A stretch of DNA of 37,326 bases. It comes from a virus. The DNA is taken from IMG/VR virus record IMGVR_UViG_3300047387_000048, positions 1 to 37,326 of that record. One strand, written 5' to 3'. The translations under genes were made by a program, and so were the position numbers. The notes beneath the pieces are model-generated. The model did not search any database. It worked only from the letters and a program-made list of their open reading frames with translations, and was not told the DNA's origin. Positions 1 through 37,326 of this stretch are shown here, one piece after another (position 1 is the stretch's first letter; each line of letters starts with the position of its first letter).

Positions 1-1601
1 TAAACATAGTAAGTTCTATAAAAGATTTTAGGTCTCCTGATAAATTGTTTACTGATTTTAGTAGAAACTTTTCATTACCTGCTACTGCAAGAAACAATAA
101 AGTATTTAAACATTATTACAATTACGACATTATTGATGGAGGTTTTGACGCAAGAGAAAGTAAATCAGCAAGAATAGAAATAAATGATAGACCATATAAA
201 GATGGATACATAACTTTAGATAGTGTTACTCTTAAATATAATAAACCTAATACGTATAAAATTACTTTTTACGGTGGTCTTAGATTACTTAAAGAATTGT
301 TTAATAATCTAAAGCTAACAGATTTAAATTACTTACAGAGATTTAACATTGATGATACATATTTTGATGGAGGTGGTGAATCTTTTTATCATTACTTAAC
401 TACACAAAAAGACTATACAGATTCAGATGTTTTTACCATAGGAACAGGGGATGGGATTACGAAAAGATTTAGAATATTATATAGTCCATATCCACAACTA
501 AATACAGATTTTAAATTATTTAATGCAGGAAGTGAAGTATCTACATCTAACTTTTCGTATTCTTATACATCAGGAGATATAATATTTAACACAGCACCTG
601 CTGCTGGTAATGCAATAACTACAAAGTTATTTTATGAACAACCAATAGTTGTTCCACTAATTTCTACATCAGAAAGATTATATTATTCTAATAACACTAA
701 TTTTTATGGTCCACTATCTGACGGTAATTTATATTATAATGCAAGTGATTATGGAAGCAATACTAACGGTTTAAAGTATGAATATCTCAAACCAGCTATT
801 AGAGTACATTTAATTCTTAGAGCAATAGAACAAAAGATAAATAGTGACCCAAACTTAACAAACATAGAATTTTCTAATGATTTCTTAAATGCGACAAATA
901 AAAATTATTATGATTTATATATGTGGCTGAATAAAGACAAAAAAGATAATACACAATTTAGTCAAGGAGAAAAAGAATTAACAATTAACACATTCAACAT
1001 AGTAAGTTCTAGCACATCCTTATATTCAGGTGCTACTAATCCTAATGATATACTATATATAAATTCTGTAAATTCTTCAGGTTTGACAGGCACACAATCA
1101 GCAGATACAATTATAATTAGAAATGTATCAGCAGCTAATATAGACAACGTAGAATTAAGATTAACAACTACTACTTCTGATAGCACTAACAAATATGGTT
1201 TAAAAATAATAAGAAATGGAGAAATAGTAAAAACATTTCAACCTTCTGCTGGAGTTTCTAAACAGTTTGATTTTAACGTAGAACAAGACGGTGATTATCA
1301 ATTTACTATATTTTCACCTACAGGAATATCAATGACTGGATTTGAAGCAAAGTTTGTAATTAGAGGAGATAGAGACAGTGAAGATTTTAGTGATGTAATT
1401 ATAGGTGGTGGTGCTTTAAATGTAAACAAAAGTCAATTTGATATGAGGTTTAATATGCCTGATATGTCAATAACAGACTTTTTATCTGGATTATTTAAAA
1501 TGTTTAATTTAGTCTGTTTTATAGAAGGCACAGAAAATTCATCATATACGACTACACAATCTAATATGAAAAGAATAAGAGTTATGACTTATGATTCTTA
1601 T
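1..1601. repeat. Left copy of diverged terminal redundancy
   Basis: This segment matches 35723-37326. Bases 1-124 are identical to 35723-35846. After that the copies are homologous but diverged, and they become near-identical again around 1532-1590 (37259-37315). Both copies lie in one reading frame of the same baseplate gene. The two lengths, 1601 and 1604, differ by only a codon. This looks like two alleles of one locus at the ends of a contig from a circularly permuted genome. Confidence 0.85.
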
Positions 1602-2882
1602 TACGCATCATCTAAATCAGAATTAGATATAACAAACAAAATTGATATATCACAAAGTTCTGTTCATAGAATGTTGCCTTATTCTAAAATAGAATTTAAA
1701 TATGAAGATACTGAAGCTATACTTGCAGAGCAACATAAAAGTGCAAATGGTATAGAGTGGGGAGGTGAAAGTTGGTCATACAATGAGTCAAGAGGTGAAA
1801 AGAAATATGAAGTCATACCACCTTTTGCACATATGAAATTTGAAAGATTGTTTGATGCTGCTGGAGCAGCTACAAAAATACAAGTAGGTTATAGTATAAA
1901 AAGAAGCAGTCCAAATAGAAATACTACAGCAAGTGACAAATCTTTTCAAGCAGAAAAATATAATCCACATTTTAGTAAACCCTTGTTGTTTTATCCTCAT
2001 AGAGAAACATCAGGTGAAGCTATACCATATACATATACAAACTCAAGTAATGTGACTGTTTATTACGGTAACATAACTACATATTATATACCACTAAACT
2101 CAATAAGTATAGATACTTCTCAATCAAATCATTTTGGAGAAGAAATAGATGAGTATAGAGGAGCTGTTGACGGCACATCAAGTAACGTTAATAATTTATT
2201 TAATCTATATTATTTAAATTACATTAGACATTTGTTTGATGTTAAATCAAGAATTGTTAAGGTAAAAGCAAATCTTACTAATGCTTTTATATCAAAATAT
2301 TCTTTGGCAGATAAAATAAGAATATCAGATAAAACTTACAGTATAAATAAAATAGATGTTAATTTACAAAACGGTAAATCTAATTTAGAATTACAAAGAT
2401 ATTATAACGTTACATCTTTTTCTTGTCTCAACAATACATTTAATTTAAAAGTAGAAGTAACTTCTGCTGGTAACATATATATATTTGACAACAAATATGG
2501 TGCTTATCAAATGGGACAAAGCACTTATGTTATGAATGATGTGCCTTCTGCTCATCCTATTGCTTTTCATAACTTTGGTAAAGAAGATAAATTATCATAT
2601 ACAGGAACAAATTCAGGTGGTTCTAAATCAGGATTAGATGGAAACACTTATACATATTATTATGGTACGGTAACTATAACTGTAGGTGGTGATTTTGGCA
2701 CTATAAGTTACGAATGTTATAATCACGGTTATATGGGTGGAGAAAATAATTTAATATATAATGCAGATTGTTTAACAACTGATTCACCAGTAACACCTCC
2801 AGTAACAGGAACTCTAACGGTAGATGCAACAGATATATATGCAGACAGTGGAATTGTAACATCAGACCAAACAGACGAATAA
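3..2882 (+). CDS. Large baseplate/tail-tip structural protein, 5'-truncated
   Basis: The frame is open from base 3, so the TTG at 45 is internal. The true start is lost; the homologous copy at 35659 shows that about 21 residues are missing. About 959 residues are visible. The order is a conserved N-terminal part (to about residue 330), a Thr/Ser-rich beta-type segment (about 330-465) that differs strongly from the other copy, then a conserved part beginning near the residues NMPDM. An insert with GTGDG at the start and FNTAPAAGNAITT at the end resembles small beta domains seen in tail proteins. The stop overlaps the next ATG (TAATG), and the tape measure gene follows. I infer a baseplate or tail-tip role from context; I do not recognise a named family. 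Confidence 0.6.
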   Translation, partial: NIVSSIKDFRSPDKLFTDFSRNFSLPATARNNKVFKHYYNYDIIDGGFDARESKSARIEINDRPYKDGYITLDSVTLKYNKPNTYKITFYGGLRLLKELFNNLKLTDLNYLQRFNIDDTYFDGGGESFYHYLTTQKDYTDSDVFTIGTGDGITKRFRILYSPYPQLNTDFKLFNAGSEVSTSNFSYSYTSGDIIFNTAPAAGNAITTKLFYEQPIVVPLISTSERLYYSNNTNFYGPLSDGNLYYNASDYGSNTNGLKYEYLKPAIRVHLILRAIEQKINSDPNLTNIEFSNDFLNATNKNYYDLYMWLNKDKKDNTQFSQGEKELTINTFNIVSSSTSLYSGATNPNDILYINSVNSSGLTGTQSADTIIIRNVSAANIDNVELRLTTTTSDSTNKYGLKIIRNGEIVKTFQPSAGVSKQFDFNVEQDGDYQFTIFSPTGISMTGFEAKFVIRGDRDSEDFSDVIIGGGALNVNKSQFDMRFNMPDMSITDFLSGLFKMFNLVCFIEGTENSSYTTTQSNMKRIRVMTYDSYYASSKSELDITNKIDISQSSVHRMLPYSKIEFKYEDTEAILAEQHKSANGIEWGGESWSYNESRGEKKYEVIPPFAHMKFERLFDAAGAATKIQVGYSIKRSSPNRNTTASDKSFQAEKYNPHFSKPLLFYPHRETSGEAIPYTYTNSSNVTVYYGNITTYYIPLNSISIDTSQSNHFGEEIDEYRGAVDGTSSNVNNLFNLYYLNYIRHLFDVKSRIVKVKANLTNAFISKYSLADKIRISDKTYSINKIDVNLQNGKSNLELQRYYNVTSFSCLNNTFNLKVEVTSAGNIYIFDNKYGAYQMGQSTYVMNDVPSAHPIAFHNFGKEDKLSYTGTNSGGSKSGLDGNTYTYYYGTVTITVGGDFGTISYECYNHGYMGGENNLIYNADCLTTDSPVTPPVTGTLTVDATDIYADSGIVTSDQTDE

Positions 2883-3034
2883 TGATAAAACTATTAATAG
2901 AAACACTAAAGACAGATAATTTTTACGGAGTTAGTTATTATATAGATGTAGCAAAAGGTAAGTACAAATCTCCTACTACATGGAAAGAAATGAAAGAAAC
3001 TATTAAACGCAATATATATGGCAGAGAAAATTAA
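2882..3034 (+). CDS. Small conserved-looking phage protein, 50 aa
   Basis: The ATG at 2882 overlaps the baseplate stop (TAATG), and the 3' end overlaps the tape measure start by 17 bases. Tight coupling on both sides supports it as a real gene. The protein is basic and Tyr/Lys-rich, and has no membrane segment. Its 3' end contains ATTAAACGCAATA, which resembles the dispersed intergenic motif but is coding here. Function unknown; it may belong to the tail assembly group. Confidence 0.6.
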   Translation: MIKLLIETLKTDNFYGVSYYIDVAKGKYKSPTTWKEMKETIKRNIYGREN

Positions 3035-5129
3035 TAAATTAATATTTTCTATAGAGTTTACAGAAAAAGGTGCTATTCGTAAAATAAATGGCGTAGAAAA
3101 GTCTGTTAAAAAGTTTAACACAGAACTACAAAGAGCCACTGCATCAAACAAAGAGTTTAACAATACTCTATCTGGCAGAGAAGGTATGGTTGGTAATGCT
3201 GGTCTTGCTGGTGCAACATTAACAGAGCTTGGTCGTACTATTTCAGATTCTAACTATGGTATAAGAGGTATGGCTAACAACCTTTCTCAATTATCTACTT
3301 TATTTATTACTCTTGTTTCTAAAGTTGATGATAACGTTACAGGTATAAGAAGAGTTGGTAGAGCTTTTCAAATGCTTGGTAAACAGATAATGGGTCCTTT
3401 AGGTATTATACTTGTATTTCAAATTATTATACAACAAATAGAAAAAGCAGATTTAAAAGCAAGAGAGCTTGGAGGAACACTTGATGATTTTGCAAAACAA
3501 TTCGCTAAAGACTCTACTTTAATTACAAATTTAAGACAAGCAGCAAACACAATATCTAGGCTTTCTGAAGATAGTTTATCTTATCAAATTGCATTACAAA
3601 CACTGATAAAAGAAGGGTATGACCCTACTATTGGTAAAGTTGAAGAGTTTATTAAAGTTAAAGAAAGATTATTAGGAATTGACAGAGAAGAAGCTAAACA
3701 ATCAAAAGAAAATATAGAAAATATTACACTTCAATTATTAACAGCAGAAGAAGAATTAAAAAAACTTGATGAAAAAACAGGAATAGGTAGAACACTTCAA
3801 GCTGGTGGAGCAATGGTAAAAGGAATATTTCAAGGAGACCTTAGCCTTGTTGGTAGAAGAAACCCAGTTGCAACATTAAGACAACAATTAGAAAATAGAA
3901 TATCAGTTTTACAAACACAATTAAGTATTGCAAATTCTGTTGTAGAAGACATAGGAGAAGAAGGTGATGAAATTATAATGAATAGTCCGTATTTAACTTT
4001 AATAACAGGTGAAGATACTAAGAAAGAAAGTGATGTTGCGAAAATAATAAAGAAAACAACAGACGCTATAAACAAACTAACTGCTCAAAGCGATAAAGAA
4101 TTGTTAGAAGTTGCAAGAGATAGAGCTTTAAAAGAAATACAACTTGCAAAAGGAACTGAAGAAGAAAAAGCAAAAGCAAGAATGTTAATATTAAAACAAT
4201 TTCAATTAGAAGTTAATGCCTTATTTGATGAATTAGCTGAAGAAGAAAAAGATAGGGTTTCAGATGTAATGGAAGATGCTTATGACACTTATGAAAGATT
4301 AGTAGATAATTTACAGAAAAGCAATGAAGATGCTACTAAAAAAATGCAAGACACAATTCTTTTTAATTTAAGAAATCAAATAAAAGAATTAAATACAATG
4401 AAGCAAACAATGGGTCAATTATTTTCTTCAATGACAACAGTTTTAACTTCCATAAATGATATACAACAAGAATTTCATCAAGCAAACATAGACAGAATAA
4501 ACAGAGAAAAAGACTTAGTGTTGCAAAACGACTCTTTAACACAACAAGAAAAAGATAGAAGATTAAAAGAAATAGAGTCAAGAGAAATAGCTGCTGAGAA
4601 AAGAAAAATCAAAGCAGAAAGAGATATGTTTACTTTACAACAAACTTTAGGTATAGCTAAAGCTCTATTTGATTTAAAAATGTTTAAACAGAGAGCCTTG
4701 TTAGACGCACAATTATTAACTATGTCTGCACAAAAAGCTCAAGTAGATATTGGAGTTGAAGCTGCAAAAGACACATCTTCTAGTATTGGAACATTGCCAA
4801 GATTTATAAAAGATTTAGGAGCTATAGCTGGTCCAATAGCTTATGGTGCATCTATAGTTGGAATGATAGCTGCAATAGTAAAAGCAAGAAGAGCTGCAAA
4901 AAATGCTATAGCAAATTTAGTTCCATCATCAAATATTGGGGTTGGAGGAGAGTCAAGTCCTGTGGCAGCTCCAGCCTTCAACGTAGTAGGTGCAACACAA
5001 ACAAGTCAACTTGCTCAAACTATTGCTGGTGCTGATGACAAACCAGTGAAAGCTTTTGTTGTGGCGTCAGACGTTACAACTGCACAAGAGCTTGAACGCA
5101 GTACAATAGAAGGAGCATCATTAGGATAA
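3018..5129 (+). CDS. Tail tape measure protein
   Basis: A 703-aa protein rich in Lys, Glu, Gln and Leu. Long coiled-coil stretches (about 200-260, 290-320 and 400-540) flank hydrophobic segments (about 113-135 and near 630-650, Gly/Ala-rich). This is the usual make-up of a siphovirus tape measure, which sets tail length and sits in the tube lumen. The C terminus contains KAFVVASDVTTAQ followed by a short tail, a pattern I associate with Bacteroidetes phage tape measures. At 703 aa it implies a fairly short tail. It follows the 50-aa gene with overlap and precedes the head protease by 34 bases. Confidence 0.8.
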   Translation: MAEKINKLIFSIEFTEKGAIRKINGVEKSVKKFNTELQRATASNKEFNNTLSGREGMVGNAGLAGATLTELGRTISDSNYGIRGMANNLSQLSTLFITLVSKVDDNVTGIRRVGRAFQMLGKQIMGPLGIILVFQIIIQQIEKADLKARELGGTLDDFAKQFAKDSTLITNLRQAANTISRLSEDSLSYQIALQTLIKEGYDPTIGKVEEFIKVKERLLGIDREEAKQSKENIENITLQLLTAEEELKKLDEKTGIGRTLQAGGAMVKGIFQGDLSLVGRRNPVATLRQQLENRISVLQTQLSIANSVVEDIGEEGDEIIMNSPYLTLITGEDTKKESDVAKIIKKTTDAINKLTAQSDKELLEVARDRALKEIQLAKGTEEEKAKARMLILKQFQLEVNALFDELAEEEKDRVSDVMEDAYDTYERLVDNLQKSNEDATKKMQDTILFNLRNQIKELNTMKQTMGQLFSSMTTVLTSINDIQQEFHQANIDRINREKDLVLQNDSLTQQEKDRRLKEIESREIAAEKRKIKAERDMFTLQQTLGIAKALFDLKMFKQRALLDAQLLTMSAQKAQVDIGVEAAKDTSSSIGTLPRFIKDLGAIAGPIAYGASIVGMIAAIVKARRAAKNAIANLVPSSNIGVGGESSPVAAPAFNVVGATQTSQLAQTIAGADDKPVKAFVVASDVTTAQELERSTIEGASLG

Positions 5130-5163
5130 TAAAACAAAATAAACTCAATAAGGTTATTTAGAT

Positions 5164-6678
5164 ATGGAAAAAATCATAGAATTAATTATAGATGAAGAAA
5201 ATGAGATTAGTGGTATTCAAGCAATATCAATAGTTGAAAATCCAGCTATAGAAGAAGATTTTATAGCACTTAAAGAACACAATGAAGTAAGACTTGCAGA
5301 AGTTGATGCAGAGAAAAGAATACTAATGGGACCTGCACTAATTCCTAATAAAAAGATATTTAGAAAAGGTGCTGATGATGATGAAAATAATTATTATATA
5401 TATTTCTCGGAAGATACAGTTAGAAAAGCATCAGAGCTATTCTTTATAAAAAACAAACATCAGAACTCTACATTTGAACATTCTATTGATTTAAAAGATA
5501 TGTCTGTTGTAGAATCTTGGCTTATAGAAGACCCAAAAAAAGATAAAGCTGCTGCTTATGGATTTGATTTACCAAAAGGTACTTGGATGGTATCTATGAA
5601 AGTATTAAATGATAAAGTATGGAAAGCTGTAAAAGATGGTGAGGTTAAGGGATTTTCTATAGAAGGATACTTTGCTGATGGACTTGAAAGACCTAAAGAA
5701 AGCATAGAAGAAAAGATAAATGAATTAAATGCAGAATATGAATTAAAAGAAGTTTTAGCTTCATTAACAGAAGAAGTAGAATTAGAATCTTATGGTGGTT
5801 ATCCAGAAGCTGCAAGAAATAATGCTGTAAGAGGTATAAAATACAATAAAGAAGTCAATAATAAATGTGCTACTGCTGTTGGTAAAACTAGAGCAAGACA
5901 ATTAGAAAGAGGAGAAAAATTTACTTTGCCTACTCTTAAACGCATATACTCTTATTTATCTAGAGCAGAAACTTATTACAAGGCAGGAGACAATGAAGCT
6001 TGTGGAACTATATCATATTTATTATGGGGTGGTAAGTCTATGTTTAACTGGACAGAATCAAAACTTAAAGGATTAGATGAACTATCTGTAGATTTATATT
6101 CTGAAAAAGTAAATGATGACTTTGCAATTATAATGGATAGACTTGCTTATGCTTCAAAAGAACAAGCAGAAAAAATAGCAGGTGACATTGGATGTGAAGG
6201 AATACACGAACACGAGTTTGAAAATCAGACTTGGTATATGCCTTGTAAGCAACACGCACTTGCAGAGGTTGGACCAAAAGGTGGTATAAGAAAATCACCA
6301 AAAGCACCTAAATCAGATACGCCTAATAGAAACCCAAAAGGTAAGGGTACAGCTAGGGGTACAGCAAAAGGTAAAACAGGAGCAAAGGTTTCTGCGAAAG
6401 ATAGAAAAACATTACAGAACAAAGCTGATGACTTTAACAAAAGATATAAACAAAAATTAGGTTATGGTGTTACAGTTGGTATGTTAGCTTCGGTCTTCCA
6501 AAGAGGTCTTGGTGCATTTAACAGGAGTAGCTCTCCTAGAGTAAATAGTCCTTCACAATGGGCATTTGCACGAGTCAATGCGTTTTTGTATTTAGTGAAG
6601 AATGGAAGACCACAAAATGCAAAGTACACTACTGACAATGACATTTTACCATCTAAACATCCAAAATCAAGTAAATAA
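5164..6678 (+). CDS. XkdF-like prohead protease fused to two accessory domains
   Basis: 504 aa. Residues 1-175 match the XkdF-type serine protease pattern: AISIVENPAI near residue 20, a His in FEHSIDL (H106) and a Ser in GFSIEGYF (S165) as likely catalytic residues. It would cleave scaffold and capsid proteins during head maturation. Residues about 210-300 form a second domain (YPEAARNNA, VGKTRARQL, SYLLWGGKSMFNW) that recurs in phage head proteins. A Lys/Gly/Pro-rich basic linker (about 375-425) follows, then a C-terminal domain (VTVGMLASVFQRGLGAF, QWAFARVNAFLY) resembling DUF5824. Scaffold and capsid genes lie downstream. The protease call is firm; roles of the extra domains are unknown. 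Confidence 0.75.
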   Translation: MEKIIELIIDEENEISGIQAISIVENPAIEEDFIALKEHNEVRLAEVDAEKRILMGPALIPNKKIFRKGADDDENNYYIYFSEDTVRKASELFFIKNKHQNSTFEHSIDLKDMSVVESWLIEDPKKDKAAAYGFDLPKGTWMVSMKVLNDKVWKAVKDGEVKGFSIEGYFADGLERPKESIEEKINELNAEYELKEVLASLTEEVELESYGGYPEAARNNAVRGIKYNKEVNNKCATAVGKTRARQLERGEKFTLPTLKRIYSYLSRAETYYKAGDNEACGTISYLLWGGKSMFNWTESKLKGLDELSVDLYSEKVNDDFAIIMDRLAYASKEQAEKIAGDIGCEGIHEHEFENQTWYMPCKQHALAEVGPKGGIRKSPKAPKSDTPNRNPKGKGTARGTAKGKTGAKVSAKDRKTLQNKADDFNKRYKQKLGYGVTVGMLASVFQRGLGAFNRSSSPRVNSPSQWAFARVNAFLYLVKNGRPQNAKYTTDNDILPSKHPKSSK

Positions 6679-6692
6679 CTAAATATATAATT

Positions 6693-6872
6693 ATGCCAGG
6701 ATATTACCCAAGTAGAGATAAAAAACCAAATAGAAAAAGAAGAAAAAATGCTACTGTTAGTAAATCAAGCCCTAAATCTTCAAGCAGGGGTTGTTTATGC
6801 CCAGACGGTAGAACCTATCACAAAGATTGTTGTGATGGAACCCTTGAAGCTCAAGGAATTGGAAAAGTATAA
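6693..6872 (+). CDS. Small basic Cys-motif protein, 59 aa
   Basis: Starts MPGYYPSRDKKPNRKRRK and ends with a Cys-rich tail (RGCLCPDGRTYHKDCCDGT, then EAQGIGKV). CxC plus CC could bind a metal or form disulfides. I associate this tail motif with small proteins in Bacteroidetes phage structural clusters. It lies 14 bases after the protease gene and 49 bases before the scaffold-like gene, so it is probably co-expressed with head genes. The MPG...KKxxRKRRK start resembles the tiny protein at 17231. Function unknown. Confidence 0.65.
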   Translation: MPGYYPSRDKKPNRKRRKNATVSKSSPKSSSRGCLCPDGRTYHKDCCDGTLEAQGIGKV

Positions 6873-6921
6873 AAATACAACAGAAATAAATTAATCAGTA
6901 ATAATTATAAATAAGAATCTT

Positions 6922-7401
6922 ATGAAAGCAAGTGAAATTGTAACTAAAATAAAAGATGTTCTTTTATCTACAACAGAGAAGGAAGAAGAAAACTTCAATG
7001 ACGTAGAATTAAAAGAAGAAGCTCCTCAAGCTGAAACTATTGTAGAAGCTAGTGAGGAAGTTAAGCAAGAAGCTCCTGTACAGGAAGCTGAAGAACTACA
7101 AGAAGAGGATGAGATGACTCATACTCCTGACCATAAAGAATACGAAAAAGGTCCTGTAGAGTACGCTACTAAAGACGAAGTCGCAGAACTTAAGTCTATG
7201 GTAGAGAAATTAAAAGGTATGATGGAAGCTAAAGAAGAAGTAAAAGCTGAAGTTCCAGAAGAACTATCTGCTGATGAACCTGCTGAAGCTATTTCTCATT
7301 CACCTGAGAATGAAGTAGGTACTAAAGTTGGAAATATATTTTCTAACAATAATCAAAATACTACTTATTCAAGAGTATTACAAAGAATAACTAATAAATA
7401 A
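6922..7401 (+). CDS. Probable capsid scaffolding protein
   Basis: 159 aa, very acidic, with Glu/Lys/Ala-rich helical stretches and a predicted coiled coil around residues 85-112 (TKDEVAELKSMVEKLKGMM). The basic, compact C terminus (TTYSRVLQRITNK) fits the capsid-binding end of scaffolding proteins. The position between the prohead protease and the major capsid gene is classic for a scaffold. No enzymatic motif is seen. The call rests on composition and position. Confidence 0.6.
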   Translation: MKASEIVTKIKDVLLSTTEKEEENFNDVELKEEAPQAETIVEASEEVKQEAPVQEAEELQEEDEMTHTPDHKEYEKGPVEYATKDEVAELKSMVEKLKGMMEAKEEVKAEVPEELSADEPAEAISHSPENEVGTKVGNIFSNNNQNTTYSRVLQRITNK

Positions 7402-7412
7402 ATTAATTTAAA

Positions 7413-7823
7413 ATGGCAACAACAATATCAAATGATGTAACTAGGATATTTCCTAAAATGGAGACCTTAACGGCAGCTACAACATTAACAGCAGCCGACT
7501 CAGGTCGTACATATTTAATTAGTGGTACAGGTTACACTGTAACATTACCTGCTCCTTTTGCAGGATTTAACGTTAAGTTTATCGTAGCAGCAGCTTTTTC
7601 AACTGATACTGTAGTACAAACTCCAGCAGATAATAGAGATACTCTAAATGGTGGTGTAATTGTAAACGGTGCAATAGTTGAGTCTGATGCAACAGATAGA
7701 GTAACATTTGAAGATGATGCAGAAAGCATTGGAGATTTCATTGAGATTTCTTCTGATGGTACAAGCTTTTTCCTATTTGGAAACGGTAATGCAGCTTCAT
7801 CAATAACAGTCGGAGAACTATAA
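7413..7823 (+). CDS. Capsid decoration-type protein
   Basis: 136 aa, beta-rich, Thr/Ala/Gly-rich, with no Cys. It lies 12 bases after the scaffold gene and 22 bases before the major capsid gene, where decoration or stabilisation proteins often sit. The N terminus (MATTISNDVTRIFPKM) and the phrase DSGRTYLIS resemble marine phage decoration and head-fibre domains. No signal or membrane segment. Assigned from position and beta-sandwich-like composition. Confidence 0.5.
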   Translation: MATTISNDVTRIFPKMETLTAATTLTAADSGRTYLISGTGYTVTLPAPFAGFNVKFIVAAAFSTDTVVQTPADNRDTLNGGVIVNGAIVESDATDRVTFEDDAESIGDFIEISSDGTSFFLFGNGNAASSITVGEL

Positions 7824-7845
7824 TAATAATTAATAATTAATAAAA

Positions 7846-8769
7846 ATGGCAACAACAACTAATATAACAACAACCTATGCTGGTGAATTTGCAGGAACTT
7901 ATGTATCTGCTGCTTTACTATCTGGGAAAACTTTGGCTGAAAACTTAATTACTATCAAGCCAAATATTAAATTTAAAGAAGTAATGAAGAAAGTAGCTAC
8001 TACTGATTTAGTAAAAGACGCAACTTGTGACTTTGACCCTACATCTACATTAACTTTAACTGAAAGAATTTTACAACCTGAAGAGTTTCAAGTAAACCTA
8101 CAGTTATGTAAGAAAGATTTCAGAAATGATTGGGAAGCAGTATCAATGGGATTCTCTGCTTATGACAATCTACCTCCTTCTTTTGCAGACTTTTTAATTG
8201 CTCACGCAGCAGATAAAGTAGCACAAAAAATGGAGCAAAACATTTGGAACGGTACAAACGCTAACGCTGGTGAATTTGACGGATTCAAAACTACATTATT
8301 AGCAGACGCAGACGTAGTTGACGTAGGTGCAGGTGCAGTTACTTCAACAAACGTAGTAGCAGAGCTAGGTAAAATTGTAGATGTAATTCCATCAGCTATA
8401 TATGGCTCAGAGGATTTATTCATATACGTATCAAGTAACATCTACAGAGCTTATGTAAGAGCTTTAGGTGGATTTGCAAGTAACGTAGGAGCTGCTGGTA
8501 CTGACAACAAAGGTACACAATGGTTTAACGGTGGAGCTTTAACGTATGATGGCATCAACGTAGTATTAGCATCAGGTCTTGCTTCTAACACTGCTGTAGC
8601 TGCACAAAAATCAAACTTATTCTTTGGTACAGGTTTATTAAACGACCAAAACGAAGTTAAAGTAATTGATATGGCTGACATTGATGGTAGCCAGAACGTA
8701 AGAGTTGTAATGAGATTTACTGCTGGTATTCAACACGCAATCGGTAGTGATATTGTTCTTTACTCTTAA
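7846..8769 (+). CDS. Major capsid protein
   Basis: 307 aa with the length and pattern of an HK97-fold capsid subunit: an N-terminal arm, a central region with QPEEFQVNLQLCKKDFRNDW, an amphipathic helix (FADFLIAHAADKVAQKMEQN), and a C-terminal beta-rich part ending RVVMRFTAGIQHAIGSDIVLYS. It follows the protease, scaffold and decoration genes, and a strong hairpin terminator lies directly downstream, as expected for a highly expressed gene. The protein is relatively poor in Lys for this genome. Confidence 0.8.
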   Translation: MATTTNITTTYAGEFAGTYVSAALLSGKTLAENLITIKPNIKFKEVMKKVATTDLVKDATCDFDPTSTLTLTERILQPEEFQVNLQLCKKDFRNDWEAVSMGFSAYDNLPPSFADFLIAHAADKVAQKMEQNIWNGTNANAGEFDGFKTTLLADADVVDVGAGAVTSTNVVAELGKIVDVIPSAIYGSEDLFIYVSSNIYRAYVRALGGFASNVGAAGTDNKGTQWFNGGALTYDGINVVLASGLASNTAVAAQKSNLFFGTGLLNDQNEVKVIDMADIDGSQNVRVVMRFTAGIQHAIGSDIVLYS

Positions 8770-8790
8770 TAAATAAATTGTATAACATAA

Positions 8791-8827
8791 AAAAGGTAGG
8801 TGGAAATTTACTACCTGCCTTTTTTTA
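8791..8827 (+). terminator. Rho-independent terminator after capsid gene
   Basis: A 9-bp stem (8795-8803 with 8811-8819, including two G-T wobbles) encloses a 7-base loop. A/T pairs flank it, and a run of T follows at 8820-8826. It lies 25 bases past the capsid stop. Confidence 0.85.
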
Positions 8828-8842
8828 TAAAAATAAATAATT

Positions 8843-9391
8843 ATGGCTTGTGATTTAACAAAAGGAAGAAAAGAACCTTGTAAAGATGTTGTAGGTGGTA
8901 TAAAAGCTGTCTATTTCGCTGACTTTGGCGATATAACTATTGCTTATGACTCAACAGATACAGATGTAGTTGAAGATTTAGGTACGGTAACAGTCTTTGA
9001 GTACGAAGTAAAAGGTAACTCATCTTTTGAACAAACAATCAACAGTTCAAGAGAAAATGGTACAACATTCTTTGAGCAAACTTTAAACTTGACATTACAT
9101 AAATTAACTGTTCAAGACCACAAAGAATTAAAGTTATTAGCTTTCGGAAGACCTCATGTAATTGTTCAAGATTACAATAACAACGCATTTCTAATGGGTG
9201 CAGAACACGGTTCAGATGTATCAGGTGGTACTATTGTAACTGGTGCAGCTATGGGAGATTTATCTGGATATACTTTAACGCTTACTGGTATGGAAACAAA
9301 ACCAGCTAATTTCTTAGAGGGTGCTACAGCAGCAGACCCATTCGCAGGAATGACTGGAACAGTAACTGTAACACAAGGTACTAACTCTTAA
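8843..9391 (+). CDS. Probable major tail tube protein
   Basis: 182 aa, beta-rich. The N terminus MACDLTKGRKEPCKD and the central SSRENGTTFFEQTLNLTLHKL followed by AFGRPHVIVQDYNNNAF match a pattern I associate with Bacteroidetes siphovirus tail-tube subunits. It is a single-gene transcript between two terminators, which suits an abundant structural protein. The stop codon lies inside a degenerate copy of the dispersed motif (tctTAAac). A minor capsid protein is the alternative. Confidence 0.55.
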   Translation: MACDLTKGRKEPCKDVVGGIKAVYFADFGDITIAYDSTDTDVVEDLGTVTVFEYEVKGNSSFEQTINSSRENGTTFFEQTLNLTLHKLTVQDHKELKLLAFGRPHVIVQDYNNNAFLMGAEHGSDVSGGTIVTGAAMGDLSGYTLTLTGMETKPANFLEGATAADPFAGMTGTVTVTQGTNS

Positions 9392-9420
9392 ACAGGGTAG
9401 GTTCTTAAACATAAAAGAGG
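9386..9420 (+). repeat. Degenerate tandem pair of the dispersed motif
   Basis: Two head-to-tail units, TCTTAAACAGGGTAGGT at 9386-9402 and TCTTAAACATAAAAGAGG at 9403-9420. The first contains the TAA stop of the tail-tube gene; the second runs into the terminator stem. They are diverged relatives of the TTAAACGCAGTAGGT units at 25.5 and 27.7 kb. Confidence 0.5.
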
Positions 9421-9444
9421 GGACTATAGGTCCTCTTTTTTTTT
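9415..9444 (+). terminator. Rho-independent terminator after tail tube gene
   Basis: GGAC (9421-9424) pairs with GTCC (9430-9433) and the stem extends outward through AGAGG against TCTTT with wobbles. Nine T residues follow (9436-9444). Confidence 0.8.
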
Positions 9445-9476
9445 GAACAATAATAGACTTAGTAGGTTATATAAAT

Positions 9477-9842
9477 ATGATAACATTATCGCCAACTACA
9501 AATTCACAAACAATTAGCATTATACCTAGAGCATATACAGTTGCTAGTGACTTGTCTATGGTTATATTAGAAGATGGTACGAGAAAAACTCAAACAATAA
9601 ATAGTATAACTTCATCTCTTTCAACAAATGGTAATTTCTTGCAAATGTCTATAGCATTTACTATTTTAACAGAAGAAAGCAGTTATTCATTTGAATTAAA
9701 ACAAGGCACCACATTGTTATTTAGAGGTAAAGCATATTGTACTTCACAAACTGATAATACAACAGACCATACTTTAAACAGTAATAAATATAATCAATAT
9801 GAAGACCCAAGTGAAGTTGCTCAAAAATATATAATTATATGA
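9477..9842 (+). CDS. Hypothetical structural protein, 121 aa
   Basis: Beta-rich, with N-terminal TLSPTTNSQTISIIPR and a core FELKQGTTLLFRGKAYC. The last four bases overlap the portal start (ATGA), so the two are probably translationally coupled. I associate similar small beta proteins next to Bacteroidetes phage portal genes, but I do not know a function. It could be a head or neck accessory protein. Confidence 0.6.
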   Translation: MITLSPTTNSQTISIIPRAYTVASDLSMVILEDGTRKTQTINSITSSLSTNGNFLQMSIAFTILTEESSYSFELKQGTTLLFRGKAYCTSQTDNTTDHTLNSNKYNQYEDPSEVAQKYIII

Positions 9843-11572
9843 ACAAGATAAAAATATTAAATCTATCAGGGTATGAAGTACCTAGTATAAAAGAATCACC
9901 TAAAAACGATTGGATAGAATATGGTGATGACAACAATTATTTTGGCGAACTAATAGAAAGATATTTAGGTAGTCCAACAAATTCAAGATGTATAAACGGA
10001 ATATCTGATTTAATTTATGGTAGAGGTTTAAATGCTACTGATTCAGAGACAAACTCAACGCAGTTTGGTCAAATGGAAGAAATTATAAAAGATAAAGATG
10101 TAAGAAGAATAGTAAGTGATTTAAAGTTACTTGGTCAAGCAGCTATACAAGTTGTTTATAATAAAAGTAAAACCAAGATAATGAATTTACATCATTTTCC
10201 TACAGAGACTCTTAGAGCAGAAAAAGCAAAAGACGGAAAGATACAAGCTTTTTATTATCATCCAAAATGGGAAGATATAAAACCATCAGACAAACCTAAA
10301 AGAATACCTGCATATAAGTTTGGTAGAAAAAGTGAAACAGTAGAAATATTTTGTGTAAAACCATACAAAGCAGGATTTTATTATTATGCTCCTGTAGATT
10401 ATCAAGGTTGTTTACAGTATTGTTCTTTAGAAGAAGAGGTTTCTAATTATCATATAAACAATATACAAAACGGCTTACAGCCTTCTATGTTGTTAAACTT
10501 TAACAATGGTATTCCTTCTGACGAAGCTCAACAAATCATAGAATCTAAAATATATGATAAATTTAGTGGGTCTTCTAATGCAGGTAAATTTATATTGTGT
10601 TTTAACGAGGATAGTGAAGCACAAGCAAATGTAGAACCTATAAACTTGCCTGATGCACACGCACAATATGAGTTTTTAGCTAAAGAATCTAGAGAGAAAA
10701 TAATGATTGGTCACGGTGTTGTATCTCCAATACTTCTTGGTATAAAAGATAATACAGGTTTTGGAAACAATGCAGAAGAACTAAGAACAGCAAGTGTTTT
10801 AATGGACAATATTGTTATTAGACCGTTTCAAACATTACTTATAAATGCTTTTAATGAGCTTTTAGCTTTTAATGGTATAAACTTAAATTTATACTTTGTT
10901 ACTCTACAACCAATAGAGTTCACAGAACTAGAAAATATTGAAACTAAGATAAAAAGAGAAGAAGAAACAGGTGAAAAGTTGTCTAGTGAGGAAAAAGTTG
11001 ATTTTACTGATGAAGAAGGTGATGATTTGTTATCTCAACTAGAAGATTATGCTGAAAAAATAGATGAAGATGACTGGGAACTTGTTCATACTGAAAAAGT
11101 AGAAGATACAGAAAAAAAGTTTGACTTTACTACGCTTTCAATGCCTAATGAGTCTGATGCTAAACCTAATAAAGTCTCTTCACAAGACAATAGTGGTTAT
11201 AAAATCAGATATTCTTATGGTCCAATCAAAAAATCACCTACTAGCAGAAGATTCTGTCAAAGAATGGAGATTTTAACTGAAAGAAAGTTAGTATTTAGAA
11301 AAGAAGATATAACATTGATGTCTTTTAGAGGTGTAAACAAAGAATTAGGTCATAAAGGTCAAAATTATAGTTTATTTAAGTATAAAGGTGGTGTAAATTG
11401 TCAACATTATTGGGAAATGAAGGTTTATAAGAAAAAAGTGTCTGAAGATAACTTAATTAGTGAATCTAAAGCAATAAATGACGGTATGAAAGAGCCTAAC
11501 AACCCAAGTGAAGTAACTATAGCTCCTAAAGATATGCCAAACAGAGGACATCATCCAAATTATAAAAAATGA
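9839..11572 (+). CDS. Portal protein with fused C-terminal Cys/His/Trp domain
   Basis: 577 aa. Residues 1-370 have portal features: an N-terminal KNDWIEYGDDNNYFGELIERY, a core with IMIGHGVVSPILLGI followed by FGNNAEELRTASVLMDNIVIRPFQ, and a helix-rich stem. The portal forms the dodecameric DNA gate. After an acidic Glu/Lys linker (about 385-445) comes a second domain with SRRFCQRM (468-475) and GGVNCQHYWEMKVY (about 516-529). This resembles the MuF-like minor head domain fused to portals in flavobacterial phages. The connector gene overlaps the 3' end (ATGA). Confidence 0.8.
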   Translation: MNKIKILNLSGYEVPSIKESPKNDWIEYGDDNNYFGELIERYLGSPTNSRCINGISDLIYGRGLNATDSETNSTQFGQMEEIIKDKDVRRIVSDLKLLGQAAIQVVYNKSKTKIMNLHHFPTETLRAEKAKDGKIQAFYYHPKWEDIKPSDKPKRIPAYKFGRKSETVEIFCVKPYKAGFYYYAPVDYQGCLQYCSLEEEVSNYHINNIQNGLQPSMLLNFNNGIPSDEAQQIIESKIYDKFSGSSNAGKFILCFNEDSEAQANVEPINLPDAHAQYEFLAKESREKIMIGHGVVSPILLGIKDNTGFGNNAEELRTASVLMDNIVIRPFQTLLINAFNELLAFNGINLNLYFVTLQPIEFTELENIETKIKREEETGEKLSSEEKVDFTDEEGDDLLSQLEDYAEKIDEDDWELVHTEKVEDTEKKFDFTTLSMPNESDAKPNKVSSQDNSGYKIRYSYGPIKKSPTSRRFCQRMEILTERKLVFRKEDITLMSFRGVNKELGHKGQNYSLFKYKGGVNCQHYWEMKVYKKKVSEDNLISESKAINDGMKEPNNPSEVTIAPKDMPNRGHHPNYKK

Positions 11573-12066
11573 AAGCATTATTTATCACACTTGACGAATT
11601 AAAGAGAAAATCTATAATAGATGGAAATGTAGATACTGATAAACTTATACAGTTTGTAGAAGTAGCTCAAGATACTATTATACAAAATTATTTAGGCACA
11701 AAATTATATGATGAGCTACAGCTTGGCGTTATAAACAACAATTTATCTGTAAATAACGCAACTTTAGTAAATACATACATAAAACCTATGCTTATTTGGT
11801 ACACACAAGCAACTTATATGCCTTATGCTGCATATCAGATTAGCAATGGTGGAATCTATAAACATAATAGCGAAAATGCTACATCAGCATCTCAATCAGA
11901 GATTACACAATTAACAAAACATGCACAAGAAACAGCAGATTTTTATGCAAAAAGATTTATTGATTATATGGACAATAACAGTAATCTTTATGCAAATTAT
12001 ACAGCAAGTCAAGATGACGGTATGTATCCGTTCAGAGATGTTAATTTTACTAACTGGGTGCTATGA
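11569..12066 (+). CDS. Head-tail connector (adaptor) protein
   Basis: 165 aa, mostly helical: FITLDELKRKSIIDGNVDTD, a long IQNYLGTKLYDELQ helix, then a C-terminal segment rich in Tyr and Asn. Length, helix pattern and position right after the portal fit the gp6/DUF6712-like adaptors of Bacteroidetes phages. It overlaps the portal stop and the next small gene, so it belongs to one translational chain. Confidence 0.65.
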   Translation: MKALFITLDELKRKSIIDGNVDTDKLIQFVEVAQDTIIQNYLGTKLYDELQLGVINNNLSVNNATLVNTYIKPMLIWYTQATYMPYAAYQISNGGIYKHNSENATSASQSEITQLTKHAQETADFYAKRFIDYMDNNSNLYANYTASQDDGMYPFRDVNFTNWVL

Positions 12067-12164
12067 TAAAAAAAAAGCAAAACTATAAGCCTAAGAAAGA
12101 AAACGAATTTAAATTAAGTAGTTATTTAAAAAAGATAAAAGATGTCATTCGGTACAATATATGA
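12063..12164 (+). CDS. Small basic protein, 33 aa
   Basis: The ATG overlaps the connector stop (ATGA) and the 3' end overlaps the next gene by 23 bases. The product is Lys-rich (MIKKKQNYKPKKEN) with no membrane segment. Coupling at both ends is the main evidence that it is translated. Function unknown. Confidence 0.45.
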   Translation: MIKKKQNYKPKKENEFKLSSYLKKIKDVIRYNI

Positions 12165-12309
12165 AGTAAGTAACTTTGGAAACACAAATGAAACGAATGG
12201 TTGGGGAAGCATTTATCCGTTTGATGCAGACGGTTCTTTCTTAACGGCAGATACAACAAAAGAATTGGTAGATGACACAAGTATAACGGCAGATAAAACA
12301 GTATATTAA
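12142..12309 (+). CDS. Small acidic structural-type protein, 55 aa
   Basis: MSFGTIYEVSNFGNTNETNG, then WGSIYPFDADGS with Thr/Asp-rich repeats (TADTTKE, SITADKT). It lies between the connector and fibre genes. The composition suggests a beta-structured virion peptide and I associate similar sequences with flavobacterial phage head-tail clusters, but function is unknown. Confidence 0.55.
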   Translation: MSFGTIYEVSNFGNTNETNGWGSIYPFDADGSFLTADTTKELVDDTSITADKTVY

Positions 12310-12321
12310 AAATTATAAATT

Positions 12322-13086
12322 ATGGCAAAAACAGCAATAAACGTAGGTAGTTCAGCTAATGATGGTACTGGTGACCCATTAAGAACTGCAATGCAATCGA
12401 CAAACTCGAACATAGACGAAATATATGCTCTATTTGGTAACGGTTCAACATTAGCAATATCAGGTGATGCAACTGTATCATCTGGTTCTTTAACTATTGC
12501 TAATGACGCTGTAACAAATGCAAAAGCAGATTTTAGTGGTGGCTCCTTAAACATAGGAGGTAATGGTTCTTCAGGTGGTATTACTATAGCAGACGGCTCA
12601 ATACAAATGAGAACAGGAACAGGAAGTGTAGCTGAAATTAGAATGTATTGTGAAAGTTCTAATGCACACTTTCAAACAATAAAAGCACAACCACACGCAT
12701 CTGCAAGTTCAGCAGTGCTTACATTACCTACTGCAACAGGTACACTTGTAGGAACAGGTGATACAAGTTCAGTTAGTCACGGTATGCTGGGTGCAAGTTT
12801 TAAAACAATCGTTGCATTAGGTTCAGGAACGAGTGTTGATTGGAGTGCAGGTCAAGTATTTACAAAAACATTATCAGGAGACACAACATTAACATTTGCA
12901 AATGTATCAACAGGTATGCAAATAAACCTTGTAATAGATGGTAACTATCAATTAACATTACCAACAAGTGTAAAAGAATTAAATGGTGCAAGTACATATG
13001 ATGGTTCAGGTGAACATCTAGTTAGTATTGTATCTACAAATGGTTCAACAGAACAATTCGCAACAATTAATAAAATAGCTTCATAA
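12322..13086 (+). CDS. Fibre-type structural protein, 254 aa
   Basis: The N terminus (INVGSSANDGTGDPLRTAMQ, then NSNIDEIYALFG) is a recurrent tail-fibre attachment-type motif in marine phages. The rest is Gly/Ser/Thr-rich beta-repeat sequence with no Cys-rich sites, consistent with a trimeric fibre or head fibre. The stop overlaps the following ATG (TAATG). Receptor binding is possible but not shown. Confidence 0.6.
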   Translation: MAKTAINVGSSANDGTGDPLRTAMQSTNSNIDEIYALFGNGSTLAISGDATVSSGSLTIANDAVTNAKADFSGGSLNIGGNGSSGGITIADGSIQMRTGTGSVAEIRMYCESSNAHFQTIKAQPHASASSAVLTLPTATGTLVGTGDTSSVSHGMLGASFKTIVALGSGTSVDWSAGQVFTKTLSGDTTLTFANVSTGMQINLVIDGNYQLTLPTSVKELNGASTYDGSGEHLVSIVSTNGSTEQFATINKIAS

Positions 13087-13574
13087 TGAAAATAGGATTA
13101 GCAGTAAATAACGAGGGTACAATTACTTTTTATAATTCACTACCTACAAAACTAAGAACTTCAACAGGTTTACATTTAAACATAAAAGATTGGTCTGAAG
13201 AAGAAATGCAAAACAATGGTCTTTTTGATGTTATTGTAGATGATTCTTATGATGAAAGAATACATAATTTAGGTGAGGTATATTGGGATACAGAAGAAAC
13301 AGTATTTAAAAAAGATATATCTAACAAAACTTGGTCTAAATCATTAAGTGAATTAAAAGAACAAGCGATTGCAAATTATAAAAATAGGATTGGAAGTGAA
13401 CTTGCAAAAACAGATTGGTATGTGATAAGAAATATTGACAATGGAACAGAAGTGCCAAGTGATATTAGTGAAGCAAGAGAAAATCTTAGAGTGCAATCAC
13501 AAAATGTAGAATCTGAAATTAATGCAATTACAAAAAAGGCAAATGTAATTACATACGATTTCCCAAACATTTAA
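13086..13574 (+). CDS. Fibre-associated protein with C-terminal chaperone-like helix pair
   Basis: 162 aa. The C-terminal half (IGSELAKTDWYVIRNIDNGT, then EVPSDISEARENLR) resembles the small tail-fibre assembly or DUF4376-like segment encoded next to fibre genes in marine phages. The N-terminal half is beta-rich (MKIGLAVNNEGTITFYNSLP). It sits between two fibre genes and is coupled to the upstream one, so a fibre assembly role is the simplest inference. Confidence 0.55.
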   Translation: MKIGLAVNNEGTITFYNSLPTKLRTSTGLHLNIKDWSEEEMQNNGLFDVIVDDSYDERIHNLGEVYWDTEETVFKKDISNKTWSKSLSELKEQAIANYKNRIGSELAKTDWYVIRNIDNGTEVPSDISEARENLRVQSQNVESEINAITKKANVITYDFPNI

Positions 13575-13577
13575 TCA

Positions 13578-16571
13578 ATGAGTGTAAATAAACGACTTAT
13601 TGGTGCAGGTGCAACTGACACAGGTGGTGGGGGTGGTGCTATAACACCATCAAATCATTTTAATACTATATTATATACAGGTAATGGGGGAAGTCAATCA
13701 ATCGGTGGACTAAATTTTTCACCAGACCTTGTTTGGATAAAGGATAGAGGACAATCAAGAGAGCATATATGGTCTGATAGTTCAAGAGGTTCTTTAAAAG
13801 AACTTTCGTCAAGTGCTGTTGATGCTGAAGAAAACAGAGGTGTTTTTTCATTTGATTCAAGTGGGTTTAGTTTTAATGATGGAAATACTAATTATAACAG
13901 TAATGGTCAAAGTTATGTTGCCTGGTGTTTCCACGCAAACGGAGGTAATACAAGTAGTAATACAAATGGTACAATTACAAGTACAGTACAAGCTAATGAT
14001 GCAGCAGGTTTTTCAATAGTTAAATATGTAGGTGATGGTAATTCTGCAAGGACTGTTGGTCACGGTCTTTCTGCAAAATGTGATTTAGTAATTATAAAGG
14101 ATAGAGACCACAACGATAAATGGATTATACAAACACCACAACTTGGTGATAATGCAAGGACAGTATTTGTAGGAGGACCAGCTGTAACAAATGATTCTAC
14201 AACTGCACAAGCAGGTAACGATACTGTGTTTGGTATAGGTGGGGATAATTCAGTAAATAAATCAGGAGATAATTTTATTGCTTATTGTTTTAGAAATATA
14301 GAAGGTTACCAAAAAATTGGTACATATACTGGTAGTGGAAGTCAAGGTAATAATCAAACTATTGGATTTAAAGCATCGTTTATTATAATCAAAAATACTT
14401 CAAATACAGGAGATTGGAGAATATTTGATTCTAAACGAGGTACTGATAAATCAATAAGGGCTAATATACCAGATGCTGAATATGATGATACAGCAGAATA
14501 TGTAACTTTTAATAGTACTGAGTTTTATTTTGATGGTGCTAATAATTCAAATTCAGATATAAATGCAAATGGTAATACTTATTTATATTTGGCAATAGGA
14601 GGAGATGCAGCAGATGAAACACCAACAATAGCAGAAAGTTTTACTGCTGAAAATTGGGGTGGTTCAGATTATGCTAAAAACATAATGAACAACTTTAGAG
14701 CAGGTCTTGTAATAACAAGAGCAAAAGGTGAAGCTCATCATTGGGGTTGGTTTGATATAGTCAGAGGTGTAGGTAAATGGTTAGCAACTAATAGAGTTGA
14801 TGACCAAGAAAGTGGCAGCTATGGACCGAGTGCTTATAATGCAAAAAATACAGAGTTCTATGGTAATTTTTCACCAAGTAATTCTGATTATTTAAATGAA
14901 ACTTATAATGGTTGGTTTATAAAAGCAGCAGAGAATACAGTATCAAACTCAAATGGTTCAATTACAACAACTGTTTCTGCAAATGCAGCAGCAGGATTTA
15001 GTATTGTACAATGGACTGGTACTGGGAGTGCAGGTACACTTGGTCACGGTTTGAGTGCAGCACCAAAATTTGTAATTTACAAAAGTGCAACTTCAAATGG
15101 TGAATGGGTAACTTGGCACACAAGTTATGGTGGTGGTGATAAATATATGTATCTAAATCAAAATGGTGCAGTAGGAACTCAATCATCATTTTATGATGGA
15201 AATCCAACATCTACAGTAATATATATTGGTAATCATTCTGATATAAATGCAAGTGGACAAACTTGTATGGCTTATTGTTTTACAGACATAAGTGGCTTTA
15301 GTAGTTTTGGTAGTTATACAGGTACAGGTTCTTTACAAACTATTACAACAGGATTTACACCTGATTTTGTTGTAGTAAAAAAGACAAATGCAACTGGGGA
15401 GGATTGGGCAGTATTTAGCTCTTATGATTTAGGTATGACGCTTAATGCTTTTAACCAAACACAAGCACAACAATCATTTAGTAACCACGGAATGTTTAGT
15501 GAAACAAATGGTTTTAAAGTACCATCAACAAGTGGTATGACAAATGGTAGTGGTCAAAGCTATATTTATTGGGCAATGAAGAAAAATGTTACACAAGATA
15601 ATACTACGCAATATAATTTTAATATCAAATCTTATACAGGAAATGGAAGTGCGAATCATTACATAGATGGATTTGATTTTAGACCTGATTTAGTTATTAC
15701 AAAAGCTACAAGTGCAACTGGTTCTTTCTCTTGGTTTGATTCTGTTAGAGGTGCAGGAAATAAATTAGATTCAACAGAGACAAGTCAAGCAGTACAAAAT
15801 GGTGCTACTTTACAATCATTTGCTTTTGATGGATTTACTTTTGGTAATGAAACAGGTAATACCAACGGTCAAACTAATATCTCTTTTGCTTGGAGAGCAG
15901 GTAGAACTTGGCTTGTAAATAATAATGGTAATCTTACATCTTTAGCAAATGCAAATCAAAGTGCAGGTTTCAGTGTTGTGAAATATCAAGGAACAGCTAA
16001 TGGTTCTGCAAAAACTATTGGTCACGGCTTAAGCTCCGCACCTGAATTTGTAATTATAAAAGATTATGAATGGAGTACTCCAAGTTGGTTTGTTTATCAT
16101 AAAGATTTATCTAATACTAATCAATATTTAAGATTAGAATCATCTAATGCAGAGGATACTTTAAGTTCAATATTTGGAGCAGCACCTACATCTTCGGTGA
16201 TAAATGTCGGTAATGATAGTGGTGTAGGCGATAGAGCAGACAACTATATAGCATATTGTTTTCATTCAGTATCAGGTAAAAGAAAATTTGGTACATACAC
16301 AGGAAATGGAAGCACACAAAGTATTACTGGTCTTGGATTTCAACCAGATTTTCTTATGATTAAACAAATAAATGGTAGTAATGCCTGGAGAGTATTCAAT
16401 AGTCAATCAGGATTATCAGGTAAAACATTGTTCTTTAATTTAACATCTGCAATAGATACAGAATCAAATACAGTATCAAGTTTTGATAGTGATGGTTGGA
16501 CAATGGGTAGTCAACAAGGAGTAAATGACAATGGCGATACATATATATATTGGGCAGAAAAAATACATTAA
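13578..16571 (+). CDS. Giant repetitive tail fibre protein
   Basis: 997 aa with about six or seven imperfect modules of about 90-150 residues. Typical module phrases are YTGNGGSQSI, FSPDLVWIKDR, then an aromatic strand (HIWSDSSRG) and SYVAWCF or TYIYWA. Related phrases (YTGSGSQGN, YTGTGSLQT, YTGNGSANH, YTGNGSTQS) mark module starts. I associate this pattern with the DUF7483-type repeats of marine phage tail fibres. A Gly-rich hinge (TDTGGGGGAI) follows residue 10. It is the longest gene in the head-fibre block and the likely host-contact fibre. Module number probably changes by recombination. Confidence 0.65.
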   Translation: MSVNKRLIGAGATDTGGGGGAITPSNHFNTILYTGNGGSQSIGGLNFSPDLVWIKDRGQSREHIWSDSSRGSLKELSSSAVDAEENRGVFSFDSSGFSFNDGNTNYNSNGQSYVAWCFHANGGNTSSNTNGTITSTVQANDAAGFSIVKYVGDGNSARTVGHGLSAKCDLVIIKDRDHNDKWIIQTPQLGDNARTVFVGGPAVTNDSTTAQAGNDTVFGIGGDNSVNKSGDNFIAYCFRNIEGYQKIGTYTGSGSQGNNQTIGFKASFIIIKNTSNTGDWRIFDSKRGTDKSIRANIPDAEYDDTAEYVTFNSTEFYFDGANNSNSDINANGNTYLYLAIGGDAADETPTIAESFTAENWGGSDYAKNIMNNFRAGLVITRAKGEAHHWGWFDIVRGVGKWLATNRVDDQESGSYGPSAYNAKNTEFYGNFSPSNSDYLNETYNGWFIKAAENTVSNSNGSITTTVSANAAAGFSIVQWTGTGSAGTLGHGLSAAPKFVIYKSATSNGEWVTWHTSYGGGDKYMYLNQNGAVGTQSSFYDGNPTSTVIYIGNHSDINASGQTCMAYCFTDISGFSSFGSYTGTGSLQTITTGFTPDFVVVKKTNATGEDWAVFSSYDLGMTLNAFNQTQAQQSFSNHGMFSETNGFKVPSTSGMTNGSGQSYIYWAMKKNVTQDNTTQYNFNIKSYTGNGSANHYIDGFDFRPDLVITKATSATGSFSWFDSVRGAGNKLDSTETSQAVQNGATLQSFAFDGFTFGNETGNTNGQTNISFAWRAGRTWLVNNNGNLTSLANANQSAGFSVVKYQGTANGSAKTIGHGLSSAPEFVIIKDYEWSTPSWFVYHKDLSNTNQYLRLESSNAEDTLSSIFGAAPTSSVINVGNDSGVGDRADNYIAYCFHSVSGKRKFGTYTGNGSTQSITGLGFQPDFLMIKQINGSNAWRVFNSQSGLSGKTLFFNLTSAIDTESNTVSSFDSDGWTMGSQQGVNDNGDTYIYWAEKIH

Positions 16572-16574
16572 AAA

Positions 16575-16718
16575 ATGAACGGATTTGAACCAACAATATT
16601 AGGAATTAGTGTTTATATAATAACAATCGCAAAGATAAATGAATATTTACAAGGACTTCTAATAATAGCTACGTTGGTTTATACAATAATTAAAATAACA
16701 CAATTATTAAAAAAATAA
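16575..16718 (+). CDS. Small membrane protein, 47 aa, holin-like
   Basis: Contains two hydrophobic stretches (TILGISVYIITIA and GLLIIATLVYTIIKI) separated by a short polar turn, and ends in Lys residues. This is a minimal two-helix hairpin like small holins. It opens the lysis region, 3 bases after the fibre stop. A holin, antiholin or other inner-membrane peptide are all possible. Confidence 0.5.
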   Translation: MNGFEPTILGISVYIITIAKINEYLQGLLIIATLVYTIIKITQLLKK

Positions 16719-16721
16719 AAT

Positions 16722-16823
16722 ATGGTAAGAATATTTGAGTGGTTAGCGATACAATTTAAAAACTTTAACGAGTGGTTTAAATCAAAATGGAATCATATAA
16801 TTAGTAAATTATTGTTTAAGTAA
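16722..16823 (+). CDS. Amphipathic peptide, 33 aa
   Basis: MVRIFEWLAIQFKNFNEWFK, then SKWNHIISKLLFK: Trp/Phe/Lys-rich and strongly amphipathic, as in membrane-active peptides. It lies 3 bases after the 47-aa membrane protein and before the 3-TM holin, so a lysis-accessory role is plausible. The call depends on context because of its size. Confidence 0.45.
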   Translation: MVRIFEWLAIQFKNFNEWFKSKWNHIISKLLFK

Positions 16824-16824
16824 A

Positions 16825-16858
16825 TCTTAAACATAGTACGTCATTAAACACAGTATGT
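16825..16858 (+). repeat. Degenerate tandem pair of the dispersed motif overlapping a start codon
   Basis: TCTTAAACATAGTACGT (16825-16841) is followed directly by TCATTAAACACAGTATGT (16841-16858). The second unit differs from consensus by GG to TG, which creates the ATG start of the holin gene at 16855. Confidence 0.5.
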
Positions 16859-17229
16859 TAAAAACAATATTAAGAATACTTGGACTTAGTAAAAAAGATG
16901 ATTTGAGTGGTTTAGGGTTAGAGATAAGAGAGCTTATTAAAGGTAAAGAGATAGACCCTCAGAAGCTTATAGAGTTACAAGGAGAAATAAATAAAATAGA
17001 AGCTCAACATAGAACAATATTTGTTGCAGGTTGGAGACCGTTTATCGGTTGGGTATGTGGTTTTGCACTTGCATATAATTTTGTGTTAAGAGATTTATTT
17101 ATATGGTGGGTTGGTCCTGAGACAGCACCTCCTGCTTTACAAATGGAACATTTAATTACAGTTCTTGTAGGTATGTTGGGACTTGGTGGTATGAGAACAT
17201 TTGAAAAACTAAATAATAAATCTAATTAA
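16855..17229 (+). CDS. Holin (3-TM type)
   Basis: 124 aa. After a charged N-terminal helix (about 1-55) there is FVAGWRPFIGWVCGFALAYN, a second hydrophobic stretch around FIWWVG and a third (HLITVLVGMLGLGGMRTFEK). GWRPxxGWVC is the signature of the GTA/3-TM holin superfamily. It would form inner-membrane lesions that release the endolysin. The start codon lies inside a degenerate dispersed-motif unit. The endolysin gene is 383 bases downstream. Confidence 0.8.
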   Translation: MLKTILRILGLSKKDDLSGLGLEIRELIKGKEIDPQKLIELQGEINKIEAQHRTIFVAGWRPFIGWVCGFALAYNFVLRDLFIWWVGPETAPPALQMEHLITVLVGMLGLGGMRTFEKLNNKSN

Positions 17230-17230
17230 T

Positions 17231-17287
17231 ATGCCTGGTACACATTATAAAAAGAAACGTAGAAAAACTAAAAAGAAAAAGAGATGA
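17231..17287 (+). CDS. Tiny basic peptide, 18 aa
   Basis: MPGTHYKKKRRKTKKKKR, nearly all Lys and Arg after residue 6. It starts one base after the holin stop, and its TGA overlaps the next ATG (ATGA). The start resembles the 59-aa protein at 6693. It could be a nucleic-acid-binding tail or simply a coupling element. Reality is supported only by packing. Confidence 0.35.
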   Translation: MPGTHYKKKRRKTKKKKR

Positions 17288-17319
17288 ATTGTAACTGCGA
17301 TTTTTGCATTTGTAGATAA
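17284..17319 (+). CDS. Eleven-residue Cys4 micro-ORF
   Basis: Encodes MNCNCDFCICR. The ATG overlaps the preceding stop (ATGA) and its TAA overlaps the following ATG (TAATG), so it sits exactly between two coupled reading frames. Two CxC pairs spaced by two residues could bind a metal ion or a cluster. It may instead be just a re-initiation bridge. Translation cannot be shown from sequence alone. Confidence 0.35.
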   Translation: MNCNCDFCICR

Positions 17320-17456
17320 TGCCTAAGGTAAAAAGACCTAAGGTATATATTTATATTCCTCCTAAGAAAAAGAAGAGACCTGGTGTTCATTCAAAGAATG
17401 CTAGTAGGAATCAGAATGCCTATAAGAAAAAGTATAGAGGTCAAGGTAGAATATAA
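17319..17456 (+). CDS. Small basic protein with RPGVHSKNAS motif, 45 aa
   Basis: Contains KKKKRPGVHSKNASRNQNAY and ends KYRGQGRI. I associate KKRPGVHSK...KYKGQGR peptides with many Bacteroidetes phages, usually near lysis or structural genes. Probably binds nucleic acid or another polyanion, but the role is unknown. It is coupled to the Cys4 micro-ORF by TAATG. Confidence 0.7.
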   Translation: MPKVKRPKVYIYIPPKKKKRPGVHSKNASRNQNAYKKKYRGQGRI

Positions 17457-17551
17457 TAAAAGAAAAGAAAGAAAAAGGACAAAAAGAAAGAAAAGAAAAA
17501 GTCCCTACAAGAAAAACAAAATTCTAATTATCTGTTCCAACAATATCTCTA

Positions 17552-17582
17552 TTGAAGTTTAGTAATTTTTATCGTAGATTTA
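17552..17582 (+). promoter_or_regulatory. Putative Bacteroidetes-type promoter before endolysin
   Basis: TTG at 17552-17554, a 20-base spacer and TAGATTTA at 17575-17582 match the TTG-N19/20-TAnnTTTG plan with one mismatch. A short inverted repeat (CGTAG / CTACG, 17573-17590) overlaps the -7 box. Confidence 0.45.
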
Positions 17583-17612
17583 CTGCTACGTAAATGCAAA
17601 TATATAAAAAAA

Positions 17613-17972
17613 ATGGAATTAAGATATTTTAAGTTAGAAGAGTTTGATTCTCCAGATTATCCTGGTAGTGGTGAAAAGTTTATGGACTGGGAGTTTTTAG
17701 ATTGTTTAGACGAAGCTAGAGACATAGCTGGTGTGCAGTTTAAAATTAACTCTGGTTATAGAACACCTCAACACAATAGGAAGGTTGGTGGTTTATCTAC
17801 ATCAAGTCATTTAATTGGCAGAGCTGCTGATATACATTGTACAAATGTTAATAAAAGATTAAAGATAATAGAAGGCTTGTCAATGGTTGGTTTTAGAAGG
17901 TTTGGCATAGCAAAAACATTTATTCATGTAGATAATGACGACCAAAAAAAACCTGCTATTTGGTTATATTGA
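17613..17972 (+). CDS. Endolysin, M15-family peptidase
   Basis: 119 aa, one domain. Zinc-ligand pattern of D-Ala-D-Ala carboxypeptidase / M15_3 enzymes: SSHLIGRAADIH (H66, D73) and FIHVD (H105). SGYRTPQHNRKVGG is the typical upstream conserved stretch. It cleaves peptidoglycan peptides at lysis. No signal peptide, so it needs the holin encoded upstream. Length is normal for single-domain phage M15 lysins. A promoter-like element precedes it, so it may be expressed apart from the holin. Confidence 0.88.
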   Translation: MELRYFKLEEFDSPDYPGSGEKFMDWEFLDCLDEARDIAGVQFKINSGYRTPQHNRKVGGLSTSSHLIGRAADIHCTNVNKRLKIIEGLSMVGFRRFGIAKTFIHVDNDDQKKPAIWLY

Positions 17973-17991
17973 TAAAATTTTGTTATATTTA
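17959..17991 (+). promoter_or_regulatory. Putative promoter for recombination/replication genes
   Basis: TTTG at 17959-17962, a 21-base spacer and TATATTTA at 17984-17991 (one mismatch to TAnnTTTG). The start codon at 18005 follows within 14 bases. It marks a change from lysis to DNA-metabolism genes. Confidence 0.4.
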
Positions 17992-18004
17992 GCAAACTTT
18001 TATT

Positions 18005-18562
18005 ATGAATATAACAGAGAAATTACTTAAAATTACTACAGAACTTAAGGCACCAAAAAATCAATTAAATAAATTTGGTGGCTATAAGTATAGAAGTGCA
18101 GAAGATATTCTTGAAGCACTTAAACCACATCTTAAGAAACAGAAATGCGTATTAAAGATGCACGATAAATTAAAAATCGTAGGTGAGTTTCCATATATTG
18201 AAGCAACTGCAAAGTTGATAGATTGTGAGGAACCTAATATGCAGATAGAATCATCTGCACAAGCAGTTTTAGATTTCAACGCAAAAGGTATGCAGCATCC
18301 ACAAAGAACAGGTGCAGCTTCATCTTATGCTAAGAAATATGCGATTGGTAATCTATTTTTATTAGATGATACCAAAGACTCAGACGCTACTAATCAACAT
18401 AATGCGTCAGAGAAAGACAACAATAAACCTCTTTTATCATCAAACACACAAGCTTTTGTTAAAGCTTCTAAGTATATAAAAGACGGTGGGGACATTACTG
18501 ATATTATGAAAAAATACAGAATAACAAAAGAAACAGAAATGGCATTACTTGCCACAAATTAA
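18005..18562 (+). CDS. erf: ERF-family single-strand annealing recombinase
   Basis: 185 aa. Diagnostic stretches are FGGYKYRSAEDILEALKPHL near the N terminus and HPQRTGAASSYAKKYAIGNLF followed by LLDDTKDSD. ERF proteins form rings that anneal complementary single strands in phage recombination and genome circularisation. The C-terminal 50 residues are polar and less conserved. First gene of the DNA-metabolism block, next to an SSB-like protein, an ATPase and RusA. Confidence 0.85.
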   Translation: MNITEKLLKITTELKAPKNQLNKFGGYKYRSAEDILEALKPHLKKQKCVLKMHDKLKIVGEFPYIEATAKLIDCEEPNMQIESSAQAVLDFNAKGMQHPQRTGAASSYAKKYAIGNLFLLDDTKDSDATNQHNASEKDNNKPLLSSNTQAFVKASKYIKDGGDITDIMKKYRITKETEMALLATN

Positions 18563-18566
18563 ATAT

Positions 18567-18830
18567 ATGAGTTCATTAGGTACAATAAGTATTAAAACAA
18601 AAGATGGTACATATAAAAATTATACACTATCTATAAATGACGATACCAATGAGTATGGTCAAAACGTAAAAATGTACGAAGAACAGACAAAAGAAGAAAG
18701 GGAATCTGGCAAACCAAGAAATTATATTGGTAACGGCAGAATCTTTTGGACTGACGGTAAAATAACTGTAGCTGAAAAATTAGAGCAATCTACAGCAGCA
18801 GCTACGCAGGACGAAAGCTTACCTTTCTAA
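18567..18830 (+). CDS. SSB-like small protein
   Basis: 87 aa from the ATG at 18567; an upstream in-frame TTG would start inside the erf gene. Beta-rich body (LGTISIKTKDGTYKNYTL, then NYIGNGRIFWTDGKITVAEK) and an acidic tail ending DESLPF, which resembles the DDDIPF-type tip bacterial SSB proteins use to recruit partners. Together with the neighbouring ERF this suggests single-strand DNA binding. A strong terminator follows. Confidence 0.5.
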   Translation: MSSLGTISIKTKDGTYKNYTLSINDDTNEYGQNVKMYEEQTKEERESGKPRNYIGNGRIFWTDGKITVAEKLEQSTAAATQDESLPF

Positions 18831-18848
18831 GTTTGTGTTCATGGTTGA

Positions 18849-18870
18849 GGGGACTTCGGTCCCCTTTTTT
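18849..18870 (+). terminator. Rho-independent terminator with UUCG tetraloop
   Basis: A perfect 6-bp GC-rich stem GGGGAC / GTCCCC with loop TTCG (18855-18858), followed by six T (18865-18870). It closes the erf/SSB-like unit. Confidence 0.92.
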
Positions 18871-18873
18871 ATT

Positions 18874-19194
18874 ATGAGTAAAGAATATATATTATTAGAA
18901 AGAATGTGTGCTTGGTTTGTATATCAAGCCTTTGAATTAAATGAGGACAATTTAGAAAAAATCAGTTCCTTATTTGTAGAGTGGCAGATGTTAAGAAAAA
19001 TAGAAACTATACTTAACACTGATGCTGATTTTTATTATGACAGATTAGATGTTAGTGTGTTTGCACATGATATATCTAATAAAAATAAAATGAAGAAACC
19101 TGGAGAGGTTTCACAAAGCATTAAACATTTAGTTAATCAACTGCTAAAAACTAAACTTGAACATGAAAATAACACAAACAAAACTAGACTATGA
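18874..19194 (+). CDS. Hypothetical protein, 106 aa
   Basis: The chosen start is the ATG at 18874, directly after the terminator; an earlier in-frame GTG at 18835 would read through the hairpin. Mostly helical (LLERMCAWFVYQAFELNEDN, SSLFVEWQMLRKIETIL). It overlaps the next gene by 32 bases. No recognised domain. Position suggests a replication or recombination accessory factor. Confidence 0.55.
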   Translation: MSKEYILLERMCAWFVYQAFELNEDNLEKISSLFVEWQMLRKIETILNTDADFYYDRLDVSVFAHDISNKNKMKKPGEVSQSIKHLVNQLLKTKLEHENNTNKTRL

Positions 19195-19999
19195 AGAAAG
19201 ATACCAAAAGATATTACAACAAAGTTATGTTGACCCACTCGAAAAGATTGAGTATCCTCCAATCGCTATCTCGAAGGGTACAACAGGTGGAAACAATCCT
19301 ATCCCACTTCCCATAGGAACTTATGGCAACTTTAGTTTTATATCTGCTGCACCTAAAAGCAAAAAGACATTTTTAGTTTCTTTACTAGCAGCATCATATT
19401 TATCTTGCGACAAGAAATATACTAAAGACCTAATGGGTGTAAGAAAGAAAAAGAAGTTAATTCATTATGATACAGAGCAAGGAAGATTTCATGCTCAAAG
19501 AACATTCAACAGAGTTGTTAGAATGTGTGATGATGTATCAGACTATCAAACTTATGCACTCAGAGAATACTCTGCATTTGAAAGATTAGATTTTATTAAC
19601 TGGCATTTATACAATGTAAGTAATCCTGGTCTTGTAATTATAGACGGTATAGCAGATTTAATTTTAGATAGCAATGATTTAGTTCAATCTAATAAGTTGA
19701 TACAGCATCTGATGAAATGGACACAAGACCTAAACATCCATATTATTACTGTCATACATTCTAATTTTAATAGTGATAAAGCTACTGGTCATTTAGGTTC
19801 TTTCATGGAAAAGAAAACAGAAACACAAATAACCTTAAATTTGTCACATGATGATAGAGATTTAGCTGTTGTTAAATGCAGAAGGTCCAGAGGTTATCCT
19901 TTTGACCCATTTGCTTTTAGAGTAGAGTCAGACGGTTTGCCTTATATACAAGACTCAATACCGTCTAACATAAATACAGAACCATTTTTAAACATATGA
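19163..19999 (+). CDS. RecA-fold ATPase (RepA/AAA_25-like)
   Basis: 278 aa from the ATG at 19163. A Walker A-like loop SAAPKSKKT (61-69) departs from GxxxxGK[ST] by lacking the usual glycines. Walker B is LVIIDGIADL with D161. HYDTEQGRF (101-109) resembles the catalytic Glu segment, and IITVIHSN the sensor. This layout fits hexameric RepA-type helicases or AAA_25 ATPases used in phage replication or recombination. RusA follows with a 4-base overlap. Confidence 0.7.
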   Translation: MKITQTKLDYEERYQKILQQSYVDPLEKIEYPPIAISKGTTGGNNPIPLPIGTYGNFSFISAAPKSKKTFLVSLLAASYLSCDKKYTKDLMGVRKKKKLIHYDTEQGRFHAQRTFNRVVRMCDDVSDYQTYALREYSAFERLDFINWHLYNVSNPGLVIIDGIADLILDSNDLVQSNKLIQHLMKWTQDLNIHIITVIHSNFNSDKATGHLGSFMEKKTETQITLNLSHDDRDLAVVKCRRSRGYPFDPFAFRVESDGLPYIQDSIPSNINTEPFLNI

Positions 20000-20406
20000 T
20001 ATTAACATTTGAGTTTAATTTAAGACCAATGCCACATCAATCAGTTAAATTTGGTAGAAATGGAATAAAGTATAAACCTAAAAAGGTGGTAGATTATCAA
20101 AAATATGTTAGAACATTGGCTAGTGAGCAGCTACCAGAGGAGTTTAATATTATTACTTCTGGTTGCCCTATTGTAGTAAATTATATAGAGTATGTTTATG
20201 CGTACCCTAAGAGTCTTGCAAAAAAAAGAAGATTACCTAGAGTTCCAAAAACAACAATGCCTGACTTGCATGACAATCTTAACAAAGCATTTTTTGATGC
20301 TTTAGAGGGTTTGGTATATGAGCAAGACCAGAACATAGTAGAGATAAAAAACATGGTTAAATATTTTGGACCAGAAGACAAAATTAAAGTACAATTTGAA
20401 TACTAA
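19996..20406 (+). CDS. rusA: RusA-type Holliday junction resolvase
   Basis: 136 aa. The catalytic signature MPDLHDNLNKAFFDALEGLV (acidic residues D90, D93 and D101) and a further D111 match RusA. It cuts four-way junctions as a dimer, here probably to clear recombination or replication intermediates before packaging. Full length for the family. Overlaps the ATPase start (ATGA) and shares its last base with the next ATG. Confidence 0.85.
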   Translation: MILTFEFNLRPMPHQSVKFGRNGIKYKPKKVVDYQKYVRTLASEQLPEEFNIITSGCPIVVNYIEYVYAYPKSLAKKRRLPRVPKTTMPDLHDNLNKAFFDALEGLVYEQDQNIVEIKNMVKYFGPEDKIKVQFEY

Positions 20407-20558
20407 TGAATATACAATTTGAGTTTATAAAAGGTTTTATGATAGGTATTGATTATGTTGATGACATAGAAATACCTAACGTTGATTCTACAGTAGAATT
20501 AATAAGGTTTAGTTTAGGTATATTTTGGATAAATATTTTTATCTTTAAGGATGCTTGA
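20406..20558 (+). CDS. Small protein with C-terminal hydrophobic segment, 50 aa
   Basis: The ATG overlaps the RusA stop (TAATG), and the last 8 bases overlap the sigma-like gene. The C-terminal half (IRFSLGIFWINIFIFKDA) could be one membrane helix; the N-terminal half is acidic. No family recognised. Confidence 0.5.
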   Translation: MNIQFEFIKGFMIGIDYVDDIEIPNVDSTVELIRFSLGIFWINIFIFKDA

Positions 20559-21120
20559 GTTATTATCTAAAAATCATAGTACTTGGATAGCAATGGGATT
20601 GTCTATTGGAATACCAAGACATCTGGTAGAAGATTTTGTGCATGAGCTTTATTTGAGATTTAATAAATACATCAAAGACGTAAAGAAAATTATGTATAAT
20701 GAAACTGAAGTTAATAAGTTTTATGTATATGTAACTCTTAAGAATCTTTGGACAGATTATTCTAAAGCTAAAGGTAAACATAAGATAATTAGATTAGATG
20801 ATTATGAGGTCACTTATGAAATTGTTGATGGTGAATCAGATAATTATAATTATGCAAAACATTCTGCTGAAGAGAAAATAATAGGTAAAATAAAATCTGA
20901 AGTAGAAAACTGGGAGCATTGGTACGATAGAAAACTATTTAAGATTTACTATGAGACAGATATAAGCATGAGAAAATTGGCTAAAGAAACTAATATAAGT
21001 GTTACATCTATATTCAATAGTTGTAAAAATTATAAAGATATGATACAATCAAAGTTTGGTGAAGACTTTGAGGATTATTTAAACGGAGACTTTCACTTAA
21101 TAAATTATAACAATGACTAA
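20551..21120 (+). CDS. Phage sigma-70-like factor
   Basis: 189 aa. Residues about 24-80 resemble sigma region 2 (EDFVHELYLRFNKY, then NKFYVYVTLKNLWTDYSKAK). Residues about 122-165 resemble region 4, with a helix-turn-helix (MRKLAKETNISVTSIFNSC). The linker is acidic. Such short two-domain factors redirect host RNA polymerase to phage promoters. It could recognise the dispersed motif or variant -7 boxes noted elsewhere, but that is inference. Confidence 0.65.
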   Translation: MLELLSKNHSTWIAMGLSIGIPRHLVEDFVHELYLRFNKYIKDVKKIMYNETEVNKFYVYVTLKNLWTDYSKAKGKHKIIRLDDYEVTYEIVDGESDNYNYAKHSAEEKIIGKIKSEVENWEHWYDRKLFKIYYETDISMRKLAKETNISVTSIFNSCKNYKDMIQSKFGEDFEDYLNGDFHLINYNND

Positions 21121-21556
21121 AATACCACCAAAACCTACAGACAAAAGAACTAAGGCATATAAGCAATGGGTTGCTAAATATGAAAAGCAATCTATTGGGC
21201 TAGGTGATACTGTAGAAAAAATAACTAAAGCTACTGGAATTAAAAAAGTAGTTGACACGGTCTTTGATGCACTAGGTAAAGATTGTGGATGTGATAAGCG
21301 TAAGGAGATATTAAATAAGATGTTTCCTTATAATAAACCTAATTGTTTATCAGAAGGACAATATAATTATTTAAATGCTTTCTTTAGTAGAAACACTAAC
21401 ACTGTTACTGCTGCACAGCAAACTGATTTGTTAAACATATATAATTATGTATTTAATGTTAAAGAAGAAGGAACAAATTGTGGAAGTTGTTTTGCAAGTA
21501 AACTAAATAAACTAAAAGAAGTATTTAATAAATATGAAAAGCCTAATAAAAAATAG
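21113..21556 (+). CDS. Hypothetical Cys-containing protein, 147 aa
   Basis: The N terminus is basic (KPTDKRTKAYKQWVAKYEKQ), followed by GLGDTVEKITKATGIKKVVD. Two Cys sites, KDCGCDKRKE and TNCGSC, could together bind zinc. I associate the GLGDTVEKITKATGI...CGCDKRKE pattern with flavobacterial phage replication modules; function unknown. It overlaps the sigma-like gene by 8 bases and the nuclease-like gene by 23. Confidence 0.6.
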   Translation: MTKIPPKPTDKRTKAYKQWVAKYEKQSIGLGDTVEKITKATGIKKVVDTVFDALGKDCGCDKRKEILNKMFPYNKPNCLSEGQYNYLNAFFSRNTNTVTAAQQTDLLNIYNYVFNVKEEGTNCGSCFASKLNKLKEVFNKYEKPNKK

Positions 21557-21944
21557 CGATAGAGTAAGACAGGTTTTAGATTTTACTGGTGTTCAAAACG
21601 GTAAGATGCATCCCTCTGACATAGACGCTGTCTTAGAGTTTGACAATAAGTATTTAATTTTAATGGAGGTCAAGTATAAAGATTCTTATATTCCTACAGG
21701 TCAAAGATTACTCCTGGAGCGTCTGGCAAATTCTTGGTGTGCAAATCTAGGCAAGGATGCTGCAATACTAAAAGTATCTCATGATTTTGAAGATGATAAA
21801 AAAGATGTACCTTTAGATAAATGTAAAGTAACTTATATTTGGGATAGAGTAGGTAAATGGAAACAGCTTGACAAATCAGTAGATTTAGTTTATACGTTAA
21901 ATAAACTAGGAGAGTATTGGAAATGTAAAAAGTGTAAATTTTGA
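21534..21944 (+). CDS. PD-(D/E)XK-like nuclease, small
   Basis: 136 aa. HPSDIDAVLEFDNKYLILME followed by VKYKD gives the D...ExK arrangement of the restriction-endonuclease fold, and TGQRLLLERL adds the following helix. The C terminus ends CKKCKF, a possible half zinc site. Role could be DNA repair, host DNA breakdown or Holliday junction processing. The fold is inferred from motif spacing only. Confidence 0.5.
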   Translation: MKSLIKNSDRVRQVLDFTGVQNGKMHPSDIDAVLEFDNKYLILMEVKYKDSYIPTGQRLLLERLANSWCANLGKDAAILKVSHDFEDDKKDVPLDKCKVTYIWDRVGKWKQLDKSVDLVYTLNKLGEYWKCKKCKF

Positions 21945-22234
21945 GAAAGAAAAGCAAACATCAGATTAGAAAAGAAATGCCTGTATATTCAGGTGTTCTT
22001 AATTATTTTCCTCTGGCTATAAAATATATATCTAAAGTCAGTTACTTAGGAAACGAACAACATAATCCTGGTCAACCTTTGCATTGGGATAGAGATAAGT
22101 CTAATGATGAGCTAGATGCACTAGCAAGACATTTACTTGAAGCAGGTACATTAGACGAAGACGGTTTGTATCATGATGCTAAGATTGCATGGAGAGCATT
22201 AGCTAACCTGCAAAAGCTACTTGAGAGTAAATAA
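21941..22234 (+). CDS. DUF5664 (dATP/dGTP diphosphohydrolase-like) protein
   Basis: MPVYSGVLNYFPLAIKYISK, NEQHNPGQPLHWDRDKSNDE and ARHLLEAG match the DUF5664 domain common in phages, which I associate with MazG/HD-like nucleotide hydrolases. It may adjust nucleotide pools. The start is uncertain: TTG at 21941 overlaps the previous stop (TTGA), and the ATG at 21977 gives 85 residues. The TTG choice keeps the coupling. Confidence 0.7.
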   Translation: MRKKSKHQIRKEMPVYSGVLNYFPLAIKYISKVSYLGNEQHNPGQPLHWDRDKSNDELDALARHLLEAGTLDEDGLYHDAKIAWRALANLQKLLESK

Positions 22235-22261
22235 TTGGACTTAATAATATTAGACTTAATA

Positions 22262-23047
22262 ATGAATCAGAAAATAACTTTACTAGACGGAACACAATGG
22301 AACATACAAGATTTAGTATCTAGAATGTATGACGATAAATTTTATTATGGCTATTTGTCAGAAGCAGCTTTATCATCATCATCAGCTAAAAAGTTACTTG
22401 TATCACCAAAACAATATGAAAACTCTTTGCGTGAAAACAACAACAATGTTGCTGCACTTAGAGAAGGACGTTTGTTTCACATGATGGCACTTGAGGAGCA
22501 TAAGATAGATGACCATTATTTATTTATTGATTCATCTACCAGAACAACAAACAAGTATAAAGAGTTTGTGTCAGAGAACCCACATAAAGAAGTTATGCTT
22601 ACAAAAGAATATAATGCGTTAACTACATTGTTAAAACACCTACATAAGAATTTAGAAGCAAGTGAATTGTTAAGAGGAGGTAAAGCTGAAATACCCATGA
22701 TAGGAAATATATTTGGTTATCCATTTCGTGGTAAAGCAGATTACCTAAAAGACAATCATGTAATTGATTTAAAGACTACTAGCAAGTTAGATGGTTGGGT
22801 TTGGACTGCTAAAAACACATGGCATTATGATATGCAGTGTTATATATATAAACAGCTTTACAATGTACAGAAGTTTACTTTTCTAGTTATAGAGAAAGGA
22901 ACAGGTGAAATAGGAATATATGATGTTAGTGAAGAATCAATGCAGAAGGCTGGTCATAAATTAAAAAAAGTTTGTAATATTTATGAAGAATATTTCATCA
23001 GAAAAAGCAAGGACCCAAATGAATTTGTTAGAAGAGGTACAATATAA
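22262..23047 (+). CDS. PD-(D/E)XK exonuclease (RecB/exo VIII-like)
   Basis: 261 aa from the ATG at 22262; a TTG nine codons earlier is less likely. Motifs in order: His in GRLFHMMALEE (H73), E143, GKADYL (D160), VIDLKTT (D169, K171) and Gln in MQCYIYKQ (Q192). This is the RecB-family / DUF3799 nuclease plan. It would resect double-strand ends to give the 3' strands that ERF anneals, so erf, the SSB-like gene and this nuclease likely form one recombination set. Confidence 0.8.
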   Translation: MNQKITLLDGTQWNIQDLVSRMYDDKFYYGYLSEAALSSSSAKKLLVSPKQYENSLRENNNNVAALREGRLFHMMALEEHKIDDHYLFIDSSTRTTNKYKEFVSENPHKEVMLTKEYNALTTLLKHLHKNLEASELLRGGKAEIPMIGNIFGYPFRGKADYLKDNHVIDLKTTSKLDGWVWTAKNTWHYDMQCYIYKQLYNVQKFTFLVIEKGTGEIGIYDVSEESMQKAGHKLKKVCNIYEEYFIRKSKDPNEFVRRGTI

Positions 23048-23267
23048 TGAATATGATATTAAGATAGAATACGCTTACTATTTAACTCTTATAGATATTC
23101 TTATGGGTATATCTATACAAGAGATAATTGCAGAAATACCTAATTATGAAGAAAAAGAAATGTATGAATATTGTGCAGGTATAAACAGGGCAATAGAATT
23201 TAGTGAGCATAAAAACTATAGTGAGATACAAAAAGAGATATTAGATTTAAAAGATTTATATGAATAA
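22983..23267 (+). CDS. Hypothetical acidic protein, up to 94 aa
   Basis: Helical and Glu-rich (IEYAYYLTLIDILMGISIQE, IIAEIPNYEEKEMYEYCAGI). The first ATG (22983) gives a 65-base overlap with the nuclease; the ATG at 23019 (MNLLEEV) cuts this to 29 bases and may be the real start. The 3' end overlaps the DnaA-like gene by 8 bases. No domain recognised. Confidence 0.55.
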   Translation: MKNISSEKARTQMNLLEEVQYNEYDIKIEYAYYLTLIDILMGISIQEIIAEIPNYEEKEMYEYCAGINRAIEFSEHKNYSEIQKEILDLKDLYE

Positions 23268-23658
23268 GATAACATTAGAATCAATAGCAGAAAAAGTAAA
23301 CAGACATTTAGATACAGATGTAAGAAGTAAGTTACGTAAAAGAGAGTATGTTTATGGTAGAGTTATTTACTACAGAATTGCCAGAGATTTAACACATCAT
23401 ACTTTAGAAAGAATAGGCAAAGAAGTAAACAAGGACCACGCATCAGTAAATGTAGGCTTAAAGAATTTTGAGACTATGAAGTTCTATAAAGATAATTTTT
23501 ATGCAACTTACATAGAGATAATGAATGACTATAAGAATTATGTTCTGGATAAATCATATACAAATAATCCAGATACATATTGGAAGAACAAATACTTTAA
23601 GTTAAAAAGAAAAGTAGAGAGGATGTTAGATGAGAAAAAGGTCAGCCAAAGAGATTGA
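23260..23658 (+). CDS. DnaA C-terminal-like DNA-binding protein
   Basis: 132 aa. Residues 20-70 follow the DnaA domain IV helix-turn-helix: IYYRIARDLTHHTLERIGKE, then NKDHASVNVGLKNF, where DHASV (59-63) is the counterpart of the DnaA DHSTV/DHTTV DNA-contact signature. There is no AAA+ domain. Such proteins probably mark replication origins by sequence-specific binding. The dispersed motif repeats or the non-coding region at 27.6-28.1 kb are candidate targets (inference). Confidence 0.7.
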   Translation: MNKITLESIAEKVNRHLDTDVRSKLRKREYVYGRVIYYRIARDLTHHTLERIGKEVNKDHASVNVGLKNFETMKFYKDNFYATYIEIMNDYKNYVLDKSYTNNPDTYWKNKYFKLKRKVERMLDEKKVSQRD

Positions 23659-23920
23659 TGCATATAAAAAAAAATGGAGTTTACCACCGTATAATAATAG
23701 ATACAATCAAAGCTATGCTAGGTGGTGCCTTGACAATGGTTATAGGATTTATAGGGAGCCTGTTGGGGATTGTATTCCTCTTTGTCATCAATTTAAAATT
23801 ATTGTTGAGAAGGATGGGATTAAAAAAATGGGAACAAAAGTATATAGTAAGAAAGAGATAAATGATGCAATTTGGGATGCTATCAGTTATATATATATAA
23901 AACATGGGAAGAAAACCTAA
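23630..23920 (+). CDS. Hypothetical protein, 96 aa
   Basis: MRKRSAKEIDAYKKKWSLPP, then SYARWCLDNGYRIYREP, and a C-terminal helix (YSKKEINDAIWDAISYIYIK). It overlaps the DnaA-like gene by 29 bases and the small terminase by 17. The residue pattern suggests a small folded DNA-related protein but no family is identified. A hydrophobic reading frame on the same strand in another frame (23655-23861) is considered a shadow. Confidence 0.55.
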   Translation: MRKRSAKEIDAYKKKWSLPPYNNRYNQSYARWCLDNGYRIYREPVGDCIPLCHQFKIIVEKDGIKKMGTKVYSKKEINDAIWDAISYIYIKHGKKT

Positions 23921-24308
23921 ACAATATAAATATGTCAAAGAAAATGATGGACGAAGAAACAATGGACGAAAACAGGGCGTTAGAAACGTGCCTGTTGTAC
24001 GACCCACATCTTCTGCTGCTATTAACAATGCCAAGCGAAACAGAATTGGAATCTATGCACTCAACGCAATGTCAAAAGTATTTGGAAGCGAAGAAGAAGC
24101 TTGGGAATCATTAGCAGAACAAGCAAAGCAATCGTTTCCACATCTTAAGCTTTTGTTTGAATATAAGTATGGAAAACCTATTGATGCACCAGAGGAGAAG
24201 CAACAAAAGGTAAACATAAATATAAAGAACCTTTTTACAGGCACTCAAGATGATAATAAAACTATAGAGCTTGACAATGAAGAAGCCAGTTCTGAATCAG
24301 AAATATAA
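23904..24308 (+). CDS. Terminase small subunit
   Basis: 134 aa. A basic N terminus with NDGRRNNGRKQGVRNVPVVR, a central helical part, then GSEEEAWESLAEQAKQSFPH and FEYKYGKPIDAPEEKQQ, the latter typical of small terminase-like proteins that end in a polar tail. It lies just upstream of and overlaps the large subunit by 32 bases. It would recognise phage DNA and regulate the motor. The family match is by pattern and position. Confidence 0.65.
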   Translation: MGRKPKQYKYVKENDGRRNNGRKQGVRNVPVVRPTSSAAINNAKRNRIGIYALNAMSKVFGSEEEAWESLAEQAKQSFPHLKLLFEYKYGKPIDAPEEKQQKVNINIKNLFTGTQDDNKTIELDNEEASSESEI

Positions 24309-25482
24309 TTCACTTGGTAACGATACAAGGTACTTTGTAATTACTGGAGGTAGAGGTAGTGGTAAATCATTCGCTATAACCACCTTTTTAGCCTTTCTAA
24401 CGTTTGAACAGGGTCATAAGATACTATTCACTAGGTACACTATGATAAGTGCTTCTAATTCGATTATTCCAGAGTTCCTAGAAAAGTTACAATTATATAA
24501 TATTGTAGAGCATTTTAGAATAACTAAGGATGAAATCTTAAACACAAGCACTGGAAGCTCTATAATATTCAAAGGCATTCGTACATCAGCAGGTAATCAG
24601 ACAGCAGCTCTGAAGTCTATAAATGGCATAACTACATGGGTACTTGATGAAGCTGAAGAGATGACTAAGGAGGAGGATTTTGATAAGATAGACCAATCAG
24701 TCAGAGCTAAGAATAAACCTAATAGGGTTATAATGATATTGAACCCAGCCACAAAAGAACATTGGTTATATCAAAGATTCTTTGCAGCTAAAGCTGTAAA
24801 TCCAGGAACTAATAACTGGAAAGATAATGTTACATATATACACACAACATTTAAAGATAACATTGATAACCTATCAGATTCTTTTCTTTTACAATTAGAA
24901 GACATTAGACGCAGAAGACCAGATAGATATAATCATCAGATAATGGGTGGATGGTTAGACAAAGCAGAAGGAGTTGTATTTAATAATTGGAAGATAGGAC
25001 CATTTAATAATGATGCTGATTATATATTTGGACAAGACTTTGGATTCTCTGTTGACCCAACAACTCTTATAAAGGTTGCAATAAATAAAGATAGGAAACT
25101 TATGTGGATTAAAACTATGTATGCTAAACCAGGTTTATCTACTAAAGAGATAGGAGAACTCAATAGGCGTTATGCAGAAGATAGTATAATTGTATGTGAC
25201 AATGCAGAACCTAGACTTATCTCAGAGCTACAAGAATACTGTAACCTAAAGCCGACCATTAAACGCAGTGGGTCTATTCTGACAGGGATTGCTCTGGTTC
25301 AGGACTATGATTTAATAATTGATGCTGATAGTGTAGAGCTGATAAAAGAGCTAAATAATTATGTTTGGCATGAGAGGAACGAAAAACCTGTTGATAAATG
25401 GAACCATCAGTTAGACGCACTTCGATACTCAGCACAGTATTTCCTCGCCAACGCAAATAAAGGCGTTTATGTAATAAGGTAG
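24277..25482 (+). CDS. terL: Terminase large subunit
   Basis: 401 aa from the ATG at 24277. ATPase part: Walker A GGRGSGKS (24-31), Walker B VLDEAEE (D124, E125) and the coupling stretch IMILNP. RNase H-like nuclease part: FGQDFGFSVD (D254), IIVCDNAEPR (D308) and DKWNHQLDALRY (D380). It packages DNA into the prohead and cuts concatemers. All key residues are present and the length is normal. No cos-like site is evident; headful packaging would fit the circularly permuted map. Confidence 0.93.
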   Translation: MKKPVLNQKYNSLGNDTRYFVITGGRGSGKSFAITTFLAFLTFEQGHKILFTRYTMISASNSIIPEFLEKLQLYNIVEHFRITKDEILNTSTGSSIIFKGIRTSAGNQTAALKSINGITTWVLDEAEEMTKEEDFDKIDQSVRAKNKPNRVIMILNPATKEHWLYQRFFAAKAVNPGTNNWKDNVTYIHTTFKDNIDNLSDSFLLQLEDIRRRRPDRYNHQIMGGWLDKAEGVVFNNWKIGPFNNDADYIFGQDFGFSVDPTTLIKVAINKDRKLMWIKTMYAKPGLSTKEIGELNRRYAEDSIIVCDNAEPRLISELQEYCNLKPTIKRSGSILTGIALVQDYDLIIDADSVELIKELNNYVWHERNEKPVDKWNHQLDALRYSAQYFLANANKGVYVIR

Positions 25483-25649
25483 TCATTAAACGCAGTAGGT
25501 ATTATATAATCATTAAACGCAATAGGTATAGGGTGGGCTACTTCAACATAAAGAAATGTGATTGCATACACAAATAAAAATGTTAGTGTAACAAAAGCAA
25601 AAGCTAAACAGATAATTAAGTACATTTCCATCCAAGCTTCCTTAGTCAT
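25467..25649 (-). CDS. Single-pass membrane peptide, only minus-strand gene
   Basis: 60 aa from the minus ATG at 25649-25647. MTKEAWMEMYLIICLAFAFV continues into TLTFLFVYAITFLY as one long hydrophobic helix, followed by a polar tail containing AFNDY twice because two dispersed-motif units are translated. A perfect TACCTTTG -7 box on the minus strand (25731-25724) would start transcription near 25717. The start codon itself lies within a motif unit. It converges on terL, overlapping its end by 16 bases. Could be an early host-membrane modifier or superinfection-exclusion peptide; function is unknown. Confidence 0.45.
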   Translation of the reverse strand: MTKEAWMEMYLIICLAFAFVTLTFLFVYAITFLYVEVAHPIPIAFNDYIIPTAFNDYLIT

Positions 25650-25698
25650 TAAACGCAGTAAGGTTTGTTTAGTTCTGACTCTTAAACGCAGTAGGGTT
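25483..25698 (+). repeat. Cluster of four dispersed-motif units
   Basis: Units at 25483-25500 (TCATTAAACGCAGTAGGT), 25510-25527 (AATAGGT variant, 27 bases from the first), 25646-25664 (one extra A) and 25680-25698 (ends GGGTT). All are in + orientation. The first begins right after the terL stop. In the gap 25483-25814 these units, the minus-strand peptide and two outward promoters are what I can identify. Confidence 0.8.
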
Positions 25699-25723
25699 AT
25701 TTTGCTTGGCATATTCATAAATA

Positions 25724-25731
25724 CAAAGGTA
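25724..25731 (-). promoter_or_regulatory. Minus-strand promoter -7 box
   Basis: Read on the minus strand this is TACCTTTG, a perfect TAnnTTTG. Upstream on that strand lies TTAAAATTTTGTTAAAAT, similar to the direct repeat at 27771 and 27892. No canonical TTG exists at the usual 19-base spacing, so -33 recognition is unclear. Confidence 0.5.
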
Positions 25732-25788
25732 GTGAAATTTTAACAAAATTTTAACATAATTTATTATTAATGTTATAAACTTTTTACT

Positions 25789-25796
25789 TAGGTTTG
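25789..25796 (+). promoter_or_regulatory. Plus-strand promoter -7 box for the 447-aa gene
   Basis: TAGGTTTG is a perfect TAnnTTTG. It lies 19 bases before the ATG at 25815 and faces away from the minus-strand box at 25731. The -33 region is weak. Confidence 0.5.
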
Positions 25797-25814
25797 CACC
25801 ATAATTTTTATAAT

Positions 25815-27155
25815 ATGAATAATAATTACGAACACAAATACAAAGAGTTAGATAAACAAATATCTAACGCAGAAACTAGCATTAATAAGATTAATAAGCT
25901 AGAATTAAATAGGCAAAAAAAGGATATTAAAAAACTTTATAAAGCTTATTTAAGTGAGTTAAACACTTTAGAGGATAATGTTTTAGTATGGGATACTAGG
26001 TTCAAAAAGTTCTGGAGGTGTCCAGATATTTTAGAATATGATTCTATTAGAAATGTAGTTGTTAATTTTTCAGATTCTGAAAGAGAAGAGTTACTACCAA
26101 TAATTGAAGCAAAATCTGGTAGTGAAATAACCTATGAAATCTTTGAGGATTTTTATACTAATGGCTTTTCTCAAGATTCATTTCACTTATATTTTTATCT
26201 TTTTGATAAGGATACTTATGAGAGTAAAATAAGAGTTAGGTATCTTGATAAAAATATCTGTGGTATGTCTGAAACTTTTGCTAAAAACATATACAGAGAT
26301 ATTAGAGAGCTTTCAGAAGATTTGGGAGCTTTTATTAAATATCAAGTTTATTTTACACATGATTCTGAAGATAGTAATAAAGGAAAATACTATGTTTATA
26401 AATTAGAGCTTGGTAGAAGATTTCATACGCATTATAATGATGAGTATAACAAAATTGACTATATAAATATTGCAAATGATTTTGCTCTATATCAAAGACT
26501 TTTACTCAACACTTCTAATTTTATGGTTATGACAAATGAGTTTCATGACAAAGTTAATGTAACATATTTTCCAGAGACTTCAGAGCTTAGAGATGAGCTT
26601 AATGAACTGAAGAGACAAAGGAGGATTAATTATAGGCAATGGTTATATAACAATGTAGATTCTACTATAATCAAACCTTTAAATACAGATACTACTGAAA
26701 AGATGATTGAGTGGGGATATGATACTTCTAAGATGAATAAGTGTAGAAAGTTTTATCCTAACAATACAGATACTATTCATGGAGTAAATCAAATTGATGT
26801 ATTGAAAAGATTAGAAAGTAAGGTAAAGCTTAGAATCTGGATAAAAAAAATGTTTTATATATCTGATGATAAGTTAATGACTGGTAAAATCAAAGACGCT
26901 AAAGCAATATATGTTCCAATGTACATTGATAAGTTAGTTGACCCTAGATTGTATTTAGACTTTTTACAGGGATATCAAGAAAATGTTTTAGAGTTTGGTA
27001 TATTAGATTTTAGTATTCATGAGGAGGTTAATTTTGATAAGATTGCTTATGATAATCTAAATCAAAGCTATAAAGTTGATAACTGGAAATGGAAGTTTCC
27101 AACAGAAGTTCTGGATTCCTATGATATTTCAGAGTTAACCTTAACAGCTTGGTAA
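25815..27155 (+). CDS. Orphan hypothetical protein, 447 aa
   Basis: Start at ATG 25815; an in-frame TTG at 25794 overlaps the promoter box and is rejected. The N-terminal 60 residues are a Lys-rich coiled coil (YEHKYKELDKQISNAETSIN). The middle is rich in Tyr, Asp and Phe (FHLYFYLFDKDTYESKIRVR). A basic segment near residues 260-275 (LNELKRQRRINYRQWL) could bind nucleic acid. I recognise no catalytic motif, membrane segment or signal peptide. It is the largest gene in the early/accessory region, has its own promoter, and is followed by two small genes. It could be a replication initiator or host-takeover protein; neither is shown. Confidence 0.65.
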   Translation: MNNNYEHKYKELDKQISNAETSINKINKLELNRQKKDIKKLYKAYLSELNTLEDNVLVWDTRFKKFWRCPDILEYDSIRNVVVNFSDSEREELLPIIEAKSGSEITYEIFEDFYTNGFSQDSFHLYFYLFDKDTYESKIRVRYLDKNICGMSETFAKNIYRDIRELSEDLGAFIKYQVYFTHDSEDSNKGKYYVYKLELGRRFHTHYNDEYNKIDYINIANDFALYQRLLLNTSNFMVMTNEFHDKVNVTYFPETSELRDELNELKRQRRINYRQWLYNNVDSTIIKPLNTDTTEKMIEWGYDTSKMNKCRKFYPNNTDTIHGVNQIDVLKRLESKVKLRIWIKKMFYISDDKLMTGKIKDAKAIYVPMYIDKLVDPRLYLDFLQGYQENVLEFGILDFSIHEEVNFDKIAYDNLNQSYKVDNWKWKFPTEVLDSYDISELTLTAW

Positions 27156-27274
27156 TGAAATTAGATATTAGAAAACACGTAATGTACGTTGAAATAGATG
27201 ATTATGTTTTTTATATTGATTATAGCACAGACGAACCTATAATTGATAAATGGCATAAATATAATAAAGCATAA
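27155..27274 (+). CDS. Hypothetical protein, 39 aa
   Basis: MKLDIRKHVMYVEIDDYVFY, then an acidic stretch and a basic end. Its ATG overlaps the stop of the 447-aa gene (TAATG), indicating coupling. Could be a small beta-hairpin regulator; no family recognised. Confidence 0.5.
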   Translation: MKLDIRKHVMYVEIDDYVFYIDYSTDEPIIDKWHKYNKA

Positions 27275-27278
27275 TAAT

Positions 27279-27521
27279 ATGAATAAAAAAGACATAGAAT
27301 ACAAAAAGAAGCATATTATTTATTCTTGGGCTTCTGACTTCTTAGATTCTCTTGACTTTGTTGATTATACAATTTATAAGTTAAGCACTTCTAAGGATGA
27401 TAGGATGACTTTGTTTGACTTGGATTCAGACAGAACTTTAAGTGCTGAAGAGTACGAAGACATATCTAATAAGATATTTGATGAGTTTTGTGAGATAATA
27501 AGTAAAGAAGTTAATTCTTAA
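27279..27521 (+). CDS. Hypothetical acidic protein, 80 aa
   Basis: Start at ATG 27279, 4 bases after the previous stop; an upstream ATG at 27243 would overlap that gene. Helical and Asp/Glu-rich (WASDFLDSLDFVDYTIYKLS, AEEYEDISNKIFDEFCEIIS). The TAA lies inside a variant dispersed-motif unit. The strong negative charge resembles DNA-mimic or anti-host proteins, which is a weak inference. Confidence 0.55.
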   Translation: MNKKDIEYKKKHIIYSWASDFLDSLDFVDYTIYKLSTSKDDRMTLFDLDSDRTLSAEEYEDISNKIFDEFCEIISKEVNS

Positions 27522-27532
27522 ACATAGTAGGT
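27516..27532 (+). repeat. Variant dispersed-motif unit at a stop codon
   Basis: TCTTAAACATAGTAGGT. It differs from the consensus only at GC to AT in the core and supplies the TAA stop of the 80-aa gene. Confidence 0.65.
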
Positions 27533-27533
27533 G

Positions 27534-27595
27534 GTCAGGCAGTTAGTATGAAAGGACTAACATTAGAAAGACGATATAAAAACGTAATGCCTGAT
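27534..27595 (+). ncRNA. Structured RNA element around a small start codon
   Basis: TCAGGCA (27535-27541) pairs with TGCCTGA (27588-27594). Directly inside it, GTTAGT (27542-27547) pairs perfectly with ACTAAC (27556-27561), and the 8-base loop contains ATG (27548). A minor ACG/CGT pair follows. Seven T lie at 27608-27614, shortly downstream. It may be a small RNA or a leader controlling the 25-aa frame. Confidence 0.4.
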
Positions 27596-27625
27596 TCGTC
27601 CATCTGCTTTTTTTATTACTCTTAA
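27548..27625 (+). CDS. Possible 25-aa peptide
   Basis: MKGLTLERRYKNVMPDSSIC, then FFYYS. The start codon is in a hairpin loop and the stop TAA is supplied by the next dispersed-motif unit (27620-27636). Only size-limited evidence; it may instead be part of a non-coding structured RNA. Confidence 0.3.
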   Translation: MKGLTLERRYKNVMPDSSICFFYYS

Positions 27626-27751
27626 ACGCAGTAGGTAGGAGATTTTTCATTTTTCATGATTGGTTTTAATAGTTTGCTTCTACCTGTTGCGTTTTCTTAA
27701 ACGCAGTAGGGTTAATCATTAAACGCAGTAGGTTCTTAAACGCAGTAGGTT
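27620..27751 (+). repeat. Cluster of four consensus dispersed-motif units
   Basis: Units at 27620-27636, 27695-27713, 27716-27733 and 27734-27751; the last two are exactly head to tail. All share TTAAACGCAGTAGG. No coding frame explains the conservation here, so these are the best examples for defining the motif. Confidence 0.85.
27683..27710 (+). repeat. Inverted copy of the motif forming a 12-bp hairpin
   Basis: CCTGTTGCGTTT (27683-27694), loop TCTT, then AAACGCAGTAGG (27699-27710). All 12 positions pair, two of them as G-T wobbles, suggesting the RNA form may matter. It is the only partly inverted unit seen. Confidence 0.65.
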
Positions 27752-27770
27752 GAAATCCTGCAAAATACCC

Positions 27771-27790
27771 AAATGTTAAAGTTTTGTTAA
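27771..27790 (+). repeat. Direct repeat copy A
   Basis: AATGTTAAAGTTTTGTTAA (27772-27790) recurs exactly at 27892-27910, 120 bases away. A related sequence occurs on the minus strand near 25737-25757. Confidence 0.75.
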
Positions 27791-27891
27791 AGTACCCAAA
27801 ATATTTGGAAGTAATAAAATTATTTTGCATGGTCTGTTTTGTGTGAAAAAGTTGCAAGATTAATAAATAGATTTATCAAATCAAAGTAAAT

Positions 27892-27910
27892 AATGTTAAA
27901 GTTTTGTTAA
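27892..27910 (+). repeat. Direct repeat copy B
   Basis: Exact second copy of AATGTTAAAGTTTTGTTAA. It contains TTTTG and could act as a -33-type element, with TATTTAGA at 27924-27931 as a poor -7 match. Confidence 0.75.
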
Positions 27911-28031
27911 CATCTTCTAAGGCTATTTAGAGACGTTTTAAGCTACTTTAATTTATTTTTGGTATCCTAGTATTAAAAAGTTGAGAAGTGAGCAAATCGC
28001 TGTCAGCCCTTTATACATAAGCCTTCCCACG

Positions 28032-28060
28032 CTTTAACATTTCTTTAACTTTTCTTTAAC
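28032..28060 (+). repeat. Triple CTTTAAC repeat, 11-base phase
   Basis: CTTTAAC begins at 28032, 28043 and 28054, exactly one helical turn apart, just upstream of TTTTG (28063-28067) and TAGTTTAG (28083-28090). It could be an activator or initiator site array for the operon starting at 28110. Confidence 0.6.
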
Positions 28061-28109
28061 ACTTTTGTATTGGTTAAATATCTAGTTTAGCAATATCAAA
28101 TTAAACAAT

Positions 28110-28247
28110 ATGAAGATTAAATATATACTAAACAATAAGAAGCTTCAAAAGAAGCTAAATTTACAAGCAACAACAACAGAAAAGAAAATGACTTTTTATT
28201 CTGTTAATGCAAAAACAAATTATAAAACTAAATTAAATACGATATGA
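28110..28247 (+). CDS. Small basic protein, 45 aa
   Basis: MKIKYILNNKKLQKKLNLQA, then TTTEKK; Lys-rich, no membrane segment. Its stop overlaps the next ATG (ATGA), which supports translation. First gene after the non-coding region and its promoter-like sequence. Unknown function. Confidence 0.5.
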   Translation: MKIKYILNNKKLQKKLNLQATTTEKKMTFYSVNAKTNYKTKLNTI

Positions 28248-28453
28248 AAAATTTATATAATACTTTAAAGCCAGAAGTTAAATTGGCATTTGATAAAAAC
28301 AAAAAGACTCATAAAAATCTATATGACTCAGTAAAGAGGGAATTAACTTACCATAAATGGGCTAGAGATTTAACAATGGGTACCTTCAAAGATTTTGAAT
28401 TGTGCGTTGGCAAAGAATTAAAGCAGGACTTTTATTTAAATTACTGGAAATAA
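28244..28453 (+). CDS. Hypothetical protein, 69 aa
   Basis: Helical and Lys-rich (LKPEVKLAFDKNKKTHKNLY, DSVKRELTYHKWARDL), ending FELCVGKELKQDFYLNYWK. Coupled on both sides (ATGA and TAATG). Reminiscent of small early phage proteins; no family recognised. Confidence 0.6.
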   Translation: MKNLYNTLKPEVKLAFDKNKKTHKNLYDSVKRELTYHKWARDLTMGTFKDFELCVGKELKQDFYLNYWK

Positions 28454-28761
28454 TGGCTAGGCAATACCCAATATATAACATTATTAATTCCTGTGCTTAC
28501 AAGCAAGGAAATAAAAGTTACGGAATAAGAGAGCATGGAGAGCTTAATTGTTACGTTGGAACTAGCAGACAAAGGAGTTATAAATTCTTTAATACTAAGA
28601 CAACACATAAAGAGATAAAACCTAATTTACATGAGTACAGATTTTATCTGGATGGCTACTTAATTAAAAGAGCTTTATATGATTACAAACTTGATGAGGT
28701 AAAGGTAGAGAATTTTATTAATTATAAAGTAGATAACCACGAATTAACAATAAAACATTAA
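28453..28761 (+). CDS. Hypothetical protein, 102 aa
   Basis: The start is the ATG at 28453, overlapping the previous stop; an earlier GTG would lie inside that gene. Tyr- and Asn-rich (IYNIINSCAYKQGNKSYGIR), with two nearby Cys (C17, C31). Compact and probably folded; no domain recognised. Confidence 0.55.
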   Translation: MARQYPIYNIINSCAYKQGNKSYGIREHGELNCYVGTSRQRSYKFFNTKTTHKEIKPNLHEYRFYLDGYLIKRALYDYKLDEVKVENFINYKVDNHELTIKH

Positions 28762-28763
28762 TT

Positions 28764-28880
28764 ATGAAACATAAAATATTTAAGATGTTAGATAGATTAA
28801 TTATAATAATAGAAAAGATAACGCCTTTTATTCTGGTGGTGGCGTTTTTATATTTCTTTTTTCACTGGATTATATTATAA
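28764..28880 (+). CDS. Single-pass membrane peptide, 38 aa
   Basis: LIIIIEKITPFILVVAFLYF followed by FFHWIIL; strongly hydrophobic with a basic N terminus. Two bases after the previous gene. Probably an inner-membrane early protein. Confidence 0.5.
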   Translation: MKHKIFKMLDRLIIIIEKITPFILVVAFLYFFFHWIIL

Positions 28881-28894
28881 CTAAAATAAACAAC

Positions 28895-29038
28895 ATGACA
28901 CAGCAAACTTTTATATCTCTTTGTGGAGATTATTTAATAGAACCTTACTTAGTTTTAGACGATTTAAGGGACAATAATAAAGACTGGAATACTGTTAGTT
29001 ATTCCGAGCTAGAAACGTTTTTAAATGAGCGTTATTAA
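28895..29038 (+). CDS. Small acidic protein, 47 aa
   Basis: MTQQTFISLCGDYLIEPYLV, then LDDLRDNNKDW. Last gene of the small early operon before a 466-base region without an intact gene. No family recognised. Confidence 0.5.
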   Translation: MTQQTFISLCGDYLIEPYLVLDDLRDNNKDWNTVSYSELETFLNERY

Positions 29039-29058
29039 ATTATTAGTTTAGTTTATAT

Positions 29059-29202
29059 TTAGCCAGTCAATTATAAAATTAAATTATTTTCTATTTGGCT
29101 GATTATCAAAATACAGGAGGTTTAAGGGATTAAAAATACTTTTAAATTCTACGCATTGCTGAAACTCTTTTCAGTGGTTTAAATCTTCTGTATTGAGATA
29201 AT
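29059..29202 (+). ncRNA. Structured RNA with three-way junction
   Basis: A 17-bp stem pairs 29110-29126 with 29178-29194 (three G-T wobbles, no mismatch). A 2x2 internal loop and a 6-bp closing stem ATTATC/GATAAT (29102-29107 with 29197-29202) extend it. Inside are two hairpins: TTAAAA/TTTTAA (29130-29145, loop ATAC) and CTGAAA/TTTCAG (29159-29174, loop CTCT, extended by wobbles). An upstream hairpin AGCCA/TGGCT (29061-29065 with 29096-29100) adjoins. The closing stem ends one base before an ATG. No known riboswitch or ribozyme core is recognised. Confidence 0.6.
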
Positions 29203-29317
29203 ATGAGAGATTGACGTAAATAGAGTCAGTAGGGGTATTGTTTCTCCACTTAAGGAAATTCAAGCAGATATGAAAAAAGCCCTGAAAACAATCAGAGCTT
29301 TAAACAAAACTTTATAA
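29203..29317 (+). pseudogene. Small gene apparently broken by a GA-dinucleotide slip
   Basis: From 29207 one frame reads EIDVNRVSRGIVSPLKEIQA, then DMKKALKTIRALNKTL and a stop, which looks like a genuine helical protein, but it has no start and is preceded by TGA. The ATG at 29203 reads only M-R-D-stop in another frame. One more GA in ATGAGAGATTG would join them as MREIDVNRVSRG..., 38 aa. So this is a frameshifted gene, a programmed shift, or a sequence error in a short GA repeat. Confidence 0.4.
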
Positions 29318-29384
29318 TATGAAAAATACTTACATAAGCTAAATTAATAAAAAGAATATAATTATCCTAAACCTAACTTATTAT

Positions 29385-29431
29385 TTATCAGAGAAGATTT
29401 CAAATTGTTTGTAATTCTTAATCTTCGATAA
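29385..29431 (+). other. Long hairpin upstream of the tail chaperone gene
   Basis: TTATC...GAAGATT (29385-29399) pairs with AATCTTCGATAA (29420-29431), 12 bp with a 3-base bulge. A small CAAA/TTTG hairpin sits in the loop. No U-tract follows, so it is probably not a simple terminator. It could be an mRNA stability or processing element. Confidence 0.45.
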
Positions 29432-29465
29432 TATAACTAATAAATGCAAAAGTGTTTTATTTTTA

Positions 29466-29473
29466 TATCTTTA
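29466..29473 (+). promoter_or_regulatory. Putative late promoter -7 box before tail module
   Basis: TATCTTTA, one mismatch from TAnnTTTG, 31 bases before the chaperone ATG at 29505. No clear TTG is at the expected -33 distance. The tail genes from 29505 onward run without an obvious terminator. Confidence 0.3.
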
Positions 29474-29504
29474 CTACATAATAATAATAAATGGTTATAA
29501 TAAT

Positions 29505-30224
29505 ATGAGTAACACGGTCACACTAAACATCCCTACATCTTTGAGTGATATAAAGTTAGGTCAATATCAAAAGTATATAAATGATGTAGAGCATTTAACT
29601 AAAAAAGAAGAACCAACTCAAGAAGAAGTGGAGTTTTCTAATCTTAAGCTGTTAGAATGTTTTTGCAACGTAAACTTAAAAGAAGCATATCAATTACCAA
29701 TGACAGAATTTACATCAGTAATAAATCACATCAACGAGTTGTTTAATGTGGACAATAAATTGCAAAACAAATTTGATATGATAGACCCAGACGGTAATAA
29801 AGTAACATTTGGATTTATTCCTAAATTAGAAGATATATCTATGGGAGAGTTTGTAGATTTAGAAAAATATATTAGTGATTGGCAACAAATGCACAAAGCT
29901 ATGGCAGTATTATATAGACCAGTCACACACGAAAAGAATCAATTTTATTTAGTTGAAGATTATGAAGGCTCTGAGAAATATTCAGAAGTTATGAAAGATT
30001 CTCCTATACAAGTAGCATTAGGAGCTACGGTTTTTTTTTACACTTTAGGGACAGAATTATCAAAACATTTGATGGACTCTTTAAGGAATCAACTGAAAGA
30101 GGACTCGGACTTCAAGAGTCGTTTGGAGCAAAATGGGGTTGGTATCAATCAATTTACGCACTTGCTTCAGGAGATGTCAGAAAATTTGAAGAAATTACAA
30201 AACTCCCCATTTCTCAATGTTTAA
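29505..30224 (+). CDS. Tail assembly chaperone, G-like frame
   Basis: 239 aa. LNIPTSLSDIKLGQYQKYIN, FGFIPKLEDISMGEFVDLEK followed by YISDW, and MHKAMAVLYRPV are a pattern I associate with Bacteroidetes siphovirus tail chaperones, which hold the tape measure during tail assembly. The C terminus (EQNGVGINQFTHLLQEMSEN) also fits the family. From about 30110 the same DNA encodes a second plausible frame at -1. It is the first gene of the tail module; the tape measure lies further along the circular map. Confidence 0.7.
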   Translation: MSNTVTLNIPTSLSDIKLGQYQKYINDVEHLTKKEEPTQEEVEFSNLKLLECFCNVNLKEAYQLPMTEFTSVINHINELFNVDNKLQNKFDMIDPDGNKVTFGFIPKLEDISMGEFVDLEKYISDWQQMHKAMAVLYRPVTHEKNQFYLVEDYEGSEKYSEVMKDSPIQVALGATVFFYTLGTELSKHLMDSLRNQLKEDSDFKSRLEQNGVGINQFTHLLQEMSENLKKLQNSPFLNV

Positions 30225-30292
30225 CCTGGTTAGAATTTGAAAGGGAGAAAAACGAATTAGAAAGTAAAATGATAAAACAAAATATAAAATGA
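29505..30292 (+). CDS. Tail assembly chaperone, -1 frameshift (GT-like) product
   Basis: The -1 frame (codons at 30038 onward) is open to TGA at 30290-30292 and reads SFGAKWGWYQSIYALASGDV, RKFEEITKLPISQCLTWLEF, then EREKNELE. This is the recognisable T-part of phage G/GT chaperones, but it has no start codon of its own. A T run at 30031-30039 gives an in-frame T TTT TTT slippery heptamer (30032-30038). A shift there would yield about 262 aa. The next gene's ATG overlaps its stop (ATGA). The slip site is inferred. Confidence 0.55.
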
Positions 30293-30750
30293 GACAAGTT
30301 TATACAATATTAGACAAAGTAAAAGAAATACTTAGAGCAAACGGAATTACGAAAACTGTCACCTTCGGTGACTTAACAGAAGTTGACTTAAACAAAACAA
30401 CTATATTTCCTTTGGCTCATGTGTTTTTTGGTAATGTAACTTTTAGTGACCATATACTTTCTGCTAATATAAGAATATTATGTTTAGACATAGTAGATGT
30501 AACAAAAGAGAAACAAACAGAAGATATGATGTTTGGCAATGATAACTTGCAAGATATTTTAAACACACAATTACAAGTGGTAAATGACATACAACAAGAG
30601 ATGAGAAGAGGAAATGCTTTCTCAGATAACTTTCAAGTAACATCAGACATAGTAGCAGAACCATTTCAAGACAACTTTGAGAATCAATTAGCTGGTTGGG
30701 GTGTTACTATAAGTATAGAAGTGCCTACTAACGAATTATCACTTTGCTAA
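30289..30750 (+). CDS. Tail terminator-like protein
   Basis: 153 aa. FGDLTEVDLNKTTIFPLAHV followed by FFGNVTF, LCLDIVDVTKEKQTED, and a C-terminal EPFQDNFENQLAGWGVTISI match a pattern I associate with Bacteroidetes phage tail terminator/completion proteins, which cap the tail tube and join it to the head. Coupled to the chaperone and to the next gene (TAATG). Confidence 0.6.
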   Translation: MRQVYTILDKVKEILRANGITKTVTFGDLTEVDLNKTTIFPLAHVFFGNVTFSDHILSANIRILCLDIVDVTKEKQTEDMMFGNDNLQDILNTQLQVVNDIQQEMRRGNAFSDNFQVTSDIVAEPFQDNFENQLAGWGVTISIEVPTNELSLC

Positions 30751-31190
30751 TGGGAAAAAGAACAGACGCTTTATTAGAACAATATACGCAGAAAATCGTT
30801 AGCCAACTAAAAGACCGTCTTAGTACTGACGGTAGTAATGCTACAGGAGATTTACAAAGAAGCTTTAGAGGTGAATACACAAAAAACAATATAAGCATAT
30901 TTTCTAATTATTATTGGTATTGGGTTAACTATGGTAGAAGTCCAGGTAAAACACCACCACCTTATAGACCAATACTTGAATGGATGAAGGTAAAAGGTTT
31001 AGCAAATGAGATGAGCGAAAGTAAACAAAAAAAAGCAGCTTACAGAATGGCACAATCTATTGGAATTAAAGGATATAAAGGAACAAACTTTTTAGATGAA
31101 GTGATTGGAAACATATTACCTATTTTAACAAAAGATATAGAACAGAGTTATTTAGAAGATTTAAATGATATAATCAATGGCAGTCAATAA
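30750..31190 (+). CDS. Head-tail joining / tail completion protein (HK97 gp10-like)
   Basis: 146 aa from the ATG at 30750; an in-frame TTG at 30744 lies inside the previous gene. The motif YWYWVNYGRSPGKTPPPYRP, then ILEWMKVKGL, is the hallmark of gp10-type neck proteins. The N-terminal helix and a C-terminal helical part (FLDEVIGNILPILTKDIEQS) complete the pattern. Overlaps the next gene by 14 bases. Confidence 0.7.
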   Translation: MGKRTDALLEQYTQKIVSQLKDRLSTDGSNATGDLQRSFRGEYTKNNISIFSNYYWYWVNYGRSPGKTPPPYRPILEWMKVKGLANEMSESKQKKAAYRMAQSIGIKGYKGTNFLDEVIGNILPILTKDIEQSYLEDLNDIINGSQ

Positions 31191-34100
31191 AATAAACAGC
31201 AGAAGTCCTTATTATGTAATTGGTGCAGGTAGCGAAGTGGTTACTACTTCAGATACTGATACATACCAATTAAAGATAGTACAAGTTAACGCAGATTTAA
31301 CTACATCAGACAGTCCAGGTCAAGGAACTTCTGGTTCTGCTATAACACTTAGAGCTATACCAGTCAACTTTACAAGTTCAGGAACTTATACTTGGACAGG
31401 TACTGGTGCATCAGGTACAACAGCAGATATAGATATAACTGTTACCTTAGGTGGAGGTGTAGCAAATCAAGAAATATCTTATGGATGTAGTACAACAGAC
31501 TCAGACGGTAACACAATTACTGCTACTGCATTTATAGTGTCTTGGGCAACTGCAACTCAATACTATGCAAGACTTACAATAACAAACGACATTTTACCAT
31601 CTATATCATCAATAGGTTATACAGGGTTTGTAACTCAATCATCATCTATACAAGCACAAACAACACCTGAAATAAATAAAACAAAAACACAAGTATTTGA
31701 AGTAAAAGGTAGAAATGGAGACTCATACAGTTTTTCAATAGCTTTGGCTCATGCTAATGATTATACATCAAGTCCAGCACTTACAGCAACTCCTGCTAGT
31801 TTTAGTGGTACATTTGGTGAAGCTAACGTAACTTTAGCTTCAACACTAACAGGTACAGTATCTGAATCTGCAAGGTATGTTTTGGGTAGAAGCACCACTG
31901 AAACTATTGAAGGATGTCCTTTTAAAATAAGCTTATACACATCAAATGTTCCAGACAACACATTGGTTCCTTTTACTATTACAGGTGTTAGTGCTTCCGA
32001 TTTAGTTAGAGGTAGTTTAACTGGAGCATTTCAAGTTTTTAATAATGGTGCTGAATTAGACTTTGAAGCTAAATTAGATGGTTCTGCTGAAGGAAGTGAA
32101 ACATTTACTATTACATTAGACGGCATAACAAATACAGCACCAAACGATTCTGTAAAATCTGTAACAATACTTGACTCTGTAACTGCTGGAACTCCACAAG
32201 AAGTACAAGTTTCAGTTACTGGTAAAGGTACGCCTAATTGTGCTTGTGCTGAAACAAATAGAGAAACAGCTTATTTTAGGTCTTTGACAGGTGGAACAGA
32301 ATTAGCAAATGGTGTTTTCTTATTTAAAAATGAAGCACTTACAATACCATACTCAAGCTCTGGACAATACTATAATTTTGTTGTAGGAAGTGATGTCAAA
32401 GTAGGTAGGATAGGTGCTACTTGTGATGGTAGATTATCAAACCTTGTTACTTGTAACTCAACAACTGATTGTGGTGGTAGCATTATAGAAACAGAAGTTA
32501 ACGAAGCGTTAGTATCTTCTGATTATGTAACCAACCCTGGAACTGATGGTAGTGATGTTTGTGCTTTAGTTGCGGATATACCAGTTTACTATGTTGGTTC
32601 TATTGTAGGTAATAACGTTGATGGTAGTGGTGCTACTTTATATACAAACAGGTCAGGTGCTGGTCATATATCTAACCCATTTGGTGGAACAGGTAATTGG
32701 TATAAAATAATACTAACAGGTTCTGATGGCAACCCTGCCGATTTTTATTGTAAAATATATGGTGACGATATAGCTGGTGGATTTGCAGTTGATGTTACGC
32801 CTTGTAATCAAAGTATAGAAACTGGACAAGAGGGTGGAACTACATCTCAATCAAACACAACTCCTTCTGTATCGTTAAGTATGTCAACATCAGATGGTAA
32901 CAATCAAGGTAAAGCATACGTTAGTCAAAGAACAGTATTAACAGCTTCATCACAAAATATAACAAATCCATCTTATCAATGGAGTAAAGCAGATTCAGGT
33001 GGTACTCTATCTGATATAAGTGGTGCTACAAGTCAACAATTAGTTATAAATGAATCAGGAGGTGGAGGTGAGACACAAACAACAACAGGAACTAAGATAT
33101 ATAATTGTAGTGTTAGTGGTACAAGCGATACAAGTGATTTACAAATTATATGGGAAAATAGAACACAATATTCTGCAAAATTTAGTTCATCATTATTACC
33201 AAGTAAAGCAGCTTGTAGTGGTACGCCTATTACTCTATATGCAGATAGAAATGGTGCTAATGAATTTTGTTTAGCTACTGCTTTCTTTGAAGATGCAACT
33301 GGTCAAACCCTAGCTACAACTAGTCGAACATATTCTAATAGTACAGATGGTTCTAATGGAAGTATTAGAGAAATATCAGGAAGTTCTTCAACTTATACTT
33401 TAGGTCCTTGTGGCAATAATAGTTGTACTGACCCTGTTGACCCTACTTCTGGAACAATACAAAAATTAGCATTAACAAGATGTTCTAATCAAACTAGTGC
33501 TGGTGCAACTGAATATTTTGTGTTTAAAGATTTTAGTTATAATGTAGATACAATATTACACTTAAAAGATTTTGGTCAAACTGGTGGAGAGGGTTGTTAT
33601 ACAATAGTAACTCAATATGAAGACACTTTTGCTATGCCTAATGGTACTTATATAGTAGAAAGTGCTGAAAAAGAAAATTATATAGCAAGATTACAACCTT
33701 TTGGTGATTGTGACACTTGTGTAAATCAAATAGAAGAAGAATCTACAGAGGAAGTAGTTGAACAACTGATAGACCCAAATAAGTTTTATGGTGCTTATAG
33801 ATTATGTGGAGTGCCAGAAGGAACTTTAGAGTATATTGTTTCTGACTCTGAATTAGAACTAGTATTTAGAGTTGGTAATGCTACAAATACTTGTAAAAGT
33901 TTAGCTATTTCTGGTAATGATGCTTATAATGAAGCAGCAGGAGAATATCCTTCTAATGCACAATTTTTTAATGATTGTGCAACTTGTTTAGGTGGAACAA
34001 CACCATCTTCTACTGGGCTTACTAATAAAAGAGTGTATCAATTATGTACAGATACAAGTCAAACATTAGTTGTTGGTACAGGAACAAGTGGCTATAGTTT

Positions 34101-34545
34101 TCCAGACGTTATTAAGTTTGAAGGATTAAGTTATTTTAACCCTCAAGCTTCAAGTGATGCTACTGTTATTAACGTAGAAGATTTAGTAACATATAGAGAT
34201 TGTACTGCTGCAAATTATGTTCCACCGACTGTAACACCAACAAGACCATCTAGTATAAAGGTTATGAGAATATCATTAACTTCTGCATTAAATTCAACAG
34301 CAGCTTGTAATACTCTTAACACTTATGATGTAAATGTTTATTATGTAGGGACTTTTGGAGATAACACATATTTATATTCTGACCCTAGTTTAAGTACACT
34401 ATATGCACCTACAACAGAAACTAATTTTAGAATAAACGAAAACAGAAACTATTTTAGAATAGGTTATACTGGAATGTCAACAGCAGGAATTAGACCAGGT
34501 GCAGTTTATGACTTTGGTTCTTGTTCAAGTGTTAATATATATTGA
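31177..34545 (+). CDS. Large tail protein with Ig-like N-part and Cys-rich repeats
   Basis: 1122 aa. Residues 1-350 are Thr/Ser/Gly-rich beta sequence. LDFEAKLDGSAEGSETFTIT near residue 300 resembles Calx-beta/Ig-like strands. From about 354 onward Cys pairs recur: CACAET, TRCSNQ (about 766), DCDTC (about 844), RLCGVPEG (about 873), DCATC (about 931), QLCTDT (about 953) and RDC (about 1007). These look like repeated small modules, each with a strand, a C-x-loop and a D-C-x-x-C turn. No signal peptide or enzyme motif. Host-surface binding or a tail-shaft/tip role is inferred from size and place. Confidence 0.55.
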   Translation: MAVNKINSRSPYYVIGAGSEVVTTSDTDTYQLKIVQVNADLTTSDSPGQGTSGSAITLRAIPVNFTSSGTYTWTGTGASGTTADIDITVTLGGGVANQEISYGCSTTDSDGNTITATAFIVSWATATQYYARLTITNDILPSISSIGYTGFVTQSSSIQAQTTPEINKTKTQVFEVKGRNGDSYSFSIALAHANDYTSSPALTATPASFSGTFGEANVTLASTLTGTVSESARYVLGRSTTETIEGCPFKISLYTSNVPDNTLVPFTITGVSASDLVRGSLTGAFQVFNNGAELDFEAKLDGSAEGSETFTITLDGITNTAPNDSVKSVTILDSVTAGTPQEVQVSVTGKGTPNCACAETNRETAYFRSLTGGTELANGVFLFKNEALTIPYSSSGQYYNFVVGSDVKVGRIGATCDGRLSNLVTCNSTTDCGGSIIETEVNEALVSSDYVTNPGTDGSDVCALVADIPVYYVGSIVGNNVDGSGATLYTNRSGAGHISNPFGGTGNWYKIILTGSDGNPADFYCKIYGDDIAGGFAVDVTPCNQSIETGQEGGTTSQSNTTPSVSLSMSTSDGNNQGKAYVSQRTVLTASSQNITNPSYQWSKADSGGTLSDISGATSQQLVINESGGGGETQTTTGTKIYNCSVSGTSDTSDLQIIWENRTQYSAKFSSSLLPSKAACSGTPITLYADRNGANEFCLATAFFEDATGQTLATTSRTYSNSTDGSNGSIREISGSSSTYTLGPCGNNSCTDPVDPTSGTIQKLALTRCSNQTSAGATEYFVFKDFSYNVDTILHLKDFGQTGGEGCYTIVTQYEDTFAMPNGTYIVESAEKENYIARLQPFGDCDTCVNQIEEESTEEVVEQLIDPNKFYGAYRLCGVPEGTLEYIVSDSELELVFRVGNATNTCKSLAISGNDAYNEAAGEYPSNAQFFNDCATCLGGTTPSSTGLTNKRVYQLCTDTSQTLVVGTGTSGYSFPDVIKFEGLSYFNPQASSDATVINVEDLVTYRDCTAANYVPPTVTPTRPSSIKVMRISLTSALNSTAACNTLNTYDVNVYYVGTFGDNTYLYSDPSLSTLYAPTTETNFRINENRNYFRIGYTGMSTAGIRPGAVYDFGSCSSVNIY

Positions 34546-34585
34546 TACTAATTTTATTAATTAAGTTATATAGAAAAAGACATAA

Positions 34586-35659
34586 ATGGCAACACTATCA
34601 AGTTCTACACTAAACCTATATTGTTGGACTGGTCAGTTTAATACAAACAGACCTACACAAGCTCAATATACAATTACAAAATCTAATCCTGACTCTAATA
34701 ACACTGTTAGATTTGAAATATCAGAATTAGTGCAAGATTTTATTGATGTAACTTTTGATAATGATTACAGTGCTATATCTACAACTTGTTGGTGGTATTA
34801 TGTAAAAACAAATACATATAGTGATTTAGATACACCTTCTTCAACGACAGCTTATGGCTTAGCAACTAAAGGTTATACTTATTTTGAAGACGGTTACAAT
34901 AATTCATTGAGTTCATCAAAACTTATATTAAACGAATACTTATATATACCAAAAAACATAAAATATTATATACCTATATATATTGGACCAAACGGTGTTA
35001 CTAATGTAATTTATTACACAATAGACGCAACAGGTGTTGAAGGTGTAGCAGGAAGTCAATCATTTACACCATACAACCAAGTTCCTACTACAGAAAACTC
35101 AACAGATTACATAAAGTATGTAGAGTCAGCAATACAAGCAAGTAAAATAGAAATAATTTCTAGTAACACTTCTGCTACTGGTTATTCTTCTGTAACGTCA
35201 ACTGCAAAAGAAACAATATACCCAAGCTTTGTTTGTAACACTAAATACACAAATTACAAAGTATCTTTTATAAATAAATTTGGTGCAATACAAGACATAT
35301 ACTTTAACAAAAAAAGAACAGATGCTTTAAATGTAAAAAAAGATAATTATGTAACAAGCACACTTACATCAACAACAAGTTCAGCTACTTATAATACATA
35401 CACACCTTCTAATGTAGTTCAAGATGTACTTACAACAAAAACATTAACTTTAAATACAGGGTTTTTAAGAGATGAATATAACGAAACTATAAGAGAGCTA
35501 TTTCAATCAGAAAACATTTGGATTAGAGATAACAACAAAACATTGCCTGTAATTGTAAAAGATTCAAGCTTTACATATAAAACAAGTCTTAACGATAAAT
35601 TAGTAAACTACACTGTTCAATTTGAATTTGCATTTGATGGAATCAACAATATTAGATAA
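34586..35659 (+). CDS. Tail structural protein upstream of baseplate gene, 357 aa
   Basis: Beta-rich: MATLSSSTLNLYCWTGQFNT, VRFEISELVQDFIDVTFDND, then KVSFINKFGAIQDIYFNKKR and LTLNTGFLRDEYNETIRELF. I associate the FxNKFGxxQDxYF and LNTGFLxExxNExIxxL pattern with flavobacterial phage tail proteins. It could be the distal tail or hub component. The stop overlaps the baseplate start (TAATG), so the two are probably produced in fixed ratio. Confidence 0.6.
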   Translation: MATLSSSTLNLYCWTGQFNTNRPTQAQYTITKSNPDSNNTVRFEISELVQDFIDVTFDNDYSAISTTCWWYYVKTNTYSDLDTPSSTTAYGLATKGYTYFEDGYNNSLSSSKLILNEYLYIPKNIKYYIPIYIGPNGVTNVIYYTIDATGVEGVAGSQSFTPYNQVPTTENSTDYIKYVESAIQASKIEIISSNTSATGYSSVTSTAKETIYPSFVCNTKYTNYKVSFINKFGAIQDIYFNKKRTDALNVKKDNYVTSTLTSTTSSATYNTYTPSNVVQDVLTTKTLTLNTGFLRDEYNETIRELFQSENIWIRDNNKTLPVIVKDSSFTYKTSLNDKLVNYTVQFEFAFDGINNIR

Positions 35660-37326
35660 TGAATCAAAAGATACAACTCTATATAGAAAATGAACAGGTT
35701 GATGTTTTTCAGGATGGTTCAATAAACATAGTAAGTTCTATAAAAGATTTTAGGTCTCCTGATAAATTGTTTACTGATTTTAGTAGAAACTTTTCATTAC
35801 CTGCTACTGCAAGAAACAATAAAGTATTTAAACATTATTACAATTATGATATATCTCAAGCAGGTTTTGATGCAAGAAAAACAAAGTCAGCTAGAATAGA
35901 AATAAACGATAGACCTTATAAAGATGGATACATAACTTTAGATAGTGTAGATTTAAAGTATAATAAACCTAGTACGTATAAAGTTACTTTTTATGGTAAT
36001 TTTAGATTGTTAAAAGAATTACTAAACAACAGAAAATTATCTGAATTAAATTGGCTTGATAACTTTGATATATTAGATACTTACTTTGATTCTGGTGGAG
36101 AATCATTTTATCATTATCTAACCACTAGTAAAGATAAAACTTCTACTGTAGAAAAAAACATAGGAACTGGTGATGGAATAAAAAAAACATTTAGAATAGA
36201 TTACACTCCATATCCAAAACTAAATACTGATTTTAAATTATTTAAGGCAGGAGTAGAAGTTTCTACTTCTGATTTTTCATATTCATATACAACAGGAGAC
36301 ATAACATTCAACACAGCACCTGCTGTTGGTAATGCAATAACCACAAAGCTTTTCTATAAACAACCTATAGTAGTTCCTTTAATTTCTACATCAGAAAGAT
36401 TATACTACAATGCTTCAACATCAAGAGGTTACAACGAGCTTAGAGATGGTAATTTATATTATGATTCTACAAGTTATACAAAAACAAACGGACTTAAATA
36501 TGAATACTTAAAACCAGCTATTAGAGTTCATTTAATTATAAGAGCTATTGAACAATTTATAAATCAAAACACAGATACAAACATAGAGTTCTCAAATGAC
36601 TTTCTTAATGAAACAAATAAAGATTACTATGATTTATATATGTGGTTAAATAAAGATAAAAAAGACAATACACAATTTGACCAAAGTCAGAAAGTAACAA
36701 ACATTAATACATTTAACATACAAACATCTAGTTCTTATTCTAGCAATTACGCATCTTCAAATCCTGTACTAACAATTACATCCTCAAATCAAAGTGGTGC
36801 AACATCAGGAGTTGTAGGTGATACAATAAATGTATCAGGTGTAAACAATCAACAGATAGATAATGTAGAATTAAGGTTTAAGTCTATTCCTGCAACGGCT
36901 GCTATATATTCTCTTAATGTTTTAAGAAATGGTCAATTAGTAAGAAGTTTTGCTAACTTAACAGGAACTACAACTAATACAATAGAGGTAGTTCAAGATG
37001 GTAATTATACATTTCAAATAGTTACTGATACTACAGTATCAATAAACTTTACATCTGGTTTCGAAGCTAAATTTGTTATTAGACCAGACAATGACGAAAC
37101 ATCTTACAATGACGTAATTATTGCTGGTTCAACATTAAACATAGCAGGTACACCAAACAATTTTAGCATACCAGAGAATATGCCTGATATGACAATATTA
37201 GAATTTTTATCTGGTATATTTAAGATGTTTAATTTAGTTTGTTTTGTAGAAGGTGCAGAAAATTCATCTTATACTACCACACAATCTAATATGAAAAGAA
37301 TAAGAGTTATGACTTTTGATGCGTAT
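35659..37326 (+). CDS. Baseplate/tail-tip protein, second allele, 3'-truncated
   Basis: Starts MNQKIQLYIENEQVDVFQDG, then SINIVSSIKDFRSP, and runs 556 codons to the window end in frame. It is the same protein as the gene at 3-2882: N-terminal and central parts are highly similar, while residues about 350-490 differ strongly. This copy shows the true N terminus that the left copy lacks. A direct join to base 1 would stop immediately (TAA), so the gene is cut by the contig end rather than complete. Confidence 0.65.
   Translation, partial: MNQKIQLYIENEQVDVFQDGSINIVSSIKDFRSPDKLFTDFSRNFSLPATARNNKVFKHYYNYDISQAGFDARKTKSARIEINDRPYKDGYITLDSVDLKYNKPSTYKVTFYGNFRLLKELLNNRKLSELNWLDNFDILDTYFDSGGESFYHYLTTSKDKTSTVEKNIGTGDGIKKTFRIDYTPYPKLNTDFKLFKAGVEVSTSDFSYSYTTGDITFNTAPAVGNAITTKLFYKQPIVVPLISTSERLYYNASTSRGYNELRDGNLYYDSTSYTKTNGLKYEYLKPAIRVHLIIRAIEQFINQNTDTNIEFSNDFLNETNKDYYDLYMWLNKDKKDNTQFDQSQKVTNINTFNIQTSSSYSSNYASSNPVLTITSSNQSGATSGVVGDTINVSGVNNQQIDNVELRFKSIPATAAIYSLNVLRNGQLVRSFANLTGTTTNTIEVVQDGNYTFQIVTDTTVSINFTSGFEAKFVIRPDNDETSYNDVIIAGSTLNIAGTPNNFSIPENMPDMTILEFLSGIFKMFNLVCFVEGAENSSYTTTQSNMKRIRVMTFDAY
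35723..37326. repeat. Right copy of diverged terminal redundancy
   Basis: Counterpart of 1-1601. The first 124 bases are identical; the first difference is T at 35847 against C at 125. Later differences are dense and often change amino acids. Confidence 0.85.

Follow-up and report, generated by a model that had tools for sequence, protein, structure and literature searches.

The closest described counterparts of the repeat analyzed here are the stoperators of cluster A mycobacteriophages (L5, Bxb1), asymmetric 13-bp sites that occur 24–34 times per genome, mostly between genes and in one orientation with respect to transcription (PMC3029335). The stoperator sequence correlates with one residue of the repressor HTH (PMC3029335). 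The sites are bound by a monomer, and their orientation is required to halt elongation (PMC9283540). In its anatomy, our repeat with the 14-mer core TTAAACGCAGTAGG appears to resemble the stoperators, being likewise short, asymmetric, present in many copies, of a single orientation and mainly intergenic. Unlike stoperators, its copies are packed into dense, odd-spaced tandem arrays located at stop codons, and its candidate reader is sigma-like instead of a repressor; no repressor was recognized among the window proteins scanned. A role in lysogeny or prophage silencing is unlikely, since no match to an integrase or resolvase was found in 21 genomes, the records of which may be incomplete.

A second comparison is offered by the PeSL promoter/terminator cassettes of T4-type phages, reportedly described by Arbiol et al. 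in 2010 and cited in PMC4503421. As in these cassettes, repeated intergenic modules with a promoter and a stem-loop lie between small variable genes. In contrast to PeSL, what is conserved here is a 14-mer, which by itself constitutes no promoter and no hairpin and which also occurs within genes.

Sigma-dependent pause elements and the loading sites of Q and AlpA are DNA elements connected with a pause that depends on sigma and with the control of downstream terminators (PMC6606751, PMC9371919). Such sites are promoter-proximal, in contrast to the motif arrays with their location at the ends of operons, and a Q-like protein was not identified. Finally, the ops element of RfaH is an oriented 12-nt sequence that is read in the non-template strand of the elongating polymerase (PMC2871177). 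By eye, GCAGTAGGGTT resembles ops (GCGGTAGCGTG) at 8 of 11 positions, a likeness that is lost in part by motifs with AT instead of GC at their center (AT-type). Unlike the motif arrays, ops is located in 5′ leaders, and no NusG paralogue was recognized among the window proteins scanned.

The reading that we favor, tentatively and at somewhat less than even chances, takes the motif for an oriented element that punctuates transcription and is read by a phage factor, for which the sigma-like protein F19 would be the best candidate.

The repeat in the window

The window, i. e. the whole stretch of DNA that was analyzed, comprises the 37,326 bases of a linear virus record from IMG/VR. It holds nine copies of the 14-mer core with zero or one mismatch, without exception on the plus strand, where about none would be expected, and nine matches to an 18-mer form with up to three mismatches, compared with 0.05 expected in shuffles. 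The repeat is genuine and beyond chance in the window. Its copies and their surroundings are as follows:

9388–9401, plus strand: weak copy TTAAACAGGGTAGG; its TAA (9389–9391) is the stop codon of gene 8843
9405–9418, plus strand: half copy, 17 bases past the 9388 copy, extending into a terminator stem
16827–16840, plus strand: weak copy upstream of the holin gene
16844–16857, plus strand: weak copy, 17 bases past the 16827 copy, including the holin ATG at 16855
24271–25482, plus strand: terminase large subunit gene, upstream neighbor of array A
25259–25272, plus strand: intragenic copy TTAAACGCAGTGGG with one mismatch, coding I-K-R-S-G within the terminase large subunit gene
25486–25499, plus strand: array A1, copy 1, exact, 4 bases past the terminase stop
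25513–25526, plus strand: array A1, copy 2, one mismatch, 27 bases from A1 copy 1
25649–25662, plus strand: array A2, copy 1, one mismatch; its initial TCAT contains the possible ATG of a minus-strand ORF
25682–25695, plus strand: array A2, copy 2, a perfect match, 33 bases on from A2 copy 1
27518–27531, plus strand: array B, copy 1 (TTAAACATAGTAGG); its TAA (27519–27521) serves as stop codon for the ORF that ends here
27622–27635, plus strand: array B, copy 2, a perfect match that provides the left arm of an 18-bp stem
27697–27710, plus strand: array B, copy 3, exact
27719–27732, plus strand: array B, copy 4, a perfect match, 22 bases on from copy 3, which is one of the rare even distances
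27736–27749, plus strand: array B, copy 5, a perfect match, 17 bases on from copy 4

The initial annotation of this DNA had listed eight strong copies, all of which are found in their places (arrays A1 and A2 as well as copies 2 to 5 of array B); they lie on the plus strand, in tandem layout and mostly at the ends of genes. From its five weaker copies, those at 9388, 16827, 16844 and 27518 are real, and that at 9405 is merely a half copy; the one-mismatch copy at 25259 within the terminase gene had been overlooked. The motif indeed supplies stop codons (9389–9391 and 27519–27521) and encloses the ATG of gene 16855, and it was rightly called non-palindromic.

Between the two motif pairs of array A lies a small minus-strand ORF (25467–25649), apparently for a protein with one TM helix (MTKEAWMEMYLIICLAFAFV...). 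Similar ORFs occur in the genomes G012, G028, G021 and G022, and in G027 and G011 an unrelated minus-strand ORF (F76) takes its place. Elsewhere, the two window ends (45–2882 and about 35700–37326) encode similar sequence, for example near 519 and 36241, which perhaps represents a duplicated structural gene.

Occurrence in related phages

The motif is present in more than 100 IMG/VR contigs, frequently as tandem arrays of 2–5 copies. At least 120 stretches were matched in a 14-mer scan of viral contigs, about half of which have a single copy, possibly by chance. Exact tandem pairs were found in 118 stretches and the TTAAACATAGTAGG form in 72, and in a related phage group a third form, CAACATAATRGG, takes the place of the motif at the same location. 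Tandem motif pairs were found neither in GTDB species genomes nor in plasmids; cultured phage records yielded nothing beyond weak, chance-level matches, a BLAST of the array region against phages just short chance matches, and the motif sequence was not found in the literature searched. By terminase, the closest cultured relatives are the Nonlabens phages P12024S/L with 51% identity, and the motif is absent from P12024S. The carriers form a large, uncultured and for the most part marine group of phages; the cultured phages closest to them have a flavobacterium as host.

One contig (G008) covers a full circle and has the terminase end twice, with three and four motif copies; judging from these ends, arrays may differ in copy number among members of one population. 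Proteins of family F77 from the accessory or replication regions of G027, G011 and G020 resemble HNH homing endonucleases by eye.

Orientation and position at gene ends

Across 18 near-complete relatives (611 kb), 184 copies lie in sense and 0 in antisense orientation, with a density of 1.7 per kb in the accessory region versus 0.08–0.16 elsewhere. Copies are mainly intergenic, a minority being located inside genes. In 20 relatives that were available nearly whole, array A begins directly at the stop of the terminase gene or close to it. The majority of these relatives also have arrays B and C, which divide modules of mostly small, variable genes ahead of the conserved gene F12 (29505 in the window). 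A non-redundant set comprises 121 arrays, for 88 of which an upstream ORF was detected. In 26 of the 88 cases, the first copy supplies the stop codon of this ORF with its TAA; in another 32, the stop codon lies 6–7 bases before the first copy (58/88 together). Around the minus-strand ORF between the array A pairs, which is shared by the window and several relatives, the motif orientation is unchanged and hence tracks the main direction of transcription, not the nearest gene. As judged by sequence comparison, the motif is present in relatives and linked to gene ends, two of the points on which the initial annotation had let its proposal stand or fall.

Copies within genes and terminators

Inside genes, 22 sense copies with one mismatch were counted, compared with 0.2 expected from synonymous shuffles, and 12 of these represent the same terminase site; antisense copies within genes were absent at up to two mismatches. 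The terminase site TTAAACGCAGTGGGTCTAT is identical, including its silent positions, in all genomes having the site, and neighboring silent sites vary. Carriers of the site code Ser, other genomes Lys or Gln. The pattern at this copy is in line with selection on DNA or RNA, not on protein.

The following terminator and promoter features adjoin the copies in the window:

9413–9441, plus strand: intrinsic terminator hairpin at the F8/F9 boundary (genes 8843/9477)
27533–27612, plus strand: terminator-like hairpin with T run, immediately downstream of copy 1 of array B (−25.7 kcal/mol for 27515–27612)
27677–27694, plus strand: right arm CTTCTACCTGTTGCGTTT, pairing with the 27622 copy to form the 18-bp stem
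25740–25756, plus strand: TTAACA-N5-TTAACA box after array A2
25789–25796, plus strand: TAGGTTTG, Bacteroidetes-type −7 box (TAnnTTTG) ahead of the next gene

An intrinsic terminator stands at the F8/F9 boundary (window 9391–9477) in nearly all of the 21 genomes, and about half have the gap from stop codon to hairpin filled by two motif copies at a distance of 17 bases. In several unrelated arrays, the last copy itself is the left terminator arm, and the right arm changes to match the motif variants; AAACGCAGTGGGGTTTCACTGCGTTTTTTT and AAACGCAATAGGTCTTCTTATTGCGTTTTTT are examples of such independent right arms. Stems of at least 8 number 16 versus 3.6 in shuffles (209 arrays), the motif being an arm in a minority of arrays. 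Strict intrinsic terminators are found just downstream of about one tenth of the arrays (11 versus 3; 121 arrays), and in G003 and G026 a terminator precedes array A. The motif is not self-complementary, makes no GC-rich hairpin with a T run of its own and is by itself no intrinsic terminator. The earlier description as not terminator-like is nevertheless correct in part only: the 27622 copy is part of an 18-bp stem, those at 9388 and 27518 directly precede terminator-like hairpins with T runs, and several relatives use the motif as left terminator arm.

Copies that are sense-only, occur inside genes as well and adjoin terminators would also be expected if the motif acted as RNA, its copies in 3′ UTRs controlling mRNA stability or the 3′ ends by way of processing or through binding of a small RNA or protein. 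Much of the motif variation moreover consists of transitions that RNA pairing could tolerate. Yet, no hairpin is conserved, the spacers fold like shuffled ones, and the window has no Rfam match, so that we consider an action as RNA rather unlikely.

Promoters and a candidate reader

Usually, a Bacteroidetes-type promoter comes after the array. TAnnTTTG was found downstream of 92 of the 121 arrays, compared with 54 upstream and 26 in shuffles, and TTAACA-N5-TTAACA boxes are likewise enriched downstream (53 versus 0; 121 arrays). These boxes have an 11-bp period, front the promoters of accessory genes and presumably resemble the Pho boxes of Bacillus. Palindromes like TTTAGAATnATTCTAAA, which resemble Fur-type boxes, were observed downstream of arrays in G012, G020, G002 and G021 and may point to accessory genes being controlled by nutrients.

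Two proteins encoded in the window had been suggested to bind the motif:

20551–21120, plus strand: ECF-sigma-like protein F19, which may be the best candidate reader (weak Pfam matches in family members, Foldseek, helix covariation)
23260–23658, plus strand: DnaA domain IV-like protein F20, a weaker candidate reader

F19 is present in nearly all group members and has a very conserved C-terminal HTH; motif-less relatives have an F19-type sigma-like protein, too. Pfam assigns Sigma70_r2 to 9 of 17 members and r4 to 3–4 with weak scores (best E 6e-5), the window member being without a sigma match. The F19 structure was predicted with moderate quality (pLDDT 73, pTM 0.40), and its top Foldseek matches are nearly all sigma factors with ECF types at the top (top E 7.9e-4), at low whole-chain TM-scores of 0.3–0.4. 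The F19 helix NSCKNY goes along with 254 GC-type versus 47 AT-type motif copies, helices with Val/Ile in place of Cys with 15 GC-type versus 68 AT-type copies, and motif-less relatives have NTLTN or NTLSN. The exchange of Cys for Val/Ile hence largely tracks the change of the motif center from GC to AT, a partial covariation that is suggestive. Exceptions are L278 (Ile with GC) as well as L270, L271 and L334 (Cys with AT), and the residue changed just 2–3 times on the tree, a number at which a sign test is unable to reach significance. Together with the sigma-factor fold match, this covariation lends suggestive support to the product of 20551 as the binding protein. The case for the DnaA-C-like product of 23260 is weaker, its HTH region being poorly conserved across phages that share one near-invariant motif.

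A sigma-like reader would also suit a different function, in which the motif is a −35-type element for an F19-type sigma and the arrays are tandem promoters of the next operon. The motif is always oriented with transcription, the arrays sit upstream of operons, and the sigma-4-like helix partly covaries with the motif. However, no second (−10) element is conserved at a fixed distance past the last copy, where positions +14 to +16 are T-rich and no information is found beyond +16; the host-type TAnnTTTG promoter lies farther downstream at variable distance; and the F8/F9 motif pair leads straight into a terminator. Tandem promoters are thus unlikely.

Module boundaries and other functions

The initial annotation had also considered a recombination boundary, in line with which the arrays flank variable modules. 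Conceivably, the copies are homology or recombinase sites that shuffle accessory modules, similar to the promoter/terminator cassettes of T4-type phages: a block of array, F34 and array is present or absent depending on the genome, and array copy number differs between the G008 contig ends. Such a function is nevertheless quite improbable, given that the 21 genomes yielded no integrase or resolvase, that genes are gained and lost inside modules, too, and that the silent-site conservation within genes is left unexplained. Its further suggestion of origin iterons, here extended to packaging (pac) sites, for the DnaA-C-like protein or the small terminase may draw on direct repeats adjoining the terminase genes and on copies in terL and the gene before terL of some genomes, but it is very improbable in view of several separate, irregularly spaced arrays per genome instead of one regular cluster, of copies within genes, at several operon ends including those of the structural region and usually at stop codons, and of a DnaA-like HTH that is unconserved while the motif is conserved.

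Odd spacing of neighboring copies

The start-to-start distances between neighboring copies are mostly 17, 19, 21, 23, 25, 27, 29, 33 and 37 bases. Among distinct spacers, odd and even distances occur at 142:14 (142/156), and at 81:6 (81/87) in the AT-type set. Arrays of CAACATAAT are also odd-spaced (15, 17, 19) with 32 as the single exception, and the window has one even neighbor distance (22, from 27697 to 27719). Very coarse spacer clustering, which merges clearly unrelated spacers, weakens the odd excess to 19:7 (p = 0.014).

Several causes were considered and rejected. The series 17, 19, 21, 23, 25... is incompatible with helical phasing at 10.5 bp, and the distances do not run in multiples of 3 as required for codon phasing. 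Hairpins in the spacers were no stronger than those of shuffled spacers, whichever strand was folded, and scans for complementarity revealed no single register. To our knowledge, a two-base periodicity is unlike any known DNA-binding protein. The odd-spacing rule is unaccounted for by the punctuation model and poses a sharp, falsifiable constraint on every model.

Proposed role and implications

Taken up again, the favored reading as an oriented punctuation element would work as follows. One or more copies would mark the end or hand-over of a plus-strand transcript, just past the stop codon and before a terminator and/or the next promoter. Most likely, the motif would act while RNA polymerase transcribes through it, via recognition by a phage factor. 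The sigma-4-like helix of F19 may read the motif, and its sigma-2-like part may contact the polymerase, giving a pause that favors termination or permits regulated read-through. The element might accordingly strengthen or relieve termination. A more specific version, in which an ECF-sigma-like protein was converted from starting to punctuating transcription and reads 14-mer arrays at operon ends on the elongating polymerase with mandatory odd spacing, is doubtful.

For a large, uncultured and mainly marine phage group, the motif would provide a common regulatory signal at operon ends with a testable candidate reader. Since the arrays delimit modules of accessory genes, they can aid annotation. 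If a sigma-like protein indeed acts at the ends of operons and not at their starts, the known roles of sigma-like factors would widen.
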